A stretch of DNA of 64,000 nt from Candidatus Gastranaerophilales bacterium (lineage in GTDB: Bacteria; Cyanobacteriota; Vampirovibrionia; Gastranaerophilales; Gastranaerophilaceae): NCBI GenBank assembly GCA_944326565.1, contig CALVEL010000002.1:124001-188000 (forward strand). Reading direction: 5' to 3'. A program made the translations under genes and the position numbers. Under the pieces are notes generated by a model that searched no databases, had not been told where the DNA came from, and worked only from the letters and a program-made list of their open reading frames with translations. Positions 1 to 64,000 of this stretch are shown one piece after another. Numbering within the stretch: position 1 is the stretch's first letter; every line of letters begins with the position of its first letter.

Positions 1-717
1 CCAACAGATTTTAAAAGAGGTATTATATCAATTTACCCAAAGGCTTTATCAAAAGCCTTTTACAAAAGTGCCTTTACAATGGCAGAAGTATTAATAACAA
101 TAGGGATAATCGGGATAGTAGCCGCAATGACTATACCCGGTCTAATCAAGAATTATCAGGAAAGACAATTTAAGACAGCATATAAAAAAGTATATTCAGA
201 AATATCCCAAGCGTTTCAAGAAGCATTACTAAATCAAGAGTTTACAAGAACAACACAATTTTCTGCTACAGCTACAACAGAGGAATTTAATATATTAAAA
301 TCCAAATTCAAAGTAATGCTTGATTGTGGCTCTGAGGATATAGACCGCTGCTGGAAAAAAGGCGATACCTTGTGTGGTGGTTCATGTCAATCAGGCAATT
401 CCGCAGATGGTATTGATATGGAAAATGGTGCTCCTATGCAAGGTGAAGCTTCGTGTTTTATAGATGGTGGTGGACAAAACTGGTGTATATATGGTGCTAG
501 AGAAAACATATTTTTAGTAGATACAAATGGTTTTTCAAATCCGAATCAATTTGGTAGAGATAGGTGGATATTTACATTTGCTGATATAAATAATGAACGG
601 ACAGTTTATTCTGCTAAGTATAAAAAAGTTATTCCTTACATAAATGAAGATATATTGACACAAACTTCTTTTTGCAAACATCCGCCTTGTTATTATGAAT
701 CCTGGCTTTTGAAGTAA
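1..717 (+). CDS. Type IV pilin-like protein, 5' end outside the window
   Basis: The frame is open from base 1, so the gene starts upstream of the window. The first in-frame ATG (79) lies inside the prepilin motif SAFTMAEVLITIGIIG and is not a believable start. The motif has the usual layout: small residue before the cleavage site, Phe at +1, Glu at +5, then a ~20-residue hydrophobic helix (to about VAAMTIPGLI). This is what prepilin peptidase and the type II secretion/type IV pilus assembly machinery recognise. The rest is a soluble domain with several Cys (CGSEDIDRCWKKG, CGGSCQ, CFIDGGG), likely disulfide-bonded outside the cell, as in major and minor pseudopilins. The leader upstream of the motif is at least 24 residues, longer than the usual 6-10. 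It ends just before a convergent response regulator gene. Which pilus or secretion system it serves cannot be told from here. Confidence 0.8.
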   Translation, partial: PTDFKRGIISIYPKALSKAFYKSAFTMAEVLITIGIIGIVAAMTIPGLIKNYQERQFKTAYKKVYSEISQAFQEALLNQEFTRTTQFSATATTEEFNILKSKFKVMLDCGSEDIDRCWKKGDTLCGGSCQSGNSADGIDMENGAPMQGEASCFIDGGGQNWCIYGARENIFLVDTNGFSNPNQFGRDRWIFTFADINNERTVYSAKYKKVIPYINEDILTQTSFCKHPPCYYESWLLK

Positions 718-729
718 GTTTGTACTATT

Positions 730-1116
730 TTAAAAAACATTTTCGAAAAGTTTTTTATAATTTTCTTTTAACTGACACATGGGTTTTGGCAAGTATTCGA
801 CATCATATTTTTCTGCTATCACCTTAATATTTGGTGCTGCAGAAATTATAACTATTCTGGTATTTTGGTATTCTTTGTATGTGTTGATTTGTTTTATAAA
901 CCACTCGCCGGCATACATAGGTAAAAAATCACTTTCCATCTGCATATCAGTAAATATTACATCATAAGGGGTATCAATATTAAGAATTATTTTATCAAGC
1001 CCTTCTTTTGCGGATTTGGCAATATCAAATAATGTATTTTCAGGCAGAGCTTGCTTTAAATTATTCAAATGATATTCAATCCAGCCTATAGAATCATCAG
1101 TTATAAGTATTTTCAT
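730..1116 (-). CDS. CheY-like single-domain response regulator
   Basis: 128 aa, the length of a bare receiver domain. The acidic pair DD lies at residues 7-8, the phosphoacceptor Asp in VIFTDMQ near residue 57, a Ser in the switch position (VIISAA) and the conserved Lys in LPKP near residue 111. There is no output domain, so it should act by protein-protein contact after phosphotransfer from an unlinked histidine kinase. The gene follows the Hsp20-like gene on the same strand but is separated from it by a strong hairpin terminator (1138-1160), so it is probably transcribed separately. It converges on the pilin gene with 12 bases between the ends. Confidence 0.85.
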   Translation of the reverse strand: MKILITDDSIGWIEYHLNNLKQALPENTLFDIAKSAKEGLDKIILNIDTPYDVIFTDMQMESDFLPMYAGEWFIKQINTYKEYQNTRIVIISAAPNIKVIAEKYDVEYLPKPMCQLKENYKKLFENVF

Positions 1117-1137
1117 AGACTTAATTCTAACATAAAA

Positions 1138-1160
1138 ATACCGGACATTTCGTCCGGTAT
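1138..1160 (-). terminator. Rho-independent terminator of the Hsp20-like gene
   Basis: Perfect 9 bp stem (ATACCGGAC/GTCCGGTAT) with a 5-base loop. T-runs follow on both strands (five T on the minus strand, nine on the plus strand). It sits just downstream of the Hsp20-like gene read on the minus strand and could work in both directions. Confidence 0.85.
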
Positions 1161-1166
1161 TTTTTT

Positions 1167-1712
1167 TTAATCTTCTATTGGTACAACTATTATATACTTA
1201 TCGCCGTCTTTAAATTTGCTCATTTCTGATAATTTAGCTTCTTCTGGGAAAATAAAACTTTGGGTAAAGCGGATTATAGCATTTTTATTTCTTTTTTTAG
1301 TTTCCCCTGCGGCATTTACAGTTAGTTTGTTGCCTTCGGTTGTAACTTCTACATTTTTTTCATCATTGTCAAACGGTCTTAAATTAATAATAATTTTAAA
1401 TGCGTCATCAGTTTTTTCTATATGAACAATTTCCCCTGCTTTATGTTCAAGCCATTCACCTTTTAGTATATCTTTGTGTGCAATTCTTTCTGCCTGACGT
1501 GCTTCTTTCATCATCATTCTGTCCATTTTTCTCATTTGGACTATCGGATCAAGCATTTGTTTGTAGTGCCAATCTGTAACTACATAAAATGCAGCAAATG
1601 CTCCTAAAAATGTTAATATTGCAATAAAAACATGTTTCATAACAGGATGATTGCATAAAAAACAGTTTTCATGTTTATGCTCATTTCTGTTCTCATAGTT
1701 GTTTTCGTCCAT
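1167..1712 (-). CDS. Membrane-anchored small heat shock protein (Hsp20/alpha-crystallin-like)
   Basis: 181 aa. A hydrophilic N-terminus with a His/Cys cluster (HKHENCFLCNH) is followed by one transmembrane helix at about residues 25-46 (HVFIAILTFLGAFAAFYVV), a charged Met/Arg-rich linker, and a C-terminal beta-rich segment (about 100-181) with the alpha-crystallin pattern, including FKIIINLRPFD and the final strand YIIVVPIED. Hsp20 proteins hold unfolding proteins in a refoldable state; the membrane anchor suggests a role at the inner membrane. The IxI/V tail normally used for oligomer exchange is not obvious. AAAGGAG precedes the ATG at a good distance. It ends in a strong terminator. The domain call is fairly good; the membrane role is inference. 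Confidence 0.7.
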   Translation of the reverse strand: MDENNYENRNEHKHENCFLCNHPVMKHVFIAILTFLGAFAAFYVVTDWHYKQMLDPIVQMRKMDRMMMKEARQAERIAHKDILKGEWLEHKAGEIVHIEKTDDAFKIIINLRPFDNDEKNVEVTTEGNKLTVNAAGETKKRNKNAIIRFTQSFIFPEEAKLSEMSKFKDGDKYIIVVPIED

Positions 1713-1804
1713 AAAAAATACTCCTTTCTTCTATTACAAAGTAATAATATTTCAAATCATTTTCATATGTCCATAGCGCAGTTGGGTTAATCCTTGTTAC
1801 AAGC

Positions 1805-1833
1805 TTGTCAAAAAGATAAATATATGTTACAAT
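1805..1833 (+). promoter_or_regulatory. Promoter of the RHH regulator gene with duplicated GTTACAA
   Basis: TTGTCA (1805-1810), a 17 bp spacer and TACAAT (1828-1833). The heptamer GTTACAA occurs at 1796-1802 (inside the palindrome CTTGTTACAAG) and again at 1826-1832 over the -10 box, exactly 30 bp apart, so the promoter could be autoregulated by the encoded protein. GGAGGG (1842-1847) is the ribosome binding site. Confidence 0.6.
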
Positions 1834-1857
1834 CATAGCATGGAGGGTTAATGTAAA

Positions 1858-2046
1858 ATGGCAAAAATTTTAGTAACTATGCCAGATGAATTTTTAAGTC
1901 GTGTAGATGGTCTTGCAAGCAATGAACAACGCACTAGAAGTGAGTTAATTCGTGAAGCTTTAAGAACTTATATGCGTCGTACAACCGCTCAGCAGATCCA
2001 AAAAGCAGAAGACAATGCTAAAATTTTGGAACATCTTCTCGATTAA
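1858..2046 (+). CDS. Ribbon-helix-helix (CopG/MetJ-fold) transcription regulator
   Basis: 62 aa. The first nine residues (MAKILVTMP) form the DNA-contacting beta strand. They are followed by two helices with the RHH signature FLSRVDGLASNEQRTRSELIREALRTYMRR. RHH proteins bind DNA as dimers of dimers, usually at repeated short sites, and many are antitoxins. No toxin-sized gene follows on this strand, so here it looks like a stand-alone regulator. The short C-terminal tail (QQIQKAEDNAKILEHLLD) could be a dimerisation or partner-binding helix. It has its own promoter and a strong SD. Confidence 0.8.
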   Translation: MAKILVTMPDEFLSRVDGLASNEQRTRSELIREALRTYMRRTTAQQIQKAEDNAKILEHLLD

Positions 2047-2123
2047 AAATAGTTTTTGGAATTAATGAAGTTAAATAATATTATAATTTTCGGCTCATAA
2101 AAATGAGACGCATTTTGATATTT

Positions 2124-3203
2124 TTACATTCTGTCTAATTCCATTGTATTGCGAATTATGGCATGTGCAGTCAGTAAAAGATAAGGATTTATTTCATTTG
2201 TATGTGACATGTTAATTTTTGCACTGGTAATCTCTGATTTTTGCAGCTCATTATTTTCTTTTTTAGTATCAAATGAAATTATAGATTGCATTGAATAATG
2301 TTTCTGTTCATTTTCTAAACGTAATAACAATTCATCTTTAGGAAATTTTTCGGTGCATTCAATATTTACATGTACAGAATTAGGAGTTTCTAAAATAATT
2401 GTAGCTATTATAATTCCATAGTTTACTGTTGTAATAGTTACAATAAGAATACTTTCATTTTCAGATCCTTTGTTTTCGGAGGTTTCAATTTCCAAATCAA
2501 ACCCTGCACCTTCATGTAAAGGCAGCCAAGGTAAATATAATAGCATTAGAGTTTTTAATGTCTGTGCAGGGTTATCTGTTGATGCAAGCGCAATACTTGC
2601 ATTAATTAATTTTGCGGTTTCTTTCATTTGTCCTAAATCATTAACCCCTTGTTTAGCTGCATTTGCCATTGCCAGTATCAATTTTGTAACTGCATCTTTA
2701 CCGTTTGTTTGTATAAGTGCGGCGATATCGCTTATGCTTATCATTTGTCCTGCGCTCAATTGAAGATTTTTTAGAGCTGACGCCATTTGAGTATTAATTT
2801 GACTTTTCAGAGCACTTTGCATTTCACTTGTAGTCAATCCTTGCAACTGAGCAAGGATTTGTGCCTGCATCTGTGAAAGCATGTTTCTTCTTGCTGCCAT
2901 TTGCTGCTCAAAAAGTCTGTTAAATTGAATTTGATTAAGATTTTTTTGCAGCATAAAAAGTAATTCATTCATATTTCTTGGGAGTTGCAATAAATCTTTT
3001 ATATAAACAGAACGATCTCCCCCGCTTAATGCTCCCATTTGTATTGATGAAGACGAACTGGCTGCAGCTGATGGTGCAGGAGTATTTGAAACGGATGCTG
3101 TGTTTTGGAAAGGTGTAGGATTTGCATTACTACTCGAACCTTTTTGGATTGGTTTGTAGTTGACGTATTTTGCAATAAGACTTCCAAGATTAAAGTTTTC
3201 CAT
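2124..3203 (-). CDS. Conserved-looking hypothetical protein with Ser/Ala/Pro-rich linker
   Basis: 359 aa, not recognised. There is no signal peptide. Residues about 20-60 are a low-complexity Ser/Ala/Pro/Asn linker. About 70-180 is Gln/Met/Leu-rich and helical (LLFMLQKNLNQIQFNRLFEQQMAARRNMLSQ and onward), probably coiled coil or bundle. About 215-290 has LYLPWLPLHEGAGFDLEIE followed by beta strands, an arrangement faintly like the C-terminal domain of flagellar hook-length control proteins, but I cannot confirm that. It is followed on the minus strand by nothing obvious, and precedes (32 bases) the acetyltransferase gene in the same direction. Confidence 0.6.
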   Translation of the reverse strand: MENFNLGSLIAKYVNYKPIQKGSSSNANPTPFQNTASVSNTPAPSAAASSSSSIQMGALSGGDRSVYIKDLLQLPRNMNELLFMLQKNLNQIQFNRLFEQQMAARRNMLSQMQAQILAQLQGLTTSEMQSALKSQINTQMASALKNLQLSAGQMISISDIAALIQTNGKDAVTKLILAMANAAKQGVNDLGQMKETAKLINASIALASTDNPAQTLKTLMLLYLPWLPLHEGAGFDLEIETSENKGSENESILIVTITTVNYGIIIATIILETPNSVHVNIECTEKFPKDELLLRLENEQKHYSMQSIISFDTKKENNELQKSEITSAKINMSHTNEINPYLLLTAHAIIRNTMELDRM

Positions 3204-3235
3204 ATAATGATTTTAACGGATTTTTGTAAAAAAGT

Positions 3236-4225
3236 CTATTTTCTTGTAGGAAGATATGATTGAGGATAGTTATAATCTTCTTTGAATCCTAAATGTCGAT
3301 ACATTTTTAAGGCTTGAAAATTATTTGTTTCAGTACATGTATTGACTTCGGTAATAGGTTTTTCACCATTATCAACCCATCTAATAAGTTGTTCTACTGA
3401 AGCTTTAAGCATATGTTTTGAAAGTCCCTTGCCCTGGTGTTCTTTTTTTATTGCAACGATCGGAATATTAGCTATTTGTCCGCCTGTCAGGTTCATAAAA
3501 CAAAATCCGACAGGTACTCCGCTACATAAAAGCACGCTTGTAGCTTCAGGTAAAAATTCAGCATAGATATTATTTGTTATTTTGTCAATAATATCGTAAG
3601 TACCTTCAGGGGTTGTAAATCTTGGATCAAATAAAGCATCTGCACTTGTTGAAAAAGCTTCATTTACAATTTCTACAGCAGCATCAAAGTATTCATTTGA
3701 CCAGCTTACTATTTTATAACATGGGTTTAAATCTGTCAGTTCGGTCAATTTAAGAATTTCTCTTGAGTTTGTCCCGCTCATCATAAATCTTAATACTGCA
3801 ATTCCCACAAATTTAAAGCCGAATCTTGCAATTTCACCGATTAAAGTTTTTTGAGCTCCAAGCATTGGGTAGCATACAATTTTTTCTTTTCTGTCTTCTC
3901 TTGTTTCTCGCAAAAATTCTTCTATCAAATATTTACTTCTGGTCATAATATTTTCCATTTTATAAGAATGAATAATATTTAATTCAACAGCTTCAGAAAT
4001 AGCTGTTGTATATACCAAAAATGCTGTCGGGAGATTGTTTTCATATAAAACAATGCAATTTATTAATTCTTTTTCAAGTGCTTCAATAAAACCTTCATAA
4101 TCTAAAGGCTCAAGTTCAAATTTGTATTCCAAAACTGCTCTGTTACGAAAATCGTTGTATATAGCGGAAAAATTTTTATAAGAATCTTCTTTCAGAGGTT
4201 TTGCCTCGTAAAGTGTATCTATCAT
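3236..4225 (-). CDS. GNAT-family N-acetyltransferase, double-domain type
   Basis: About 329 aa, roughly twice a single GNAT domain. The C-terminal half carries the acetyl-CoA binding motif A (VAIKKEHQGKGLSKHMLKASVEQL) and the motif B-like NNFQALKMYRHLGFKE. The N-terminal half looks like a degenerate GNAT repeat. I chose the ATG at 4225 because GGGGTAAG precedes it. An ATG at 4246 is possible and starts 4 bases after the ribBA stop. The tight spacing makes it the last gene of a ribE-ribBA-GNAT transcript, but the substrate is unknown. Confidence 0.75.
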   Translation of the reverse strand: MIDTLYEAKPLKEDSYKNFSAIYNDFRNRAVLEYKFELEPLDYEGFIEALEKELINCIVLYENNLPTAFLVYTTAISEAVELNIIHSYKMENIMTRSKYLIEEFLRETREDRKEKIVCYPMLGAQKTLIGEIARFGFKFVGIAVLRFMMSGTNSREILKLTELTDLNPCYKIVSWSNEYFDAAVEIVNEAFSTSADALFDPRFTTPEGTYDIIDKITNNIYAEFLPEATSVLLCSGVPVGFCFMNLTGGQIANIPIVAIKKEHQGKGLSKHMLKASVEQLIRWVDNGEKPITEVNTCTETNNFQALKMYRHLGFKEDYNYPQSYLPTRK

Positions 4226-4250
4226 ATTTCTTACCCCAAAATGCATTTTT

Positions 4251-5459
4251 TTAGAACATATGATGCATTTTTTCTTTTTTGGTATTCATATATTTTTCAT
4301 TATATGAATTAATTTCAGGAGTTAATTTTACCACGTCATTTATTTTAAGTCCATAGCCTGTTAGAGCTATTATTTTTTTAGGGTTATTAGTAATAAGATT
4401 AAAACTGTTAAATCCTAAATCAGAGATTATCTGGGCGCCCATGCCATAATCTCTTAAATCAGGTTTAAATCCGAGTGATAAATTAGCTTCTACTGTATCT
4501 TGACCGCATTCCTGCAATTTGTATGCTTTAATTTTGTTTACAATACCGATACCGCGACCTTCATGTCCTTTCATATAGATTAAAGCACCTTTACCATAAT
4601 CATTAATCATTTTTAAAGCGCTGTGAAGTTGATAATTGCAGTCACATTTCAAGCTATGGAAGATATCACCTGTGAGACATTCACTGTGAACTCTTACAAG
4701 TGGGGTTTTATTACTTCCATCATCTTTTACTAATGCAACACTTTCCTGACCTGTTAAATGATTTACGTACCCGTAGATTTCAAATTCTCCAAAAGCAGTA
4801 GGAAGATGAGCTTCAGCTTCTCTTGTAACTATTTTTTCGGTTTTTAGTCTATATGCAATAAGTTCAGCAACAGTAATGAATTTTATATTATGTTTTTGTG
4901 CAAATTTAAACAATTCATCGCGTTTTGCCATATGACCATCTGCACCCATAATTTCGCACATCGGACCAGCTTGGATATGTCCTGCAAGTCTTGCAAGATC
5001 AACAACAGCTTCAGTATGACCGGTTCTTTGCAGAACTCCGCCTTTTCTTGCGACACATGGAAAAAGATGTCCAGGTCGTCTCAAATCTGACGGTATAGCA
5101 TCTGGTGCAAGTGCTACTTCAATTGTTTTTGCTCTGTCGAATGCCGAGATACCAGTTGTAACTCCATATTTTTCAGCAGCATCTATGCTCACAGTGAAAG
5201 CGGTTTTCATACCCTCAGTATTTTGCTCTACCATTTGCGGTAAATCTAATTTTTCTGCTAATTCAGGTGAAATTGCAAGGCAAATAAGACCTTTTGCATT
5301 TTCAGCCATAAATTTGATAATTTCTGGAGTTACCATTTGTCCTGAACAAATTAAATCACCTTCGTTTTCGCGGTCCTCATCATCTGCTACAATTATCATT
5401 TTACCGTTTTTGAAATCTTCTATTGCTTCTTCAATTGTATTAAATTTGAAATCTTCCAT
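4251..5459 (-). CDS. ribBA: RibBA: 3,4-dihydroxy-2-butanone-4-phosphate synthase / GTP cyclohydrolase II
   Basis: Bifunctional entry enzyme of riboflavin synthesis. The N-terminal half makes DHBP from ribulose 5-phosphate (MIIVADDEDRENEGDLI with the acidic Mg site, then the GHTEA segment). The C-terminal half opens GTP (VRVHSECLTGDIFHSLKCDC supplies the Zn Cys ligands; KGHEGRGIGIVNKIKAYKLQE is the catalytic region). About 402 aa, normal for the fusion. The ATG at 5459 follows the ribE stop after one base; an upstream ATG (5474) would overlap ribE. The C-terminal tail is Lys/Met/His-rich. No ribD or ribH is present in this window. Confidence 0.95.
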   Translation of the reverse strand: MEDFKFNTIEEAIEDFKNGKMIIVADDEDRENEGDLICSGQMVTPEIIKFMAENAKGLICLAISPELAEKLDLPQMVEQNTEGMKTAFTVSIDAAEKYGVTTGISAFDRAKTIEVALAPDAIPSDLRRPGHLFPCVARKGGVLQRTGHTEAVVDLARLAGHIQAGPMCEIMGADGHMAKRDELFKFAQKHNIKFITVAELIAYRLKTEKIVTREAEAHLPTAFGEFEIYGYVNHLTGQESVALVKDDGSNKTPLVRVHSECLTGDIFHSLKCDCNYQLHSALKMINDYGKGALIYMKGHEGRGIGIVNKIKAYKLQECGQDTVEANLSLGFKPDLRDYGMGAQIISDLGFNSFNLITNNPKKIIALTGYGLKINDVVKLTPEINSYNEKYMNTKKEKMHHMF

Positions 5460-5460
5460 T

Positions 5461-6060
5461 TTACATAAACCCATTTTCTTTCAAAAAGTCTTCAGTTATA
5501 ACATTATCTTTTGTTGATAAAAATTTTTCAATATATCTGCCTAAAATATCAGTTTCAATGTTCACCAAATCTCCAATTTTTAAATCTTTTAAATTGGTAT
5601 TTTCTAATGTATGCGGGATAATTGCGACACTAAAAGTATTATTTTGACACTTTGCAACGGTTAAACTTACACCATTTACGGTAATTGCTCCTTTATAGAC
5701 AATATATTTATTAAGTTCTTCAGGAATTTCGAAAGTCATATTTCCAAGATACTTTCCTTTGCCATCAACATGTCCCTGTACTATATGTCCCCCCATTCTG
5801 CTTGTTGGGGTTAATGCTCTTTCTAAATTAACACTTTGACCTGATTTGAAATTTTTAAAAGTTGTTATTGAAAGAGTCTCGAGACTTACATCAGCTGTAA
5901 AAGTATCAGAGGTCATATTTACAACAGTTTGACAACAGCCGTCAATTGCTATGCTGTCTCCAAGTTTTGTATTTTCCAAAACTTTTTTGCATTCAATAAC
6001 TAATTTTTTTCCGTTAAAACTTTTTATTATGCCTGTTTCTTCTACAATTCCTGTAAACAT
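5461..6060 (-). CDS. ribE: Riboflavin synthase alpha chain
   Basis: 199 aa, the usual length. It has the start MFTGIVEETG, the first-barrel lumazine site (LERALTPTSRMGGHIVQGHVDG) and the matching second barrel (GAITVNGVSLTVAKCQNNTFSVAIIPHT), so both lumazine-binding repeats are intact. It dismutates two 6,7-dimethyl-8-ribityllumazine molecules into riboflavin. First gene of the minus-strand ribE-ribBA-GNAT unit and divergent from tpiA. I saw no FMN riboswitch in the 125 bp upstream. Confidence 0.95.
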   Translation of the reverse strand: MFTGIVEETGIIKSFNGKKLVIECKKVLENTKLGDSIAIDGCCQTVVNMTSDTFTADVSLETLSITTFKNFKSGQSVNLERALTPTSRMGGHIVQGHVDGKGKYLGNMTFEIPEELNKYIVYKGAITVNGVSLTVAKCQNNTFSVAIIPHTLENTNLKDLKIGDLVNIETDILGRYIEKFLSTKDNVITEDFLKENGFM

Positions 6061-6122
6061 AATTGAATTTTATCATGAAATTTCTTTTTTGAATAATATG
6101 TCTGAAAAGTTGAGATAATTAA

Positions 6123-6151
6123 TTGCAAATAAAAAATTTTCACTCTATAAT
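6123..6151 (+). promoter_or_regulatory. tpiA promoter
   Basis: TTGCAA (6123-6128), 17 bp spacer, perfect TATAAT (6146-6151). AGGAGAG follows just before the ATG. Confidence 0.8.
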
Positions 6152-6185
6152 ATCCATGTCGTGACAGGAACATAGGAGAGAAATT

Positions 6186-6986
6186 ATGTCAAGAAAACCA
6201 ATTATTGCTGGAAACTGGAAAATGAATTTACTTCGTTCAGAAGCTGAACAAGTTTTTGAAGGTGTAAAAGAATTTGTCAATGATTATACAGCGCAGGAAT
6301 TGCCTACAATTGTAATTGCGCCGGTATTTACATCAATAAGTGCTGTAAGAACAGTAAAATGCAACTGCGGATGTGGCGGAAATAAAATTTCAATTGCAGG
6401 ACAAAACTGCCACTGGGAAAAATCAGGTGCCTATACAGGTGAAATTTCTGTAGAAATGTTGGCAGATGCAGGCTGTGATTATGTAATCATCGGACACTCT
6501 GAAAGAAGACAATATTTTGCTGAAACTGATGAAATGATTAATAAAAAAGCAAAAGCAATCTTAGCAGGCGGATTGATCCCTATTATCTGCTGTGGTGAGA
6601 CCTTAGAACAAAGAGAAGCCGGTATTACTGACAAATGGATTGCTGGTCAAATCAAAGCTGCTTTAGAAGGAATTTCATCAGAAGACGTTGCAAAATCAGT
6701 AATAGCATATGAACCTATTTGGGCAATAGGTACAGGCAAAACTTGCGATTCAGATGAAGCTAACAGAGTAATTGCAATGATTAGAAATGTTGTAAAAGAA
6801 GTTGCAGGTGCTGAAGCTGCTGATTCTATCAGAATTTTATACGGTGGTTCAGTTAAACCTTCTACAATTGCAGAACAAATGTCAAAATCAGATATTGACG
6901 GTGCATTAGTAGGTGGTGCTTCATTGAAAGCAGAAAGCTTTAATGAAATTATTGCAAATACTATGAAAGTTGCTTGTAAAGCGTAG
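6186..6986 (+). CDS. tpiA: Triosephosphate isomerase
   Basis: Interconverts dihydroxyacetone phosphate and glyceraldehyde 3-phosphate in glycolysis. The catalytic Lys lies in AGNWKMN, His in VIIGHSERR, Glu in YEPIWAIGTGKT, and the phosphate-gripping loop near ILYGGSVKPS. 266 aa, slightly longer than the usual ~250 because of a Cys-rich insert near residues 59-68 (KCNCGCGGNK). That insert could bind a metal or form disulfides, though the rest of the fold is standard. It has its own promoter and its own strong terminator, so it is probably monocistronic. Confidence 0.97.
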   Translation: MSRKPIIAGNWKMNLLRSEAEQVFEGVKEFVNDYTAQELPTIVIAPVFTSISAVRTVKCNCGCGGNKISIAGQNCHWEKSGAYTGEISVEMLADAGCDYVIIGHSERRQYFAETDEMINKKAKAILAGGLIPIICCGETLEQREAGITDKWIAGQIKAALEGISSEDVAKSVIAYEPIWAIGTGKTCDSDEANRVIAMIRNVVKEVAGAEAADSIRILYGGSVKPSTIAEQMSKSDIDGALVGGASLKAESFNEIIANTMKVACKA

Positions 6987-7003
6987 TTAAATATTTTATA
7001 TTA

Positions 7004-7038
7004 CAAAAGAGGCGAATTTTTATGATTCGTCTCTTTTG
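7004..7038 (+). terminator. tpiA terminator
   Basis: 14 bp stem (CAAAAGAGGCGAAT against ATTCGTCTCTTTTG, one G-T pair) with a 7-base loop, followed by TTTAAAATTT. The A-rich left arm and T-rich right arm fit a Rho-independent terminator. Confidence 0.85.
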
Positions 7039-7046
7039 TTTAAAAT

Positions 7047-7075
7047 TTGCACAAAAACTTTTTTTATTTTATAAT
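7047..7075 (+). promoter_or_regulatory. Promoter at the head of the fatty-acid operon
   Basis: TTGCAC (7047-7052), 17 bp spacer, perfect TATAAT (7070-7075), immediately after the tpiA terminator. It is the most likely main promoter for the yceD-rpmF-plsX-fab genes. Confidence 0.75.
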
Positions 7076-7131
7076 TGTAACGCTTGATTAGTAGAAGAAT
7101 TACTGATTGGATTTAAAAAAAGGAGTAAGAA

Positions 7132-7380
7132 ATGGCTCAACAATTTAATGCACAAAATATTAAAAAAAGAGTGTCTGTTTTGGTATTCTTAAAAGGTTCT
7201 ACAGCACCTTTGGTGTTATATGTTGAAAATCCCGAGGCTTTATATGATGAATTAAAACAGGCAATTAAAAGTCCTACCGCTCTTTTGATAGAAAAAGAAA
7301 CTCTTGGACCTTTGAAAAAAGTTTGTTTTATTTCAAATCAAGTAGCTTCTTTGGCTCTTCAAGAAGAACAATATATGTAA
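7132..7380 (+). CDS. Small hypothetical protein at head of the yceD-rpmF-plsX operon
   Basis: 82 aa, not recognised. It is predicted soluble, alpha/beta (VSVLVFLKGSTAPLVLYVENPEALYDELKQAI, then PTALLIEKETLGPLKKVCFISNQVASLALQEE). AAAGGAG precedes the ATG well. It is separated from yceD by 18 bases and shares its promoter, so it is part of the operon. The look of a ligand- or membrane-interface sensor domain is only an impression. Confidence 0.65.
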   Translation: MAQQFNAQNIKKRVSVLVFLKGSTAPLVLYVENPEALYDELKQAIKSPTALLIEKETLGPLKKVCFISNQVASLALQEEQYM

Positions 7381-7398
7381 AAAGAAAGTTTTTTATAA

Positions 7399-7881
7399 AT
7401 GTCTGTGATTTCAATTGAAGATATAGAAAATTCTACAAATAAAACCGTTAATTATAAATTTGAAGAAAAAATTGACGGTATAGATTCTGTCGGGCCTGTT
7501 TGTGCTGATTTAGAATTAAAATCTTTGGGTGATTTTATTGAAGTAAAAGGGCATGTCGAATGTATTTTGAAGTTGGAATGTGATTTATGTTTGAAAGAAT
7601 TCGAATATAAACTTGATTTTGATGTAGATGAAATGTATGCAAAATATGCCCTGCAAGAAGAATATTCACAAGAAACAGAAATTAAAGAAGGACAGTTTAT
7701 TACGGATTTAAACGGAGAAGATAAGATTGACATTTATGACTTATTGTATCAATCTGTAATATTAAATATACCAAATAAAAAAGTTTGTGGTATAAATTGT
7801 AATGGGAACAAATTTCTTAAAGAAGAAGATTTGTCAGACCCAAGAATGGAAATATTTAAAAACATTCAAATTGACAAATGA
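7399..7881 (+). CDS. yceD: YceD/DUF177-family protein
   Basis: 160 aa. It has the family pattern: beta strands, then the Cys pair in LECDLCLKEFEY, an acidic stretch, and a C-terminal PNKKVCGINCNG pair before LSDPRMEIFKNI. YceD nearly always sits directly upstream of rpmF, as here. In E. coli and plants DUF177 proteins are linked to 23S rRNA accumulation. Both Cys pairs are kept, which suggests a metal site. Order and motifs make the call firm. Confidence 0.85.
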   Translation: MSVISIEDIENSTNKTVNYKFEEKIDGIDSVGPVCADLELKSLGDFIEVKGHVECILKLECDLCLKEFEYKLDFDVDEMYAKYALQEEYSQETEIKEGQFITDLNGEDKIDIYDLLYQSVILNIPNKKVCGINCNGNKFLKEEDLSDPRMEIFKNIQIDK

Positions 7882-7971
7882 AAGTCCCGATAAGGCACAT
7901 AGTGTCACCTTTGCAAAAGCTAAAGGTTAAAGAAATATAAGTAGTAGTAAAAAATAAAAAGGAAAAGAAAA

Positions 7972-8319
7972 ATGGCAGTACCTAAGAAAAGAACAGGACA
8001 TTCAGCACAAGGACATAGAAGAAGTAACTGGAAAGCAACAAAACCAGAAACTACAAAATGCCCTAATTGCGGTGAAACAGTATTAACTCACACAGTATGT
8101 ACAGCTTGCGGAACTTATAAAGGAAAACCTGTAAGCTTGAAAGACAGAGTTGAAGAAGTAAAAGCAGAAGAAAAGAAACCTGCTAAAAAAACAACTAAAA
8201 AATCAGCTAAGACTGAAGAAGTAAAAGCTGAAGTAAAAGCTGAAGTAAAAGCTGAAGCTGTTGAGGAAGTTAAAGAAGAAACTGAATCAAAAGAAGAAGT
8301 TTCAGAAAAAGAAGAATAG
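7972..8319 (+). CDS. rpmF: Ribosomal protein L32 with an acidic/lysine-rich C-terminal extension
   Basis: The first ~60 residues are a standard zinc-ribbon L32 (MAVPKKRTGHSAQGHRRS, then CPNCGE and CTACGTYKG). L32 normally ends near here at about 57-60 aa. This one runs on for about 55 further residues of Lys/Glu/Ala repeats (units like KAEV/KAEE), giving 115 aa. The extension is predicted disordered or a single charged helix. A stem-loop (8330-8364) follows in the gap before plsX. Confidence 0.95.
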   Translation: MAVPKKRTGHSAQGHRRSNWKATKPETTKCPNCGETVLTHTVCTACGTYKGKPVSLKDRVEEVKAEEKKPAKKTTKKSAKTEEVKAEVKAEVKAEAVEEVKEETESKEEVSEKEE

Positions 8320-8329
8320 TAGTTATAAA

Positions 8330-8364
8330 GTCTGTTAGTTGAAGTTTAATTTCAACTAACAGAC
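8330..8364 (+). promoter_or_regulatory. Intercistronic stem-loop between rpmF and plsX
   Basis: Perfect 14 bp stem (GTCTGTTAGTTGAA against TTCAACTAACAGAC) with a 7-base loop. No T-run follows, so it is more likely an mRNA processing or 3'-stability element than a terminator. Confidence 0.65.
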
Positions 8365-8404
8365 CTAAGACCGTTAAACTTTGATAAGACTTTGAGAGGG
8401 AAAA

Positions 8405-9460
8405 ATGACAAGAATAGCAATTGATGCAATGGGTGGAGATCACGCTCCGCATGAGATCGTAGCAGGTGCAGTTTGGGCAGCTCAAGAATATGGTGTTGCT
8501 CTTGAGTTAGTAGGGAAGCAAGATCGTATAGAACAAGAGCTTGATAAAATTACTCATGAAGGTTTTTATTCTGATTGTGGTAAAGCTGGCAAGCAGTATC
8601 GAATAAAAATAGATACATCAAAATTAGATATCAAAATAACTCATGCCTCTGAAGTAATAGAAATGGGCGAAGCTCCAGGACAAGCTATTCGTAAAAAGAA
8701 AAAATCCTCAATAGTTCTAGCAGTCGATGCCGTAGCTCAAGGTAGCTCTAACGCACTAGTAGCTGCAGGTTCTACAGGTGCTGCAATGGCATCAAGTCTT
8801 TTTGGACTTGGCAGAATACCCGGTATTGACAGACCTGCGATTGCTGTAACTTTACCTACAGTTAAAAAGCCTATTGTAGTAATTGATGGTGGTGCAAACA
8901 GTAATTGTACGCCTGAAATGCTTTATCAATTTGCGATTATGGGTGCAACATTCTCTAAAAATGTTCTCGGTATAGAACATCCAAGAATAGGTGTCTTGAA
9001 TATTGGAGAAGAAGCCGGTAAAGGTAATGAATTGGCTCAAGCTACTTATAAATTACTTGAAGAGCAACAAGGTAAACTAAATTTTGTCGGAAATATTGAA
9101 GGTAAAGAGATTTTCTTGAGTGTATGTGATGTTGTAGTGTGTGACGGTTTTGTTGGTAACGTTGCTTTAAAAGTTACTGAAGGAACATCTCAAATGCTTT
9201 TCAGAATGCTTAAACAAGAATTTAAAGCTGATTTGATGGGTAAAGTTATAGGACTTTTAGCAAAGCCTTTTATGAAAAGAATTTATACAAAGATAAATTA
9301 CGAAGAATTTGGCGGAGCATTATTGCTTGGTGTTAAAGGTATCACAGTAATATCTCATGGCAGAAGTAAAGCTTATGCAATTAAAAATGCCGTAAGAGTT
9401 GCTAAACACGCTGTCGAAACAGGTGTAAATGAGAAAATAGCTAAGTTTTATGAGGAATAG
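8405..9460 (+). CDS. plsX: Phosphate acyltransferase PlsX
   Basis: Converts acyl-ACP to acyl-phosphate, the first committed step of phospholipid synthesis in the PlsX/PlsY route. 351 aa, typical length. The N-terminus IAIDAMGGDHAPHEIV and the central AVDAVAQGSSNALVAAGSTGAAMASS and FVGNVALKVTEGTSQML are characteristic. GAGAGGG precedes the ATG. fabH starts 3 bases after its stop, so the two are translated together. Cytosolic, membrane-peripheral in known cases. Confidence 0.96.
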   Translation: MTRIAIDAMGGDHAPHEIVAGAVWAAQEYGVALELVGKQDRIEQELDKITHEGFYSDCGKAGKQYRIKIDTSKLDIKITHASEVIEMGEAPGQAIRKKKKSSIVLAVDAVAQGSSNALVAAGSTGAAMASSLFGLGRIPGIDRPAIAVTLPTVKKPIVVIDGGANSNCTPEMLYQFAIMGATFSKNVLGIEHPRIGVLNIGEEAGKGNELAQATYKLLEEQQGKLNFVGNIEGKEIFLSVCDVVVCDGFVGNVALKVTEGTSQMLFRMLKQEFKADLMGKVIGLLAKPFMKRIYTKINYEEFGGALLLGVKGITVISHGRSKAYAIKNAVRVAKHAVETGVNEKIAKFYEE

Positions 9461-9463
9461 TTA

Positions 9464-10474
9464 ATGACAAATAAAATTATACCATTAAGAATTGCGGGTG
9501 TAGGATACAGTTTACCTGAAACAGTTATAACAAATGATGATTTGACGAAATTATATGAAACATCAGATGAATGGATTTATTCAAGAACTGGCATAAAAGA
9601 AAGAAGAGTTGTTTCAGGAGAGCAAAATGCAATTGATTTAGGATTAGAGGCTGCACAAAGAGCATTGGAAAAAGCAAAAATGTCACCTGATGATATAGAT
9701 TTAATATTGGCTGCATCATCAGCACCTCCGGATTTGTATCCTGCAATAGCTTGTCATATTCATCAAAGATTAGGAATTAAAGCACAAATTCCTGCATTCG
9801 ATATTACTGCAGCATGCTCAGGATTGATTTATGGTATGAGTATTGCAAAAGCGTACATCGCATCTGGAATGTATAAAAACATTTTAATAGTTGCAACAGA
9901 TAACAATTCTCGATTAGTAAATTGGGAAGATAGATCAACATCAATTCTTTTTGGTGATGGTGCTGGTGCAATGGTTGTGACTCAAGCAGAGGACGGTATA
10001 GATGATATAATTGCAATTGACATTAAAGCTGATGGTAACTACGGTAATTTGATAGAATTGTCATTTGATGGTAAAAATTGCCCGCTTGTAGAACAGTATG
10101 AAGAAAAACCAAAAGGTGTAAGAATGAACGGTCGCGGTGTATACACCTTTGTTGCAAAAGTCCTACCGCATTACGTTGAAGAATTGGTTGCAAATGCCGG
10201 CATGAAGGCTGAAGATATAGATTATCTTATCCCTCATCAGGCAAATATAAGAATTATTCAAGCAGTTCAGGAAAGACTTGGATATTCTGATGATAAAGTT
10301 GTAACCAATATAAAATACTACGGAAATACTTCAGCAGCTTCAATACCAATAGCTCTTGCAGAAAGTGTAGAGAAAGGCAATGTCAAGCTCGGTACTACAG
10401 CAATATTATGTGGTTTTGGTGCAGGGATGACATGGGGTGGTGCAATCGTAAGATTAAGAGAAGGTATCTGCTAA
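9464..10474 (+). CDS. fabH: Beta-ketoacyl-ACP synthase III
   Basis: Starts fatty acid elongation by condensing acetyl-CoA (or a branched starter) with malonyl-ACP. The catalytic triad is visible: Cys in DITAACSGLIYGM, His in YLIPHQANIRI, Asn in YYGNTSAASIP. 336 aa, normal length. It directly follows plsX (3-base gap). A 250 bp gap follows before fabD with no convincing terminator. That gap holds a 15-codon ORF whose stop overlaps the fabD SD, probably chance. Confidence 0.96.
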   Translation: MTNKIIPLRIAGVGYSLPETVITNDDLTKLYETSDEWIYSRTGIKERRVVSGEQNAIDLGLEAAQRALEKAKMSPDDIDLILAASSAPPDLYPAIACHIHQRLGIKAQIPAFDITAACSGLIYGMSIAKAYIASGMYKNILIVATDNNSRLVNWEDRSTSILFGDGAGAMVVTQAEDGIDDIIAIDIKADGNYGNLIELSFDGKNCPLVEQYEEKPKGVRMNGRGVYTFVAKVLPHYVEELVANAGMKAEDIDYLIPHQANIRIIQAVQERLGYSDDKVVTNIKYYGNTSAASIPIALAESVEKGNVKLGTTAILCGFGAGMTWGGAIVRLREGIC

Positions 10475-10724
10475 ATGTGCTTTGGACCTTGTAAAATAAA
10501 AGGTATATAAAATAATTTAGTGGTTAATTCGGGAATTATTGAAGTATTGCTAAGACATGATTCCAAGGTTGTACAAAATTCGAAAAAACTTTTCCAGAGA
10601 CAATAAGATCTTGCAAGCTGTTTAAGTCGTAATATGAATTTTTCAAAGAGAAAATCGGTTTATTAAATGACGATAGTTGATAAAAAAGTAAAGTTAGTTA
10701 GTGATATCATATAAGGAGTATGTA

Positions 10725-11678
10725 ATGACAAAAAAAATAGCATTTTTATTTCCAGGTCAAGGCTCTCAGTCTGTTGGAATGGGAAAAGATTTATATGAAA
10801 GCTACGAGTCTGCAAAAAAAGTTTTCACAATAGCTGATGAAACTTTAGGAAAAAGTATATCAACTTTATGTTTTGAAGGACCAGAAGATGCTTTAAAACA
10901 AACAATTAATACACAGCCATGCATTGTAACTACTTCAATAGCAGCACTAGAAAGCTTAAAATCAGAATTAGAGATTAAACCTGATTATGTTGCGGGACAT
11001 TCTTTAGGTGAGTATTGTGCAATGTACGCCTCAGGTGCTATGTCATTAGAAACTACTCTTAAAGCAATTCAAAAGCGTGCTGATTTGATGAATGCTTCAG
11101 CAAATGGCGGTGCTATGTCAGCTGTATTGAATGCAAGTGAGGATGCAATAAAAGAATCATTAGCTGAAGCTTCAAAAGAAGGATATGTTGATGTTGCAAA
11201 TTACAATTCACCGGCTCAAGTTGTAATTACAGGGGATGAAAAAGCTGTTGCAAAAGCAGGAGAATTATTATTAGCAAAAGGTGCAAGAAGAGTTGTGCCG
11301 CTTCCTGTATCAGGAGCATTCCATTCAAAGTTTATGGAAAAAGCGGGTAAAGAATTTGAAAGTTTTGTAAAAGATTTAGAATTAAATAATGCATCAATAC
11401 CTGTTATTACAAATGTTGATGCCGCTGCAACAATTAATGCGGATGATTTTAGAATAAAAATGCCAAAACAAATATATTCATCTGTTTATTGGACTCAAAC
11501 TATTGAAAAAATGGCAGCTGAAGGTGTAGAAATTTTTGTAGAAATCGGGCCAGGAAAAGTTCTTGCTGGTTTGAATAAAAAAATTGCACCAGAAGCCAAA
11601 GTTTTCAATATTTATGACAAAGCATCATTAGAAGCGACAATTGAAGTTTTAAAATCTGAATTTTGCTGTGGTGTTTAA
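10725..11678 (+). CDS. fabD: Malonyl-CoA:ACP transacylase
   Basis: Loads malonate onto ACP. It has the N-terminal FLFPGQGSQSVGMGKDLYE, the nucleophile Ser in GHSLGEYCAM, and Arg and His in their usual places (QKRADLMN; SGAFHSKFM). 317 aa from the ATG at 10725, which follows AAGGAG. An in-frame ATG 8 codons upstream would put the SD inside the gene and is rejected. The next ORF starts at the base after the fabD stop. Confidence 0.96.
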   Translation: MTKKIAFLFPGQGSQSVGMGKDLYESYESAKKVFTIADETLGKSISTLCFEGPEDALKQTINTQPCIVTTSIAALESLKSELEIKPDYVAGHSLGEYCAMYASGAMSLETTLKAIQKRADLMNASANGGAMSAVLNASEDAIKESLAEASKEGYVDVANYNSPAQVVITGDEKAVAKAGELLLAKGARRVVPLPVSGAFHSKFMEKAGKEFESFVKDLELNNASIPVITNVDAAATINADDFRIKMPKQIYSSVYWTQTIEKMAAEGVEIFVEIGPGKVLAGLNKKIAPEAKVFNIYDKASLEATIEVLKSEFCCGV

Positions 11679-11912
11679 ATGAAAATAGCTAGTTTGTTCT
11701 ATAAAAAGACAAATAATCATTACAACAGCAAGGAGTTTTACAAAACACATCCGGATCTTATGCCGCGTAATGTATATTTACAAGAAGGCAGAGTGATTGA
11801 TATGAAAAATGTAAGGAAAACTCTTGCAGATTTTGATAAAAAATCATTAGTAGAGAGAATAGAAACATTTTTTGATAAGATATTAGGCTGGTTAAAATCC
11901 GGCAAAAAATAA
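11679..11912 (+). CDS. Small hypothetical protein between fabD and fabG
   Basis: 77 aa, unrecognised. Basic N-terminus (MKIASLFYKKTNNHYNSKEFYKTHPDLMPRN begins the protein), then an amphipathic C-terminal helix (LVERIETFFDKILGWLKSGKK) that could lie on a membrane. It starts immediately after the fabD stop and ends 11 bases before fabG, so it is co-transcribed with the elongation genes. Position argues for a link to lipid synthesis, but nothing in the sequence proves one. Confidence 0.6.
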   Translation: MKIASLFYKKTNNHYNSKEFYKTHPDLMPRNVYLQEGRVIDMKNVRKTLADFDKKSLVERIETFFDKILGWLKSGKK

Positions 11913-11923
11913 GGAGAAAATAA

Positions 11924-12649
11924 ATGTCTGAAAAATTAGCTTTAGTAACAGGAGCTTCAAGAGGTATCGGAAAAGCATGCGCGATAGAACTTGCAAAAGC
12001 CGGTTATGATATTGCTGTAAATTATGCAGGGAATGTAGAAGCTGCTAATAAAACAGTTGAAGAATTAAAAGCATTAGGAGTGAATGCTGAAGCATTTAAA
12101 TTTGATGTATCAAATCAAGAAGCTGCTGCAAAAGGTGTGGAAGAAATTCTTGCGAAATTCGGAAGAATTGATGTTTTGGTAAATAATGCAGGTATTACTC
12201 GTGATGGACTGTTTATGAGAATGAGTGCAGAAAATTGGGAAGCTGTAATTAATACAAATCTTTCAAGTGCATTTTATGTATCGCAACCTGTTGTAAAAGT
12301 AATGATGAAACAAAGAAGCGGCGCTATTGTAAATATGTCGAGTGTAGTCGGAGTTTCTGGTAACGCAGGTCAAGCAAATTATTCTGCTGCAAAAGCTGGT
12401 CTTATTGGATTGACTAAAACTCTTGCAAAAGAACTCGGTTCTCGTGGTATAAGAGTAAATGCAATTGCTCCTGGATTTATTAATACAGATATGACCAAAG
12501 ATTTAGATACATCTAAATTTACGGACTTTATTCCGCTGAAACGCCTTGGTGAGCCAGAAGATATTGCAAAAGCTGTTAAATTCTTAGCTGTAGATGCCGA
12601 TTATGTAACAGGTCAAGTGCTTGAAGTAGATGGTGGACTAATTATATAA
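11924..12649 (+). CDS. fabG: 3-oxoacyl-ACP reductase
   Basis: NADPH-dependent reductase of the elongation cycle, short-chain dehydrogenase fold. Cofactor motif TGASRGIGKA at the N-terminus, NNAGITRDG, catalytic Ser in MSSVVG and the YSAAK Tyr/Lys pair, then the C-terminal VTGQVLEVDGGL. 241 aa, normal. AAGGAG precedes the ATG. Confidence 0.96.
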   Translation: MSEKLALVTGASRGIGKACAIELAKAGYDIAVNYAGNVEAANKTVEELKALGVNAEAFKFDVSNQEAAAKGVEEILAKFGRIDVLVNNAGITRDGLFMRMSAENWEAVINTNLSSAFYVSQPVVKVMMKQRSGAIVNMSSVVGVSGNAGQANYSAAKAGLIGLTKTLAKELGSRGIRVNAIAPGFINTDMTKDLDTSKFTDFIPLKRLGEPEDIAKAVKFLAVDADYVTGQVLEVDGGLII

Positions 12650-12695
12650 AATAGGTTAAGAATGTTTACAAATCTGCTAATGATATGTAAATAAG

Positions 12696-12724
12696 TTGCA
12701 AAAAAATCTTGTGCCGACTATAAT
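12696..12724 (+). promoter_or_regulatory. Internal promoter for acpP
   Basis: TTGCAA (12696-12701), 17 bp spacer, perfect TATAAT (12719-12724) inside the fabG-acpP gap. It would allow ACP, needed in large amounts, to be made in excess of the enzymes. Confidence 0.75.
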
Positions 12725-12786
12725 ATTATAGACGCGAGAGCGAATTAAAAAAGTGTAGTAATACAATAATTAATGAGGAAAAAAAG

Positions 12787-13017
12787 ATGAGTACATTAGA
12801 AAAAGTTAAAAAAGTTGTTGTAGATCAATTAAGCGTTGATGAATCATTAGTTACTCCTGAAGCTAGCTTTACAGCTGATTTAGGTGCTGATTCATTAGAT
12901 ACAGTAGAATTAGTTATGGCTTTTGAAGAAGAATTCGGATGCGAAATTCCTGATGAAGAAGCTGAAAAAATTCAAACAGTTCAAGATGCTGTAAACTATA
13001 TCGATTCTCACAAATAA
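12787..13017 (+). CDS. acpP: Acyl carrier protein
   Basis: 76 aa acidic four-helix carrier. The phosphopantetheine attachment Ser is in [18 protein letters not shown], the classical motif. Cytosolic; carries the growing acyl chain and donates it to PlsX. It has a dedicated promoter upstream and a hairpin downstream that could reduce read-through to fabF. Confidence 0.98.
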
Positions 13018-13057
13018 TTGATATAATTGATGTTCTCTAAGTAGAATACAAAAGATT

Positions 13058-13095
13058 TACGAGGGCGAAAATTGAATAATAGTTTTCCCCTCGTA
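13058..13095 (+). terminator. Hairpin/attenuator between acpP and fabF
   Basis: Long stem: TACGAGGG pairs with CCCTCGTA and, after a one-base bulge, GAAAA pairs with TTTTC. The loop is 11 bases and is followed by TATTTTAAAAA. The T-run is short, so partial termination or mRNA processing is more likely than full termination. Confidence 0.6.
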
Positions 13096-13206
13096 TATTT
13101 TAAAAAGGTTTTTAAAGGCGGTATTCGGATTATTTGTGGAATAAGCCTTTTGAGATTATTGCGACAGCTATAATTATCAGTAAGAGTAATTTAAAAAGGT
13201 AAAGAG

Positions 13207-14460
13207 ATGGCTAAAAGAAGAGTTGTAATAACAGGATTGGGTGCTGTAACACCATTTGGAGTTGGTACTGAGAAGTTTTGGAACAGTCTTGTTGAAGGTA
13301 AAAGCGGAATATCAACATCAGAATCTATTGATGTATCGAATCATGTTGTTAAAATTTCTGGTGAAGTAAAAAACTTTAACCCTGAAGAGTATATTGATCC
13401 GAAAGAAGCTAAAAAAATGGACAGATTTATTCAGTTTGCTATGATTGCAGCTGATGAAGCCGTTAAAGATGCTAAGCTTGAAGAAGTAGATGATGTTGAT
13501 CCATATAAAATCGGTGTAATAGTAAGTTCAGCCGCAGGCGGTTTTAGAACTTTTGAAGATAACCATGTAAGAATTTTGGAAAAAGGTCCAAATAAATGTT
13601 CACCGTTTACAATTCCTATGATGATTGTAAACATGGCATCAGGTCGTATTTCAATGAAATATGGTTTTAAAGGAATAAATAAAGTAGTAGTTTCAGCGTG
13701 TGCTACGGGTACTCACTCGATTGGTGATGCATTTAGAGCAATTCAATATGGTGATGCAGATATTATGTTAGCAGGCGGGGCAGAGGCTACTATTTGCGAT
13801 GTGGGAGTAGGTGCTTTTTCATCAGCTAGAACACTTTCAAAACGCAACGATGAACCTCAAAAGGCATCACGTCCTTGGGATGTTGATCGTGACGGTTTTG
13901 TAATGAGTGAAGGTGCTGGAGTCCTTGTATTAGAAGAATATGAACATGCTAAAAAACGTGGTGCAAAAATTTACGCAGAAATTGCAGGATATGGTCAAAC
14001 CGCTGATGCTTATGATGTAGTTGCCCCAGATCCTGAAGGTCAAGGCGCTACTCATTCAATGCAATTTGCACTAGATGATGCAGGTCTGAAACCATCTGAT
14101 GTTCAATATATAAATGCACATGGTACAAGTACAGGTCTTGGTGATATTGCTGAAAGTAAAGCTATTGAAAATCTTTTCGGAGATAAGGAAAAGAATCCGA
14201 ATTTGATGGTATCATCTACAAAATCGATGCATGGTCACTTACTCGGTGCAACAGGTGCGGTAGAATGTATAGCTTGTGTTAAAGCTATTAACGAGCACAT
14301 TGTACCTCCAACAATTAACCTTGATAACCAAGATGAAAAAGTTGGAAATCTCGATTATGTTCCACATAAAGCAAGAAAAGCTGATATCAAAGCAGCGCTT
14401 TCAAATTCATTCGGATTTGGTGGACAAAACGCTTCAATTGTTATTAAAGAAGTTAAGTAA
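13207..14460 (+). CDS. fabF: Beta-ketoacyl-ACP synthase II
   Basis: Elongating condensing enzyme. Catalytic Cys in VVSACATGTHSIG, first His in NAHGTSTGLGD and second His in STKSMHGHLLGATG. 417 aa, normal. Last gene of the fatty-acid cluster; it ends before a strong bidirectional terminator. The 189 bp upstream gap includes the acpP hairpin and a TATAAT (13169-13174) without a clear -35. Confidence 0.96.
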   Translation: MAKRRVVITGLGAVTPFGVGTEKFWNSLVEGKSGISTSESIDVSNHVVKISGEVKNFNPEEYIDPKEAKKMDRFIQFAMIAADEAVKDAKLEEVDDVDPYKIGVIVSSAAGGFRTFEDNHVRILEKGPNKCSPFTIPMMIVNMASGRISMKYGFKGINKVVVSACATGTHSIGDAFRAIQYGDADIMLAGGAEATICDVGVGAFSSARTLSKRNDEPQKASRPWDVDRDGFVMSEGAGVLVLEEYEHAKKRGAKIYAEIAGYGQTADAYDVVAPDPEGQGATHSMQFALDDAGLKPSDVQYINAHGTSTGLGDIAESKAIENLFGDKEKNPNLMVSSTKSMHGHLLGATGAVECIACVKAINEHIVPPTINLDNQDEKVGNLDYVPHKARKADIKAALSNSFGFGGQNASIVIKEVK

Positions 14461-14480
14461 CAAAATTCTAATTTTAACAT

Positions 14481-14509
14481 AAAAAGCCGGATTTTTTATC
14501 CGGCTTTTT
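14481..14509. terminator. Bidirectional terminator between fabF and the XRE gene
   Basis: 12 bp stem AAAAAGCCGGAT/ATCCGGCTTTTT with a 5-base T loop. It has a U-tract in either direction and lies between two convergent genes. Confidence 0.9.
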
Positions 14510-14525
14510 ATGTTTTTTAATCAAT

Positions 14526-14783
14526 CTATTTGTAAAGCTCCTCAATATCATATTTATATTTTTCAAGGTCATCAAACGAAAAAATAGATTTCAAATCGGC
14601 TCCGAGAGCCCTTGAAATTTTAAACAGTGCACTTATGGTTACATCTCTTTTTCCGGCTTCAATCATTGCAATGTGAGAGCGTGATATGCCGGATTCAAGA
14701 TAAATTGTTTCCTGAGTCATATTTTTTTGCTGCCTGATTTTTCTGATATTTTGCCCGAGAGCTTTTTTAAAATTGTTGCACAT
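14526..14783 (-). CDS. XRE-family (Cro/C1-type HTH) regulator, divergent from a pilin gene
   Basis: 85 aa, essentially only an HTH_3 domain: LGQNIRKIRQQKNMTQETIYLESGISRSHIAMIEAGKRDVTISALFKISRALGA, followed by a short acidic tail. Size and layout resemble restriction-modification controller proteins, but no R-M genes are adjacent. It is transcribed away from the pilin-like gene, with which it shares a control region holding GTCA/TGAC inverted repeats (14808-14833). It probably regulates both. No clear SD precedes its ATG. Confidence 0.85.
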   Translation of the reverse strand: MCNNFKKALGQNIRKIRQQKNMTQETIYLESGISRSHIAMIEAGKRDVTISALFKISRALGADLKSIFSFDDLEKYKYDIEELYK

Positions 14784-14833
14784 ATTGTTATTTTATGATA
14801 TGTTACTGTCAGTGACTGTCGCTGATAGTGACA
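14776..14833 (+). promoter_or_regulatory. Pilin promoter with inverted-repeat operators
   Basis: TTGCAC (14776-14781), 17 bp, TATGTT (14799-14804). Directly downstream are GTCAGTGAC (14808-14816, palindromic about its centre) and TGTCGCTGATAGTGACA (14817-14833, 7 bp arms with one mismatch). They cover the expected start of transcription, a repressor-like position, and probably bind the divergent XRE protein. Confidence 0.6.
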
Positions 14834-14847
14834 TTAAGGAGAATATT

Positions 14848-15507
14848 ATGACTAAAAAAGCATTCACATTGTCAGAAGTGCTGATTACGCTGGGTATAAT
14901 TGGAGTTGTCATGGCCATGACGCTGCCCGCTTTGATTGGCAAGTGGCAGAAAACTGTTTTTGCAAATAAAGTTAAATATGCGTATTCTGTAATTTCAAAT
15001 GCATTTTTAATGGCGGAACAGGAGTACGGCGACCCGACCCAGTGGGATTGGGGCAGCGAACAAACCTACGAAAATAATAAAAGAGTTGTTGAAACCTATT
15101 TGCTGCCGTACTTAAACACTCTTGAAACAGGAAGACATTATGGCAATTCTCAAATTGCAACATTAAAAAACGGGCTTTATCTTATGTTTATACTTGACGG
15201 CTGCACAAATCCGGATGCATGCAATCCTGTCACTATTAGTGCTCTGTATATTATTGTTTCTACAAAACCCAAAACAATTCCAATGCAAGACGAAAAAAGA
15301 GATTATTCAAGGGAAGATTTTATATTGCGCTTCAGCCGTTCAAATAAAAAATTGAACTTTTTTCACTGGGGTAACTTTACAAGAGATGGGATAAAAAATC
15401 ATTCGCTTTACGGCTGCAACAAGAATATTTTAAAAAATAAAAGATTAAACTGCGGTGCATTAATTTTCTATGACGGCTGGGAAATCAAAGATGATTATCC
15501 ATGGTAA
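14848..15507 (+). CDS. Type IV pilin-like protein
   Basis: 219 aa from the ATG at 14848, chosen because AAGGAG precedes it and the leader is then a canonical MTKKA before the cleavage site and FTLSEVLITLGIIG. Glu at +5 is present and the hydrophobic helix runs through about residue 28. The soluble domain is aromatic-rich with a few Cys (CTNPDACN, YGCNKN, LNCG). Same family as the truncated gene at the left edge but the soluble parts differ. Likely an exported pilin or pseudopilin; single-gene transcript controlled by the divergent XRE protein. Confidence 0.85.
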   Translation: MTKKAFTLSEVLITLGIIGVVMAMTLPALIGKWQKTVFANKVKYAYSVISNAFLMAEQEYGDPTQWDWGSEQTYENNKRVVETYLLPYLNTLETGRHYGNSQIATLKNGLYLMFILDGCTNPDACNPVTISALYIIVSTKPKTIPMQDEKRDYSREDFILRFSRSNKKLNFFHWGNFTRDGIKNHSLYGCNKNILKNKRLNCGALIFYDGWEIKDDYPW

Positions 15508-15511
15508 GAAT

Positions 15512-15608
15512 AAATGTTAAATTTCGGTCAGCCACAGTCATCCTGAATTTATTTCAGGATCCCTTTGAGATACTGAAACAAGTTCAGCATGACCGAAATT
15601 TAACATTT
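15512..15608. repeat. 97 bp palindromic repeat element
   Basis: Outer arms are a perfect 19 bp inverted repeat (AAATGTTAAATTTCGGTCA, 15512-15530, and its complement 15590-15608). Inside are two nested hairpins, TCCTGAA/TTCAGGA (15541-15559) and CTGAA/TTCAG (15573-15587). The inner sequence resembles the dispersed TCCTGAATTTATTTCAGGAT-type palindromes of many bacterial genomes. No protein-coding content. It could double as the pilin gene terminator. Confidence 0.75.
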
Positions 15609-15689
15609 GAGAAATTTCGTCTGAATATTAAATCTTGTGCAACTATATGACTAAAGTTTGAAAAAAGATAATTCGATTATCCTAACCAC

Positions 15690-15717
15690 TTGAAATTTAT
15701 AAAAAGTAAGTTATAAT
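15690..15717 (+). promoter_or_regulatory. Promoter of a small plus-strand RNA
   Basis: TTGAAA (15690-15695), 16 bp spacer, perfect TATAAT (15712-15717). The expected start is about 15724, at the foot of a stable hairpin. Confidence 0.65.
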
Positions 15718-15723
15718 AAATAT

Positions 15724-15819
15724 AGGGTGGGTGCTCTGCTAAGCACCCGTTACAGACCCTAAATGAATAACGAAATTATTTGTAAAAAGAGCCCTACTGC
15801 ATTTAGGACTCTTTTTATT
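15724..15819 (+). ncRNA. Candidate antisense RNA (type I antitoxin-like)
   Basis: About 95 nt between a good promoter and a good terminator, with no open reading frame. The 5' part folds as GGGTGCT/AGCACCC (15729-15748) with an outer AGGG/CCCT clamp. The 3' end is a terminator: AAAAAGAG-CCTA pairs with TAGG-CTCTTTTT (15784-15816, one C-A mismatch), then ATT. It is antisense to almost the whole 24-codon minus-strand ORF at 15759-15833, so it could block that peptide's mRNA. It lacks the conserved apical motif of SRP RNA and is too short for 6S RNA. No experimental support. Confidence 0.5.
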
Positions 15820-15833
15820 ATGTCCGTTTTCAT
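15759..15833 (-). CDS. 24-residue hydrophobic peptide, candidate type I toxin
   Basis: Short ORF (24 codons plus TAG) starting MKTDIIKRVLN and ending in a hydrophobic segment (AVGLFLQIISLFI). Its ribosome binding site GAAAGGAGGTGA is perfectly complementary to the 12-base 16S rRNA tail TCACCTCCTTTC and lies 4 bases from the ATG. Such a Shine-Dalgarno on a tiny membrane-active peptide is typical of type I toxins and of holin-like toxin genes. The complete ORF is covered by an oppositely transcribed RNA. It lies 88 bases downstream of the helicase gene on the same strand; a TATACT that could be its own -10 is near 15865. Small size keeps this tentative. Confidence 0.45.
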   Translation of the reverse strand: MKTDIIKRVLNAVGLFLQIISLFI

Positions 15834-15921
15834 CTTCTCACCTCCTTTCCACCCATGTTACAGTATAGTGTTTGATGTGTAGTTGGAGGGATTCGGTCTT
15901 ACCCTATATTAAATTATCAGA

Positions 15922-18900
15922 TTATTTTTCGGGATTAAGCTCTCTCAGAACTCTGTCAAGGCAGGCATTCGGCGAGTATTGCCATTCACGGAAGGTTATT
16001 CTGTTTACCTTAAAGCCGCAGCGTTCCAGGATTGCCTGTTTTTTCATTGAGGGCATTGTTGAGGAAATTTTATCTTCCATACCGTCAACTTCAATAACTA
16101 TCTTGTCATCAACAAGTAAATCCGCAGACAATCCGGCAATTTCGGCACCTGCCTGAACTTTATAACCCCGTTCTCTGATTTGGGATGCGATAATCTGTTC
16201 AAGCTCGTTTTTGTAAATATTTTCTTCAATATCTCCTGAAAGTGTTGCTTGACGTACATTTTGATAATGTTTTAGGAAGTTAATGTAATTTCTGAAATGA
16301 CCTTCCGGAAGTTCTGTCGGGTCTTTTGAGATGAAGTTTATAACTTTATTTCTTGCACGGGTAACGGCTACGTTAAAGAGGTTCGGTTTTTGCAAGAATA
16401 TCAAGCTTTGCGGGAAACTGTTGTTTGCAATTGCCCAGCTAATCAGCATAATATCTCTTTCATCACCTTGGAAAGTGTGTGCTGTACCGATTTCAATTTG
16501 GTGTTTTTTAATCATGTGATCAGATAGAACCTTTGATAAAGAAACTTTAAGCTGTTCAACCTGCGCTCTGAACGGTGAAATTATACCTATTGTAACCGGG
16601 TTTTCGGGGTTTTTACGCTCATCTTCAATTACAATTTCATGAACTCGTTTTACTACAGCCTCGATTTCGGGCAAGTTTCGAGTTGCATCAGCATCAACTT
16701 TTCCGTCTTTTACTTCTTCTAATTCTAAGACCAAATCGTCTGATTTATCCTTTCTCATTACCCGAATTCTATCGTTGTAAAATTCGTGGTTTGAAAAATT
16801 GATTACAGGCGGAAGGCTTCTGAAATGTTCATCAAGCATAACGGAATTAATTGAATAATAATCTGCCAAATCAAACATTGAATTTGTTCTGAAACGCCAG
16901 ATAAGCTGGTATTTGTCAGGGATTCCATATTGGCTCAAGAATGATTGTTCTTTCGCTTTTTCCAAGAATGAAAGATGCGGTAATTGTTTGTCATCACCGA
17001 CTATTACAGCACGTTTGGCTCTGAATAATATCGGGAAACAGCTTGCGATATCGCATTGTGAAGCCTCGTCAATAATTGCAACGTCAAACATCCCGGGTTT
17101 TAAGGGAAGTGAGTCTGATACAGCGTAAGTCGTTACGCACCAGCAGGGGAAGGCTTCTAATAGCGGTTTGAAGTCTTCTTCTTCTAAAATATTTGTCTGT
17201 TGGCGTTTGCGGTTTGATATTAGTGATTTTGCGTGAATTTTCAGCCTTCTGCATTTGTTTTCGTCACGAAGAAGAGATTTTAGCGCTTCACGACGTTTGT
17301 TTTTCAAGATGTTTACAGCAAGTTTTGGCTGTTTTTTCTTCATTTGTCTTATTTGTTCAGACATTATATGAAGATTGCCAAGGGTTTGAATTTGTTCTTC
17401 GACATTATTCATATCAGCAATTTTTGCTGCAAGCTGCAATTCTTCAGCCAGTTTTGAAAGGTTTTGAGTATTTGCATCAAAATCTTTCATCTCAAGAATT
17501 TTCTTTAACTGTGAAAGTGTTGTGAAGTTAGTAAATTTGCTGAAAATTCCTGTTTTTTGAATATTTTCTCGAAGAGTTTTTATTGTATTTCTGATTGTTT
17601 CTACTTCGTTCTTTTTAAGATTTTTTCTGATGAATACTGGTGCAGGGTGAAGTACGCGTTCTTCTTCTGCATCAATTGATTTTTCTCTCCAAATTTTTTC
17701 GAGTTTAATAATATTTTCGCACTTATTTTCTGTATCTCTCAAAATATCGAGATGGTTTTTCATATCGTCAATATCTGCAAAAAGTGCATCTTCAAAATCC
17801 TCATCAAGTGAAGAATGTTCTGCAATTAAGGCATTTAACTCATTACTCAAGGATCTTTGGTAGTTTAGTCTGCCAGCACGAAGCGCCATATGGCTTGCGC
17901 CAAGTTGGTTTAATCTGTCTGCTACAACATCTACTGCTTTATCCATTCTGGATGCGACAAGTACTGTTTTACCGTTTGCAACAAGATGAGCGACAAGGTT
18001 TACTATTGTTTGAGATTTTCCTGTTCCAGGAGGTCCCTGAACTGCTACAAACTTTGTATTATCAATATTTTTAATAACCTGTTGCTGAGTGTCTGAAAGT
18101 GATAGGGGAGTTATCGGGTAAAATTCTTTTATTGAATTAATATCTTTAATCGGAACGGATTTTTCTTTGCTTTGTGCAAATTCTTCGTTGATTATATTCA
18201 GAGCTGTTTCTCTGTAAATTCCGCTTGGCTGTTCAGCAATTCTTGTTAATTCATGTAAAACTCCTGCTGTCATTGACGGACGTTTGGTTAAAATTATTGC
18301 GCTTTGGTATGTAACCGAAATTTTTTCAAGTTTAACCCGAGCTTTCTGTTGTTGCTCTTCATGTTCAATTACCTCTTCAATATTTTCACCGTCAATTTTT
18401 TCTTTGTAAAAATCTTGTTCATCAGTCTTTGAAATATTGTCTTCGGTTTCATAATCAGATTTGTTATATGAAATTTCAACTTCAGGCACAAGGGATTTGA
18501 GGGTTGTCAAAAAGATATTCAATTTTTCTTCTGTTATCGGAAGTTCCGGTACAACGTCAAGTAGACCTTCAAGCATTATATCAGTTTCGTCTTCATCATC
18601 GGATTTTCTCATTAATGCTGCGAGGGCTCCGGTATTCAATGATAAAACTTCATCAAGAGGCAGACAGTTTATATTTACACCGTTTCTTTCAAGTTTGCAG
18701 GGCATATATAGAAGCGGAGTTAAAAATTCGTTCTGACGTTTTGATTTGTTGCTTTTGCCAACTAAAAACAGATAGCCGTAAATCAGGTATTTATCTTTTG
18801 AACCTAATTCGCTCTGCAACATCAATTCCGTCAGTTTGCTGTCTTTGCCGTCAAGGGATATGTAATCCTTGTTTTGGGTGAAAAGTTCCTCTTCACCTTT

Positions 18901-19056
18901 TAGGAAAATCCATTTGTTATCTTTATCCCCTTTCAGGTTTCTGAAAGTTGAGCTTTTAACTTCTTCTCTTACACAATCGTGAAGATATTGGCTTAATTTT
19001 TTTATAAAACTATTATTGAATGCTGAATTTAATGCTTTTGTTGCTTCCTGTAACAT
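15922..19056 (-). CDS. SF1 (Upf1/Dna2-type) helicase with C-terminal nuclease-like domain
   Basis: 1044 aa. The N-terminal ~300 residues have no recognised motif. Walker A FVAVQGPPGTGKSQT is near residue 342 and Walker B FDVAIIDEASQCD near 658. Later SF1 motifs are IGTAHTFQGDERDIM (motif V) and FNVAVTRARNKVINF (motif VI). Between Walker A and B is a charged coiled-coil insert. From about 955 a DUF559/Vsr-like restriction-endonuclease fold follows: ADLLVDDKIVIEVDG gives the D...ExD core, then ILERCGFKVNRITFREW. ATP-driven unwinding coupled to cutting fits DNA repair or defence against foreign DNA. AGAGGT precedes the ATG. Confidence 0.9.
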   Translation of the reverse strand: MLQEATKALNSAFNNSFIKKLSQYLHDCVREEVKSSTFRNLKGDKDNKWIFLKGEEELFTQNKDYISLDGKDSKLTELMLQSELGSKDKYLIYGYLFLVGKSNKSKRQNEFLTPLLYMPCKLERNGVNINCLPLDEVLSLNTGALAALMRKSDDEDETDIMLEGLLDVVPELPITEEKLNIFLTTLKSLVPEVEISYNKSDYETEDNISKTDEQDFYKEKIDGENIEEVIEHEEQQQKARVKLEKISVTYQSAIILTKRPSMTAGVLHELTRIAEQPSGIYRETALNIINEEFAQSKEKSVPIKDINSIKEFYPITPLSLSDTQQQVIKNIDNTKFVAVQGPPGTGKSQTIVNLVAHLVANGKTVLVASRMDKAVDVVADRLNQLGASHMALRAGRLNYQRSLSNELNALIAEHSSLDEDFEDALFADIDDMKNHLDILRDTENKCENIIKLEKIWREKSIDAEEERVLHPAPVFIRKNLKKNEVETIRNTIKTLRENIQKTGIFSKFTNFTTLSQLKKILEMKDFDANTQNLSKLAEELQLAAKIADMNNVEEQIQTLGNLHIMSEQIRQMKKKQPKLAVNILKNKRREALKSLLRDENKCRRLKIHAKSLISNRKRQQTNILEEEDFKPLLEAFPCWCVTTYAVSDSLPLKPGMFDVAIIDEASQCDIASCFPILFRAKRAVIVGDDKQLPHLSFLEKAKEQSFLSQYGIPDKYQLIWRFRTNSMFDLADYYSINSVMLDEHFRSLPPVINFSNHEFYNDRIRVMRKDKSDDLVLELEEVKDGKVDADATRNLPEIEAVVKRVHEIVIEDERKNPENPVTIGIISPFRAQVEQLKVSLSKVLSDHMIKKHQIEIGTAHTFQGDERDIMLISWAIANNSFPQSLIFLQKPNLFNVAVTRARNKVINFISKDPTELPEGHFRNYINFLKHYQNVRQATLSGDIEENIYKNELEQIIASQIRERGYKVQAGAEIAGLSADLLVDDKIVIEVDGMEDKISSTMPSMKKQAILERCGFKVNRITFREWQYSPNACLDRVLRELNPEK

Positions 19057-19104
19057 GTCTTATACCTCTTGTCTTAGTCTTTATTTTACGATAAAATCAG
19101 CGTT

Positions 19105-20199
19105 ATGGACATCATTAGTTTAAAGGATAATTCAAAATTATACTATGTTGGCGGGATTGTAAGAGATGAATTGCTCGGGCTGGAATCTTTGGATGTCGAT
19201 ATTGTCTATGAGGGAAATTCGATTGAGGATTGCGCTTTTTTTGGGGAAGTTATTCGTGTCAATCCTGATTTTGGGACAATAAGAGTTAAAATTCGAGGAC
19301 GTGAAGTTGATATTGCATCTACTAGAACTGAAAGATATGACCATAAAGGACATCTTCCGCAGGTTGAAAAAATCGGATGTTCTTTGAAAGAAGATGTTCT
19401 AAGACGTGATTTTACTGTAAATTCACTTTACAAATCTATTTCAACAGGTGAAATTTTCGATTTTACTGGCGGGTTAGAGGATTTAAAAAATAAAAAGCTT
19501 AGAGTTTTGCACGATAAGAGTTTTGTTGATGACCCGACAAGGATAATTCGTGCGCTCAAGTTTTCTCATCGTTTTGGGTTTGATTTGGAGAAAAATACAA
19601 AAAAACTTCGTGATGAATATTTGAATAATATAAATTATGATATGTGTTTTAAGCGTATTAAAAAAGAGCTTATTGAAACCCTTGGATTGAATAGCGATGA
19701 AGTTTTTCAAAAGTTTATAAATGAAAAAATATACAAGCTTGTGACTCCCAAAGATGTAAAATTGCCGTCAGTAAAGATTGAGCCATTAGTAAATAAATAT
19801 GCAAAAAACAGTGAAAATATTTGGCTTATTTATACAGGTGTTTTGCGGGATTTATCAAGACTTGAATTGACAAGAAAAGAGCAGAAAATTCTTGATGATT
19901 TTTCAGAACTTGAGGATTTAGAATTTAAAAATGATTTTGAAATTTACAGAGCTTTTGAAAATAAAGAAATTGAGAGTGTAATTTTATATGCGGTCTTAAA
20001 GGATGAAAAAATCGCACGGTATTATTTTGATAATTTAAGGGAAATTAAAATTCAAATTACAGGCAAGGATTTAGAAAATATCGGATTCAAGCCTTCTCCA
20101 AGATATAAAGAAATATTTGATTTTGTATTGGCAAGAAAACTTGAAAATCCTAAAATGACTTTAGAGGATGAACTAAATTGTATTAAAGAAAAATTTTAG
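19105..20199 (+). CDS. cca: CCA tRNA nucleotidyltransferase / poly(A) polymerase family
   Basis: 364 aa class II nucleotidyltransferase. Nucleotide-binding YYVGGIVRDELLG, catalytic Asp pair in LDVDIVYEG, then VDIASTRTERY, LRRDFTVNSL and DDPTRIIRALKFSHRFGF, in the canonical order. It adds or repairs the 3' CCA of tRNAs; tRNA substrates are expected, but poly(A) activity cannot be excluded from motifs. No HD domain is apparent at the C-terminus. Divergent from the helicase with a 48-base gap. Confidence 0.9.
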   Translation: MDIISLKDNSKLYYVGGIVRDELLGLESLDVDIVYEGNSIEDCAFFGEVIRVNPDFGTIRVKIRGREVDIASTRTERYDHKGHLPQVEKIGCSLKEDVLRRDFTVNSLYKSISTGEIFDFTGGLEDLKNKKLRVLHDKSFVDDPTRIIRALKFSHRFGFDLEKNTKKLRDEYLNNINYDMCFKRIKKELIETLGLNSDEVFQKFINEKIYKLVTPKDVKLPSVKIEPLVNKYAKNSENIWLIYTGVLRDLSRLELTRKEQKILDDFSELEDLEFKNDFEIYRAFENKEIESVILYAVLKDEKIARYYFDNLREIKIQITGKDLENIGFKPSPRYKEIFDFVLARKLENPKMTLEDELNCIKEKF

Positions 20200-20289
20200 A
20201 TTAATTTATCCTATAATTCGTTTTTTTGTTAAATATTTAGTAGTAATTCAAAAGAGTAAAATAAGTATAAAATGTTTTAAACTAATCTC

Positions 20290-20317
20290 TTGAAAAAAAG
20301 AAAAGAGCGGTTATAAT
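20290..20317 (+). promoter_or_regulatory. Likely ssrA promoter
   Basis: TTGAAA (20290-20295), 16 bp spacer, perfect TATAAT (20312-20317). It lies before the first of two 30 bp repeats, so the primary transcript would carry about 185 extra bases ahead of mature tmRNA. Confidence 0.65.
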
Positions 20318-20328
20318 AAAAGAACAGA

Positions 20329-20520
20329 ACATTAAAAATTGAATTTATGGGGACGTTTGCCTTCTTTTCTTAATGAGAGCGCACGCTCGAATTAAAGAAA
20401 ATGGCTTCACGACTCTAGGAAAATTGTAACTGTTTACGAAAATAATAAAACAGTGAAAGGATTTGACGCCGTACGTAGTACGGCTATTGGACATTAAAAA
20501 TTGAATTTATGGGGACGTTT
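20329..20520 (+). repeat. Duplicated 5' end of ssrA: 30 bp direct repeat around a 132 bp insert
   Basis: The 30 bp from ACATTAAAAATTG to GGGGACGTTT occur identically at 20329-20358 and 20491-20520; the second copy contains the first ten bases of tmRNA. The 132 bp between them contains hairpins GAGCGCACGCTC and GCCGTACGTAGTACGGC and no ORF. This looks like an insertion or slippage event that copied the tmRNA start and left the functional gene downstream. Confidence 0.75.
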
Positions 20521-20908
20521 TGGATTTGACAGGATGTTTCGGTTGGAGCAGGCTGCGTGTCCGTGTGCTGTTCACGGTTATCAACGAGCAAACTAAATTA
20601 AATGCTAAAAATAATGTAATCGAAGCTGACTTCTCTAGAGCTTACGCTTTAGCTGCTTAGTCACTCGAAAATAGCTACTCATAAGACCCAGCTTGCCGGT
20701 TTTATGGGTCAATTATGCAAGCGCAGTGCATTGATGATGGTATGTGCATCCAGTTAACCATCAAGGGTTTAGAGTTTCCCTTTTAAAAACCTAGGATTAG
20801 TTTAAGGGTTTTGGTATTTTCCTGAACTAATTGAGAAAATAAATTCCTACACACGTAGATGTCGGTTACAATCCATTTTGGACAGGGGTTCGACTCCCCT
20901 CGTCTCCA
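20511..20908 (+). ncRNA. ssrA: tmRNA
   Basis: Transfer-messenger RNA that rescues stalled ribosomes and tags the nascent chain for proteolysis. The 5' GGGGACG and 3' CGTCTCCA ends pair as an alanyl acceptor stem. TTTTGGATTTGACAGG and ACAGGGGTTCGACTCCCCT (T arm) are the conserved tRNA-like parts. The tag ORF runs GCT (20604) to TAG (20660) and encodes AKNNVIEADFSRAYALAA, with the expected ALAA degradation signal. One-piece, not permuted. CCA is encoded. Confidence 0.97.
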
Positions 20909-21010
20909 ATTTAAATAAATGAGACAGGTCGTCTCACCGATGCTTCGCATAAAGGTTCTATCCTCTCACAAAACGATATTCAATCGTTTTGTTCGGCAGA
21001 GTCCTCGTCT
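20906..21010 (+). repeat. ssrA-associated structured repeat, copy A
   Basis: Begins in the terminal CCA of tmRNA and ends CCTCGTCT(CCA), echoing the tmRNA 3' end. Internal hairpins are GAGAC/GTCTC (20921-20935), AGG/CCT and the 10 bp ACAAAACGAT/ATCGTTTTGT. A second copy lies at 23116-23221. About a dozen differences by eye, several keeping pairing. Confidence 0.75.
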
Positions 21011-21312
21011 CCAATTTTACCAGTCGTAGCAAGGCTTAGCGCTATCTTATGTAGTACAAATGTGCACACTGCGCGCGATACGATAAAATTAAGAGAATTT
21101 TAAAATAGAGAATTTAGAGAATTTTGGGTTAAGAAATCGCAAATTCTCTTTTGGTAAATAAAAAGAGTCTTTTTGTAAAAGCTTTTGTAGTGTACGTTTT
21201 AGCCTAATTGGATATTTATTAGACTTTCGTTTTCCCGAGAAAAAGGATATTACAAACTAATGTACACTAATAAAGAACTTATATATTCTTAAATACTTTT
21301 TTCCTATTATGT
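20909..21312. other. Non-coding stretch after ssrA
   Basis: Holds repeat copy A, then a ~290 bp tract without a credible gene. In it AGTGTAC (about 21190) and GTACACT (about 21263) form widely spaced inverted arms around an AT-rich segment, possibly a small non-autonomous element. Nothing else recognised. Confidence 0.6.
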
Positions 21313-21762
21313 TTATGGTTTTAATTTGCCTTGAAATTTCCAGATAGTAAATAATGCCACGTAAAACATCCATACACCACCTAATGTTAGTATCTCATAC
21401 GCAAGAAGAGATGCCCATTCAAAACGATATTCTACAATATCATGCAATGCAAAACATAACATTATAAGTGCATCATAACCAAACGCCAATAACAATGAAT
21501 GCATTCTAAGAGTGGGGCTTGTTTTTAATTCATCTGCCACTCTAATCAATTCTGAATTAGGGGAAACTTTTACCAATGTAACAAATAATAGGTATAGAAT
21601 AAATAGTTTTGCAAGTAAGTATAGTAAAATAAAGCAAATTGGAAGTATCCAGTTTTGTGATATATAACAAGTTATAAAAAAAACTAAAAATATTCCATAC
21701 ATAAACATAACTAATAGAATATTGAAAAGATTTAAATAAAAATAAAAATCGAATTTCTTCAC
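21313..21762 (-). CDS. Four-helix membrane protein, candidate immunity partner
   Basis: 149 aa, strongly hydrophobic with about four transmembrane helices (residues roughly 9-31, 38-63, 91-110, 118-140) and a short polar loop in the middle (KVSPNSELIRVADELKTSP). No family recognised. It follows the 331 aa gene on the same strand after 19 bases, so both are on one transcript. Small multispanning proteins directly behind toxin-like genes are often immunity proteins; that role is inferred from arrangement only. Confidence 0.6.
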   Translation of the reverse strand: MKKFDFYFYLNLFNILLVMFMYGIFLVFFITCYISQNWILPICFILLYLLAKLFILYLLFVTLVKVSPNSELIRVADELKTSPTLRMHSLLLAFGYDALIMLCFALHDIVEYRFEWASLLAYEILTLGGVWMFYVALFTIWKFQGKLKP

Positions 21763-21781
21763 AGATTCAATTTCTCCTTAT

Positions 21782-22777
21782 TTATTTCAGTTTATATCTA
21801 CATTTCACAATTGTAAAGTATGGATTTAATTTTCCTGTTTCTTGAGCACTACGCCCAATTTTAACCAAAGGATTCTTATCATTTTTATTAAAATCATATG
21901 TATCAAGTAACTCAATATCAACGTAATTCCCGCGAACTTTTGCAGATAATACATCAACACTTCCAAAAGCGTTATGTAAATTATTAAATCCATTAAATCT
22001 GAATGATCCGGATATTTCTTTCCCAGATTTTAAATCGGCATAATTATCTCTTATAAAATCCACAAGTTCTTCTGAATGTGCTATTGCATTAGATACATTG
22101 CTATTTTCATGTAAAACGATACCGGGAACATTTACATCTCCAAATTGTGATTTTATTTTATCTTTTATTTTTGCTTTGTATGGTTCATATTCATTTGTTA
22201 AGGAATCCACATCGTTATATAAAGTACCATTTTTTCTTATATAATCATTATTATAAATCCCTGTTGGATTTGAAGCCATATTCCATAACTCTACAGCATC
22301 ATTTTGATTTAACGGGTATCCTAATGCATTGACTCCCAAATTTAACATTTTCTCACTTAATGAACCTGCGACACTATTAATATTATGATTTAAATAATTT
22401 CTAATTCCTGCATTTTTATCTATTAGATAATCATTATAAGTTATACCACCTTCTAATTTTAATGTTGGGTCAATATTAGTTGCAGCACCAGTAAAATTTT
22501 CACTATTTTGACGATTATCACTTACAACTCCATCTTGCTTAGAGCGATAATGTGCTTTAACTTTTGTTCCATCTTCTCTTGTATATGCTTTTACGTAAAC
22601 AACGTCTGCATTATTGGTCAAATCACTTTGTCTAGGAATGCCTAAATTTTCCATTTGATAATTAATCGCTTTTTCATTTTCGGCAAATTCTTTACTTGTC
22701 ATATTACCAATATCTTCTGCTGTGTAAATTCTATTATTATTTGCAATCCTGTTAAAAAATTCTTTTAGATTAGCCAT
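21782..22777 (-). CDS. Hypothetical protein, possible polymorphic-toxin-like
   Basis: 331 aa, no signal peptide. Near residues 60-80 is VYVKAYTREDGTKVKAHYRS, a YTRxDGTxVxxxYRS-type motif seen in several exported or phage-structural bacterial proteins. The middle is helical and the C-terminal ~90 residues are a compact domain with FNNLHNAFGSVDVLSAKVRG, VDIELLDTYDFN and a final FTIVKCRYKLK. The DxYDF element recalls lipid II-cleaving colicin M-type domains, but the rest of that active site is not clear. It lies between two copies of a structured repeat, with a small membrane protein behind it. Confidence 0.55.
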   Translation of the reverse strand: MANLKEFFNRIANNNRIYTAEDIGNMTSKEFAENEKAINYQMENLGIPRQSDLTNNADVVYVKAYTREDGTKVKAHYRSKQDGVVSDNRQNSENFTGAATNIDPTLKLEGGITYNDYLIDKNAGIRNYLNHNINSVAGSLSEKMLNLGVNALGYPLNQNDAVELWNMASNPTGIYNNDYIRKNGTLYNDVDSLTNEYEPYKAKIKDKIKSQFGDVNVPGIVLHENSNVSNAIAHSEELVDFIRDNYADLKSGKEISGSFRFNGFNNLHNAFGSVDVLSAKVRGNYVDIELLDTYDFNKNDKNPLVKIGRSAQETGKLNPYFTIVKCRYKLK

Positions 22778-23275
22778 TTAATATTTCTCCCATATTGCTC
22801 TGCAATTAAAAAACAATTTATAAACAATCATATTATAATAGTCGTCAATACCTTTTGCTAGTCCGTATTTTTACCTACCTCTTTAGAGTGATTGACATGG
22901 AAACATCTGCAGTAAAATATTTGGGGAACATTTAAATACATAGATATAATAAAATTTACAAAATTTTTGTAAAAATAATTCTTTACAATCAATGTATCTA
23001 ATTGATAATAAAGTTTTAAAAATCCTTGATATAACTAAAATTTAGAGTAATACTATAAGTATGCAATATGCTAGAATGGAAGAATCTTTGGACGTTGTTT
23101 TGGCTGTCATATATCCCAATTTAAATAAATGAGACAGGTTGTCTCACCAGTGCTTCGCATAGGGGGTTTTCCCCTCTCACAAAATGATACTCAATCGTTT
23201 TGTTCGGCAGAGTCCTCGTCTACATTAATTCTATTATATAAAGTTGGTTATAATTAAATTCTAAGATATAAATAT
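22778..23275. other. 498 bp non-coding region with repeat copy B
   Basis: AT-rich, no supported gene. The first ~330 bases hold likely promoter material for the 331 aa gene on the minus strand. Bases 23116-23221 are the second copy of the ssrA-associated repeat. The stretch just before it (around 23085-23115) loosely echoes the tmRNA 3' half (AATC, TTGGAC), perhaps a decayed copy. Confidence 0.6.
23116..23221 (+). repeat. ssrA-associated structured repeat, copy B
   Basis: Matches copy A over its entire length. ACAAAATGAT/ATCGTTTTGT keeps the long stem through a G-T pair where copy A has C-G. The middle hairpin becomes GGGG/CCCC. The right end is CCTCGTCTACA. Together the copies bracket the 331 aa/149 aa gene pair. 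Confidence 0.75.
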
Positions 23276-24058
23276 TTATAATTCTTTTATTATCCAGTTA
23301 ACTTGAACAACCTGCTGAGCTTTAGGAGATGGATTATATTTTTCTGCTGGATTTATAATCAATTGCAATTCTGGTTTTACGTCTAAATTTTTTACTACTA
23401 ATAATATATAATTTTCTTTTAATTCTAAGGCTGTATTCCATTCTTTATCTGTAAAAAGGATACTCCCTTTTTTACCAGATAATCCTTTTACTTCTATAAA
23501 TTTTTTACAATCATTTGATATTATTTCAAAATCGTAACCACATCCACAATTTCTGGTATCAACAAAGTTACAATTTTTCAGACCTATATTTTGTAAAATA
23601 TTAACATAATTATTGATAAAATAATTTTCTGCAGCTAAACCTGTTTGGCCTCTGGAAACAGAAAAAGAATAATTACGTTTTGATTTTAAATTTCCGTTAT
23701 TATCATCAATAGTTATTAAAACATCTTTAATTACTTCTTCATTTTGTAATTCAAAATTATTTAAAATATTAACCACAATTGCATTTAATGAAGATTCACT
23801 TAGATTATCAAATTTTTCTATAGTTTGTAATCTTGTTTTAGATAAAGGTTTTTGCCACCAGCCTTTTCTGGAATTGCCCAAGACAGAATCAAATTCATCC
23901 CGCATATTTTTTATAGTATTTGGATTTACATCTAAGATGTTTCCAATCTTTTTATGTGTATCTTTCTTATTACCATATGATAAATGTTCGTATGCAATCT
24001 TATCAAATTTTGATAAATAGAAAGCTATTATTAAGGCTTTTTTATGATTATCTTCCAT
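23276..24058 (-). CDS. DUF3883 (restriction-endonuclease-fold) protein with N-terminal HTH-like region
   Basis: About 260 aa from the ATG at 24058, chosen because TTAAGGAGAATA precedes it. Residues 1-90 are helical with a possible HTH (HKKIGNILDVNPNTIKNMRDEFD). The C-terminal part has GLAAENYF, then GCGYDFEIISNDCKKFIEVKGLSGKKGSILFTDKEW, matching the PD-(D/E)xK pattern D...ExK of DUF3883/NO VEIN C-terminal domains. These occur in defence and restriction systems. It stands alone here, so its partner and target are unknown. Confidence 0.75.
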   Translation of the reverse strand: MEDNHKKALIIAFYLSKFDKIAYEHLSYGNKKDTHKKIGNILDVNPNTIKNMRDEFDSVLGNSRKGWWQKPLSKTRLQTIEKFDNLSESSLNAIVVNILNNFELQNEEVIKDVLITIDDNNGNLKSKRNYSFSVSRGQTGLAAENYFINNYVNILQNIGLKNCNFVDTRNCGCGYDFEIISNDCKKFIEVKGLSGKKGSILFTDKEWNTALELKENYILLVVKNLDVKPELQLIINPAEKYNPSPKAQQVVQVNWIIKEL

Positions 24059-24278
24059 TATTCTCCTTAAATATTTATTAATATTATAATACAAACATTT
24101 TCTCTACAAATTATCTGTTAATTTATTTAGAAAATTATAGTAAAAATAGTTGATATATCTTAAATAAAGACTGGGTGTTGTGAGGAAAGTTATGTTTTTG
24201 AATATAATCTTGTCCGGATTTGACGTGGGCGAATATTATAATAAAATAAAAATATATCAAAGTCACAGGAGTAAGATT

Positions 24279-25517
24279 ATGCAGGAAATTAAATGCCCAA
24301 AATGTGGTGAGGTTTTTCAGGTAGACGAATCAGGGTATGCAGCTATCGTAAAACAAGTGAGAGACAAAGAGTTTGAAAAAGAGATTTCTTCTCGTGAAAT
24401 TCAGTTTGAAAACGAAAAAGAAGCAGCGATTAAACTTGCAAAAATAGAAGTGGAAAGCAAATTAAAGGATACTCTTGTAGAAAAAGAAAAAGCATTATTT
24501 GATATTTCTGCTCAAAAGGATAGAGAAATTCTCGAATTAAAAGCAAGATTGGATAATTATGAAAAAGATAAAGCGTTAGAATTAAACAGGTTTGAAATTG
24601 ATAAAGAACGGCTTATTGCAGAAAAAGACAGACAAATTGCTGATCTTACAGGAAAAATTGAATCAAGCGAAAAAGAAAATTTAATAAAAGAGCTTTCTAT
24701 AAAGCAGCAATATGAAATAGAATTGCGTTATAAAGACGAAGAAATTACACGTATTAAGGATTTTAAAGCAAAGCTATCTACCAAAATGATTGGAGAAAGT
24801 CTTGAGCAACATTGTGAGATGGAATTCAACAAATTACGTGCGACAGGGTTCCAAAATGCTTACTTTGAAAAAGACAATGATGCAAAAACAGGCAGCAAAG
24901 GGGATTATATCTTTAGAGAGTCAAATTCTGATGGATTAGAGGTTGTTTCAATTATGTTTGAAATGAAAAACGAGGCTGATACTACATCGACTAAGAAAAA
25001 AAATGAAGATTTTCTTAAAGAATTGGACAAAGACAGATGTGAGAAAAATTGTGAATATGCAGTATTAGTATCGCTTTTGGAGCCTGAAAATGAATTGTAT
25101 AATTCAGGGATTGTCGATATGTCCCATAAATTCCCAAAGATGTATGTAATCCGTCCTCAGTTTTTCATACCAATGATTACAATACTTAGGAATGCTTCTT
25201 TAAATTCTTTGCAATACAAACAAGAGCTTGCTGTAATCAGAAATCAAAATATTGATATTTCTAATTTTGAAGAAAGTATGAATGAATTTAAGGAAAAATT
25301 TGCAAGAAATTATGAAATTGCAAGTAAGAAATTTAAAACTGCGATAGAAGAAATTGATAAAACAATTGATCATTTACAAAAAACTAAAGAAGCTCTTTTA
25401 TCTTCAGAAAATAACCTTAGACTTGCAAATAACAAAGCAGAGGATTTGAGTATAAAACGACTAACCAAAAATAACCCGACAATGGCTGCAAAATTTGCGG
25501 AACTAAAAAATAATTAA
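24279..25517 (+). CDS. DUF2130 protein with zinc-ribbon N-terminus and coiled coil
   Basis: 412 aa from the ATG at 24279 (CAGGAG upstream); the frame is open 33 codons further but without an SD. The N-terminus [19 protein letters not shown] is a one-CxxC ribbon, residues about 25-175 are a long charged coiled coil, and about 180-330 is the DUF2130 domain ([59 protein letters not shown]). This domain has a nuclease-like look (E-K and D residues around FEMKNE). Function not established. Confidence 0.8.
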
Positions 25518-25588
25518 AAACTTAAAAAATAATTTTTTTATTCCAAAATGAACTTTACTTTTTATACAAAAAGTGGGATAATCCCTTT

Positions 25589-26497
25589 ATGCAAAGTGTA
25601 GTTGAAAAAAAATTAGCAGCAGGTCTATCCATTGCTTCAAATGCCATAATTATAATTTTGAAATTGATAGCAGGAGTAATCTCAGGCAGTATCAGTATAA
25701 TTTCTGAAGCAATCCATTCACTGAGTGATTTTTTTGCGTCAATGCTCACGTTTTTTGCTGTTATGAAATCCTCAGAACCTGCTGATAAAGAACATCCTTT
25801 CGGGCATGGACGATATGAAGATATGTCAGGTTTTATTGAGGGTGGTCTTATTATTTTTGCAGCATTATTTATTATATATGAATCCTGTAAAAAACTGATT
25901 TTCGGCTACTCAATGGAAACAGAATCTTTTTTAGGAATTATAGTAATGGCAATAGCTGTAGTGTCTAACTTTTTTGTCAGCTCTTACCTTTTTTATGTCG
26001 CTAAAAAAACAAATTCAATTTCTTTATATGCTGATGGTGAACATTTAAGAACTGATATTTGGTCATCATTGGGCGTTTTGATTGGATTGGTAATAATCAA
26101 ATTTACCGGAATTATAATTTTGGATCCTATTATCGCAATAATTGTAGCATTGTTTATTTTTAAAGCAGGATTTGTAATATCAAAAGCAACATTAAACAAT
26201 TTATTAGATGGTTCTTTGCCTGCTGAAGATTTAGAAAAAATTGAAAATATAATAAAAGATATGCGAAAAGAAGGAATTTTAGGATATAAATCTTTGAAAG
26301 CAAGAAGTTCCGGACCTGAAAAATTAATTGAAATAACACTTTTATTCCCTAAGGATATGGTAATAGAAGATTGTCATAATATTTGTGATAAAGTAGAGAA
26401 TAAAATTTGTGAAACTTTGGGAATATGTAAAATATCTATTCATGCAGAACCTAAATGTGAGAAATGTGACTCAAAAAATAAAAATAATACCCCATAG
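25589..26497 (+). CDS. Cation diffusion facilitator (CDF) metal exporter
   Basis: 302 aa. Six transmembrane helices precede a cytosolic metal-sensing domain. Metal-site residues are visible: IISEAIHSLSDFFAS in helix II, HPFGHGRYED after helix II, and HLRTDIWSS in helix V (HxxxD). Exports Zn, Mn, Fe or related divalent ions in exchange for protons. The C-terminal tail ends CEKCDSKNKNN, an extra CxxC that could bind metal. Monocistronic. Confidence 0.9.
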   Translation: MQSVVEKKLAAGLSIASNAIIIILKLIAGVISGSISIISEAIHSLSDFFASMLTFFAVMKSSEPADKEHPFGHGRYEDMSGFIEGGLIIFAALFIIYESCKKLIFGYSMETESFLGIIVMAIAVVSNFFVSSYLFYVAKKTNSISLYADGEHLRTDIWSSLGVLIGLVIIKFTGIIILDPIIAIIVALFIFKAGFVISKATLNNLLDGSLPAEDLEKIENIIKDMRKEGILGYKSLKARSSGPEKLIEITLLFPKDMVIEDCHNICDKVENKICETLGICKISIHAEPKCEKCDSKNKNNTP

Positions 26498-26564
26498 GGT
26501 TGTAAGTTTTATAGCTTATGAGTTATCATGTTATTAAGAATATTTTTGAAGAGGATTTATAATT

Positions 26565-27371
26565 ATGAAATCGGTTAAAGAAGTAGCGATAGAGTCCAAG
26601 ATTTTGAGGCGTTTGGAAAGAAGTCCGCTTTGCCTTGAGCTTGTAAATTATCTTTTTGCAGATGAAGAGCTGCAAGAAATGCAGGAATATGCAAACAATG
26701 TATCCATTAAAAGACTTGGCTATAATGACCATGGTCCTGTGCATATGCGCCAAGTTGTGGGTAATGCAATCAAAATGCTTAATATATTACAGGATTCAGG
26801 GATAAAAACATCTCTTGAGTTGGAGGAAATCGGTACATTTGAAGACAGTATGTGTGCAGTAATTCTTGCAGGCTTAATGCATGATTTAGGCATGATGATA
26901 GGTCGTCAAGGACATGAAGATATGTCTGTGATTCTTGCAAAACCTTTAATAGAAAGAGCATTAATGCATATTTTACCAAATGATTTGCACAGACGTGTGG
27001 TCATAAAATCACTTGCAATAGAAGCAATTATCGGACATATGTCCTCTAAAAAAATTCATTCAATTGAAGCAGGAATAATTTTAATAGCAGATGGGTGTGA
27101 TATGACAAAGGGCAGAGCAAGAATACCGCTTTCTATCAATACAACTCCGAAAGTTGGAGATATTCATAAGTATTCTGCAAATGCGATAAATCGTATCGGA
27201 ATTCATCATGGACAAAGAAAACCTATTAAAATTGATATCGAAATGTCTGCTGAAGTTGGCTTTTTCCAAATAGAAGAAGTCTTATTGACAAAAATTGATT
27301 CAAGTCCGGCTAAACAATATGTCGAGTTATATGCAGGAGTGGAAGGACAAGAGCGTAAGTGCTATTTGTAA
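26565..27371 (+). CDS. HD-domain metal-dependent phosphohydrolase
   Basis: 268 aa. HD metal ligands lie in NDHGPVHMRQV, LAGLMHDLGMM and GHEDMS, with later AIIGHMSSK and ILIADGCDMTKGR giving the H...HD...H...D pattern. Such enzymes hydrolyse phosphate esters of nucleotides or second messengers; the substrate is unknown. Cytosolic. It converges on ybaK with no spare bases between the genes. Confidence 0.85.
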   Translation: MKSVKEVAIESKILRRLERSPLCLELVNYLFADEELQEMQEYANNVSIKRLGYNDHGPVHMRQVVGNAIKMLNILQDSGIKTSLELEEIGTFEDSMCAVILAGLMHDLGMMIGRQGHEDMSVILAKPLIERALMHILPNDLHRRVVIKSLAIEAIIGHMSSKKIHSIEAGIILIADGCDMTKGRARIPLSINTTPKVGDIHKYSANAINRIGIHHGQRKPIKIDIEMSAEVGFFQIEEVLLTKIDSSPAKQYVELYAGVEGQERKCYL

Positions 27372-27839
27372 TCAGGTAATATCAGCAGTTTTAAATTGAA
27401 TTATTTTTTTTAATTCCTCAAGACTTATCTCAACCTGATACCCGATTTTTCCTGCGCTGAAAATTATTGTATCAAAATTTTCAGAAGAGCTGTCAATAGT
27501 TGTTTGAAAAAACTTTTTCATCCCGATAGGAGAACACCCGCCATGGATGTAGCCTGTGAGAGGGAGAAGTTCCTTTGATTTAATCATTTCAACAAATTTT
27601 TCATTAACAGCAAGTGCAGCTTTTTTTAAATCCAATTCCTCAGTGACTGGTACTAAAAATACGTAATATTTTTTCGACTTGGCAACTGTTACAAGAGTTT
27701 TGAAAACTTGTTTGGGATTTTGATTTAAGACTTGTGCTACTTCAATCCCGCTTATTGCCTCTGTATCAGCATATGTGTAGTGTCTGTAATTGATTTTATG
27801 TTTATCAAGCATTCTCATAACATTTGTTTTAAAATCCAT
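27372..27839 (-). CDS. ybaK: YbaK/EbsC-type aminoacyl-tRNA deacylase
   Basis: About 155 aa. The fold is recognisable from QVFKTLVTVAKSKKYYVFLVPVTEELDLKKAA (catalytic Lys region), LTGYIHGGCSPIG and the final GKIGYQVEISLEELKK. It hydrolyses Cys-tRNA(Pro) made in error by prolyl-tRNA synthetase. The ATG at 27839 overlaps the stop of the preceding DUF4186 gene as TAATG, so the pair is translationally coupled. Confidence 0.9.
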   Translation of the reverse strand: MDFKTNVMRMLDKHKINYRHYTYADTEAISGIEVAQVLNQNPKQVFKTLVTVAKSKKYYVFLVPVTEELDLKKAALAVNEKFVEMIKSKELLPLTGYIHGGCSPIGMKKFFQTTIDSSSENFDTIIFSAGKIGYQVEISLEELKKIIQFKTADIT

Positions 27840-28186
27840 TATTTGACCTGCCTTTTTATCCATTCCATTATTAAATTAACGAGATATTCCTGTTGTTTTT
27901 CATTTAGTTCGACACCTTTTGGGAATTTATGCCATTTGTTTATACACCCTCTGCAGCAGGTAGCTGTTGCATGTTGCGCTGTAAATACAGGATGTCCTTT
28001 TGTCGGAGTTTGTTTTCCGTCATTTTTAATTTCAGCCGGAGCTATTCTTTTCTTTATAAAATCTTTCGCGTGGGATTTTATCACCTCAAATCCTTTTTCT
28101 TCGAGGTATTTTTTATCTTTTTCTTTTAGCTTAAATTTGCTTCTGAAATCAGATTTTGCAAGTTTTTCAAAAACATCGTCATACAT
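27839..28186 (-). CDS. DUF4186 family protein
   Basis: 115 aa and very typical: FEKLAKSDFRSKFKL, then HAKDFIKKRIAP, DGKQTPTKGHPVFTAQHATATCCRGCINKWH and LVNLIMEWIKRQ. The conserved HAT...CCRGC motif suggests a metal site. Function unknown. Coupled to ybaK. Confidence 0.85.
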   Translation of the reverse strand: MYDDVFEKLAKSDFRSKFKLKEKDKKYLEEKGFEVIKSHAKDFIKKRIAPAEIKNDGKQTPTKGHPVFTAQHATATCCRGCINKWHKFPKGVELNEKQQEYLVNLIMEWIKRQVK

Positions 28187-28269
28187 ATTAATAAACTAGC
28201 ACAAAATCCACAAAAAGATAATTTAAACAGTTTTACATTAATAAAGCAATATGATAAAATATTCATGTT

Positions 28270-29298
28270 ATGGAAAAGGTTAAAATTTCAAAAATAGGCG
28301 TTATTGAAGGTAAGGAAATTTTTTCATTTCTTTTTAAAATTTCACAAATAGAAGTTGAATTAACAAATTATGGAGCATCCGTTCTCTCTATAAAAGTTCC
28401 TGATAAATCCGAACAAATGACCGATGTAGTATTAGGTTACAAAAATTTAGATGATTATATAAAATCAGACAAGCTTTTAGGTGCTACAGTAGGACGCAGT
28501 GCTAATCGTATTCAAGATGGTATTGTAAAAATTGATGATAAGATAATTCAGCTGTCACAAAACAATGGCAAAAATCATATCCATGGCGGTTTTTCAGGAT
28601 TGAATAAAAAGGTATGGGATTTCAAACAAATTGAAGATGGTATTGAATTTTCTTATTTTAGTTCTGATAAAGATGAAGGATATCCTGGAGATTTGCAAAT
28701 AAAAGTTACCTATACAATAGAAGATTCTTCTCTGAAAATAAGCTATAAAGCGAAGTCAGATAAAGATACTATTTTTAATCCGACAAATCATACTTATTTT
28801 AACCTTGATGGAAAAGGGGATATTTTGGAACAGTATCTTTATATAAATTCAGATTTTTATACTGAAAATGATGAAAATTCACTTCCTAACGGAAAAATTT
28901 GCCCTGTAGAAAATACCCCAATGGATTTTAGGACTTTTAAAAAAATCGGAAAGGATATTGAAAACGAATTTGAACAGATAAAATTCGGCAAAGGTTTTGA
29001 CAACAATTGGGTTGTAAAGGATTATGACGGTAAAATTAAATCTGTTGCAAAAGCTTATTCCGAAAAAAGCGGTATAAAACTTGAGGTTCTGACGGATTTA
29101 CCGGGGATTCAGTTTTACAGCGGGAATTATCTTGACACCGAATTTGAAAGCCGAAATAGTATAAAAATAGATAAAAGATGCGGATTTTGTCTTGAATGCC
29201 AATATTTCCCAAATTCATTCAAACATGATAATTTCTTAAAACCGATTTTAAAAGCGGATGAAATTTTTGATAAAAATATAGTTTATAAATTTAATTAA
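28270..29298 (+). CDS. galM: Aldose 1-epimerase (galactose mutarotase)
   Basis: Interconverts beta- and alpha-D-galactose, feeding galactokinase. 342 aa. Catalytic acid His in NPTNHTYFNLDG and substrate His in NHIHGGFSGL; the C-terminal Glu in FCLECQYFPNSFKHDNF is the general base. No signal peptide, so cytosolic. Read convergently with the sugar transporter, with a shared terminator between. Confidence 0.92.
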   Translation: MEKVKISKIGVIEGKEIFSFLFKISQIEVELTNYGASVLSIKVPDKSEQMTDVVLGYKNLDDYIKSDKLLGATVGRSANRIQDGIVKIDDKIIQLSQNNGKNHIHGGFSGLNKKVWDFKQIEDGIEFSYFSSDKDEGYPGDLQIKVTYTIEDSSLKISYKAKSDKDTIFNPTNHTYFNLDGKGDILEQYLYINSDFYTENDENSLPNGKICPVENTPMDFRTFKKIGKDIENEFEQIKFGKGFDNNWVVKDYDGKIKSVAKAYSEKSGIKLEVLTDLPGIQFYSGNYLDTEFESRNSIKIDKRCGFCLECQYFPNSFKHDNFLKPILKADEIFDKNIVYKFN

Positions 29299-29323
29299 TC
29301 AAATTTAAAGCTGGATTATACTA

Positions 29324-29359
29324 AAAAAGAGCTATTGAGAATTCTCAATAGCTCTTTTT
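29324..29359. terminator. Bidirectional terminator between galM and the sugar transporter
   Basis: A perfect 36 bp palindrome (18 bp per arm, AAAAAGAGCTATTGAGAA and its complement). U-tract in either direction, between two convergent genes. Confidence 0.92.
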
Positions 29360-29362
29360 GTT

Positions 29363-30781
29363 TTATACACCGATATCTCGCAGTCGCTTGCCTTCCATAA
29401 GATTTCTTTCAATATTTTCTAACGAAATACCCTTAGTTTCAGGTATGAGTAAAATTGTCAGAGCAACGAACAATACGTTCAAACAAGTATAAATCCAGAA
29501 GGTAGCTGCAATACCGAAAGTATTGATTAATGTGAGGAAAGTAGCTCCGATAATCATATTAACAATCCAGTTGGTAGTTGTAGAACAAGCTACCCCGAAG
29601 TCACGGCTTTTAAGCGGTTGAATTTCGGAACACAAAATCCATACAACAGGACCTGCACTCATAGCAAAACTTGCGATAGTGAATAACGTCATCAAAATGG
29701 CGAAAATCGAAATCCAAAGAGCGCTGAATCCAGCATTAATCATAAACAAACAAACACCGAGCAAGAACGTACCAAGCGCAATCCCTGCAAAACCGATTTT
29801 CAAAACAGGTTTTCTTCCCTGTTTGTCTACTGTTTTCATTGCAATCAGGGTAGCCAGAACGTTAGTTGCACCGCAAATTACTGTCGCAATCATCTGCTGT
29901 TCGGTATTCGCAAATCCGGCATGTTTGAATATCTGTGGAGCATAATATAAAATTACGTTCATACCCGTAAATTGTTGCATTGCTTGCAATAGCATTCCGA
30001 GATATACTGCACGCCGTACATTTTTGTTTTCTTTAAATAAACTCCAGCCCTCCTGCTTAACTTTTAAACTTTCGTGAATCTCTTCCAATTCACTGTCTGC
30101 TTTAGCATCTGTTGTGTTAAGCATTCGGAGAATATCTTTAGCTTTTTCAAATTTTCCTTTAGAAGCAAGCCATCTCGGGCTGTCAGGAAGCCCGAATACG
30201 GAAATCATCAATAACAATGCCGGTAAACTAATAATCCCAAGCATCATCCTCCAATGTCCGCCATAGCTGAATATTGTATCAGAAATAAAAGCAACCAAAA
30301 TACCGATAGTTACCATCATTTGATACATAGAAATAAGTTTTCCTCTATTTTCTTTCTCAGACATTTCAGACAGGTACAGTGGTGCGACATAAGAAGCAAT
30401 ACCGACTGCAAATCCGAGTAATACTCTTGAAATCAAAAGTATTGTAACATTCGGCGCCATAGCAGATCCTATAGAACCGAGTACAAATAAAGCTGCACCC
30501 GCAGTCAAGCTGGTTTTTCTTCCCAATCTGAAAGAAATCCATCCTGTAGAAATTGCACCTAAAGCAGCTCCGAGCATCATTGTAGATACAACCCATTCCT
30601 GTAATCTGCTTGAAAGATCAAAATGTGTTGTGATAAAAGGCAGTGCACCTGAAATTACACCGATATCAAGACCGAATAAAAGACCTGCCATCCCTGCAGC
30701 AAAAGTAATAAATACTTTCATACGTTTTGCTTTTAAAGCTCTCTGTGCATCAATGGCATTATTTTGCAAAGCGTCTTCCAT
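29363..30781 (-). CDS. galP: Galactose/sugar:H+ symporter of the MFS (GalP-like)
   Basis: 472 aa, 12 transmembrane helices. Closely follows the enterobacterial GalP sequence as I know it: [99 protein letters not shown], and the end [15 protein letters not shown]. Family motifs PESPR-type ([10 protein letters not shown]) and PETKG are present. Imports galactose (possibly glucose) with protons. AGAAGGAG precedes the ATG. The resemblance to gammaproteobacterial GalP is striking for this lineage and suggests transfer. Confidence 0.92.
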
Positions 30782-30921
30782 ATAAATCTCCTTCTAAAAC
30801 TATATAATTTATTATGCCCCATTTTTTTCAATATTATCAAATTTTAAAAAAATCTACTACTTTATATGTATGTTATGTTTCTAAAAGATAGGGTATAAAT
30901 ATTTAAAGAGGGTATTTATTG

Positions 30922-32202
30922 ATGAAGTTAGCGGAACATTTAAAAAAAGATATTTCTAATGGTTTATATGATTCTGTTTTGAATAAAATATATTGCAAAA
31001 AAGAGCCTTATGAGGCAAGAGAAAGATATATAGATTTAATTAACGGATTTTGTGCAAATTTTGGTTCTAATAGAGAATTATCCTTATTCAGTGCCCCTGG
31101 AAGAACAGAAATCGGCGGAAATCACACAGATCATCAACGAGGCTGTGTCTTAGCTGCAAGTGTTAATTTAGATGTAATAGCAGCAGTTTCTTTAAACAAT
31201 GAAAATTTAATAAGATTACAATCTGAAGGGTATCCTTTGGATATAATCAATCTTGATGAATTAACTCCTCAGATGTCTGAATATAATCAGGCAAAAGCTT
31301 TAATAAAAGGAGTTGTTGCAAAATTTAAAGAAATGGGATATCAGATAAGAGGTTTTGATGCTTATACAACTTCTAATGTATTAAAAGGCTCAGGTCTGTC
31401 AAGTTCTGCGGCATTTGAAGTTTTAATAGGAAATATCTTAAACGGACTTTTTGCAAATAGTTCTGTAAGTGATGTCGAAATTGCTAAAATTGGGCAATAT
31501 GCTGAGAATGTGTATTTTGGCAAACCTTGTGGGCTTATGGATCAGATGGCATCATCGGTAGGAGCGGTTGTATCTATTGATTTTAAAGATTTAGAAAATC
31601 CGATTATAGAAAAAATCGATTTTGATTTTTCAAAATCAAGTTATGCGCTTTGCATAATCGACAGTGGAGCCGACCATGCTGATTTAACGGATGAATATGC
31701 AGCTATTCCTTATGAGATGAAAAAAGTTGCTCAAATTTTCGAAAAAGAAGTTTTGCGAGATGTTGATGAAACTTTATTTATGGAAAACCTTCCAAAAGTT
31801 CGTGAAAGATGTGGCGATAGGGCTATTTTACGGACTATGCATTTTTATGCTGATAACAGACGTGCAATTTTGGAGGCTGAAGCTTTGAAAAAAGGTGATT
31901 TTGAAAGGTTTTTGGATCTCGTTAAAGAATCAGGAAGATCATCTTATATGTACCTTCAAAATGTTTCTGTATCAGGATGTTCTGAAAATCAAGAAGTTGC
32001 TTTAGTTTTAGCACTTTGTGATAAGATACTAAAAAATAAGGGAGCATTCAGAGTACATGGCGGAGGCTTTGCAGGTACAGTACAAGCTTTTGTGCCTTTG
32101 AGTATGTTAGAAGAATTTAAAACAAGAATTGAAAAAGCTATAGGTGAAAAATGTTGTCATGTATTATCAATAAGACCTATAGGCGGTATTAGAATTGAAT
32201 AA
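30922..32202 (+). CDS. galK: Galactokinase
   Basis: Phosphorylates alpha-galactose at C1. GHMP motifs: galactokinase signature PGRTEIGGNHTDHQRG, ATP loop KGSGLSSSAAFEVLIG, C-terminal VHGGGFAGTVQAFVP. About 426 aa. I take the ATG at 30922 (GAGGG upstream) although a TTG directly before it is possible. First gene of galK-galE-galT, divergent from the transporter. Confidence 0.96.
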   Translation: MKLAEHLKKDISNGLYDSVLNKIYCKKEPYEARERYIDLINGFCANFGSNRELSLFSAPGRTEIGGNHTDHQRGCVLAASVNLDVIAAVSLNNENLIRLQSEGYPLDIINLDELTPQMSEYNQAKALIKGVVAKFKEMGYQIRGFDAYTTSNVLKGSGLSSSAAFEVLIGNILNGLFANSSVSDVEIAKIGQYAENVYFGKPCGLMDQMASSVGAVVSIDFKDLENPIIEKIDFDFSKSSYALCIIDSGADHADLTDEYAAIPYEMKKVAQIFEKEVLRDVDETLFMENLPKVRERCGDRAILRTMHFYADNRRAILEAEALKKGDFERFLDLVKESGRSSYMYLQNVSVSGCSENQEVALVLALCDKILKNKGAFRVHGGGFAGTVQAFVPLSMLEEFKTRIEKAIGEKCCHVLSIRPIGGIRIE

Positions 32203-32217
32203 TGAAATGAGGTAGAT

Positions 32218-33207
32218 ATGACGATATTAGTTTTAGGAGGAGCAGGATATATCGGCTCACATACAGTGTATGAGCTAATTGCAAAAGGTGAGGATGTCGT
32301 AATTGCAGACAGTCTGCAAACAGGACATATTGAAGCTATACATCCACAAGCAAGATTTTACAAAGGTGATATCAGAAACCCGAGTTTTTTGGATGCTTTA
32401 TTTAATAAAGAAAAAATAGATTCAGTAATTCATTTCGCGGCAAATTCACTTGTTGGTGAGAGTATGACAGATCCTTTAAAGTATTATGATAACAACTTAT
32501 ATGGGACAATGGTACTTTTAGAATCAATGGTTAAAAATGGAATCAATAAAATTGTATTTTCATCAACCGCTGCGACTTATGGAGAGCCTGAAAATATTCC
32601 GATACTTGAAAGTGATAGAAAAGAGCCAACAAATACATATGGTGAAACTAAACTAGCCATGGAAAAAATGATGAAATGGGTATCAAAAGCACATGATTTA
32701 AGGTTTGTTTCTCTTCGTTATTTCAATGCATGCGGAGCGCACAAGTCAGGTAAAATCGGAGAGGCTCATGAGCCTGAAACGCATTTAATTCCTCTAATTT
32801 TGCAGGTACCGAATGGCAGAAGAGAGCAGATAAATGTTTTTGGTGATGATTATGATACACCTGATGGAACCTGTATTAGAGACTATATTCATGTTACTGA
32901 TTTAGCCGAGGCTCATATTTTAGCGGTTGACTATCTCCAAAAAGGTGGTAAATGCGATATATTCAATCTAGGTAATGGGGTTGGTTTCAGCGTAAAAGAG
33001 GTAATAGATAAAGCTAGAAAAGTAACGGGTCATCCTATCCCTGCAATAATTTCACCTAGAAGGGCAGGAGATCCTGCACAGCTTGTTGCATCAAGTGAAA
33101 AAGCTAAAAAAGTTTTAGGCTGGAAGCCTGCACATGATGATTTGGAAGAAATTATCGCATCTGCCTGGAATTGGCATAAAAACCATCCGTATGGTTTTAG
33201 TAAATAA
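32218..33207 (+). CDS. galE: UDP-glucose 4-epimerase
   Basis: Extended SDR. NAD-binding GGAGYIGSHTVYEL, catalytic Thr/Ser region SSTAATYGEPENIPI and the YGETKLAMEKM Tyr/Lys pair, then RYFNACGAH. 329 aa, normal. Interconverts UDP-galactose and UDP-glucose, closing the Leloir pathway. 15 bases after galK. Confidence 0.96.
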   Translation: MTILVLGGAGYIGSHTVYELIAKGEDVVIADSLQTGHIEAIHPQARFYKGDIRNPSFLDALFNKEKIDSVIHFAANSLVGESMTDPLKYYDNNLYGTMVLLESMVKNGINKIVFSSTAATYGEPENIPILESDRKEPTNTYGETKLAMEKMMKWVSKAHDLRFVSLRYFNACGAHKSGKIGEAHEPETHLIPLILQVPNGRREQINVFGDDYDTPDGTCIRDYIHVTDLAEAHILAVDYLQKGGKCDIFNLGNGVGFSVKEVIDKARKVTGHPIPAIISPRRAGDPAQLVASSEKAKKVLGWKPAHDDLEEIIASAWNWHKNHPYGFSK

Positions 33208-33221
33208 TCAGAAAGGGCTTT

Positions 33222-34715
33222 ATGATTTCAGAAAGTATTTCAAAACTTGTTCAATATGGTATACAAAACGATCTTATACAAGAGGCGGATAAAATTTATG
33301 TGACAAATCGCATTCTTGAAGTTTTGCAGCTCGATGAATTTGCTGAATGCGAAATTTCTGATTGCAAAATTAATTTAGAGCAAATTTTGAAAGAGATTTT
33401 AGATTATGTCTGTGAAAAAGGTTTGATAGAAGATAATATAATAAGTCGAGATTTGTTTGATACAAAAGTTATGGGATGCCTTGTCCCTCCACCGCATGAT
33501 GTCATTGAGAAATTTGAAATGCTTTATAAAAGTTCGCCTGAACTTGCGACTGAATGGTACTATAAATTTTCACAAGATACTGATTACATAAGGCGGTATA
33601 GGATTAAAAAAGATTTGAGATGGAAAGCTGAAACTGATTATGGGGAATTGGATATTTCAATAAATCTTTCAAAGCCTGAAAAAGATCCAAAATCGATTGC
33701 TGCTGCAAAATCAGCTAAACAATCAGGATACCCCAAATGCGCATTGTGTGCAGAAAATGAAGGTTATTCAGGCAGATTAAATCACCCTGCAAGACAAAAT
33801 CATCGTATAATTCCAATTGATTTAGACAATGAAAAGTGGTTTTTGCAATATTCCCCTTATGTTTATTACAATGAACATTGTATTGTCCTAAACAGCCAGC
33901 ATATTCCGATGAAAATCGACAAATCAACTTTTAAAAAGCTTTTTGAATTTATAGAAAAATTTCCTCATTATTTTATAGGTTCAAATGCCGATTTACCGAT
34001 TGTTGGAGGTTCAATTCTTTCTCATGACCATTTTCAAGGCGGGCATTATGACTTTGCAATGGCAAAAGCTCCAATTGAGAAACGTTTTTCTATAAAAAAT
34101 TTTAGCGATGTTGAATGTGGTATTGTAAAATGGCCTATGAGTGTGATTAGACTCCGTCATTATGATTATGAGCGCTTAATCGAGCTTGCTGATTTAATTT
34201 TGAAAAAATGGCGGGATTATTCTGATGAAGATGTTTTTATTTATGCTTTTACTGACGGTATTTCTCATAATACAATTACTCCCATTGCAAGAAAGTCAGG
34301 TGAGCTTTTTGAATTGGACTTAGTTTTAAGAAACAATATTACAACTGATGAACATCCGCTTGGGGTTTATCATCCGCATAGTGAATATCACCATATCAAA
34401 AAAGAAAATATTGGGCTTATTGAAGTTATGGGGTTAGCTGTTCTGCCTTCAAGATTAAAGACGGAATTTGAAACTTTATCAGATTATATTTTGAATGGTA
34501 AAAATATAAGAAGCAATGATACAATTTCAAAACATGCTAATTGGGTTGAAGAATTCCTGCCTAATTATCAAATCAACAGCGAGAATATACAATCAGTTCT
34601 TGAAATAGAGACAGGAAAAGTTTTTGCAAAAATTCTTGAATGTTGTGGTGTATTCAAACGTGATGATAAAGGACAAAAAGCTTTTGAAAGATTTATTGAT
34701 TCTTTATCATTATAA
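33222..34715 (+). CDS. galT: Galactose-1-phosphate uridylyltransferase, class II
   Basis: 497 aa, the long Firmicutes-type (class II) form rather than the ~350 aa HIT-type enzyme. Family segments are YVTNRILEVL near the start, CALCAENEGYSGRLNHPARQNHR, GGSILSHDHFQGGHYDFAMAKAP and HNTITPIARKSG. Transfers UMP between UDP-glucose and galactose-1-phosphate. Last gene of the gal operon, 14 bases after galE. Confidence 0.94.
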   Translation: MISESISKLVQYGIQNDLIQEADKIYVTNRILEVLQLDEFAECEISDCKINLEQILKEILDYVCEKGLIEDNIISRDLFDTKVMGCLVPPPHDVIEKFEMLYKSSPELATEWYYKFSQDTDYIRRYRIKKDLRWKAETDYGELDISINLSKPEKDPKSIAAAKSAKQSGYPKCALCAENEGYSGRLNHPARQNHRIIPIDLDNEKWFLQYSPYVYYNEHCIVLNSQHIPMKIDKSTFKKLFEFIEKFPHYFIGSNADLPIVGGSILSHDHFQGGHYDFAMAKAPIEKRFSIKNFSDVECGIVKWPMSVIRLRHYDYERLIELADLILKKWRDYSDEDVFIYAFTDGISHNTITPIARKSGELFELDLVLRNNITTDEHPLGVYHPHSEYHHIKKENIGLIEVMGLAVLPSRLKTEFETLSDYILNGKNIRSNDTISKHANWVEEFLPNYQINSENIQSVLEIETGKVFAKILECCGVFKRDDKGQKAFERFIDSLSL

Positions 34716-34797
34716 AAATAGCTTTTAAAATTAGCATATTGTGTAATTTTTTCCTGAATTCAAAATGTTTTAATTATTACATAAAAAGGAAAAAATT

Positions 34798-35367
34798 ATG
34801 CTAAAGACTATATTGAATGTATTATCATTATCACTTCTTATTTCAATGACTCTTGTATGTGCAGCACAAGCTGATGAAATAAAATTTGATAATCAAAATT
34901 TTGTATTGAAGGCAACAGCTCAATCTTTGAATGTACCTAATGCTTTGAATGAATATTTTCCCAAAAATGAGGATCACAACAATTGGACACAAATGCTTGG
35001 AATATACCATCTTCCTGACGAGAAAGATCCAATCAAGTATGCAGAAAGTTTTGATAAAGAAATTGAGCAAGATGAAATGTGTGTGCTTTTGAAGTTTGCA
35101 AAAAATAAAAAGACAGATCAAGCTGTAATAAGTTACCTTGAAAACGGATCTGAAAAAGGCAAAAATTTCTTTACATACAATGTCTATAAATATGAAAAAA
35201 ATCCAATGGGTGGTATTACTGAGTTTAAGTATTCAGTAAAATACTTTTTTAAAACCAATGAAGAAATTGTAAGTATTGCAAATACAGTGAAATCAGAAAA
35301 TGATAAGTATATGACAATGCTTATTTCTGCTCCGATTCCGCCGATTGTGGAAAAAAACTTAAATTAA
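34798..35367 (+). CDS. Secreted hypothetical protein
   Basis: 189 aa with a clear signal peptide (MLKTILNVLSLSLLISMTLVC, cleavage after AQA near residue 23). The mature part is soluble alpha/beta with no known motif (NYFP-type acidic start, then YSVKYFFKTNEEIVSIANTV). AAAAGGAAAA precedes the ATG. Possibly cell-envelope; not recognised. Confidence 0.7.
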   Translation: MLKTILNVLSLSLLISMTLVCAAQADEIKFDNQNFVLKATAQSLNVPNALNEYFPKNEDHNNWTQMLGIYHLPDEKDPIKYAESFDKEIEQDEMCVLLKFAKNKKTDQAVISYLENGSEKGKNFFTYNVYKYEKNPMGGITEFKYSVKYFFKTNEEIVSIANTVKSENDKYMTMLISAPIPPIVEKNLN

Positions 35368-35373
35368 TTTATG

Positions 35374-35754
35374 CTAAAACGGCATCCCATACATGCTTTG
35401 CATACCATTTTGCATCATAAACATTTGTTGGCTGCTGTCGTAGTTTTGAGGGAACTGATTAAAATTCATTGGTGCACTTTTCATTTTTCCGTCTGAATTT
35501 TTCTTTATTTCATGAGGCTCACGTTTTGCTGCTACTTCTTCTTTTTTTCTTTGCAAAAACTTTGGTACAGGCATAGCATAATCATCTGCATCTTCAGAAG
35601 CTTCATCATGTTTATAGTTCATATACATATAACCGTTTAAATCTTGCCCGTATCCTTCTGGAGGTACGAAATTATTTGCATTTCCTCTGCTTTCAGCAAA
35701 AGCTGCAGGTGCTAATATTGCAATACATATAATAACTCCTAAAATCTTTTTCAA
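35374..35754 (-). CDS. Secreted hypothetical protein, TTG start
   Basis: About 126 aa. The TTG at 35754 follows GGAGG at ideal spacing and gives a normal signal peptide (KKILGVIICIAILAPAAFAES). The ATG five codons upstream would place the SD inside the gene, so TTG is preferred. The mature protein is polar, Asn/Met/Gln-rich at the end (MFMMQNGMQSMYGMPF) and probably disordered. Convergent with the preceding gene. Unknown function. Confidence 0.65.
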   Translation of the reverse strand: MKKILGVIICIAILAPAAFAESRGNANNFVPPEGYGQDLNGYMYMNYKHDEASEDADDYAMPVPKFLQRKKEEVAAKREPHEIKKNSDGKMKSAPMNFNQFPQNYDSSQQMFMMQNGMQSMYGMPF

Positions 35755-35903
35755 TTTGCATTCCTCCATAGTCGGTTTATTTTTATTTCTGCCTTTATTA
35801 CATTATACCAAAAATTATATTAACGGCAAGATAAATAATTCTAAAGAATGGTTGCAATATTTGAAATAATCTGCTACAATTATAGCAGGAAAGAAGGTTA
35901 GGT

Positions 35904-36302
35904 ATGATAAGTCCAGTCAAAATGTTTGCAAATAATTATTCTTTTGCGCAAAATCAACAGCGTCAGGATATAATTAATCAAAGATATAATGAAATTTATT
36001 CTCATGAATTGGCACACCAAAGAGCAGGTGGAAGTCTTGCTGGTGGTATTGTAATAGAACGAGATGCAAACGGTATTCCAATAGGTGGTCATGTGCCGAT
36101 TAAAATGCCTTCATTGGATAAAAACAATCCTGATAAAACAATTAAAGATGCAAATACTGTAATATCTTCGGCAATGGCACCATCAGATCCTTCAGATCAA
36201 GATTACAGAGTAGCAAATCAAGCAAGAGCAATTAAATCTCAAGCTCAAAACTATAAAAATGCTCATCCTGAAGTTGGTAAAAAATTGAATTTAGTTGGGT
36301 AA
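35904..36302 (+). CDS. SprA-related putative metallopeptidase
   Basis: 132 aa. Zn site-like HELAHQ in EIYSHELAHQRAGGSLAGG, then a DANGIPIGGHVPIKMPS stretch and SSAMAPSDPSDQDYRVANQARAIKSQAQ, all typical of the SprA-related (catenin-like) putative metalloprotease family. Only one HExxH-like motif is visible, and the third metal ligand is not obvious. No signal peptide. The secreted Cys protein starts 2 bases after its stop. Confidence 0.8.
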   Translation: MISPVKMFANNYSFAQNQQRQDIINQRYNEIYSHELAHQRAGGSLAGGIVIERDANGIPIGGHVPIKMPSLDKNNPDKTIKDANTVISSAMAPSDPSDQDYRVANQARAIKSQAQNYKNAHPEVGKKLNLVG

Positions 36303-36304
36303 TT

Positions 36305-36523
36305 ATGAAAAAATTTATAATTGCATTTTTAGTTTTTATTTTTGCTAATTTAACTTTAATTTCGCAAGCTTTTGCTGAAACTGTTATGTACAATACTCAG
36401 ACGCATAAGGTACATAAAGTAAGCTGTCCGCATGCAAAAAAGTGTACAAAAAATTGTATAAAGATAGAAAGAAAAGATGCTTATAATAAAGGCGGAGTGC
36501 CATGTAAAACTTGTGGTGGATAA
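36305..36523 (+). CDS. Small secreted Cys-rich protein
   Basis: 72 aa: signal peptide (to about AFA, residue 24), then a ~45-residue domain MYNTQTHKVHKVSCPHAKKC ... PCKTCGG with five Cys and several His. The layout (YN..T...H...C....C, later GGxPCKxC) matches the small Ada-like/metal-binding tails found on exported nucleases and lipoproteins. A standalone version is unusual. Likely co-transcribed with the SprA-related gene. Confidence 0.65.
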   Translation: MKKFIIAFLVFIFANLTLISQAFAETVMYNTQTHKVHKVSCPHAKKCTKNCIKIERKDAYNKGGVPCKTCGG

Positions 36524-36531
36524 ATTTTTAA

Positions 36532-36560
36532 AAGAGCGAACTAATTTTTAGTTCGCTCTT
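36532..36560. terminator. Bidirectional terminator
   Basis: 13 bp perfect stem AAGAGCGAACTAA/TTAGTTCGCTCTT with a 3-base loop, followed by ATTTTT. It lies between convergent genes. Confidence 0.9.
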
Positions 36561-36564
36561 ATTT

Positions 36565-36777
36565 TTACATATCTTTTTCTATTTCTTTTACAAGTTTTTC
36601 TTCAGCCTTTTCGACTTCTTTTTCTGCGTGTTTTTCTTTTATTTCATCTGCTTTTTCTTCAATTTTTTCTTTTATATGCTCTGCACCTGCTTTGATATTT
36701 TCTTTAAGATCGTGAGCTTTTTCTTTAATTTCTTTAGCTGTGTTTTCTGCTTTTTCTTTTAAAGTTTCTTTATTCAT
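36565..36777 (-). CDS. LEA-like/YtxH-like amphipathic helical protein
   Basis: 70 aa composed almost entirely of Lys/Glu/Ala (MNKETLKEKAENTAKEIKEK and similar repeats throughout), forming one long amphipathic helix of the group 3 LEA/apolipoprotein type. Such proteins protect membranes or proteins under stress. Low complexity means a family call is weak. GGGGAG precedes the ATG. Confidence 0.65.
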   Translation of the reverse strand: MNKETLKEKAENTAKEIKEKAHDLKENIKAGAEHIKEKIEEKADEIKEKHAEKEVEKAEEKLVKEIEKDM

Positions 36778-36903
36778 AATTTACTCCCCTTTGTTTGGTT
36801 AACAAACTGATTATAAAAGATATTCTGTGTTTTTTAATTGCTCAAAGGTTTAATCTATAAAATATTTTTGTTATACTTTATGATATTTTTAAGGAGATTT
36901 ATA

Positions 36904-37947
36904 ATGAAAGCACTTGTATATAATAAAGATTTTGATGGTCATATAGATTTAGTTGACAGAAATAAACCTGAAATAATAGAATCAAAAGATGCGATAGTAA
37001 AAGTAAAATTGTCAGCGATATGTACAAGCGATTTGCATATCAAGAAAGATTTTGTACCGAGAGCTGAAAATAATATAATTTTAGGTCATGAATTTGTCGG
37101 TGAAATTGTGGCAATTGGTAAAGATGTCAAAAACCTTTCTGTTGGTGATAGAGTATGTGCAAATTGCGAGACTTTTTGCGGGGAGTGCTATTTTTGTAAA
37201 AGAGGTTATATAAATAATTGTATTAATGGCGGATGGGAATTAGGATGTAGAATTGACGGGTGCCAAGCTGAATATGTCAGGGTACCTTTTGCAGATAACG
37301 GACTTACCAAATTACCAGAGAATGTCAGTTATGAAAACGCTCTATTTGTCGGAGATATTTTATCAAGCGGGTATTTTGGCGCTGAAATGTGTGAGATAAA
37401 AGAGGGTGATGTTGTTGCTGTGATAGGTTCAGGTCCTGTAGGGCTTTGTGCTATGATGTGTGCAAAGTATTTGGGAGCAGAATCTATTGTAGCAATTGAT
37501 CTTGATGATACAAGATTAGAAATAGCAAAAAAAGAAAGAATTGCAGACTATGTTTTCAATCCGAAAAATTGTGATATTGAAGATGAAATCAAAAAACTTA
37601 CTCAAAATCGAGGAGCGGACGGCGTTATTGAATGCGCAGGAAATACAGAATCTTTTGAGATGAGTTGGAAAATTGCACGTGCAAATGCGATTGTCGGTGT
37701 TGTTGCTATGTATGAAGAAGATTTGAAATTACCATTACCTAAAATGTATGGTAAAAATCTTACTTTCAAAACAGGCGGAGTAGATGCTGTGCATTGTGAA
37801 AAGCTTGTAAAAATGATTGAAGAAAAGAAAATTTCGACAGACTTTTTGATAACTCATAAATTCAAATTGAGCAATATAATAGAAGCTTACAGAATTTTTG
37901 AAGAAAAACCTCAAGGATGTCTTAAAATAGCAATTGAATTTGATTAG
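36904..37947 (+). CDS. Zinc-dependent alcohol dehydrogenase (MDR family)
   Basis: About 347 aa from the ATG at 36904, preceded by AAGGAG. The frame is open 22 codons further upstream without an SD. Catalytic Zn ligands: Cys in SAICTSDLHIK and GHEFVGE; structural Zn loop CANCETFCGECYFCKRGYINNC; NAD site VIGSGPVGLCAMMCAKYLGA. The closest pattern is the threonine/alcohol/sorbitol dehydrogenase group; the substrate cannot be named. Terminator downstream. Confidence 0.9.
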   Translation: MKALVYNKDFDGHIDLVDRNKPEIIESKDAIVKVKLSAICTSDLHIKKDFVPRAENNIILGHEFVGEIVAIGKDVKNLSVGDRVCANCETFCGECYFCKRGYINNCINGGWELGCRIDGCQAEYVRVPFADNGLTKLPENVSYENALFVGDILSSGYFGAEMCEIKEGDVVAVIGSGPVGLCAMMCAKYLGAESIVAIDLDDTRLEIAKKERIADYVFNPKNCDIEDEIKKLTQNRGADGVIECAGNTESFEMSWKIARANAIVGVVAMYEEDLKLPLPKMYGKNLTFKTGGVDAVHCEKLVKMIEEKKISTDFLITHKFKLSNIIEAYRIFEEKPQGCLKIAIEFD

Positions 37948-37956
37948 TTTTTACGG

Positions 37957-37983
37957 AAAGACCTCTTTTTAAAAGAGGTCTTT
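37957..37983. terminator. Terminator after the dehydrogenase
   Basis: 13 bp stem AAAGACCTCTTTT/AAAAGAGGTCTTT around a single T (the real loop will be larger), followed by TTT. It can serve the cupin gene from the other side. Confidence 0.85.
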
Positions 37984-37992
37984 TTTAAAGTC

Positions 37993-38298
37993 TTATATTT
38001 TTATAAGTAGAAATTTACTGTCTTTATTTGCCAAAACTTTATGCTGGGTATCTTTTTTAAACATAAGGATTTCACCTTTATCAATTTTAAATTTTTCAGC
38101 ATCAAAATGTAATTCAATTTCTCCATCCAATACGTATACAGCCGCGTCTCGAGTTGATGTATGCGTATCAATTATTTCATCTTTTTTTATGGCAATTATT
38201 GATAAAAGACTTTCTTCTTGAGCCATCAATACTTTTTTTTCAAATTTACTATTTTCAAGACTTACCAAATCTTTTGCTTTTAATACGTTGTAGAACAT
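37993..38298 (-). CDS. Small cupin-domain protein
   Basis: 101 aa, one double-stranded beta-helix. It has DTHTSTRDAAVYVLDGEIELHF and GEILMFKKDTQHKVLA; the metal-binding pattern is only partial (H-T-H, D, later H). Cupins of this size bind small ligands or act as metal-dependent enzymes. TTAAGGAG precedes the ATG. Convergent with the dehydrogenase. Confidence 0.8.
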   Translation of the reverse strand: MFYNVLKAKDLVSLENSKFEKKVLMAQEESLLSIIAIKKDEIIDTHTSTRDAAVYVLDGEIELHFDAEKFKIDKGEILMFKKDTQHKVLANKDSKFLLIKI

Positions 38299-38380
38299 AA
38301 AATTTCTCCTTAAATAATTTTAATAACCTATTTTATTAAAATTGTTTATTTAAAAATTTTCATCCCGCACGTAGGTAAAT

Positions 38381-39925
38381 TTAGGCTGTTTTCTTTCTTA
38401 TCAAAAGTACAAGTGGAATTATTACAAAAGCTGAAATTCCAAAGTATCTGAAAGTTTCAACATATCCCCAAAGACTTGATTGTTGTAAAAGCTGATTATA
38501 AATTTGATTTTCTGCCATGTGAAGAGCTGTTGCAATATCGGTATTGACAGCAAAACTTCCAGCAAGAGCATTTAGTTTGGCAGTAAAGGCATCACTTGAA
38601 AAATTTAAATGTCCTACCATCATCATTTGGTGAACTTGTGAAAATCTTGAAATCATTGTAGTAGCTATAGACGTACCAATAGCTGCACCTATATTTTTGA
38701 GTAGATTTTGGACTCCTGCTGCGTTCGTCTGTTGTGAGTTGGTTAAAGTGCTGCAAGAAAGATTCATCATAGGTACCATTGCCATAATCATACCGAGTCC
38801 GAATACAAAGTTTGGCAAAGCTATGTCTATGAGTGCGATTTGTGTATTAATTTCACCAAACATAAGCCCACCTATCCCAAGAATTATAAGTCCTGTAATA
38901 ATAAGAGGTTTTGTGCCGATTTTAGGGGTTAAGATTCCGCATATAACTGTAGCCAATAGACATCCTCCACCTCTTGGAACCATTGAAATACCGCTTAAAA
39001 ACGAAGTATATCCCATTAATTGTTGAAGCATAGAAGGCAAAATAGCTGCTGATGCCATCATTACCCCCATTAATACCATTAAAACAATTGTTCCAAAGAA
39101 GAAATTTCCATCCTTTAGAATGGATAAGTCAATTAATGGTTTTTTCTTTTTAACCTGAATTGTGAAAAACGCGACCATTGCCATCATGGATATAGCAAAA
39201 AGTTTGCAAATCCAAGCAGCAGAGAACCAGTCAGCATCATTACCTTTATCAAGTACAACTTGTAATGTCAAAAGCCATACACATAAAAAGAAAAATCCTG
39301 AATAATCCATAGAAACATTTTTTTGTTTTCTGGCATAAGGCGGATCTTCTACGAGCATTTTAGTTAAATGAAAAGCTATAATACCGAATGGAACATTAAT
39401 AAAATATATAAAAGGCCAAGAGAGGGTTTCAGTCAAATATCCTCCAAGTGCAGGGCCCATAATAGGCGCCATTACTACTCCTAGTCCGAATACAGCCATA
39501 GCGGCAGCTCGTTTTTCTTTTGGGAAAATTTCGAAAATGACAGCCTGAGAAATAGGCATAATTCCGCCGCCTCCTATACCTTGCAGGATTCTTGCAAAAA
39601 GCATCATTGCCATTGAATTTGACAGTCCGCAAAGTACAGAGGCTATTGTAAAAATGGTAATACTTATAAGAAGATAAGTTTTTCTGCCAAAGAGTTTACA
39701 AAAAAAATCAACAGCTGGAATAAGTACGCCTGATGCGACAAGATAGCTTGTGATAATCCAAGTTGATTCATTGTGACTTATAGAAAAACTACCCGCCATA
39801 TATGGTAATGCTACGTTTGAAATAGTTTCGTCTAAGGCAAACATGAATACGGAAAGCATTACAGGTATCATTATAATCCAAGGGTTTCTGCTGGGGATCC
39901 ATTGTTCTGTTTCGGCATTGCTCAT
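38381..39925 (-). CDS. DHA2-family (EmrB/QacA) multidrug exporter
   Basis: 514 aa, 14 transmembrane segments. Family signatures are ALDETISNVALPYMAGSFSIS (helix 1), LFGRKTYLL, RILQGIGGGGIMPISQAVIFEIFPKEKRAAAMA and the antiporter motif GLGVVMAPIMGPALGGYLTE. Proton-driven export of drugs or bile-type compounds. No EmrA-like or TetR partner is adjacent. GGAGGG precedes the ATG. Confidence 0.9.
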   Translation of the reverse strand: MSNAETEQWIPSRNPWIIMIPVMLSVFMFALDETISNVALPYMAGSFSISHNESTWIITSYLVASGVLIPAVDFFCKLFGRKTYLLISITIFTIASVLCGLSNSMAMMLFARILQGIGGGGIMPISQAVIFEIFPKEKRAAAMAVFGLGVVMAPIMGPALGGYLTETLSWPFIYFINVPFGIIAFHLTKMLVEDPPYARKQKNVSMDYSGFFFLCVWLLTLQVVLDKGNDADWFSAAWICKLFAISMMAMVAFFTIQVKKKKPLIDLSILKDGNFFFGTIVLMVLMGVMMASAAILPSMLQQLMGYTSFLSGISMVPRGGGCLLATVICGILTPKIGTKPLIITGLIILGIGGLMFGEINTQIALIDIALPNFVFGLGMIMAMVPMMNLSCSTLTNSQQTNAAGVQNLLKNIGAAIGTSIATTMISRFSQVHQMMMVGHLNFSSDAFTAKLNALAGSFAVNTDIATALHMAENQIYNQLLQQSSLWGYVETFRYFGISAFVIIPLVLLIRKKTA

Positions 39926-40070
39926 ACTTTCCCTCCGTTCTTAAAATTAAAGAGTAAATGTAATTATAACTTATCAAATCCAAAATTTTTTTCAAGCAAA
40001 GATAATATAAATCAAGTGAATAGTTATATCAGGTAAGGAAATTTCAAAATAATTTTTCCATAGTATAAGT

Positions 40071-40796
40071 ATGAAAAAATTTATTGCTATATTTTTAATA
40101 ATGTTTTTGGGACTGAATGTATACGCGCAATCTTGTGATTGTCAAGAACAAGTTCTTGGTTATGAAAATATGTTTTGCGAAAAAGGTGCGGAAAAATCAA
40201 AAGTTGTTATTACTAATATGCGGAATATTCTATGTAAAGGTAATGCTTTGCGGGTAGTATATGATTGCAAATTTCAATCAGAATGCTCGAAAGCAGGAGA
40301 TAAAATAAATTTTACAATTCCTGAAAGTGTCTACACACAAGAAGGGACTCTTTTAATACCTGCTTGCTCTAAAGTTATCGGTACTGTAATAAGAATCGAG
40401 AAACAAAGACCGCCAAATAAAAATGCAAGAGTATATTTTAATTTTGATTGTCTGATTTTCCCTGATGGTACAACTGTTGCTATGAGCGCAAGACCTGCAA
40501 CCGAAAACGGAGAATTGAAAGAAAACGGATGGCACACTGCAGGAAAACTTGTAGGTAGTACTCTCGGTCTTGGAATAATAGGGGCAGGTGCTGCGACTGG
40601 TTTTGCATTTATTCCAAATCCTCATAGATTCGGTACAGCTTATGCAATTGGTATTCCTGTAGGTACAGGCGTAGGGCTTCTTACAGGACTTTTGACTCCA
40701 GGATTAAAATATCATGCAAAAGCAGGAGAAAGCTTAGTAATTATTTTATGTGATGATTTAGCTCTTTGCAAACAATGTGATAGTTGTCAAAAATAG
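40071..40796 (+). CDS. Secreted protein with glycine-rich hydrophobic region
   Basis: 241 aa. Signal peptide to about VYA (residue 19). There are multiple Cys in the N-terminal part (SCDCQEQ, MFCEKGA, CKFQSECSKAG), then TIPESVYTQEGTLLIPACSKVIGTVI, a beta-rich region resembling VirB10/TrbI-like periplasmic domains only loosely. A Gly/Ala-rich hydrophobic segment (residues ~160-215, STLGLGIIGAGAATGFAF and GIPVGTGVGLLTGLLTPG) looks like a glycine-zipper membrane hairpin. Tail CDDLALCKQCDSCQK. Function unknown; not next to secretion genes. Confidence 0.7.
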   Translation: MKKFIAIFLIMFLGLNVYAQSCDCQEQVLGYENMFCEKGAEKSKVVITNMRNILCKGNALRVVYDCKFQSECSKAGDKINFTIPESVYTQEGTLLIPACSKVIGTVIRIEKQRPPNKNARVYFNFDCLIFPDGTTVAMSARPATENGELKENGWHTAGKLVGSTLGLGIIGAGAATGFAFIPNPHRFGTAYAIGIPVGTGVGLLTGLLTPGLKYHAKAGESLVIILCDDLALCKQCDSCQK

Positions 40797-40813
40797 GATT
40801 ATTTTAAAACTGG

Positions 40814-41293
40814 TTAGTTGTTTAGAATTGGTTTTATCCATTCTTCTATTTTTTCATCAGTTTTATTATCCGGAGTTTCATAAAGAGACAGCCCATTAAT
40901 TACTCTAGATTTTGGTAAAAATTTTGAAAATTCTTCAAAAGTTGAAGCCTCACCTCCGCCTCCATGAGTGCAGAAAGGTGCAACAATTTTATTTTCCAGG
41001 TTGTACTCTTTGATAAAGGTTCTGACAGGTGATGCCATTGTATACCACCATACAGGTGTTCCAATAAAAATAATATCATATTTTGATATATCGTCTAATT
41101 TACTTTTAAGTTCTGGATGAAAGTTAGCCAGTTTTTCTTTTTGTGCCAGATTTACCAATTCTCTGTAATCATTAGGATATTTTTTTACAGGTTCTATTCT
41201 AAATATATCTGCATTTGTTTTTTCTTGAATTTTTTCAGCTATTTTTTTAGTATTTCCTGAATGAGAATAATATGCAATTAAAATATTTTTCAT
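40814..41293 (-). CDS. Flavodoxin
   Basis: About 159 aa from the ATG at 41293 (GGGGTTAT upstream). FMN phosphate loop ILIAYYSHSGNTKKIAE, then FIGTPVWWYTMASPVRTF and PFCTHGGGGE, the pattern of the flavodoxin_4 (quinone-reducing/flavodoxin-like) group. Electron carrier or NAD(P)H-independent reductase. Monocistronic. Confidence 0.9.
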   Translation of the reverse strand: MKNILIAYYSHSGNTKKIAEKIQEKTNADIFRIEPVKKYPNDYRELVNLAQKEKLANFHPELKSKLDDISKYDIIFIGTPVWWYTMASPVRTFIKEYNLENKIVAPFCTHGGGGEASTFEEFSKFLPKSRVINGLSLYETPDNKTDEKIEEWIKPILNN

Positions 41294-41389
41294 ATAACCC
41301 CTTTTTATTTTTAATGATCTGTATAAATAATTAAACATTTTTATGTGTTAAAAAGTCAAGTTTTTTATCATTTTTTAATAAATTTAACT

Positions 41390-41881
41390 TTATTTTTCAA
41401 GTTCAAGAAGTTTAATTTTTCTATCAATTCCACCTGCATATCCTGTTAAATTCCCGTTAGCTCCAATTACTCTGTGACAGGGGATTATTATCGAAATAGG
41501 ATTATGTCCTATAGCTCCGCCTACTGCTTGTGCTGAAATTCTATCTTTGTTTAAAATTTTTGCGGCTTTCTTAGCAATTTCACCATAACTTGATGTTTCT
41601 CCATATGGAATTTTACATAGAATTTCCCATATTAGTTTTTGAAAATTAGTTCCTATAGGTGCAATTGGTATTTCTGATATTTTAGGGTTTTCTTTTTTAA
41701 AGTATCTATCAAGCCAATGTTTTGTGAGCTTGAAAATTTCTAAATCATTATTTTCAATCAAATCTTCCCTAATTTTATATAAAAAATATTTTTGACCTTC
41801 AAAATACACGCCGCAAATATTTTGGCTATTTCCGATTATTATTATTTTTCCTAATGGTGATTTGTAATTTGTGTAAAACAT
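41390..41881 (-). CDS. ogt: Methylated-DNA--protein-cysteine methyltransferase
   Basis: 163 aa. Acceptor Cys in IIIPCHRVIGANGNLTGYAGG; HTH-like IPYGETSSYGEIAKKAAKI. It removes O6-alkyl groups from guanine by suicide transfer. No Ada regulatory domain, so Ogt-type. No clear SD before the ATG. Confidence 0.95.
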   Translation of the reverse strand: MFYTNYKSPLGKIIIIGNSQNICGVYFEGQKYFLYKIREDLIENNDLEIFKLTKHWLDRYFKKENPKISEIPIAPIGTNFQKLIWEILCKIPYGETSSYGEIAKKAAKILNKDRISAQAVGGAIGHNPISIIIPCHRVIGANGNLTGYAGGIDRKIKLLELEK

Positions 41882-41993
41882 AATATATTTAATCTTTATT
41901 GTTATATTAGCATTAAAAATTTAAATAAAAAGATTGAATTAAAATTATTTGATTTTAAAATTTCTTTAATATAGATTATCAAAGGAGGAGATA

Positions 41994-42875
41994 ATGCTAA
42001 AAAGACGTGCTAGAGGTTTATTTAATGGTGCACTGGCTTCTATAAGTTATGGTACAAATCCTTTGTTTGCTCTACCGCTTTTTGCAGGCGGAATAGGTGT
42101 AAATTCAGTACTTTTTTACAGATACGCTATTGCTGTTATTATTTATGGATTTTGGCTTCATTTTGTCAAAAAAACTTCTTTACATATAACTAAAAAAGAA
42201 TTTTTACCTCTTTTTATTTTAGGAATTTTCTTTTCTTTATCTTCTTTGACATTATTTGATGCATTCAATTATATTGAAGCAGGTATTGCTTGTACAATAT
42301 TGTTTATTTATCCAGTATTGGTGGCTGTAATAATGGCAATGTTTTTTAAAGAAAAAATTACAAAAACTGTTATTTTTTCTATCATATTAACTTTTATCGG
42401 TATAGGGCTTTTATATAAAGGTAAATCCGGTATGAATTTAAATTTGCATGGAGTTATTGTTGTTTTTCTTTCAGCTCTTTTATATGCATTGTATATTGTT
42501 GGAATTAAAAATGTAAAAGCTATTCAGCATTTGAATAGAGAAAAAATAAGTTTTTATGTAATGTTTTTTGGACTTTTAGTTTATATTATAAATTTAAAAT
42601 TCTGTACAGAGTTGCAAATTATAGATAAACCTTTTTTATGGTTATGTGCAATATCTTTAGCAATTTTTCCTACTATAATTTCACTTGAAACTATTAATAT
42701 TGCTATAAAACTTGTAGGATCTACAACTACTGCAATTTTAGGTGCTTTGGAACCTTTAACTGCGATATTTTTTGGAGTGTTGGTTTTTCACGAGCAATTG
42801 ACTTTAAGAATAGTAATAGGTGTAATTTTAATATTAGCTGGGGTTATTTTAATTGTTACCAGAAAAAAAAATTAA
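41994..42875 (+). CDS. EamA-family (DMT) transporter
   Basis: 293 aa, ten helices in two EamA repeats; the second repeat ends TTAILGALEPLTAIFFGVLVFHEQLTLRIVIGVILILAGV, characteristic. Exports or imports a small metabolite; substrate unknown. AAAGGAGGAG precedes the ATG. Confidence 0.9.
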   Translation: MLKRRARGLFNGALASISYGTNPLFALPLFAGGIGVNSVLFYRYAIAVIIYGFWLHFVKKTSLHITKKEFLPLFILGIFFSLSSLTLFDAFNYIEAGIACTILFIYPVLVAVIMAMFFKEKITKTVIFSIILTFIGIGLLYKGKSGMNLNLHGVIVVFLSALLYALYIVGIKNVKAIQHLNREKISFYVMFFGLLVYIINLKFCTELQIIDKPFLWLCAISLAIFPTIISLETINIAIKLVGSTTTAILGALEPLTAIFFGVLVFHEQLTLRIVIGVILILAGVILIVTRKKN

Positions 42876-42941
42876 AAATTTATACAGAAATTTTTTTGTA
42901 ATAATATAAAGCTATAAAAGTTTTATATGAGGAATAGTTAT

Positions 42942-43901
42942 ATGTTAAAAGATTTATTGGAAAATAGAAAATGTTTTAAATTAGTATGTGGTGCAGGAAA
43001 CGAAGATGCTCAGGAAGTTGAAAAATTAGTGACGATTTACTCGCTTGCAGGATGTAATTTTTTCGACTTATGTGCAAAGCCAGAGATTGTTGATGCTGCA
43101 AAAAGAGGACTTAAAAGAGCCGGAATTAATAAAGATAGATATTTGTGTGTAAGTGTTGGAATTGATGGCGATCCTCATATTACAAAAGCTTTGATTGACC
43201 AGAATAAATGTGTAAAATGCGGAAAATGTAAAGCGGTTTGTCCTCATGATGCAATTATTGAGCTGGATAAGTACAAAGTAAAAAAAGAACGTTGTATCGG
43301 TTGCGGGCAATGTGCAAACAATTGTCCCCAAAATGCTATAGAAATGATTAGTCAGCTCCAAGATTATAAAGAAGTTTTGCCTGAGATAATTTCAAAAGGT
43401 ATTGATTGTATTGAATTTCATGCGATATCGACTGATGAAAAAGATGTAATGGAAAAATGGGCTCAAATAAATGAATATTTTGATGGGATGTTGTGTATTT
43501 CTTTAGATAGATCTGAATTGGGTGATAAAAAATTAAAAGAGCGTGTATGGAGGATGCTTGAGTGTAGAAAACCTTATACTACAATAATTCAAGCTGACGG
43601 TATAGCAATGAGCGGAAGTAATGATGAGTATGGTACAACATTGCAAGCAGTAGCGACAGCTCAATTATTCCAAAATGCAAATATGCCTGCATATATTATG
43701 ATGTCTGGTGGTACAAATAAAAAGTCAATAGAATTGGCATCTGTTTGTAATGTTCATCCGCATTGTTTAGCTGTGGGGTCTTTTGCTAGAAAAATTGTTA
43801 AAGATTATCTTTTGGCTGAAGATCTGTATACAAACTCGCAAAAGATGGCTGAAGCAGTTAAAATTGCAAAATCTTTGGTAGATATTATTATGGGTGATTA
43901 A
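42942..43901 (+). CDS. ldpA: LdpA-like 2x[4Fe-4S] protein
   Basis: About 319 aa; the ATG at 42942 is preceded by GAGGAA, so the ATG 15 bases upstream is rejected. The N-terminal part follows the cyanobacterial LdpA pattern: CFKLVCGAGNEDAQEVEKLVTIYSLAGCNFFDLCAKPEIVDAAKRG. Then come two full ferredoxin clusters, CVKCGKCKAVCPHD and CIGCGQCANNCPQN (~residues 88-125), and a C-terminal domain with IQADGIAMSG and YIMMSGGTNKKSIELA, also LdpA-like. In Synechococcus LdpA senses redox and feeds the circadian clock; this lineage has no photosynthesis, so an ancestral redox role is likely. The HAD gene follows after one base. Confidence 0.75.
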   Translation: MLKDLLENRKCFKLVCGAGNEDAQEVEKLVTIYSLAGCNFFDLCAKPEIVDAAKRGLKRAGINKDRYLCVSVGIDGDPHITKALIDQNKCVKCGKCKAVCPHDAIIELDKYKVKKERCIGCGQCANNCPQNAIEMISQLQDYKEVLPEIISKGIDCIEFHAISTDEKDVMEKWAQINEYFDGMLCISLDRSELGDKKLKERVWRMLECRKPYTTIIQADGIAMSGSNDEYGTTLQAVATAQLFQNANMPAYIMMSGGTNKKSIELASVCNVHPHCLAVGSFARKIVKDYLLAEDLYTNSQKMAEAVKIAKSLVDIIMGD

Positions 43902-43902
43902 T

Positions 43903-44658
43903 ATGATTTCATTAAAAACTCAGGATTGGCAGCTTGATAATATTGATACTGTAATTTTTGACAAAGATGGTACTTTTATCGACTTGCATTATTTTTGGGG
44001 CAAAATGACAGAGCTCCGAGTTGCAGAAATTTTAAAAAGATATAATTTACCAAAAGATAATTTTCAAGAACTTTGTCTTAGGCTCGGATATGATATAAAT
44101 AGTGGTAAAATGCTAAGTGATGGAATTACTGCACTTTATTCAAGAGCTATTATTATTCAAATTTTTTGTAAGGATTTGAAAGATTTTAGGGTTGATATTT
44201 CAGAAAAAGAGCTTGAAGAAATTTTTGATTATGTAAATACAATTTTTTATAAAGAGATGGTGAAATATACAAAACCGATAAATTCAGCGGTTGAATTTAT
44301 AAAAAAATTGCGTAAAACGGATGTAAAAATTGGGATTGTAACATCTGATTCCAAAGAGTCAACAGAGCTTACGTTAAAACATTTTGACTGGGAAAATCTG
44401 TTCGATATTGTGATAGGCAGAGAATCTACAAAAGAGACCAAAGAAAGTGGAATTCCTGTTAAATTGGCACTTGAGCAATTGAACGCTTGTTCTGAAAATA
44501 CGATTATGATAGGTGATGCGCCAATGGATTATATAGCTGCCCAAAATGCAGGGGTAGAAAAGACAATACTTGTTGCTACAGGACAGATTAATAAAAATGA
44601 TTTACTTAAAACTTCTGATTATGTGCTGGATTCATTAAAAGAAATTTGTATTTCTTAA
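43903..44658 (+). CDS. HAD-family phosphatase (phosphoglycolate phosphatase-like)
   Basis: About 251 aa. Motif I VIFDKDGTFIDLHYFW, motif II IVTSDSKES, motif IV MIGDAPMDYIAAQNAGVEKTILVATG; cap domain between I and II. The ATG at 43903 follows the ldpA stop after 1 base with GGGTGAT in front; GTG at 43894 would overlap. The substrate is unknown; the pairing with ldpA suggests coexpression. Confidence 0.87.
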   Translation: MISLKTQDWQLDNIDTVIFDKDGTFIDLHYFWGKMTELRVAEILKRYNLPKDNFQELCLRLGYDINSGKMLSDGITALYSRAIIIQIFCKDLKDFRVDISEKELEEIFDYVNTIFYKEMVKYTKPINSAVEFIKKLRKTDVKIGIVTSDSKESTELTLKHFDWENLFDIVIGRESTKETKESGIPVKLALEQLNACSENTIMIGDAPMDYIAAQNAGVEKTILVATGQINKNDLLKTSDYVLDSLKEICIS

Positions 44659-44681
44659 ATTCTAATTTGTAAATAAATAAA

Positions 44682-45191
44682 TTAATATAAAAAATCAATA
44701 GTAGGTACTCTCATAAAATAAGCTTTTTCAATGCTATTTCTTTCATCATTTTTAAATCCTAATTGCTCATATTTTCTACGTAATTCTTTTTCATTGACTT
44801 TTGAATATAAGGTCAATTCTTTTGCTTGTTTGTCTGTTGCTATTTTTTTCATATCTTCATAAATATAATTGATGACATTTTTGCTTTCCTGGCGTTTTCT
44901 ATTTCTTACAAGTGCATCAAGGTACATGCTTTTTTGCCCAAATTCATTTTTGGTAAATTTATAAGTATATGAAGCAAGTAAATTTCCGCAGTCATCTTTT
45001 ACAATTCTCATTTTACAGTTGCAAAGCATAGTATCAATGCAGTTTAGTACAGCATGAACCCAAGGAAATATCTCTTTTCTTTCCTGCGAGTACATTTTCA
45101 TCATTTTATAAAGATCCACAGGATTTCTTGTGCTTTTTATTTTAATTTTATTAACAGGTTGATATAATCTTGCCAAAGACTCAATTTTCAT
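44682..45191 (-). CDS. GNAT-like protein, degenerate
   Basis: 169 aa. Central LLASYTYKFTKNEFGQKSMYLDALVRNRKRQESKNVINYIYEDMKKIA and the end ELTLYSKVNEKELRRKYEQLGFKND have the strand-helix order and C-terminal YxxLGF of GNAT acetyltransferases, but the R/QxxGxG/A pyrophosphate loop is not recognisable (NRKRQESK at that place). May be inactive or divergent. Confidence 0.5.
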   Translation of the reverse strand: MKIESLARLYQPVNKIKIKSTRNPVDLYKMMKMYSQERKEIFPWVHAVLNCIDTMLCNCKMRIVKDDCGNLLASYTYKFTKNEFGQKSMYLDALVRNRKRQESKNVINYIYEDMKKIATDKQAKELTLYSKVNEKELRRKYEQLGFKNDERNSIEKAYFMRVPTIDFLY

Positions 45192-45320
45192 ATTTTTTGT
45201 AAAGTTTCTACAAATTTTTTTTTGCTAGTAGTTTAAATTTTAATAAAAAGTAAAAAATAAAAATACTAAGTAAATGGTATATTTTAAGTAATTTTGTTTA
45301 ATTATTTAACAGCATAAGTT

Positions 45321-45349
45321 TTGACAATGAATTTATCAAATAAGATAAT
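45321..45349 (+). promoter_or_regulatory. Promoter of the His-rich secreted protein gene
   Basis: Consensus TTGACA (45321-45326), 17 bp spacer, GATAAT (45344-45349), upstream of the ATG at 45376. Confidence 0.75.
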
Positions 45350-45375
45350 AGCGAAATATATAAACTGTAGGGTAT

Positions 45376-45639
45376 ATGCTTAAAAAAATATTTGGAGTTA
45401 TTATTTGTCTATCAATAATATCAATTTTTTCGCCGGTAAGTGCACATGAAGGAAACTTTACTTGGTTTGGTTTGAGAAGGGATAATACAGAGGTTGTATT
45501 TAGGACATCTTCTCCTGATGCGGATTGCCATCCTCATGGTCATTGCCATAAGCCGAAACATAAACATAAGCCAAAACCGAAACATAAACATAAGCATAAA
45601 AAAGGGTCTAAATTCCATTTTCATAAGTGGTGGGATTAA
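45376..45639 (+). CDS. Small secreted His/Lys-rich protein
   Basis: 87 aa. Signal peptide to about VSA (residue 23); the mature protein begins HEGNFTWFG. From residue ~50 it is His/Lys/Pro repeats (CHPHGHCHKPKHKHKPKPK and similar) ending FHFHKWWD. Likely binds metal (Ni, Zn, Cu) or acidic polymers outside the membrane. Good promoter; no partner adjacent. Low complexity, so no family call. Confidence 0.65.
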   Translation: MLKKIFGVIICLSIISIFSPVSAHEGNFTWFGLRRDNTEVVFRTSSPDADCHPHGHCHKPKHKHKPKPKHKHKHKKGSKFHFHKWWD

Positions 45640-45763
45640 TTATTATAGACTGTTATAATGGTTTGTTTCTTAAAAGATAGAATAATTAATATCAAGTATT
45701 TGTCATATAAAAATCTTGTGCCATAAATATGTTATTGGTCATAAATTTTAATTAAATTTCAGT

Positions 45764-45806
45764 AATAAAAAAGCGGGCTCAAACCCGCTTATCTATTATA
45801 TTTACC
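45764..45806 (+). repeat. 43 bp boundary repeat with terminator, copy 1
   Basis: Runs from AATAAAAAAGCGGGC to TATATTTACC and contains the hairpin AAGCGGG CTCAAA CCCGCTT. An identical 43 bp copy lies at 54636-54678. Both are followed ~16-17 bases on by GAACTTGG. Confidence 0.85.
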
Positions 45807-45848
45807 TGAGATATGACAATTTTCGAACTTGGTTAGTTGAAAATGTAG

Positions 45849-45965
45849 GTTTTTGTTATTGCAAATAGATATTCACATCGGCGAGATGAAGCCTTGCGTT
45901 TTACCATTAATGAAGTAGGGGATATAATGCTCAGTGATTGGATTAAAAGTGCTGATATAAAGTAG
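45849..45965 (+). pseudogene. Possible 3' remnant of a gene
   Basis: Frame of 38 codons with no start codon near its beginning, ending TAG at 45965. It reads like real protein (RRDEALRFTINEVGDIM, then LSDWIKSADIK). Preceded in frame by a stop. It could be the tail of a gene lost when the accessory block arrived; family unknown. Confidence 0.3.
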
Positions 45966-45982
45966 TTTTTGGCTAATATCTC

Positions 45983-46019
45983 TTGACAATGTGGCAAAAA
46001 TATGGCAAAATAGTGGCAA
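45983..46019 (+). promoter_or_regulatory. Fic promoter with three phased TGGCAA repeats
   Basis: Consensus TTGACA (45983-45988), 17 bp, CAAAAT (46006-46011). TGGCAA occurs at 45992-45997, 46003-46008 and 46014-46019, exactly 11 bp apart, over the spacer, -10 and start site. Confidence 0.6.
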
Positions 46020-46034
46020 GGAAAAGGTAATTTT

Positions 46035-47117
46035 ATGGCAAAGTTTAATCCAAAATTTTCTATTACGAATACAATAGCAAATAACCTTCTTGAAATAGAG
46101 AGAATTAAAGAGGGGATTAAGTATTTGCCAATAAATCCAAAACTTTTAAGTTCTTTGAGAGAAACAGCTAAGATTGCAACAATTCATTATTCAACACAGA
46201 TTGAGGGAAATAGACTGACGAAAGAGGAAGTAAAAGAGCTCCTGAAATCTAAAAAAGTAGTTTCTAATACAGGCAGAATTCGTGACGAAAAGGAGATAAA
46301 AGGATATTATGTTGCGATAGATTATGTTGAAAAACTTGCAAAGTCAAAATCTCCAATCAGCGAAAATGATATAAAACACATACACGCACTTGTGGTTGGT
46401 GGCGGAAGCAGTAGAGTTAAAAATAGCGAATACAGGGAAGGGCAGAATGTCATTACAGATTCACTTACGGGTAATATAGTATATATGCCACCGGAAGCAA
46501 AAGATGTAAAGCCAATGATGGAAGAATTTGTGAAATGGATAAATTTAGTAAATGATATTCCTGTACCAATAAAAGCAAGTATAATCCATTACCAATTTGT
46601 AACGATTCACCCTTATTATGATGGGAATGGCAGAACAGCCAGATTGTTGACAACCCTAGCGCTGTATAAAGGCGGTTATGACTTAAAAGGTATCTATTCT
46701 TTGGAAGAATATTACGCAAAAGATTTGCAAGGGTATTATGACGCAATAACAATTGGAGAATCTCACAATTATTATTTGGGCAGAGAAGATGCTGACATAA
46801 CGAAATGGATTGAATATTTTATAAACGGGATGTTGATGGCATTCAAATCCGTTTATAATAAAGCCAAAGAACAAGAAAATACTAAAGATGAGATAAAAGT
46901 TCTAAGAGAATTAGATTCAAAACAGCGTCAAATTCTTAGCTTGTTTACTATGCAGAAATTTATAACAACAAAAGATATCGCAGAATTTTTCAAATTTTCT
47001 CCAAGAAGTGCAAGGTTATTGGCACTAGATTGGGTAAATCAGGGATTTATCATATCAAAAGGTGAAGGCAAGCAAAGAAAATACAAGCTTAATGATAAAT
47101 ACGAAAACATTTTGTAA
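46035..47117 (+). CDS. Fic/DOC-family AMPylator with C-terminal winged helix
   Basis: 360 aa. Catalytic loop HPYYDGNGRTARL near residue 191 matches HPFxDGNGRxxR. An N-terminal inhibitory motif STQIEGNRLT (residues ~53-62) makes this a class II Fic, autoinhibited by its own alpha helix. The C-terminal ~70 residues (KQRQILSLFTMQKFITTKDIAEFFKFSPRSARLLALDWVNQGF) are a winged-helix domain, so it may bind DNA, possibly its own TGGCAA repeats. Transfers AMP to target proteins. First gene of the CRISPR-bearing block. Confidence 0.92.
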   Translation: MAKFNPKFSITNTIANNLLEIERIKEGIKYLPINPKLLSSLRETAKIATIHYSTQIEGNRLTKEEVKELLKSKKVVSNTGRIRDEKEIKGYYVAIDYVEKLAKSKSPISENDIKHIHALVVGGGSSRVKNSEYREGQNVITDSLTGNIVYMPPEAKDVKPMMEEFVKWINLVNDIPVPIKASIIHYQFVTIHPYYDGNGRTARLLTTLALYKGGYDLKGIYSLEEYYAKDLQGYYDAITIGESHNYYLGREDADITKWIEYFINGMLMAFKSVYNKAKEQENTKDEIKVLRELDSKQRQILSLFTMQKFITTKDIAEFFKFSPRSARLLALDWVNQGFIISKGEGKQRKYKLNDKYENIL

Positions 47118-47153
47118 GTGCTTTAACTGCATAGTTTATAAATATTATTTTTA

Positions 47154-47517
47154 GTTTGTGAATAGTTAAAATTTTAAAGTATGTTATAATTTATTATGCA
47201 CTATTCAGATGTGGAGATTGTTTTGATTTACTATTAATTTAAAGTATGTTATAATAAATTTTGATGAACTCGGTGCAATATGGAGTTTTGATTTACTATT
47301 AATTTAAAGTATGTTATAATCCAAGAAACGATTTAAAATTAAAACAAGTAGTTTTGATTTACTATTAATTTAAAGTATGTTATAATTTATTGGGGAATTA
47401 TGGCAGGCAGACCTAGTTTTGATTTACTATTAATTTAAAGTATGTTATAATCAATTTCACGACTTTAACCCCTCGGATATAGTTTTGATTTACTATTAAT
47501 TTAAAGTATGTTATAAT
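47154..47517 (+). CRISPR. Type II-C CRISPR array, 5 spacers
   Basis: Five identical 36 bp repeats start at 47220, 47285, 47351, 47416 and 47482 (each begins GTTTTGATTTACTATTAATT and ends AAAGTATGTTATAAT). A degenerate sixth at 47154-47190 keeps only the last 18 bases. Spacers are 29 or 30 bp: 47191-47219, 47256-47284, 47321-47350, 47387-47415, 47452-47481. Each repeat ends in TGTTATAAT, a perfect extended -10, as in Neisseria and Campylobacter II-C arrays, so each spacer probably has its own crRNA start, read on the plus strand opposite to cas9. The degenerate repeat is at the end away from cas, which suggests new spacers enter near cas2. Confidence 0.97.
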
Positions 47518-47541
47518 AGGATATACAAATTAAATAATTTA

Positions 47542-47550
47542 TGATATAAT
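47542..47550 (+). promoter_or_regulatory. Extended -10 promoter of the tracrRNA
   Basis: TGATATAAT, with TG one base before TATAAT. The start should fall near 47557, just before the anti-repeat. No good -35 is visible, as in the repeats. Confidence 0.7.
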
Positions 47551-47556
47551 AGATTT

Positions 47557-47690
47557 GTAAAATACTTTAAGTTAATAGTCCAATCATAATTGACAAGAGA
47601 ATAGTTAGCTCCTCTGCTTGAATGTACGAATTGACTCATTCTCTAAACCTCAAAAATTAAATAATCCTAAAGGCATTTTACTATAAAATT
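47557..47690 (+). ncRNA. tracrRNA
   Basis: Anti-repeat 47559-47590 (core ATACTTTAAGTTAATAGT) is complementary to the CRISPR repeat over ~30 bases. It has one G-U pair, a small internal bulge (TA against CC) and a U-U mismatch, the usual II-C duplex. Downstream, AGAGAATAGTTA (47596-47607) pairs with TGACT-C-ATTCTCT (47632-47644), a nexus/stem-loop-like hairpin. The 3' end is not certain; a weak hairpin ATTTTACTATAAAAT lies at 47675-47689. Same strand as the array, between it and cas2. It would duplex with crRNA, be trimmed by RNase III and guide Cas9. Confidence 0.85.
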
Positions 47691-48018
47691 ACCAAAATGT
47701 CATTTGTTTTTCTATGTTTTCACCGGCATGCTTTTGAGATTTAGATTTTTTGTACCCTTTTCTTTCGATATTTACAGATAGGCTCCATTGTCTGTCTGTG
47801 ATATAGAATGCAGTAATTGAGCCTGTATCTGGAGCAATATACTTTAGATTCCGCAGATGTTGTTCTGTTTTTTCATATGTTACACAAGTCCTTACATATA
47901 TTGAGTTTTGAAGCATGAAGTAGCCCAACTTTAAAAGAGATTTTCTAAAAGCATTTGCTTGCCTGATTTCTTCTTTGTCACCTACTGGTAAGTCAAAGCA
48001 TACAATAATCCACCCCAT
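47689..48018 (-). CDS. cas2: Cas2
   Basis: About 109 aa from the ATG at 48018, preceded by GAGGAG 10 bases upstream; ATGs at 48036 and 48060 would overlap cas1 and are less likely. N-terminal WIIVCFDLPVG with the catalytic-position Asp, then RKSLLKLGYFMLQNSIYVR. With Cas1 it forms the spacer-integration complex. The stop abuts the tracrRNA 3' end on the other strand. Confidence 0.95.
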   Translation of the reverse strand: MGWIIVCFDLPVGDKEEIRQANAFRKSLLKLGYFMLQNSIYVRTCVTYEKTEQHLRNLKYIAPDTGSITAFYITDRQWSLSVNIERKGYKKSKSQKHAGENIEKQMTFW

Positions 48019-48025
48019 ACGATAC

Positions 48026-48973
48026 TTACTCCTCATATTCTCTGTTCCTATGTTTATCAATATGTAAGTATTGTTTTTTTACTTGAGGGATATAAACTTT
48101 TGAAGTGTCAAAGGTTAAATAGGCGTCAGCAATTTTTTCAATATAAATATCAACTGTATCAACTATTTTGTAGCTGTAGTCATTTATTATAAGTCTGTAG
48201 TTTTTTATACTGTCAGCAATAAATTTGCTCCATGCTTTAAAATCATTATTTTCATAGCTTTTTGATTCTTTTACTGTAAACTGATAAAAATAGTAATCAA
48301 CAAATGGTCTGTATGGTTCCATCAAATCATATACAAGCGGAGTACTTTTATATTTAGAGGAGTGATGTATTCCGAGACCTGCAATTAGACCATGTACAAT
48401 TACAGAACGATATATTAAAGTTTTTATAATTGCATAACCATAGTTCAAACATCCATTTTCATAAGTATCAGCACATTTATATTCTCTATTCATTGGATTT
48501 CCAATGTGAGTAAAATATTTACTCCAATATTGTCTTGCGATATTTCCTTCACTTATTAAAGGTCTTTCTATCAATTTATATAGATTGTGTTCTTTTACTC
48601 CTATTAAATCGAGTGTCTCAGCTTGGTTGTAGATTTTCCCCTGTAAAATAATTTTCCACAATTTTTTCTCAAATTCAGGATTTTGTTCGATTTGATTTTG
48701 AAAAACTTTTGGTCTTACAATTCTTTCTAAGGGCAGACTCCATCCGGTTGGTTGGTATTTATTATTGCAGTGTAAAATGATTACATCGTTTTCTAATAAT
48801 TTTGCAAGACAATTATTTGTAAATTTCACTCCATGCGTAGCAACAACTAAAGCTTTCAAATCCTGAATAGCAATTTTGTTTACTGTCCCATCATTTGATT
48901 CGCAAAACAGCAGACCATATTCAGTATAGAGAAAAGTATCAGGTGTTGTCAGGTGCAAAATATGATATGTCAT
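48026..48973 (-). CDS. cas1: Cas1 integrase
   Basis: 315 aa, type II-like Cas1. Metal-site Glu in SEGNIARQYW (~139), His in GLIAGLGIHHSSKYKSTPLVYDLMEPYRPFVD (~200) and the Glu/Asp that follow. N-terminal beta domain with LTTPDTFLYTEYGLLFC. It starts 30 bases after the cas9 stop, with no Csn2 or Cas4, which defines II-C. Confidence 0.97.
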   Translation of the reverse strand: MTYHILHLTTPDTFLYTEYGLLFCESNDGTVNKIAIQDLKALVVATHGVKFTNNCLAKLLENDVIILHCNNKYQPTGWSLPLERIVRPKVFQNQIEQNPEFEKKLWKIILQGKIYNQAETLDLIGVKEHNLYKLIERPLISEGNIARQYWSKYFTHIGNPMNREYKCADTYENGCLNYGYAIIKTLIYRSVIVHGLIAGLGIHHSSKYKSTPLVYDLMEPYRPFVDYYFYQFTVKESKSYENNDFKAWSKFIADSIKNYRLIINDYSYKIVDTVDIYIEKIADAYLTFDTSKVYIPQVKKQYLHIDKHRNREYEE

Positions 48974-49003
48974 AAATCGCTTTTAATGATTTTGTAGTAA
49001 AAA

Positions 49004-52000
49004 TCAATCTCGATATTTTTTAAAGTTTATACTTGATAAATTTGTGACACTTGTGCTTATTTCAATTCCGCAACTGTTTTCAAGTTTTACTTGTCCATTT
49101 CCAATTATCGTTCGCAATTTATATATCCCCGCAGGGAATGTTGTTTTTCCTGCATTGAACTCTTGTGGAACATCTACAAGGCATCCTGAATAGAATATCT
49201 CACCACCGTTGTACAATTTGCAACCCATTTTTATCAGTTTTTCTTTAACTTCTGAAGTTTTGATATTTGCATAAATCGGCATAACTTTTACAGTACCTTT
49301 TGCATTGTAGTATAAAATTTGACCTTTATGACCCTTGGAGTGTTTGAATTGATGCATAGTACCTTTGGTACCGAAATCACAAAATTCTCCAATTCTTTCT
49401 CTTCCGTTTGAATCTTTTTCAAGTTCTCCTTCTGATACAATCGTCATAACCTTTTTGACTTTTGTTTTTTTAGTTGGATGTGTATATTCTTTTAGCATTT
49501 TTTGCCAGTCTTGGGAAGACATATTTTCTGATAATTTGGCTAAAAGGTCATTTTTTATTGTTTCATCAATTATAGTTTTAATTTTTTTGTCATTTTGTTC
49601 AATGCTATCTAACGCTATACGATTTGTGATATAATTGTTGTCCCCATAAGTTCTTAGACCATAAATTGTCTCTTTTGGTCTTAAGTTTGCTTTTAGAGGT
49701 TTTTTGTGAGTGTATGGGTATGGCATTATAGAATCAATGACTTCTTTGATGTATTGAGGATTAAAATTTTCTATTTCATCTTTTTTAGATTCTTTATTAT
49801 ATTTAAAATCTCTAGAGTAGCTGATGCATATAGCATCCAACGCATGGTGTTTATCATTTTCTCGATTTTTCTTTTGGTCATCACCAAGGATTGAATTTAA
49901 TCCGTATCGTTTCCTTATAGCATGTGTTGAGCTGCCATTGTTTACATAAATATGTCTCTTTTCTCCTTCAACTTGTAACCCCCAACCAAAGACAAAGGCT
50001 GTTAATTGTTGTGCTACTTTTGCAATATGACTGGTTTCAGCTAATCCGTTATAGCTTTCAATAAGTTTAGCACAGTCTTCCGGTTTACTTGTTAAAAGTT
50101 CAAACTTTTTTTTGCCTAATTCTTTTTTTATATCATTTAGTCTATTAACATAAGCACTCCACTTTTCGTTATCATAAGCTAACCATTCGTAAGGAGTTCT
50201 ACCGCCTTTGTTTTGATTTTCGATTCTGTAACATAGAACTCTATTATATAACGCGTCATTCCCTCCCATAGTTCTCGGGTAAATGTGGTCTATTTCGCAT
50301 TTATCCAAATCATTAATGCCAATTGAGTTTCCACTGTAAATACAGCGACCTCCTTGCATTTTTAATAGTTTTAATTTATCAAAATTTGTAGGACTATAAG
50401 CATCTGCATTTTCTAATTCTTTTTTTATTTGTTCATTTTCTTTTTCATGTACTTTCATATTCTGTTCAGCAGCCTGAGCCTTTGCCCTACCAAAAAGCGA
50501 ATTATCAGCACCATCTCGCACGAATTCGAGGATGACCTCATCCGGTTTTTCATATTTGGCATATAAATCCAATAATAAATCTCTAAAAATCTGGATTCGG
50601 TTCCTTACTATAGGATTTGTTATATTTCCAATCATTAAATCTGTCTTGGTTCTAATAATACTGGCATTTTCTGCATTTTCATTTCTGTTGTCTGGGATAT
50701 ACAAATTGTTCCAGTCTCCGATTTTTGCTAGCATGTTTCTGATTTCTTCTTCAGTAATTCCATTTTTACAATCAGGTGCATCTACAAATTCTGCAATATC
50801 AAGATTTTGTGTGTATAATTCCCCTGAAAGAATAACCTTGCACATTATTTGACATGCTCGTCTGCAAAAAGAAGAACGACCAGAGATATCAGCTTTTATA
50901 GGTTCTATTTTATCAATTATTTTTCTGTTTAATATAAGTTCAATTTCTTTTTTAGTGATTGTAGTATTAAATTTAGTTTCAGATTTATCAGGGACGTTTC
51001 CCTCTTTTAATATTTTTTCTTTATGTTTTTTTACATTTGTTTCAACTTTATTTTGCCAATTTTGGTAGATTCCATTTATTTCAATTGGATTTAGTTTTAC
51101 CTTTTGACCTTGTTCATCAGTAATTCTTAAATTTTTCAATTTCATTAATAAAATAAAAGAAACATTTTCAAAAGTATTTGCTTTACATACATTACGTTTT
51201 GGAAGTAATTTGCACTTTGCTATAATTCTATTACTGAATCTCGGTATTTTTTGTCCTAATACCCCTTGCCAGTCATTTTTGGTTCCCATATATTTTCTAA
51301 ATTCTGGATTTATATATGAGCCATATGATATTTCATAATTACCATATAAAAATTCTTCAGGCGTATATTTGTTTAACTCAGAAATTTGCGATTGAGCATT
51401 TTTCCATAATTGTATTAATTCTTTTTCAATAAGCTCTCTTGGAGCAACATAATCTGTAGAACGGACTTTTATAATGCTAGAAGGATTTATTATTTGAGTT
51501 TTTAGTTCCTTCGGATTTTTTTCAGACCATAGACCGAGCCTTAGTGCTTCATAATAGCAAGGATATTTATATTCATTGTTATGTATAAGTTCAACACCAT
51601 TTTCTTGTGCATATTTTTGAATTAGTTCAAGATTATAGGTATCATCATCATTAAGTACTGTTTTCCATGGTAAATTGGCATCATAGCCCCTCCTTTGGAT
51701 TGCATTGTGTAGAGCTTTGTATATTTGCCATTTTTCTAAAGGTAAATTCTGGAGTAAAGCAATTCTCAAAAGACAGGACGTATAAATTGTAGATTCATTT
51801 TTGGAACTAAATTCTTTAGTAAATTTGATATCATTTTTGGATATAGGTACAAAACCACAAGATTGCCAAATTTGATTTAAATACTTTTCTCTTGTCTTAT
51901 GTGCAATTAGTGTTTTTTTTGTATGTCTTCTATTCTTTAATGAAGTATTCTCAGCGTGGTCTTTGTCGATAATAATCGAATTAATTTCTTTAATTTTGTT

Positions 52001-52063
52001 TCCTTCTCTAACGCAATATCCTATACTTGTTTTACCTAAATCAAATGCAAAAACTTTTTTCAT
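49004..52063 (-). CDS. cas9: Cas9, compact type II-C
   Basis: 1019 aa, at the small end for Cas9 and near the size of Campylobacter Cas9. RuvC-I Asp8 in FAFDLGKTSIGYCV, RuvC-II Glu ~509 in DEVILEFVRD, HNH catalytic His ~591 in KCEIDHIYPRTMGG with the usual IYSG and NRVLCYR flanks, RuvC-III HHALDAICISY ~740. The C-terminal ~150 residues (from about GEFCDFGTKG) form the PAM-interacting region, whose sequence is not one I can assign to a PAM. All catalytic residues are present, so it should be active. AAAGGGGC precedes the ATG. Divergent from the PLD gene. Confidence 0.98.
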   Translation of the reverse strand: MKKVFAFDLGKTSIGYCVREGNKIKEINSIIIDKDHAENTSLKNRRHTKKTLIAHKTREKYLNQIWQSCGFVPISKNDIKFTKEFSSKNESTIYTSCLLRIALLQNLPLEKWQIYKALHNAIQRRGYDANLPWKTVLNDDDTYNLELIQKYAQENGVELIHNNEYKYPCYYEALRLGLWSEKNPKELKTQIINPSSIIKVRSTDYVAPRELIEKELIQLWKNAQSQISELNKYTPEEFLYGNYEISYGSYINPEFRKYMGTKNDWQGVLGQKIPRFSNRIIAKCKLLPKRNVCKANTFENVSFILLMKLKNLRITDEQGQKVKLNPIEINGIYQNWQNKVETNVKKHKEKILKEGNVPDKSETKFNTTITKKEIELILNRKIIDKIEPIKADISGRSSFCRRACQIMCKVILSGELYTQNLDIAEFVDAPDCKNGITEEEIRNMLAKIGDWNNLYIPDNRNENAENASIIRTKTDLMIGNITNPIVRNRIQIFRDLLLDLYAKYEKPDEVILEFVRDGADNSLFGRAKAQAAEQNMKVHEKENEQIKKELENADAYSPTNFDKLKLLKMQGGRCIYSGNSIGINDLDKCEIDHIYPRTMGGNDALYNRVLCYRIENQNKGGRTPYEWLAYDNEKWSAYVNRLNDIKKELGKKKFELLTSKPEDCAKLIESYNGLAETSHIAKVAQQLTAFVFGWGLQVEGEKRHIYVNNGSSTHAIRKRYGLNSILGDDQKKNRENDKHHALDAICISYSRDFKYNKESKKDEIENFNPQYIKEVIDSIMPYPYTHKKPLKANLRPKETIYGLRTYGDNNYITNRIALDSIEQNDKKIKTIIDETIKNDLLAKLSENMSSQDWQKMLKEYTHPTKKTKVKKVMTIVSEGELEKDSNGRERIGEFCDFGTKGTMHQFKHSKGHKGQILYYNAKGTVKVMPIYANIKTSEVKEKLIKMGCKLYNGGEIFYSGCLVDVPQEFNAGKTTFPAGIYKLRTIIGNGQVKLENSCGIEISTSVTNLSSINFKKYRD

Positions 52064-52099
52064 AAATTAGCCCCTTTTTTCTCAAGATACCATAAAAAC

Positions 52100-52127
52100 A
52101 AATATCAAGATATTTTTGTTCTATAAT
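52100..52127. promoter_or_regulatory. Divergent cas9 / PLD control region
   Basis: AAATATC-AA-GATATTT (52100-52115) is a perfect inverted repeat in the 71 bp gap. TATAAT (52122-52127) lies before the PLD gene without a clear -35, and minus-strand TGGTATCTT (extended -10-like) lies toward cas9. Confidence 0.4.
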
Positions 52128-52134
52128 AACCGTA

Positions 52135-53466
52135 ATGAAAAAGATTTTGACAATTGCGTTAATACTTATTGCAGTTTCGGTTTTACCAACAGCTGCAAGC
52201 GGGGAGAATTTTAAACAAGAAATTTCATCTAACAGTTACTGTAATTCTGAAAAAAATAGTAAATATCATAAAAAAAATTATTTAGTCATACCAGATTACA
52301 GAAGTAAAAATCTTAATCTATTTTATATTGACGGCTACAAATACAAAAGACCATCTGCAAAACCTAGAACAAAAGCCGCGAAAGCTTTAATTACTGAAAT
52401 TCAAAATGCACAAGAGAGCATTTACTTTGCAATATATGGAATAGCTGAGCAACCTGATATTGAAAAAGCTCTGATTAACGCTAAAAGAAGAGGGGTTGAA
52501 GTCAAAGGTGTCGTTGATATGACCCAAGACAATAAAAATATTTATTCAGGTACTGAAAACTTTATAGAAAGTCTTGGAAATATTCACAATGACTATGAAA
52601 TTGCAGATAAAAACGTGAAAGATGATTTTGATAAAGAATTTGATATCACTGCAGCTATAATGCATAATAAATTTTTCGTCTTTGACCAGAAAAAAGTTTT
52701 TACGGGTTCTACTAATATAAGCAATTCAGGCATTGGCGGGTATAATACAAACGTTAATGTTTTGATAAATTCTCCAGAAATTGCTGACCTTTATACAAAA
52801 GAATTTGAACAGATGTATGACTTAAAATTTCATACAATAAAAGAAGAATTAAAAAATAATAAAAACATTCAAATTGATAATGATACAAAAGTTTCAGTAT
52901 TTTTTGCACCCAAAAATAAGGTATTTGCTAATGAGCTACATCATTTGCTAAAGTCAGCACAGAAAACAATTTATATCGAAATGTTCTACCTCACTAATAA
53001 GTATCTGGTTAATGATTTAATCTTCGCAAAACAAAGAGGAGTAGAGGTAAAAATTATACTGGATGCTTCAAGTGTAAATAATGAATTTTCTGCTCATCAC
53101 AAACTGCGTTCCGCTGGAATTCCTGTAAAAATTGAAAATTGGGGTGGGAAAATGCATACCAAAGCTGCAATTATTGATAATGAATATTATGTAATTGGTT
53201 CAATGAATTGGACTGGTAAAGCTGAATTGCATAATGATGAAAATCTTTTAATTATCCAAAATTCTGCACTATCAAAAAATGCTACTAAACATTTTAATCA
53301 TTTATGGAATATCATTCCTGATAAGTATTTGACAGAAACTCCAAAAGCTGAAGGGATTGATTCAAAGTATTCGTGTTTTGATGGAATGGATAATGACCAC
53401 GATGGTAAGGTCGATTGTTATGATGAAGATTGTCTAGAATGCTGCAGAGCTAAAATAATTAAATAG
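52135..53466 (+). CDS. Secreted phospholipase D/nuclease-like protein with two HKD motifs
   Basis: 443 aa, signal peptide to about AASG (residue 22). First HKD MHNKFFVFDQKKVFTGSTNIS (~176), second MHTKAAIIDNEYYVIGSMNWT (~340); both keep H, K and D, so one active site per pair. The C-terminus ends CFDGMDNDHDGKVDCYDEDC, an EF-hand/thrombospondin-3-like Ca-binding repeat common on surface proteins. Related enzymes are secreted nucleases, cardiolipin synthases or phospholipases. The last ~33 bases overlap the convergent PAPS-reductase gene. Confidence 0.9.
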   Translation: MKKILTIALILIAVSVLPTAASGENFKQEISSNSYCNSEKNSKYHKKNYLVIPDYRSKNLNLFYIDGYKYKRPSAKPRTKAAKALITEIQNAQESIYFAIYGIAEQPDIEKALINAKRRGVEVKGVVDMTQDNKNIYSGTENFIESLGNIHNDYEIADKNVKDDFDKEFDITAAIMHNKFFVFDQKKVFTGSTNISNSGIGGYNTNVNVLINSPEIADLYTKEFEQMYDLKFHTIKEELKNNKNIQIDNDTKVSVFFAPKNKVFANELHHLLKSAQKTIYIEMFYLTNKYLVNDLIFAKQRGVEVKIILDASSVNNEFSAHHKLRSAGIPVKIENWGGKMHTKAAIIDNEYYVIGSMNWTGKAELHNDENLLIIQNSALSKNATKHFNHLWNIIPDKYLTETPKAEGIDSKYSCFDGMDNDHDGKVDCYDEDCLECCRAKIIK

Positions 53467-54234
53467 TGTATCAGGAATAATTTCTTTTTCTGATTTGTGC
53501 ATTTTTAAATATTTTTCCTTTATTTTTTTTATATTCTCAGGTTTTATCATATCCTTAAGTGAATATTCTATATTAAATCCCATTCGACCGCTTTTTATTT
53601 CAGCACAGTCATTGTATTCATATTCCATGGCTTTTTCATATAAATCAGGATGATTTTCATATAGCTTTAGCCAATCCATACAAGATTGATAAAAACAAAA
53701 GTAACAACCTGAGCGTTTTCTCCATTTATAATAATCTGACATTCCTATACCTGTGGTTTTAAGAATATTTTCTACATCACTTTTATAAATATTATTTTCT
53801 ATGAATGGAAAAACTTCTGACAAAAGCGGATTATTCCCTGCAGCTTTAGTTCTAAAAATCTCATCACTCCTAATTCCTATATATAGTTTAATTTTTGAAT
53901 AGCCGTATTTTGTCTTTAGATTTTTCACATAGCTTTCTAACGAATTTGTTTTTAATAACCCTGTACACCATCTGTGCTTATGCGAAGGTAAAAAATTGGT
54001 AGTTGCAAGAATATCTTCAAAACTTCTTTTGGGTTTCAATCTAGTAATTTGCTTGTTTAAAAACAACTCAATTTTATTTAAGTAGGCATAAGTCTCAGGA
54101 ATTTCATGTTCTGTATCACAAAACACAAGTTCTAATTTTTCAAAAATTTCAGGCATATTCTCTTTCATAAAAAATGCAAGTGCCGTAGAATCTTTTCCAC
54201 CTGATAGAGATAACATATGATATTCTTTTTCCAT
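53434..54234 (-). CDS. PAPS-reductase-family (PP-loop) protein
   Basis: 266 aa. PP-loop MLSLSGGKDSTALAFF, then VFCDTEHEIPETYAYL and HRWCTGLLKTNSLE; later RSGCYFCFYQSCMDW gives a Cys cluster. It lacks the SAT/APS assimilation partners, so it is not obviously for sulfate assimilation; PAPS-reductase-like proteins in mobile DNA are often linked to DNA thiolation or phage defence. AAGGAG precedes the ATG. Overlaps the PLD gene at the 3' end. Confidence 0.85.
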   Translation of the reverse strand: MEKEYHMLSLSGGKDSTALAFFMKENMPEIFEKLELVFCDTEHEIPETYAYLNKIELFLNKQITRLKPKRSFEDILATTNFLPSHKHRWCTGLLKTNSLESYVKNLKTKYGYSKIKLYIGIRSDEIFRTKAAGNNPLLSEVFPFIENNIYKSDVENILKTTGIGMSDYYKWRKRSGCYFCFYQSCMDWLKLYENHPDLYEKAMEYEYNDCAEIKSGRMGFNIEYSLKDMIKPENIKKIKEKYLKMHKSEKEIIPDTLFNYFSSAAF

Positions 54235-54635
54235 TAGTTCTCCTTATATTATGTATATCAAAAGCAGACCTTCGCAACTTACGCCCCGCCTACGCGTGCC
54301 GTGCGTAGCTACGCTGTATAATATGCCACTCAAAAATTCCGCTCTAGGTTTCGTCAATGCGGAATTTTCTCGGACAACAAAAGCACAGTAAAGCATCTGC
54401 TTCACTGTGCTAAAAACTTTCAGTTACTCCTTGCAAACACAAAAATCATCTGTGGATTTAAGCTTAACAAGAGGTGTATTACCTTTTATATTATTAGGGC
54501 AAATTATTCAATATATTAAAAATTTAATTATTTTTTAATTAAGTTGTTTATATATTATTATTGTTTGTTAAGATTTATTTTACTTTTAATTACGACATTT
54601 TTACGACAATTTGGAAATTTTGTTCAAATTTTTGC

Positions 54636-54678
54636 AATAAAAAAGCGGGCTCAAACCCGCTTATCTATTATATTTACC
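54636..54678 (+). repeat. 43 bp boundary repeat with terminator, copy 2
   Basis: Identical over 43 bp to 45764-45806, including AAGCGGG-CTCAAA-CCCGCTT. The pair flanks the Fic-CRISPR-PLD-PAPS block (8.9 kb). Confidence 0.85.
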
Positions 54679-54740
54679 CTCTAGCCTGCAAGATTAGAAC
54701 TTGGGCTATTATGAAAGATGTTGCTTGAAATCAAATAAAG

Positions 54741-54782
54741 TCAATACAATGTGTTGACAATTTCAATACAATGTGAAATAAT
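54741..54782 (+). promoter_or_regulatory. Toxin promoter with duplicated TCAATACAATGTG operator
   Basis: TCAATACAATGTG occurs identically at 54741-54753 and 54763-54775. Between and across them are consensus TTGACA (54754-54759), a 17 bp spacer and AATAAT (54777-54782). The two sites straddle the -35 and spacer, ideal for repression by the RHH antitoxin. The predicted start (about 54789) coincides with the ATG, so the mRNA may be leaderless. Confidence 0.6.
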
Positions 54783-54788
54783 ATAATT

Positions 54789-55079
54789 ATGCAGCACAAG
54801 TACAAAATGTTCAAAATTAAAGGTCAAAAGTTTGTTATTAAAATGGACTTGAACCCTCTCACCAACGAGTTTGAATATCACATGTACATCCGGCATTTAG
54901 TTACCCCACAGCAAGCAATTGCTGCATACTTTTCCAAAACATCCGAAATCTACAATGAAGAACGTTGTCGCTATGAGTTATATAGTAGCAGTCTAGATAT
55001 AACAGTTTACTATACATATCTGAAAGAACAGGATATCTTATTGATAACAGCTTTCCATAAAGGAGGTCACGATGAATAA
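54789..55079 (+). CDS. Candidate toxin of a type II toxin-antitoxin pair
   Basis: 96 aa, basic with a predicted alpha/beta fold (RCRYELYSSSLDITVYYTYLKEQDILLITAFHKGGHDE at the end has the shape of RelE-like or BrnT-like toxins, but no signature residues are certain). No SD precedes the ATG; the transcript is probably leaderless, and the operator lies on the promoter. The stop overlaps the antitoxin start by 8 bases (GATGAATAA), the classic coupling. Identification rests mainly on its partner. Confidence 0.6.
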   Translation: MQHKYKMFKIKGQKFVIKMDLNPLTNEFEYHMYIRHLVTPQQAIAAYFSKTSEIYNEERCRYELYSSSLDITVYYTYLKEQDILLITAFHKGGHDE

Positions 55080-55353
55080 AACTCAAATTGAACATATTCC
55101 AACTGTTGGAATGGCAGAGGTAAGTGATTACACTCCGTCACCGGCAGAAGAAGAATTAATTAAAGAATTTGAACTACAAGCAGATTCTGACATTTCTGCT
55201 ATGAAACAAACTGCAAACGTAAATTTCCGTTGGTCTGAATTTGAGATTAAAAGAGCGAAGAAAATTGCTTGTAAACTTGGAATGCCTTATCAAACATACT
55301 TAAAATCTACTCTAAAACAGGCGATGGATAGAGATGAAAAAAAGTTGATGTAA
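55072..55353 (+). CDS. CopG-type antitoxin (BrnA-like)
   Basis: 93 aa. The C-terminal half is a typical RHH antitoxin: NVNFRWSEFEIKRAKKIACKLGMPYQTYLKSTLKQAMDRDEKKL. The N-terminal ~45 residues (acidic, VSDYTPSPAEEELIKEFELQADSD) likely wrap and block the toxin. AAAGGAGG precedes the ATG inside the toxin gene, giving strong antitoxin translation. It should also autorepress the pair via TCAATACAATGTG. Confidence 0.85.
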   Translation: MNKTQIEHIPTVGMAEVSDYTPSPAEEELIKEFELQADSDISAMKQTANVNFRWSEFEIKRAKKIACKLGMPYQTYLKSTLKQAMDRDEKKLM

Positions 55354-55360
55354 TATTTTA

Positions 55361-56053
55361 TCAAAACGGGATTATATCGTCTTGAATATGAGATATTTGA
55401 CAAATTTTAGGCGACGAAAAGATTTTATCTAGCATTTCTATAATATCGTTTTCAAAAAAATTAAGTATAAAATCAAGTTTTACATATCTTTCGTTTATGA
55501 AAGGAGATGAAAATGAGTATAGCTCTCCATTATATTCGCGTTCTTTGTTTTTATAATGATATGCTCCAAAACCATGCATAACATTTCTTATATTTGAAAG
55601 TAACCAAATTAAGTTTATATATTTATCATCAATATTTACTGTTTTACAAATATATTTCATTATATTATCTAAATTTTCAAATTTTTCTATATTTTCATGT
55701 TTTTGGATTTTACATTCTTTATATATCAATCTGATTGTACTTTCGAGTGCACAAAAGAGTCTAATGTAAAAACTAAAAGTAATATGTGAAGAAAAGGAAA
55801 AACATGCTGATTCTAAATTGTTAAATGTATTTGTGGGTAAATCGCATTTTGACATAATTTTATTATAGTTTTCTATTGTATTAAAGTTATTTATTAAAAA
55901 ATTCCATTCAATTATATATACAATAAGAATATTTAAAATTTTATTATAACACATAACTCTTATGTCATTGGAGGCATATGTTGATGAATAAAAAATATAT
56001 TTTTCAGTATATAAGTTTTTTAATTTTAGTAATTTTTCTTCTATTGTAGTCAT
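55361..56053 (-). CDS. Hypothetical protein, HEPN-like candidate
   Basis: 230 aa, Lys/Ile/Asn-rich all-alpha. WLLSNIRNVMHGFGAYHYKN near residues 160-180 has an RNxxH signature next to Gly-rich turns, resembling the RNase motif of HEPN toxins (RX4-6H; here the spacing is three, which may mean divergence). AAAGGT precedes the ATG. Transcribed with the XRE gene 15 bases upstream. HEPN proteins cut RNA in toxin-antitoxin and abortive-infection systems. Tentative. Confidence 0.5.
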   Translation of the reverse strand: MTTIEEKLLKLKNLYTEKYIFYSSTYASNDIRVMCYNKILNILIVYIIEWNFLINNFNTIENYNKIMSKCDLPTNTFNNLESACFSFSSHITFSFYIRLFCALESTIRLIYKECKIQKHENIEKFENLDNIMKYICKTVNIDDKYINLIWLLSNIRNVMHGFGAYHYKNKEREYNGELYSFSSPFINERYVKLDFILNFFENDIIEMLDKIFSSPKICQISHIQDDIIPF

Positions 56054-56068
56054 AATTTTCGATACCTT

Positions 56069-56392
56069 TTATTCGAATGATTTTAATATTTTAATAACCT
56101 GTTTTTGTTGTTCAGGAGTCATATTTTTTGCTCGTGTAACTATTTGGTGCAGAAGTCGGTTGTTTTCATCAGTAGAATTAACTTCAACTTGAAACAATTC
56201 CGGTATTTGAATATTTAATGCGGTGCTGATTTTCTTTAAAGTTTGATAAGTTAGGAAAGTCTTACCGTTTTCGATAGAATTTATTGTATTCGTTGAGACT
56301 TCACAGAGTTCAGCTAAGCGTTCTTGACTATAACCGCATAATTCCCGATATGTCTTTATCTTTTCTCCAAACTTTTCCAAAAACTCATCCAT
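56069..56392 (-). CDS. XRE-family regulator
   Basis: 107 aa. HTH_3: FGEKIKTYRELCGYSQERLAELCEVSTNTINSIENGKTFLTYQTLKKISTALNIQIPELF, then a ~40-residue helical tail (MTPEQQKQVIKILKSFE). Regulator, probably of itself and the 230 aa gene behind it. No SD; the region upstream carries the repeated TTATATTTGTATA sites. Confidence 0.88.
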   Translation of the reverse strand: MDEFLEKFGEKIKTYRELCGYSQERLAELCEVSTNTINSIENGKTFLTYQTLKKISTALNIQIPELFQVEVNSTDENNRLLHQIVTRAKNMTPEQQKQVIKILKSFE

Positions 56393-56432
56393 ATCAATAG
56401 AATATATTACTTATTGAACACTTTCTATAAAA

Positions 56433-56470
56433 TTATATTTGTATAATTGTATACAAGTTATATTTGTATA
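56433..56470. promoter_or_regulatory. Operator array upstream of the XRE gene
   Basis: TTATATTTGTATA occurs at 56433-56445 and 56458-56470, flanking a perfect palindrome TTGTATACAA (56447-56456). The TATAAT (minus strand, 56437-56432) lies inside the first copy. All three share the half-site TTGTATA, a good candidate operator. Confidence 0.6.
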
Positions 56471-56639
56471 TTAGGTGCTATTTTAGTATATAAAAACTAT
56501 GTTTTTATTCCTGCAAAATCCTGTATTTGTCCGATTTTATAGGAATAACTTGGCTTAAAAAATTAGTAATAAACTATTGATATAAAAAATCGTTAATTGA
56601 ATTTTTTTTAATTTAAATTTTCAGACATTTTAAGTCCTG

Positions 56640-57143
56640 TCAAATAACATTAAGTCTTATTGCTTTTGTTGTAGCCTCTGTGATATTTCTTGCATTTAAT
56701 TTTGAGCAGATTTCTGCAAGAAGAAAGTTGCAAAAGTGCATATTTATAAGGTTTAGTTGTTTAATAATTTCTTTTTTTATAGCACCAGAAGCGGCGAGTT
56801 TAAGATAATTTATTTCAAGCTCTGTAAGGTCGGACTTTAATTTTAGATTAGTTCGGTTCGAATCCAATTTGTTTGTAAAACGAAGGCGGAAATGTTTTTT
56901 AATGTCAGAACTAGGAATAATTTTAAATTTTAGAGCTTTTGTAATAAGTGCTGCCCGATTATGCACTTTAAACTTTTTATACAAAAGTTGTGTCCGTTTT
57001 TGGAGATTGTAGTAAGAAATATCAAGCATATCGGCAGTTTCTTTTAGGGTTCTACCTTCTGCAAGAGCTTTAATCAGTTTAAGTTGACTTTTAATGACTC
57101 TTGGAGCTTTGTTTGAATTTATATCCGTATAGTATTTTTCCAT
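56640..57143 (-). CDS. Tandem LuxR-type (GerE) HTH regulator
   Basis: About 167 aa from the ATG at 57143 (57206 also possible). Two four-helix LuxR-like HTH domains: residues ~20-75 (LIKALAEGRTLKETADMLDISYYNLQKRTQLLYKKFKVHNRAALITKA) and ~105-165 (LTELEINYLKLAASGAIKKEIIKQLNLINMHFCNFLLAEICSKLNARNITEATTKA). No receiver or sensor domain. The second HTH is more divergent. Two HTHs in one chain could give a wide or tandem binding site. Confidence 0.75.
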   Translation of the reverse strand: MEKYYTDINSNKAPRVIKSQLKLIKALAEGRTLKETADMLDISYYNLQKRTQLLYKKFKVHNRAALITKALKFKIIPSSDIKKHFRLRFTNKLDSNRTNLKLKSDLTELEINYLKLAASGAIKKEIIKQLNLINMHFCNFLLAEICSKLNARNITEATTKAIRLNVI

Positions 57144-57295
57144 GTTTTTGCCTATAAAAGCGGGATGTTTTTTGAATGGTCTTATGAAAGATGTAAGTAT
57201 ACACATGGTAGGAACGCTTTATTTATAGTGTTTTCAAAGAAAATAAAGCTATAAAAATCTATCACATGCCTGTCGGATACTCGTTATCTAAAAAG

Positions 57296-57589
57296 TTAAT
57301 CAAGAATTTTCATAATTCGAGAACCATTGTTATCAAAGTAATCTTTGCCGATTTTTGTATAGTTTTGTCCATCTGATCCATAATAATTATCACCGACTTT
57401 TGTATAGGTAACGTCAGAACCGTATATATTACCTGCATGATCTCGAGTATAAAAAGAGCCGTCAGAACCGCTAATATTATATCCATGATCATAATATGTT
57501 GTTCCAGAATTTATGTCGGTGTATGTAGAAGCAGAAGCGCTTGTTGCAATAAATAATGATAAAAAGACAATTGTTAATAATATTTTCAT
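57296..57589 (-). CDS. Small secreted Tyr/Gly/Asp-rich protein
   Basis: 97 aa. Signal peptide to ASA (residue ~20). The mature part has imperfect ~14-residue repeats (SDGSFYTRD, DNYYGSDGQNYTKIG), rich in Tyr, Asp and Gly. Likely surface or extracellular. AGGAG precedes the ATG. 8 bases after the next secreted gene. Confidence 0.65.
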   Translation of the reverse strand: MKILLTIVFLSLFIATSASASTYTDINSGTTYYDHGYNISGSDGSFYTRDHAGNIYGSDVTYTKVGDNYYGSDGQNYTKIGKDYFDNNGSRIMKILD

Positions 57590-57597
57590 TTGTTCTC

Positions 57598-57996
57598 CTA
57601 ATATCTGTAATATGGGCGATTATTTAGTAAGTTATTCATAGTATTCATTTGATAATTGAAAGTGTTTGTCATGCTTGCTGCATTTGCATATTCTTGTTGT
57701 TTAATTCTCACTTCAGCCAGATGTGTTGAGGTTGCATTTCCTTCAACAAGTCTAAGGTTATCATAGCATGCTCCGCGCTTATCATCTGCTAAAACATTAC
57801 AGTAGCGTAATTTTCTGTTAAAATCTTTTTTGCGTTGCTGCCAATATTTCTTTTCTGCAAGAATATAATCTTTTTCTAAATCAAGATCTGCATATTGGCT
57901 TGGACAAAACTCGTTCCATTGAGGTTCAAAAAATGTATTTGCGAATGCCGGTGAAATACATGTGAGTAGTAAAAATAAGACAATATACTTTTTCAT
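57598..57996 (-). CDS. Secreted protein with Cys and coiled-coil regions
   Basis: 132 aa. Signal peptide (MKKYIVLFLLLTCISPAFA) then a mostly helical domain with 3-4 Cys (FCPSQY, LRYCNVL, GACYDN), ending in Asn/Met/Tyr-rich QMNTMNNLLNNRPYYRY. No known family. AAGGAG precedes the ATG. In a row with neighbours of the same direction. Confidence 0.65.
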   Translation of the reverse strand: MKKYIVLFLLLTCISPAFANTFFEPQWNEFCPSQYADLDLEKDYILAEKKYWQQRKKDFNRKLRYCNVLADDKRGACYDNLRLVEGNATSTHLAEVRIKQQEYANAASMTNTFNYQMNTMNNLLNNRPYYRY

Positions 57997-58008
57997 ACAA
58001 AAAACTCC

Positions 58009-58395
58009 TTATGCTTTTAGTATTTCTAAAATTTTTAATCGGTCAAGCCTGAAAGTTCTTTCTGCTTGACGGAGTTCACAAAATGCTTTGATATATATTT
58101 TATCTTTGCCATATTCAGAATTTTTAATCAGGTCATTATCTAATATGTCTCTGCCGTACTTCATTTCAAGAGGTTGTATTATTCTTTCGGTAATTTCATT
58201 TTCTCTGAAAAGCGGAGATGTTTCATATAGAATTTTTATCCTATAACTTTTTGCTATTGCTATGTTGAATATTTCTTCTAAAGTAGATGATTCGTTTTTA
58301 TAGTTAGCTTGTTGTTTTTTAGTATTTACTTTTTTCTTACCTAATAAAAATGGTATTAGAGCAAGTAAAAACAGATAAAATATAAAATATTCCAT
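58009..58395 (-). CDS. Membrane-anchored WYL-domain protein
   Basis: 128 aa. Residues ~2-20 are a transmembrane anchor (EYFIFYLFLLALIPFLLG); residues ~40-128 match the WYL domain: RIKILYETSPL, ITERIIQPLEMKYG, IYIKAFCELRQAERTFRLDRLKILEI. WYL domains bind ligands such as nucleic acid ends and regulate phage-defence and CRISPR loci, usually with an HTH. Here there is none, and the domain is tethered to the membrane. Confidence 0.75.
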   Translation of the reverse strand: MEYFIFYLFLLALIPFLLGKKKVNTKKQQANYKNESSTLEEIFNIAIAKSYRIKILYETSPLFRENEITERIIQPLEMKYGRDILDNDLIKNSEYGKDKIYIKAFCELRQAERTFRLDRLKILEILKA

Positions 58396-58410
58396 AAGAT
58401 AGACGTTCCT

Positions 58411-59106
58411 TTAGCTTAAGATAATTTCTTCAGCCATTGCGTGTAATCTTGTAGCAAGAGCAATAATTCGTCTATCAACTGCATATCCATTGAATTTGAA
58501 ACAAGGTTTATACCATGAACCCTTCTGATTTGTTACAAGTGTCGTGCTAAGATCAAATTCTGGAATACCACCATTTTGATATACTGCTATAATCGTGTTC
58601 AATTCTTTACCAACCATAAAACTGGTTTTTGAAAAAGTGAATTTTTCCGGAAGAATCATTCCATTTCCATTTTTTATGACAAGAACTGCACCGTAGTTTT
58701 CTTGTAAATCATTTCCGGCAGGTGTTTTTAATTTTATATTTGTGGTTTTGCCATTACCGGCATGTGCGGCATTGATTGCATTTTGGACTATTTCAGAGTT
58801 TTCTAAGTACTTGTTTACTAAATGCCCTCTGACCTCAGGAGTCCATTCTGCATAGTATTTCAGCATTCCACATACAATAGCTTTAGCATTTGTAAATATA
58901 GTTTTAGTAACAGAATCGTAAATATCTCCGGCTTTTACATCAGGATTATATTTTGGATTATTTGGGGTTAGCTCATTAGAAAGACTTTGTATAATTTTTA
59001 AATTTGGGATAATTAAGTCTGATTTGCTGGTCTCTATCTTAAATTGTTCTGGTAAATTTTGATTTTGCGGCATTAAAGCATTAGATTCATTAGTTTCATT
59101 AAACAT
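58411..59106 (-). CDS. Hypothetical mobile-element protein, possibly ssDNA-binding-like
   Basis: About 231 aa from the ATG at 59106, preceded by AAAGGAG. Pattern IPNLKIIQSLSNELTPNNPKYNPDVKAGDIYDSVTKTIF, then YAEWTPE and GNDLQENYGAVLVIKN, as in phage-encoded DNA-metabolism proteins whose N-terminal half recalls ssDNA-binding OB-type folds. I cannot name it. No HTH or catalytic motif. Confidence 0.55.
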   Translation of the reverse strand: MFNETNESNALMPQNQNLPEQFKIETSKSDLIIPNLKIIQSLSNELTPNNPKYNPDVKAGDIYDSVTKTIFTNAKAIVCGMLKYYAEWTPEVRGHLVNKYLENSEIVQNAINAAHAGNGKTTNIKLKTPAGNDLQENYGAVLVIKNGNGMILPEKFTFSKTSFMVGKELNTIIAVYQNGGIPEFDLSTTLVTNQKGSWYKPCFKFNGYAVDRRIIALATRLHAMAEEIILS

Positions 59107-59198
59107 AAAAACTCCTTTCAAGCATTGCGGCATTAGTGCATTAATTTATTTCGTGGGGTAAAAATTTAAAAATGTATATTTAAAATTGTTTGCGACTA

Positions 59199-59259
59199 GT
59201 AACATGTTCATTATAACAAATTTATATATTTTCTCAATACCTTTGTTAACACATGTTAC
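59199..59259. promoter_or_regulatory. Divergent control region with GTAACATGT inverted repeat
   Basis: GTAACATGT (59199-59207) and its exact complement ACATGTTAC (59251-59259), 43 bp apart, lie between the 231 aa gene and the XRE gene at 59326. Likely operator half-sites of that XRE repressor. Confidence 0.55.
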
Positions 59260-59325
59260 AGCCCTATTTTTATATGTGACTATTTGTCGGTAGATGACAA
59301 TTAGTAACGGTTACATAATTGTTTT

Positions 59326-59565
59326 ATGAAAACAAAAATCAGATTGAAGAAAAGAATTTTAAAAAATTTAGGATGTCGTGTAAGAATGTTTCGTATTGAA
59401 AAAGGACTTTCACAGGAAGCACTTGCATTTCAAATAGGTGTTGATCGCACTTATATTGGAGCTATTGAGCAGGGTGCAAGGAGTCCATCTATATATTGTT
59501 TATTTATACTTGCAAATGCTCTTGATACTTCTCTTTCTAATCTTTTGGATATTACTATTGACTAG
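59326..59565 (+). CDS. XRE-family regulator
   Basis: 79 aa, one HTH_3 domain: LKNLGCRVRMFRIEKGLSQEALAFQIGVDRTYIGAIEQGARSPSIYCLFILANALDTSLSNLL. Reads toward, and overlaps by 11 bases, the end of the ArdC-type gene. Divergent from the accessory gene train on its left and likely its repressor. Confidence 0.88.
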   Translation: MKTKIRLKKRILKNLGCRVRMFRIEKGLSQEALAFQIGVDRTYIGAIEQGARSPSIYCLFILANALDTSLSNLLDITID

Positions 59566-60388
59566 TAAGCCATTTAACTGCTTCCTTGGCAAAGGTAGAG
59601 GCTTTAAATATATAATTAGTGTCATTCTTAAGTTCTTTGATCCAACTTTGAATATAGGCTGTCGAGTTCTGCATGTCAGCTTTTAGCCCAAATTCCGCAA
59701 GTAAATATGCCGCTCCTATTTCTGCCGTTAACTCTTCTAACGCTCTGCCGTTCTGCGGATTGTCTTTTAAAAGGTTTCGGCTGCACCTGTCGGCTTTCAT
59801 TGTTGAATGGACAAGTTCATGCGCTAAGGTCTGATAGTATGCTATCTGTGTCTTAAACTTGCTTCGGAACGGCATATTAATAAAATCCTCTTTTAGAGAA
59901 TAATATGCTCTTTCCCCTTGATGTCTTATTTTCATGCCTGTTCGCGCTATTAGCGTTTCAAATTCTTTAAGAGGTCTATATTGTATTGATGATTCAGTTT
60001 TAAAAGTAATACCTTCAACTTGAGAGTAAAGATTAAATACATAATCGGTTTTATAGTAACACCGGATTTTTTCATCCTCTTCTATATTTTCATTCTTGTT
60101 TTCAAATTTAGCAGGACAACAAATTGTTATAGGAGTTCCTTTTTCACCTTTCTTAATTTTTCCTCCAAGTTGGTTTGCTTGTTGAAATCCTATCCAGTAA
60201 TTGCCGGTGTAGCCTGCTTGCATCGCGGTTACCCACAAGGATATGAGGTTAAGTCCGTTGTAAGTTTTTTTTGTTAAGTAATTCATAGGTATAATTTGTT
60301 TTTCAAAAGGTGAGATCCAAGGGATTTGACCTTGTTCAAGTGCTTTAATAATTTGATTAGTAATTTTTTCTTTGTAATCTTTTTTCAT
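59555..60388 (-). CDS. ArdC-type antirestriction protein with zincin domain
   Basis: 277 aa. The N-terminal DUF1738/ArdC ssDNA-binding part (residues ~1-110, with PWISPFEKQIIPMNYLTKKTYNGLNLISLWV, YWIGFQQANQLGGKIKKGEKG) is followed by a metalloprotease-like domain with AHELVHST (~188) and LEELTAEIGAAYLLAEFG. On plasmids ArdC protects incoming DNA from host restriction. Strong sign of a conjugative origin. AAAGGA precedes the ATG. Confidence 0.9.
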   Translation of the reverse strand: MKKDYKEKITNQIIKALEQGQIPWISPFEKQIIPMNYLTKKTYNGLNLISLWVTAMQAGYTGNYWIGFQQANQLGGKIKKGEKGTPITICCPAKFENKNENIEEDEKIRCYYKTDYVFNLYSQVEGITFKTESSIQYRPLKEFETLIARTGMKIRHQGERAYYSLKEDFINMPFRSKFKTQIAYYQTLAHELVHSTMKADRCSRNLLKDNPQNGRALEELTAEIGAAYLLAEFGLKADMQNSTAYIQSWIKELKNDTNYIFKASTFAKEAVKWLTSQ

Positions 60389-60517
60389 AAGAAATCCTTT
60401 CTGTTTAGAACCTTTGTATGGGCATTTAAGACAGGTAAAATATAATTCAATAGATTTAGATTGTTGTGAAATTTAGTCTGTCTTAAAATTGAATTTGGCG
60501 TTAAGATGAAAGTATAC

Positions 60518-60790
60518 TCAACTTATTAGTCTTTTTAAGTATTGTATATAGTAGGGGTAGAGAAGATTTTGTTCATTAAACCTATAGCTTATGCACCTTT
60601 GTTTTGAACTTATGCGCTCAATTTTTAAAGCTGAAATATATTGCCTGTTATTGAGCCAAGTTAAAATTTTATACCAAGATTCAGCTTTCCAAGTTTCAAT
60701 GATAATTGTTCCGATTGTTTTGTTATTTGCGTTTAAAAATAGTTCCCCGTATACAAAACGTAATAAATTAAAATTATTATTTTCAGGCAT
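60518..60790 (-). CDS. Small hypothetical protein
   Basis: About 90 aa from the ATG at 60790 (GGAGG 8 bases upstream). Polar, aromatic (FVYGELFLNANNKTIGTIIIETWKAESWYKILTWLNNRQY), predicted alpha/beta. Part of the mobile-element gene train. Not recognised. Confidence 0.6.
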   Translation of the reverse strand: MPENNNFNLLRFVYGELFLNANNKTIGTIIIETWKAESWYKILTWLNNRQYISALKIERISSKQRCISYRFNEQNLLYPYYIQYLKRLIS

Positions 60791-61197
60791 ATTAAAAACC
60801 TCCTTCAATTCCTGTAACTCATGTCTTTACCCAAAGCAGATAAGTGAAAATTTTCAAGGCGGAACCTCCGGCAGGCTTTATGCGTGCCTTTAAAATTGGA
60901 ACTGATCTGCTAGTATAATTCATGAGTTGTCAGGAATAAGGAGGTTTTTAGTGACTGTAATAAAGCTAATTAATATAATTTAAGAATAGGGTTGTTTTTA
61001 AAGCGTAAAACAGTATAAATGAATACGATTTATTATGTTTTGAAAAATAAACTGTTACTATTTACATATTACAGGACTTTTTATCGGAGTAATAAAAATT
61101 AAAAATATATTGATAAAGTTAAACTTTGAATCTTTATAACTTTTCCCTAAGGATTGATTTAAAAAAAATATTTATCGTTACCCCCGCTTCGCCTTTA

Positions 61198-61225
61198 GGG
61201 GTGGTGGGGTGGGTTTGGGTTAGGG
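61198..61225 (+). other. G-quadruplex-forming tract
   Basis: Five G-runs of three or four (GGGG, GGGG, GGG, GGG, GGG) with loops of 4, 1, 3 and 3 bases. Just upstream, CCCCCGC (61181-61187) could pair with the first run instead. Exceptional in such AT-rich DNA. Confidence 0.6.
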
Positions 61226-61376
61226 AACAAAAACACACAGTATCGCTTTTTTAAGAGAAAAAATGTAAGTATACACGTTGGTTAAGTTGGTTAAGATAAA
61301 TATACATAAATTAAAATAGTAAAAAATATATTAAAAATATTTTTTAAAACTACCTAACTATTTTAATTTTATTAAA

Positions 61377-61401
61377 GGAAGCCTTAAGAAAAAAGGCTCC
61401 C
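61377..61401 (-). terminator. Terminator-like hairpin after the helicase gene
   Basis: GGAAGCCTT and AAGGCTCCC pair with one G-T; on the minus strand TTTAAT follows. Moderate. Confidence 0.5.
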
Positions 61402-61414
61402 GTAATTTAAAGAG

Positions 61415-63304
61415 TTAAAATGGACAATCATTACAGCCTATAACTTTTATATAACCTGCAATAGCGTTAATTTCTTCAAACCTTTCTCCTTTTGAAAAGC
61501 TATACAAAGTTTGGTTTGCACGTCCTTTTTTAGTTTCGATTTTTATAAATTCTTGAATATCATCTTTAATATTATTGAGACGTTTTGCAAATGCTAAGAC
61601 CGTTTCATAACTTTTTTCGAAGTCACTTTTTATATAAATTTTTTCTAGATGTGGTCTGGCATGTTCAATAATGATATTATAAATGTCATATGCGCTATAA
61701 AATTTATGTTCAGCTATATTTGTAAATCTAGCTAGATGAATTATTATTAAGTCATTATCTATGGAAACTTCTCGTTGATGTTTTGTCATTATTTTTAAAT
61801 GAGATTCAGCGACCTTATAATCATCTAATAAACATGTAAAAAATTTTGCAAAGTCGGCCATTCTAAATGCGCTGCGGTAGTTTTTATATTTATGACTGTT
61901 AATAATTCGCATTATTTTTTGAATTTCATTAATTGCTTGTGTCAAAATATTATTTCGATATTGTAATAGCGGTTTCATTAGTTCATTTTCATCAATAAAC
62001 CCTCCAGTTATCGGACTTAATTCAAGCAGTATAAGTCTTTGTAAAATATCATCCCGTTTAAAACATAGTGCTCTTGTACTAATCCCGATATAAGCATTAA
62101 GATCAGCTTCATATACTTCTGAATCGGTGTAAAGCTTTCTTTTTTTTATTAGTCCGCCGGTTGCGTAAACTGCAAGTTTATCATTTAAGCCTTCTTTGTG
62201 TGTATCAAGATTATCTATACCTAAAAAATGGGAATTTGCTACCAGTATATCTAAATCGTCAGGTTTGTTGGGCATTAATGCAACATTATGCTTTTCGCCG
62301 TACAGAACTTTAGTGAATGCTTTAAGTAAAGTTGTTTTTGCACTTCCTTTTGTCCCTACAATTGTTAATATCGGTTTTGTATTCATAAATTCTGGCATGA
62401 ATAAGGCTATAAAATATGCTTTAGCAAGAATTTTTTGTGTTGCGGAATCTAATGCAACTTCATTAAAATTACATAATGAAATCATTAGGTTGTTAATATA
62501 ATCATTGTTATCAAGATTCTCAATATATTCAAATTCTTCAACATCTATCAAGTCTGAAAACAGCACGCCGTCAATTCCATTATCGCATTTAGTTACGGAA
62601 TTTAAATCAATTTTCAATATTTGGTTTTTTCCGCATTTTATATACAAAATATTTTTATATTTATTATAATGTGCATACTTATACACAGATGTTTTTGTGC
62701 CGTTTTCATAACAATGTACAGTTATTGCATGATATATAAAATCATATGCGGGCATTTTGAAATTAATTTTATATCTCATCATCAATTTTTTATAATTGTT
62801 TTTTTCTTTTTTAAGAGAAAGAAGCTCCTTTTGTGAATTATCAAAATAATAGAATTCATCTAAGTCCGTTTTAATAAAGATCCCTTTTTGCTCTAAATCC
62901 TTTATGATTAATGAGGCTATTTGGGTATTGCGTTCATTTGAATTCCCTTTATTGGAGAAAAGAAGTCTAGTAATTTTATTTATTGGTTTATTTTTATGGA
63001 GTGCGGGATTACGTTCAAAGTTTTTATATTTATGAATACTTTGTGCAATAGAGCGCACTTCAAATTCTTGAAGTGCGGGCTTGCAGGAGGTATTATTTAT
63101 ATTAATTAAAGCTTTGGTAAGAGATTCCAAACTTAGCCCTTGCCGCGATAAAGCTCCGCATATGCTTACTAATCTACTATGACGCTCTCCTTCGCAAATT
63201 TCTTCTATATCTTTGTTTGAATTATGCGCAGCTTGTGATACTTTTTCTGATACATTTTTAATAATAATTTGGAGCATTTTTGGATCAATATCTGCAATTT
63301 TCAT
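61415..63304 (-). CDS. PriCT-1 / P-loop replication helicase
   Basis: About 629 aa from the ATG at 63304 (AAGGAGAATAAA upstream). N-terminal PriCT-1-like HSRLVSICGALSRQGLSLESLTKALININ (residues ~40-100). Helicase core Walker A ILTIVGTKGSAKTTLLKAF (~320), Walker B-like HFLGIDNLD and AYIGISTRALCFKRDDILQRLILLELSP (sensor/arginine-finger region). An SF3/AAA+ type helicase used by plasmids and phages for initiation. It starts one base after the primase stop, so a formerly fused primase-helicase may be split. Confidence 0.85.
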   Translation of the reverse strand: MKIADIDPKMLQIIIKNVSEKVSQAAHNSNKDIEEICEGERHSRLVSICGALSRQGLSLESLTKALININNTSCKPALQEFEVRSIAQSIHKYKNFERNPALHKNKPINKITRLLFSNKGNSNERNTQIASLIIKDLEQKGIFIKTDLDEFYYFDNSQKELLSLKKEKNNYKKLMMRYKINFKMPAYDFIYHAITVHCYENGTKTSVYKYAHYNKYKNILYIKCGKNQILKIDLNSVTKCDNGIDGVLFSDLIDVEEFEYIENLDNNDYINNLMISLCNFNEVALDSATQKILAKAYFIALFMPEFMNTKPILTIVGTKGSAKTTLLKAFTKVLYGEKHNVALMPNKPDDLDILVANSHFLGIDNLDTHKEGLNDKLAVYATGGLIKKRKLYTDSEVYEADLNAYIGISTRALCFKRDDILQRLILLELSPITGGFIDENELMKPLLQYRNNILTQAINEIQKIMRIINSHKYKNYRSAFRMADFAKFFTCLLDDYKVAESHLKIMTKHQREVSIDNDLIIIHLARFTNIAEHKFYSAYDIYNIIIEHARPHLEKIYIKSDFEKSYETVLAFAKRLNNIKDDIQEFIKIETKKGRANQTLYSFSKGERFEEINAIAGYIKVIGCNDCPF

Positions 63305-63305
63305 T

Positions 63306-63806
63306 TTATTCTCCTTCCTCAATAATTGTGTAATATTCACCGGACTTATGTTTACTTGTTGGAGCTACAACAAATCCCCCATCCCCTCTAATATCAATCC
63401 CTTTTAACATGTTAGTACGGTTGCTTATATGTTGGTCGGTCTTATAATAGAAATGGTAGCCCCCTCCCCCTGTTTTAATTGTTAAGGTTAAAGGTAGTAA
63501 TTCTTTTATACTTTCAAGTGTTTCCAGTCCACCTGATTTTGCATCAACATCTATTACTACAAGTCCGCTTCCTGTAATGATTCCAAAGTTTGCATGTGGT
63601 TTTTTATCAATTAAATCTTCTAACTCTTGTTCTGTTCTTATGTAAGAATTTTTCCATTCTTTATGAACAGGATGTTTACCTGCTGAACTGCATTTTGTAC
63701 CTCTATAACAGGTACAGTATCCTTGATTGTTAATTCCATATAATTCTATAATTTTCAATCCTTGCCGAAGCATATCTTTTAAAACATTCTTCTTATTTTC
63801 TTTCAT
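63306..63806 (-). CDS. AEP-type primase-polymerase
   Basis: 166 aa. Archaeo-eukaryotic primase catalytic core: GIITGSGLVVIDVDAKSGG (DxD metal pair), IKTGGGGYHFYYKT (H) and GIDIRGDGGFVVAPTSKH (C-terminal D/R). This is the bifunctional primase/polymerase (prim-pol) domain, alone on its chain, while the PriCT/helicase follows separately. GAGGG precedes the ATG. Confidence 0.9.
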   Translation of the reverse strand: MKENKKNVLKDMLRQGLKIIELYGINNQGYCTCYRGTKCSSAGKHPVHKEWKNSYIRTEQELEDLIDKKPHANFGIITGSGLVVIDVDAKSGGLETLESIKELLPLTLTIKTGGGGYHFYYKTDQHISNRTNMLKGIDIRGDGGFVVAPTSKHKSGEYYTIIEEGE

Positions 63807-63963
63807 TTTTAGTCCCTCTTTTTAAGTTTAATTCCATTTGAATTTTTAAAAGAGCTTTTGCAAAATTAAGCAAGTTTTGGTCAATTTCGAAAAGATCATT
63901 TTTCGAAAGTTCTTCATTAGCATATTTTTGCCAAAAGATTTTTTCTTTTAAAAAATTCTTCAT
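63793..63963 (-). CDS. Small hypothetical ORF upstream of the primase
   Basis: 56 aa (starts MKNFLKEKIFWQKYANEELS), Lys-rich helical, ending 14 bases inside the primase ORF. It carries the primase SD within its 3' end, so translation may be coupled. No strong SD of its own. Not recognised. Confidence 0.5.
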   Translation of the reverse strand: MKNFLKEKIFWQKYANEELSKNDLFEIDQNLLNFAKALLKIQMELNLKRGTKNERK

Positions 63964-64000
63964 ATTTTTATTCTATGGTTCACTTTAATTACAGAAAAGC

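Follow-up and report, generated by a model that had tools for sequence, protein, structure and literature searches.

We describe a short chromosomal unit in Candidatus Gastranaerophilales that is likely to be a type I toxin–antitoxin locus belonging to a new, lineage-specific family. It lies in a 64 000-nucleotide stretch (here called the window) of a 1.87-Mb genome. A type I system had been proposed at this position in a preliminary description made from the letters of the window, and the comparison of sequences supports it: the signals of both strands are kept together in many genomes, and the minus-strand reading frame changes in the manner of a coding sequence. The unit sits between two genes, and its parts, with their neighbours, are as follows.

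14773-15507, plus strand: prepilin-like gene (named from its sequence), flanking the unit on one side.
15690-15717, plus strand: promoter of the antisense RNA, TTGAAA (15690-15695), a 16-nt spacer and TATAAT (15712-15717), scoring 11/12 against consensus.
15719-15728, no strand assigned: left arm of an inverted repeat, AATATAGGGT, with its partner ACCCTATATT at 15901-15910 (10-base complementarity in the window copy).
15724-15818, plus strand: predicted antisense (antitoxin) RNA of about 95 nt, placed by promoter, terminator and fold.
15725-15759, no strand assigned: hairpin found by folding, forming the 5' hairpin of the antisense RNA and, on the other strand, a candidate terminator of the toxin mRNA.
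15759-15833, minus strand: ORF of 24 codons for a toxin-like peptide, MKTDIIKRVLNAVGLFLQIISLFI, recognized by family conservation and codon-position pattern.
15784-15816, plus strand: antisense terminator, a hairpin and U-tract (TTTTT) within the toxin ORF, recognized by folding and by comparison with synonymous reshuffles across the family.
15838-15849, minus strand: Shine–Dalgarno sequence GAAAGGAGGTGA, read from the sequence.
15885-15890, minus strand: anti-Shine–Dalgarno CCCTCC in the toxin 5'UTR, pairing with the Shine–Dalgarno in the predicted fold.
15913-15918, minus strand: possible toxin −10 box, GATAAT, lacking a good −35; a weak assignment made by eye and by position relative to other copies.
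15922-19056, minus strand: helicase-like gene (named from its sequence), its 3' end towards the unit, flanking the other side.

The Shine–Dalgarno, a 12-base match to the canonical bacterial 16S tail, and the hydrophobic ORF behind it are present as the preliminary description had claimed, as are the promoter, hairpin and U-tract terminator of the plus strand, and the whole recurs in other genomes. The predicted antisense RNA folds with −29.6 kcal/mol (z −4.0; 0/200 shuffles as good), and the minus strand also folds better than its shuffles (z −5.2). The antisense −10 box is placed 41 nt past the toxin stop codon in the window, and typically 43–50 nt past it in the family. The proposed length of about 95 nt stands as a prediction, but the RNA had also been thought to be antisense to the whole ORF, and this has to be amended: its predicted end lies inside the ORF, so that the 3'UTR and some 20 of the 24 codons are covered, but not codons 1 to 4–5 or the Shine–Dalgarno. 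Similarly, the parts first named do fit into about 150 bp, but the unit is longer than this: once the toxin 5'UTR, with the anti-Shine–Dalgarno and the possible −10, is counted as part of it, its limit moves out to about 15918. Two other features were seen nearby: an imperfect palindrome at 15518-15612, resembling a repeat element, which adjoins the unit but lies outside it and has four more partial matches in the same genome, one of which is its opposite strand; and a small ORF of helix–turn–helix type, read from the sequence, at 14526-14783 on the minus strand.

The distribution of the unit was followed from the genus outwards. DNA searches of the genus gave matches in 11/14 genomes, many of them over the promoter alone, and the match sites had the same layout with a different minus-strand peptide. 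A sequence-only model (R1) was built from 24 copies (alignment A2, comprising 24 of the 25 extracted copies, with L015 omitted as a near copy of L012); it leans towards the antisense end of the unit. At E ≤ 0.01, R1 matched all 14 genomes of the genus, the three weakest being marginal. It matched 187/288 genomes and 35/41 genera of the family and, at E ≤ 1e-4, 117/192 genomes of the order, including members of four further families; when genomes of other families that had been chosen for an earlier match were searched again, 10/10 matched. Matches were obtained in 108/386 genomes drawn from the phylum, and among the matches listed all came from the same order; distant copies could be missed in this draw, because only about seven candidates per genome were scored. 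A search for the promoter pattern over a genome collection returned 13 stretches, 11 labelled as Gastranaerophilales or Melainabacteria and two labelled only 'uncultured bacterium', and the same pattern had no match in viral contigs. Copy number ranges from 0 to about 11 per genome, and the unit has been lost in many genomes; it appears to be dispensable, since 101/288 family genomes had no match. Copies often stand in tandem; contig 34 of G039, for instance, has four of them spaced about 300 bp apart.

Several loci found in these searches deserve separate mention. The genome that holds the window gave one more match (contig 3, E 1.2e-4, L120), which has no related ORF and is probably due to chance. 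L052 (G001 contig 25, 184820 and 185231) has an antisense-like promoter with a hairpin in duplicate, neither copy facing a related ORF; these could be orphan antitoxin-like RNAs. At L063, in a genome of another genus (G234), the ORF core and 3' flank are identical to those of the window and the 5'UTR is 99% identical, with an adjoining helicase end that is about 80% identical; this unit may be a recent transfer between genera.

Multiple and tandem copies would also suit a small mobile or repetitive element of MITE-like kind, in which the ORF is incidental, and the inverted AATATAGGGT/ACCCTATATT repeat at the outer ends of the window copy would fit it too. Such elements are, however, hard to reconcile with copies that occupy a site shared between species and that diverge in step with coding constraint, and a blastn search of phage and plasmid records found no match to the unit. 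We regard this explanation as very improbable, and continue with the type I reading.

If the minus strand encodes a toxin, its peptide should be conserved as a peptide. Conservation of the RNA without the peptide was the outcome that the preliminary description had set against its own reading; the peptide is in fact kept. R1 was rerun on 95 of the 98 loci L029–L126 (L041, L042 and L056 were omitted), giving 132 matches that reduced to 110 distinct ones, and in 98/110 a Shine–Dalgarno sequence precedes an ORF for a hydrophobic peptide of 19–41 residues. The best Shine–Dalgarno site among 100 distinct elements was AAAGGAGGTG in 38 and GGAAAGGAGG in 18. The commonest peptide type approximates to MxFxITEKALILILLIILALKxx, and the subfamily of the window's peptide, which has members in other genera, to MxxxIIKxxLxxxxxLLxIIxxFI; the L063 peptide is identical to that of the window. 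Longer variants of 36–41 residues occur in other families of the order (L094, L087, L103, L089, L090 and L099), with an extra C-terminal stretch past the hydrophobic core. Eleven of the 12 matches listed as lacking a Shine–Dalgarno-preceded ORF were inspected, together with L007; L086:2318 was not. The ORF is intact behind a weaker Shine–Dalgarno in two (L061:2111 and L117), apparently starts with CTG in two more (L085 and L088) and has no Shine–Dalgarno in L106; the start is lost in L110:364, L077:1339 and L086:1502, and no related ORF is present in the two L052 copies and L120. Over 47 nearest-neighbour pairs, substitutions at codon positions 1, 2 and 3 numbered 149, 73 and 224; no p-value is attached to these counts because the pairs share ancestry. 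The pattern is as expected of a peptide that is kept hydrophobic.

A model of the toxin side only (R2, running from the 5'UTR to the stop codon) was made so that conservation of the antisense signals could be assessed without circularity. It gave matches in 24 of 60 family genomes; the window's own genome is missed at 1e-5, because the subfamily of the window is not in R2. The loci used, 30 from the search and 20 from further places that were fetched (a part of the places listed), yielded 57 distinct matches, 55 of them with enough sequence past the stop codon. Some of the scored copies had also been used to build R2, but the promoter that was scored lies outside it. An opposite-strand promoter of at least 10/12 was present beyond the stop codon in 52/55 copies, as against 4/55 when the sense strand of that stretch was scored and 2/53 in sequence 200–300 nt away; the three copies below this threshold have an antisense promoter scoring 8 or 9.

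The terminator of the antisense RNA is conserved within the codons of the toxin. Compared with synonymous codon reshuffles, the in-ORF hairpin had a mean z of −3.47, with z < −2 in 87/100 copies, and was better than all 60 reshuffles in 77/100; a cruder stem-and-tail score pointed in the same direction, the real sequence beating all 25 reshuffles in 61/100. Because the hairpin exceeds what synonymous codons provide, the same bases appear to serve both the peptide and the terminator. Attempts at a consensus structure were less useful. None was found in a mixed alignment of 24 sequences, in which the subfamilies align badly; an alignment of 16 sequences gave 24 pairs, 13 with double changes, but we do not rely on it because one of its helices joins the 5' end of the RNA to the Shine–Dalgarno region, which the RNA does not reach.

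These results bear on the idea that only the plus-strand RNA matters, as a small regulatory RNA acting elsewhere, with the opposite ORF present by chance. No part of the unit is conserved better than the plus-strand promoter, and there are copies with no usable ORF (12/110 as listed, fewer on inspection), as this idea would have it. Nevertheless, the substitutions track the frame of the ORF, a well-spaced Shine–Dalgarno stands ahead of it in all but those 12 copies, and a model free of the promoter still finds the unit, so that we give a role for the RNA alone the least credence of the explanations considered here.

The type I reading also draws on the anatomy of the toxin mRNA. A toxin-strand promoter of at least 10/12 was present in 39% of 98 copies, compared with 5% of shuffles, mostly 70–110 nt upstream of the start codon. 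The window's copy has no clear toxin promoter except for the possible GATAAT, the best score in a scan of its toxin strand being only 8.7, which is weak. A small GGGY-A/T-RCC hairpin motif was found upstream in 57/99 copies (expected 0.4). The predicted openness of the Shine–Dalgarno had a mean of 0.18, against 0.33 with a shuffled UTR, and was under the shuffled mean in 53/65 copies and higher in 12/65; the folding predictions thus suggest that the 5'UTR tends to hide the Shine–Dalgarno. Past the stop codon there is a hairpin (mean z −3.7) followed by a T-rich tail (at least 6 T of 12) in 81/97 copies, the window's own tail being poorer in T. On the opposite strand this structure forms the 5' hairpin of the antisense RNA, and the T-rich tail is complementary to the −10 region of the antisense promoter; the hairpin looks like a terminator of the toxin mRNA as well. 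The longest complementarity between the 5' and 3' parts of the mRNA was 8.1, against 6.6 in shuffles, which is suggestive, across the family, of a 5'–3' contact in the toxin mRNA; the AATATAGGGT/ACCCTATATT repeat is the candidate for it in the window.

Comparison of the window's site between relatives shows how the unit changes. The 3' end of the helicase gene was found in 12/14 genomes of the genus, and behind it stands an intact unit in 7/12 (G000, G004, G005, G006, G007, G010 and G011), a relic in 2/12 (G003 and G012) and no trace in 3/12 within the 330 nt read. In the G003 relic the toxin 5'UTR, Shine–Dalgarno and start codon are gone, with the antisense −10 kept and the −35 differing by one base; that of G012 has lost its start codon and its antisense half, and its Shine–Dalgarno is altered. 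Wherever an intact toxin was seen at this site in the 12 genomes, an antisense promoter accompanied it. A dead toxin in both relics is what one would expect of a harmful peptide, although they are only two relics, at one site.

Related genomes carry at this site another toxin/antisense core between nearly identical flanks. Between G000 and G004 the 5'UTR is 99% and the 3' flank 100% identical, with only 58% identity in the ORF core, whereas between G004 and G011 the core is 100% identical and the 5'UTR 82%. G004, whose core matches G011 and whose flanks match G000, is thus a mosaic, and the breakpoint lies close to the start codon. Copies on contig 18 of G004 and contig 1 of G006 behave similarly (96/55/98, the core being the middle figure), as do tandem pairs in G008 (97/53/95); other tandem pairs differ from this pattern (89/97/74 in G064 and 95/91/73 in G151). 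Toxin and antisense RNA are written in one stretch of bases, so that whenever a core is exchanged the two partners arrive matched. Presumably, the exchange is driven by recombination among copies.

It is against this background that we weigh the possibility that the ORF encodes a small membrane protein, harmless or even useful (a regulator, subunit or signal), tuned by a cis-antisense RNA in a layout that merely resembles type I. Coding constraint on the peptide would suit a useful protein equally well. Nevertheless, variation from 0 to about 11 copies, tandem arrays and frequent loss are more in keeping with a toxin than with a housekeeping peptide, as are the rapid change of the core among close relatives and the relics with dead starts. 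We therefore think this alternative unlikely, though less so than the other two, and retain the toxin interpretation.

No family in the collections that we searched matched the unit above cut-off. At gathering scores, Rfam returned only the tmRNA gene (20511-20911, plus strand) from the window, and under relaxed settings the stretch 15500-16000 produced two matches, both far under their gathering scores. The peptides had no match above cut-off in Pfam or NCBIfam and none in PHROGs or PADLOC; in Pfam, five of six peptides were unmatched and the sixth, a divergent one of the L010 type, had a weak match to BhlA holin (E 0.16), below cut-off, in a comparison that has little power with such short queries and was run without a positive control.

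Several known type I systems can be compared with the unit. The Bacillus pairs TxpA/RatA and BsrG/SR4 also have their antisense overlap at the 3' side, but there it is confined to the 3' part, and the toxins are longer; the unit's peptides had no Pfam or NCBIfam sequence match to toxins of this type. They are also alike in the proposed mode of silencing, TxpA/RatA being described as acting to 'stimulate mRNA degradation' and BsrG/SR4 by degradation together with inhibition of translation (PMC4147584). Ibs/Sib of E. coli shares a very short hydrophobic peptide (IbsC has 19 residues) and a cis-antisense RNA over the ORF. It likewise exists in several chromosomal copies, five in MG1655, but Sib extends over the whole coding region and the ribosome site too (PMC4147584), whereas the RNA of the unit ends within the ORF at about 15818, short of the start codon at 15831-15833. 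AapA/IsoA of Helicobacter pylori resembles the unit in its peptide of about 30 residues, its antisense RNA of 80 nt, its multiple copies and the block to translation by the mRNA's own folding; it differs in that the −10 box of IsoA3 lies inside the toxin ORF (PMC6733600), whereas the unit has its antisense promoter past the stop codon and its terminator inside the ORF. Within the same phylum, msoT1/msoA1 of Microcystis aeruginosa has been presented as a candidate type I locus and as the first in Cyanobacteria, systems before it having been confined, according to that account, to Proteobacteria, Firmicutes and Tenericutes (PMC12390103, 2025). By description, MsoT1 has two predicted transmembrane helices (PMC12390103), whereas the peptides of the unit have room for one, and Microcystis is photosynthetic, whereas the hosts of the unit are not. 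The same account remarks that two type I toxins from Bacillus show no toxicity in E. coli (PMC12390103). The preliminary description knew of no such system in this lineage, and our literature search agrees: no report of a type I toxin–antitoxin in Melainabacteria or Vampirovibrionia was found in a search that left many subscription papers outside it, and papers retrieved for Gastranaerophilales together with toxin–antitoxin were, as listed, on other subjects (a Fusobacterium phage; a coral microbiome). Tiny, unannotated peptides make type I systems hard to find.

We envisage that the unit would work in the following way. The minus strand would give a short mRNA, predicted at about 195 nt with an end near 15906, for a hydrophobic or amphipathic peptide of 24 residues which, if made, would enter the cytoplasmic membrane and arrest growth. 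The plus strand would give the antisense RNA from its strong promoter past the toxin stop codon, crossing the 3'UTR and most of the codons to end at the terminator built into the ORF. Silencing would most likely arise through a long duplex with the mRNA, cut by RNase III, and not through covering of the ribosome site, of which the antisense RNA falls short; the mRNA's own 5'UTR would keep that site shut until processing or refolding.

With moderate confidence, we go further and propose an order-wide type I family of non-photosynthetic Cyanobacteriota whose parts interlock within about 230 bp: the promoters converge, a single hairpin both begins the antitoxin and closes the toxin mRNA, and the antitoxin terminator lies in the toxin codons. 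Recombination among copies and species would swap the core as a matched cassette and leave the flanks as they are. A multi-copy family found throughout an order of mostly uncultured bacteria would widen the known range of type I systems. Its roughly 100 natural variants are constrained in toxin sequence, antisense pairing and mRNA folding at once, and they make it possible to test antitoxin specificity between tandem copies and to ask how such genes change without killing their host. If our proposal is correct, cassette exchange would change the specificity of both partners in a single step.

Follow-up and report, generated by a model that had tools for sequence, protein, structure and literature searches.

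A compact type II CRISPR-Cas9 locus of a Gastranaerophilales bacterium with a Campylobacter-like layout and an uncommon Cas9

The type II-C CRISPR-Cas system of Campylobacter jejuni has cas9, cas1 and cas2 as its only cas genes, spacers of about 30 nt and a tracrRNA gene that is co-directional with the array. Each repeat carries an extended -10 promoter whose motif coincides with a mapped transcription start, and the system combines these promoters with a maturation that depends on RNase III (PMC3656092). The C. jejuni array adjoins cas2, and spacer gain has been observed at its distal end (PMC3656092, PMC4283603). The II-C systems of Neisseria and Pasteurella have the same gene content, and their repeats end in the extended -10-like TGCTACAAT. 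In a 2025 classification type II-D is defined by cas4 in the adaptation module, and Cas9d constitutes a deep branch (PMC12669027). Compact Cas9d and Cas9c2 proteins, which include MG34, MG102, MG33 and the solved NsCas9d and NbaCas9, are tracrRNA-dependent enzymes of about 740 aa from uncultivated microbes and possess RuvC and HNH domains. Their marks are a zinc-finger motif in the HNH domain, RRXRR motifs and a richness in arginine (PMC9755519).

The locus described here lies within a 64,000-nucleotide stretch of a Candidatus Gastranaerophilales genome, referred to as the window. With a probability of about 0.86, it is an intact type II CRISPR-Cas adaptive immune system that would work like that of C. 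jejuni; the working principle is ordinary and the Cas9 branch is uncommon. The array is on the plus strand and consists of five identical copies of the 36-bp repeat GTTTTGATTTACTATTAATTTAAAGTATGTTATAAT (47220-47255, 47285-47320, 47351-47386, 47416-47451 and 47482-47517), preceded by a decayed oldest repeat (47155-47190) that has 9 mismatches in the 18 positions of its 5' half and none in the 18 of its 3' half. Between the repeats are five spacers of 29, 29, 30, 29 and 30 nt (47191-47481), and no further copy of the 31-nt repeat core occurs outside the array in the 1.87-Mb genome, even when three mismatches are allowed. The tracrRNA gene follows immediately downstream on the same strand, with its anti-repeat at 47555-47590 and a tail at 47596-47644 that contains the stem GAGAAT...ATTCTC. 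The cas genes, all three confirmed with Pfam and NCBIfam, occupy the minus strand. The cas2 frame (47689-48060) opens with TTG, and its true start may be a few codons downstream; cas1 (48026-48973) is of the type II/NMENI-like kind (159.9 bits against a cut-off of 120, NCBIfam); and cas9 (49004-52063) encodes a protein of 1019 aa with intact catalytic residues. Array, tracrRNA and the three cas frames agree with the complete and compact type II locus that a sequence-only reading had proposed, one point of orientation excepted. That reading had the tracrRNA facing the array, whereas the two are co-directional and it is the cas2-cas1-cas9 genes that converge, tail to tail, on both. The predicted promoters of array and tracrRNA thus oppose the cas operon, an arrangement typical of type II-C. 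There is no csn2 or cas4 in the locus, and a search between cas2 and the array for a fourth cas gene such as csn2, the mark of type II-A, yielded none. Gene content, the position of the array beside cas2, the direction of the tracrRNA gene, the spacer length and the promoter motif in each repeat are thus those of C. jejuni. An Rfam scan matched no family in the CRISPR locus; elsewhere in the window it identified a tmRNA gene (20511-20911, plus strand; RF00023).

Several neighbouring genes were considered as parts of the locus and rejected, as they are absent beside the loci of relatives except for one distant Fic match (L055). A gene for a SoFic-like Fic-domain protein (46035-47117, plus strand; 190 bits, PADLOC) terminates about 40 bp before the array starts. 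On the other side is a PADLOC match to SspD of phosphorothioate-linked defence (53434-54234, minus strand; 264 bits), beside which a PLD-type protein weakly resembling DrmC of DISARM is encoded. The SspD-like and PLD-type genes may be stray genes of a defence island.

Related loci were collected for comparison and provided 29 Cas9 relatives and 23 close relatives in which the array end could be read. Residues D8, E513, H593, N616, H740 and D743 of Cas9 are invariant in the 29 relatives, as are E142, H204 and D216 of Cas1 in the clade. From its sequence, the protein is not an ordinary II-C Cas9. It matches the NCBIfam Cas9d model NF049971 over nearly its full length with 993 bits (cut-off 375) versus 258 bits (cut-off 100), and less than full length, for the general NCBIfam Cas9 model, while II-C and II-A control Cas9s give the reverse order of scores. 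The relatives score about 500-1100 bits with NF049971, and PADLOC Cas9 models give the clade 106-164 bits compared to 350-1190 for II-C. A phylogeny, which the sequence-only reading had called for, was built from the catalytic core; in this tree, which is without II-B and II-D references, the 29 relatives split from 25 II-C/II-A-type Cas9s with a branch support of 98/96. Their Cas1 proteins likewise form a separate clade (100/100). Cas9 and Cas1 fall in a clade that is deep and different from that of C. jejuni. The Cas9 clade also differs from that of Neisseria and Pasteurella, and identity to the Pasteurella protein is only about 31% over the alignable part. The earlier expectation of a lineage with few studied examples holds. 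The label type II-C suits the gene content and layout, while the Cas9 and Cas1 sequences stand apart from the sampled II-C systems.

It is quite possible, at somewhat less than an even chance, that the locus is instead a strict type II-D system which has lost its cas4 and is no relative of II-C. The full-length Cas9d match far above the cut-off and the separate Cas9 and Cas1 clades would fit this, as would the description of Cas9d as a deep branch (PMC12669027). The cas4 gene by which II-D is defined (PMC12669027), however, is absent beside cas9 in every relative examined, and elsewhere in the genome only weak PD-(D/E)XK matches were found, on other contigs. The HNH zinc finger is lacking in all 29 Cas9 proteins, an RRXRR motif is present in one of the 29, which is not that of the window, and the arginine content of the window's Cas9 is 4.4%, so that it is not arginine-rich. 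It shares small size, RuvC and HNH domains, tracrRNA dependence and an uncultivated source with the compact enzymes, but at 1019 aa it is considerably longer, and in core profile searches it is nearer to solved II-C Cas9s (147-161 bits) than to a solved compact Cas9 of 736 aa (67 bits). The 2025 classification also groups the Cas9 and Cas1 of type II-D with those of archaeal and compact Cas9d systems (PMC12669027); the NCBIfam label would favour such a grouping here, and this profile search against solved structures does not. Its Cas1 matches the type II/NMENI model. An AlphaFold model of the Cas9 (pLDDT 82, pTM 0.40) has good local confidence and retrieved SaCas9 and NmeCas9 first in a fold search, with low TM-scores that do not decide between the subtypes. 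The NCBIfam label Cas9d is at odds with the published definition of type II-D by cas4 and zinc finger.

Of 288 genomes of the host's family, 28 have a member of the clade; it also occurs in further families of the class and in one Spirochaetota bin. The Cas9 is missing from all 13 further genomes of the genus that were examined. One genome (G102) has a broken copy of the clade's Cas9 and another (G150) only a fragment (L063, L062), which indicates that the CRISPR-Cas9 system is being lost in some relatives. Other genomes of the same family (L061-L071) encode another Cas9, of II-C type and about 1023-1037 aa long, and have a different repeat, GTTATAGTTTCCTTTCGAAAGTATTTATTGTATAAT.

Unlike in C. 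jejuni, a conserved sequence, AGGATATACAA (47518-47528, plus strand), separates the last repeat from the tracrRNA. All 23 close relatives whose array end is readable have it immediately behind the last repeat. The sequence is invariant in an alignment of 19 loci, includes TATACA, the -35-like hexamer of the tracrRNA promoter, and is probably a spacer-integration (leader) motif. Decayed repeats were found only at the array end away from the tracrRNA, and together with the occurrence of AGGATATACAA in all 23 loci this suggests that spacers are acquired at the tracrRNA end. Repeat 5, which adjoins the leader and the tracrRNA, would then be the template for new repeats. A tentative extension of this reading, to which we give rather less than even odds, is that the locus belongs to a separate branch of Cas9 systems without cas4, which has Cas9 and Cas1 clades of its own and matches neither classical II-C nor the definition of II-D. 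Its tracrRNA gene would also serve as the leader of the array, and spacers would enter at the junction of the last repeat with a motif that is part of the tracrRNA promoter. In two relatives (L044 and L046, oriented with cas9 on the minus strand) remnant repeats lie about 265 bp upstream of the old end of the array, which suggests decay of an older, longer array. In another relative a short additional cluster of repeats (L057:1016-1151), spaced like those of a CRISPR, lies about 3.5 kb away from the main array.

The pairing of the tracrRNA with the repeat was examined by covariation in 23 loci that hold 20 distinct repeat/anti-repeat pairs, with anti-repeats reassigned at random in 5000 shuffles as the null. 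Over the 20 pairs 98% of cells are paired. Among the 200 cells at variable positions 188 are paired, whereas the shuffles average 159 and never exceed 175; position 14 alone occurs as C-G, A-U, U-A, U-G and G-C. The mean duplex energy is -25.1 kcal/mol with the own anti-repeat versus -19.5 kcal/mol with foreign ones. The GAGAAT/ATTCTC stem of the tail is conserved, with compensatory changes in 8 of 20 pairs of the tail, and no intrinsic terminator was found downstream of it. Covariation on this scale bears out the cognate tracrRNA and its anti-repeat as they had been predicted. The guide duplex had also been expected to be unusually weak. It is more AT-rich than that of C. jejuni. The weakness holds only for a repeat cut back to the customary length: the first 24 nt give -14.5 kcal/mol, against about -20 to -31 kcal/mol at comparable lengths in characterised systems (Neisseria -24.1, Campylobacter -30.8, S. 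pyogenes -20.3 and S. aureus -27.7), whereas the full repeat gives an ordinary -25.5 kcal/mol.

How the crRNAs would be matured is a related question. The system could be independent of RNase III, with crRNAs that start in the spacers and undergo no processing at all, as in Neisseria, where RNase III is reportedly dispensable. Short primary crRNAs would follow from repeat promoters, and an AT-rich duplex that is weak over its first 24 nt points in the same direction. Such independence, which the sequence-only reading had raised as a possibility with both Neisseria and Campylobacter as precedents, is nevertheless unlikely here. The genome encodes RNase III (222 bits, cut-off 166), so that independence is not implied, and the full repeat:anti-repeat duplex of at least 26 pairs is a possible substrate for the enzyme. 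Of the two precedents only Neisseria stands, as the C. jejuni equivalent, which shares the layout, depends on RNase III (PMC3656092). RNase III independence is thus possible and not indicated.

A consensus scan for sigma-70-type promoters identified TTTACT-17-TGTTATAAT in each of the five repeats, that is, TTTACT and TATAAT separated by 17 nt with a TG before the -10 element; in repeat 1 the hexamer is at 47227-47232 and, after 17 nt, the extended -10 TGTTATAAT is at 47247-47255 (plus strand). The same scan gave TATACA-17-TGATATAAT for the tracrRNA, which is TATACA-17-TATAAT, again with a TG, and whose extended -10 lies at 47542-47550. Both placements accord with the sequence-only reading, which had predicted a promoter in every repeat and one of the same kind for the tracrRNA. 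Within the window TGNTATAAT occurs 22 times versus 7.6 expected, with 7 of the 22 at the array and tracrRNA, and this excess suggests that extended -10 promoters are probably in general use by the organism. In the 23 close relatives the repeat ends in TATGTTATAAT with almost no exceptions. Repeats of distant relatives have in common only GTTTTGA at the 5' end and TGGTATAAT, TGATATAAT, TGTTACAAT or TGTTATAAT at the 3' end, and six of them retain the extended -10 with a diverged middle. Across the clade of 29 Cas9s the extended -10 is largely kept even as the central part of the repeat changes, and the anti-repeat changes along with the repeat; the TG is missing in two relatives (L058, TATATTATAAT; L095, AAGTTATAAT).

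Alternatively, an outside promoter could give a single precursor of the whole array, and the repeats would keep their TGTTATAAT ends for spacer integration or handling by Cas9. Cas1-Cas2 chemistry also takes place at the 3' end of the repeat, and the -35-like hexamer varies among the relatives and is not conserved in the family. This alternative is very unlikely, since the conserved motif is the extended -10 consensus and is independently present at the tracrRNA, the window has a surplus of AT-rich extended -10 motifs outside the locus too, and the same motif is the mapped start in C. jejuni (PMC3656092). Decayed first repeats also argue against it, as they retain the promoter half: among 22 complete arrays from the wider clade, 11 have a decayed copy at the old end, with 13 mismatches in 198 positions in the 3' halves versus 93 in 198 in the 5' halves, and such half-decayed copies arise by chance at 7 of 7046 positions. 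Three II-C-type arrays have the same pattern of decay with the 3' half kept. Retention of the promoter half fits a need to express the first spacer and is supportive of promoters in the repeats without being proof of them. These half-repeat stubs are not taken as proof of selection on the promoter, because an array truncated from its old end would be left with identical 3' halves; the decayed first repeats could in part reflect deletions at the old end instead of such selection. It is also possible that repeat 5 acts as a second promoter of a long tracrRNA.

The sequence-only reading had left the PAM without assignment, and so it stays: the search of phage sequences from which a PAM was to be derived has been run, and no protospacer was found for any spacer. 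Exact 21-22-nt PAM-side pieces of the window's five spacers have no match in IMG/VR, the long related arrays L041 and L038 gave only low-grade AT-rich matches in the phage collection, and 337 spacers had no match near full length in the fetched related loci or, later, in 19 phage contigs found with a prophage terminase. IMG/VR holds no phage-borne copy of the repeat, and no clear Cas9 homologue was found in phages; plasmid homologues match the catalytic core only. That the locus is dying, a remnant with just five spacers, is scarcely credible, for although the array is short with a decayed first repeat, its spacers have no targets found and the Cas9 is absent from the 13 other genomes of the genus, every reading frame and catalytic residue is intact, the five remaining repeats are identical, and relatives with the same parts carry up to 45 repeats.

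In the intact, Campylobacter-like system that is favoured here, the extended -10 promoter at the 3' end of every repeat would drive transcription of the spacer that follows it. A crRNA starting about 6-7 nt into the spacer would keep about 23 nt of it as guide and continue into the repeat that comes next. A separate promoter, immediately beyond the array and pointing the same way, would drive the tracrRNA. This RNA would pair with the repeat portion of the crRNA, and the duplex would be bound by Cas9 and probably trimmed by host RNase III before the complex cuts matching DNA. Cas1-Cas2 would probably insert new spacers at the tracrRNA end, adjoining AGGATATACAA.

Two features are newly described: the invariant AGGATATACAA that follows the last repeat ahead of the tracrRNA, and oldest repeats that are decayed and keep their promoter half. 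Repeat-borne promoters, best known from Campylobacter and Neisseria, would extend to a deep Cas9 lineage, in which they appear to persist as the remainder of the repeat is replaced. The related loci, about 27 of them with tracrRNAs, offer a family of small Cas9 proteins as candidates for PAM and editing assays.
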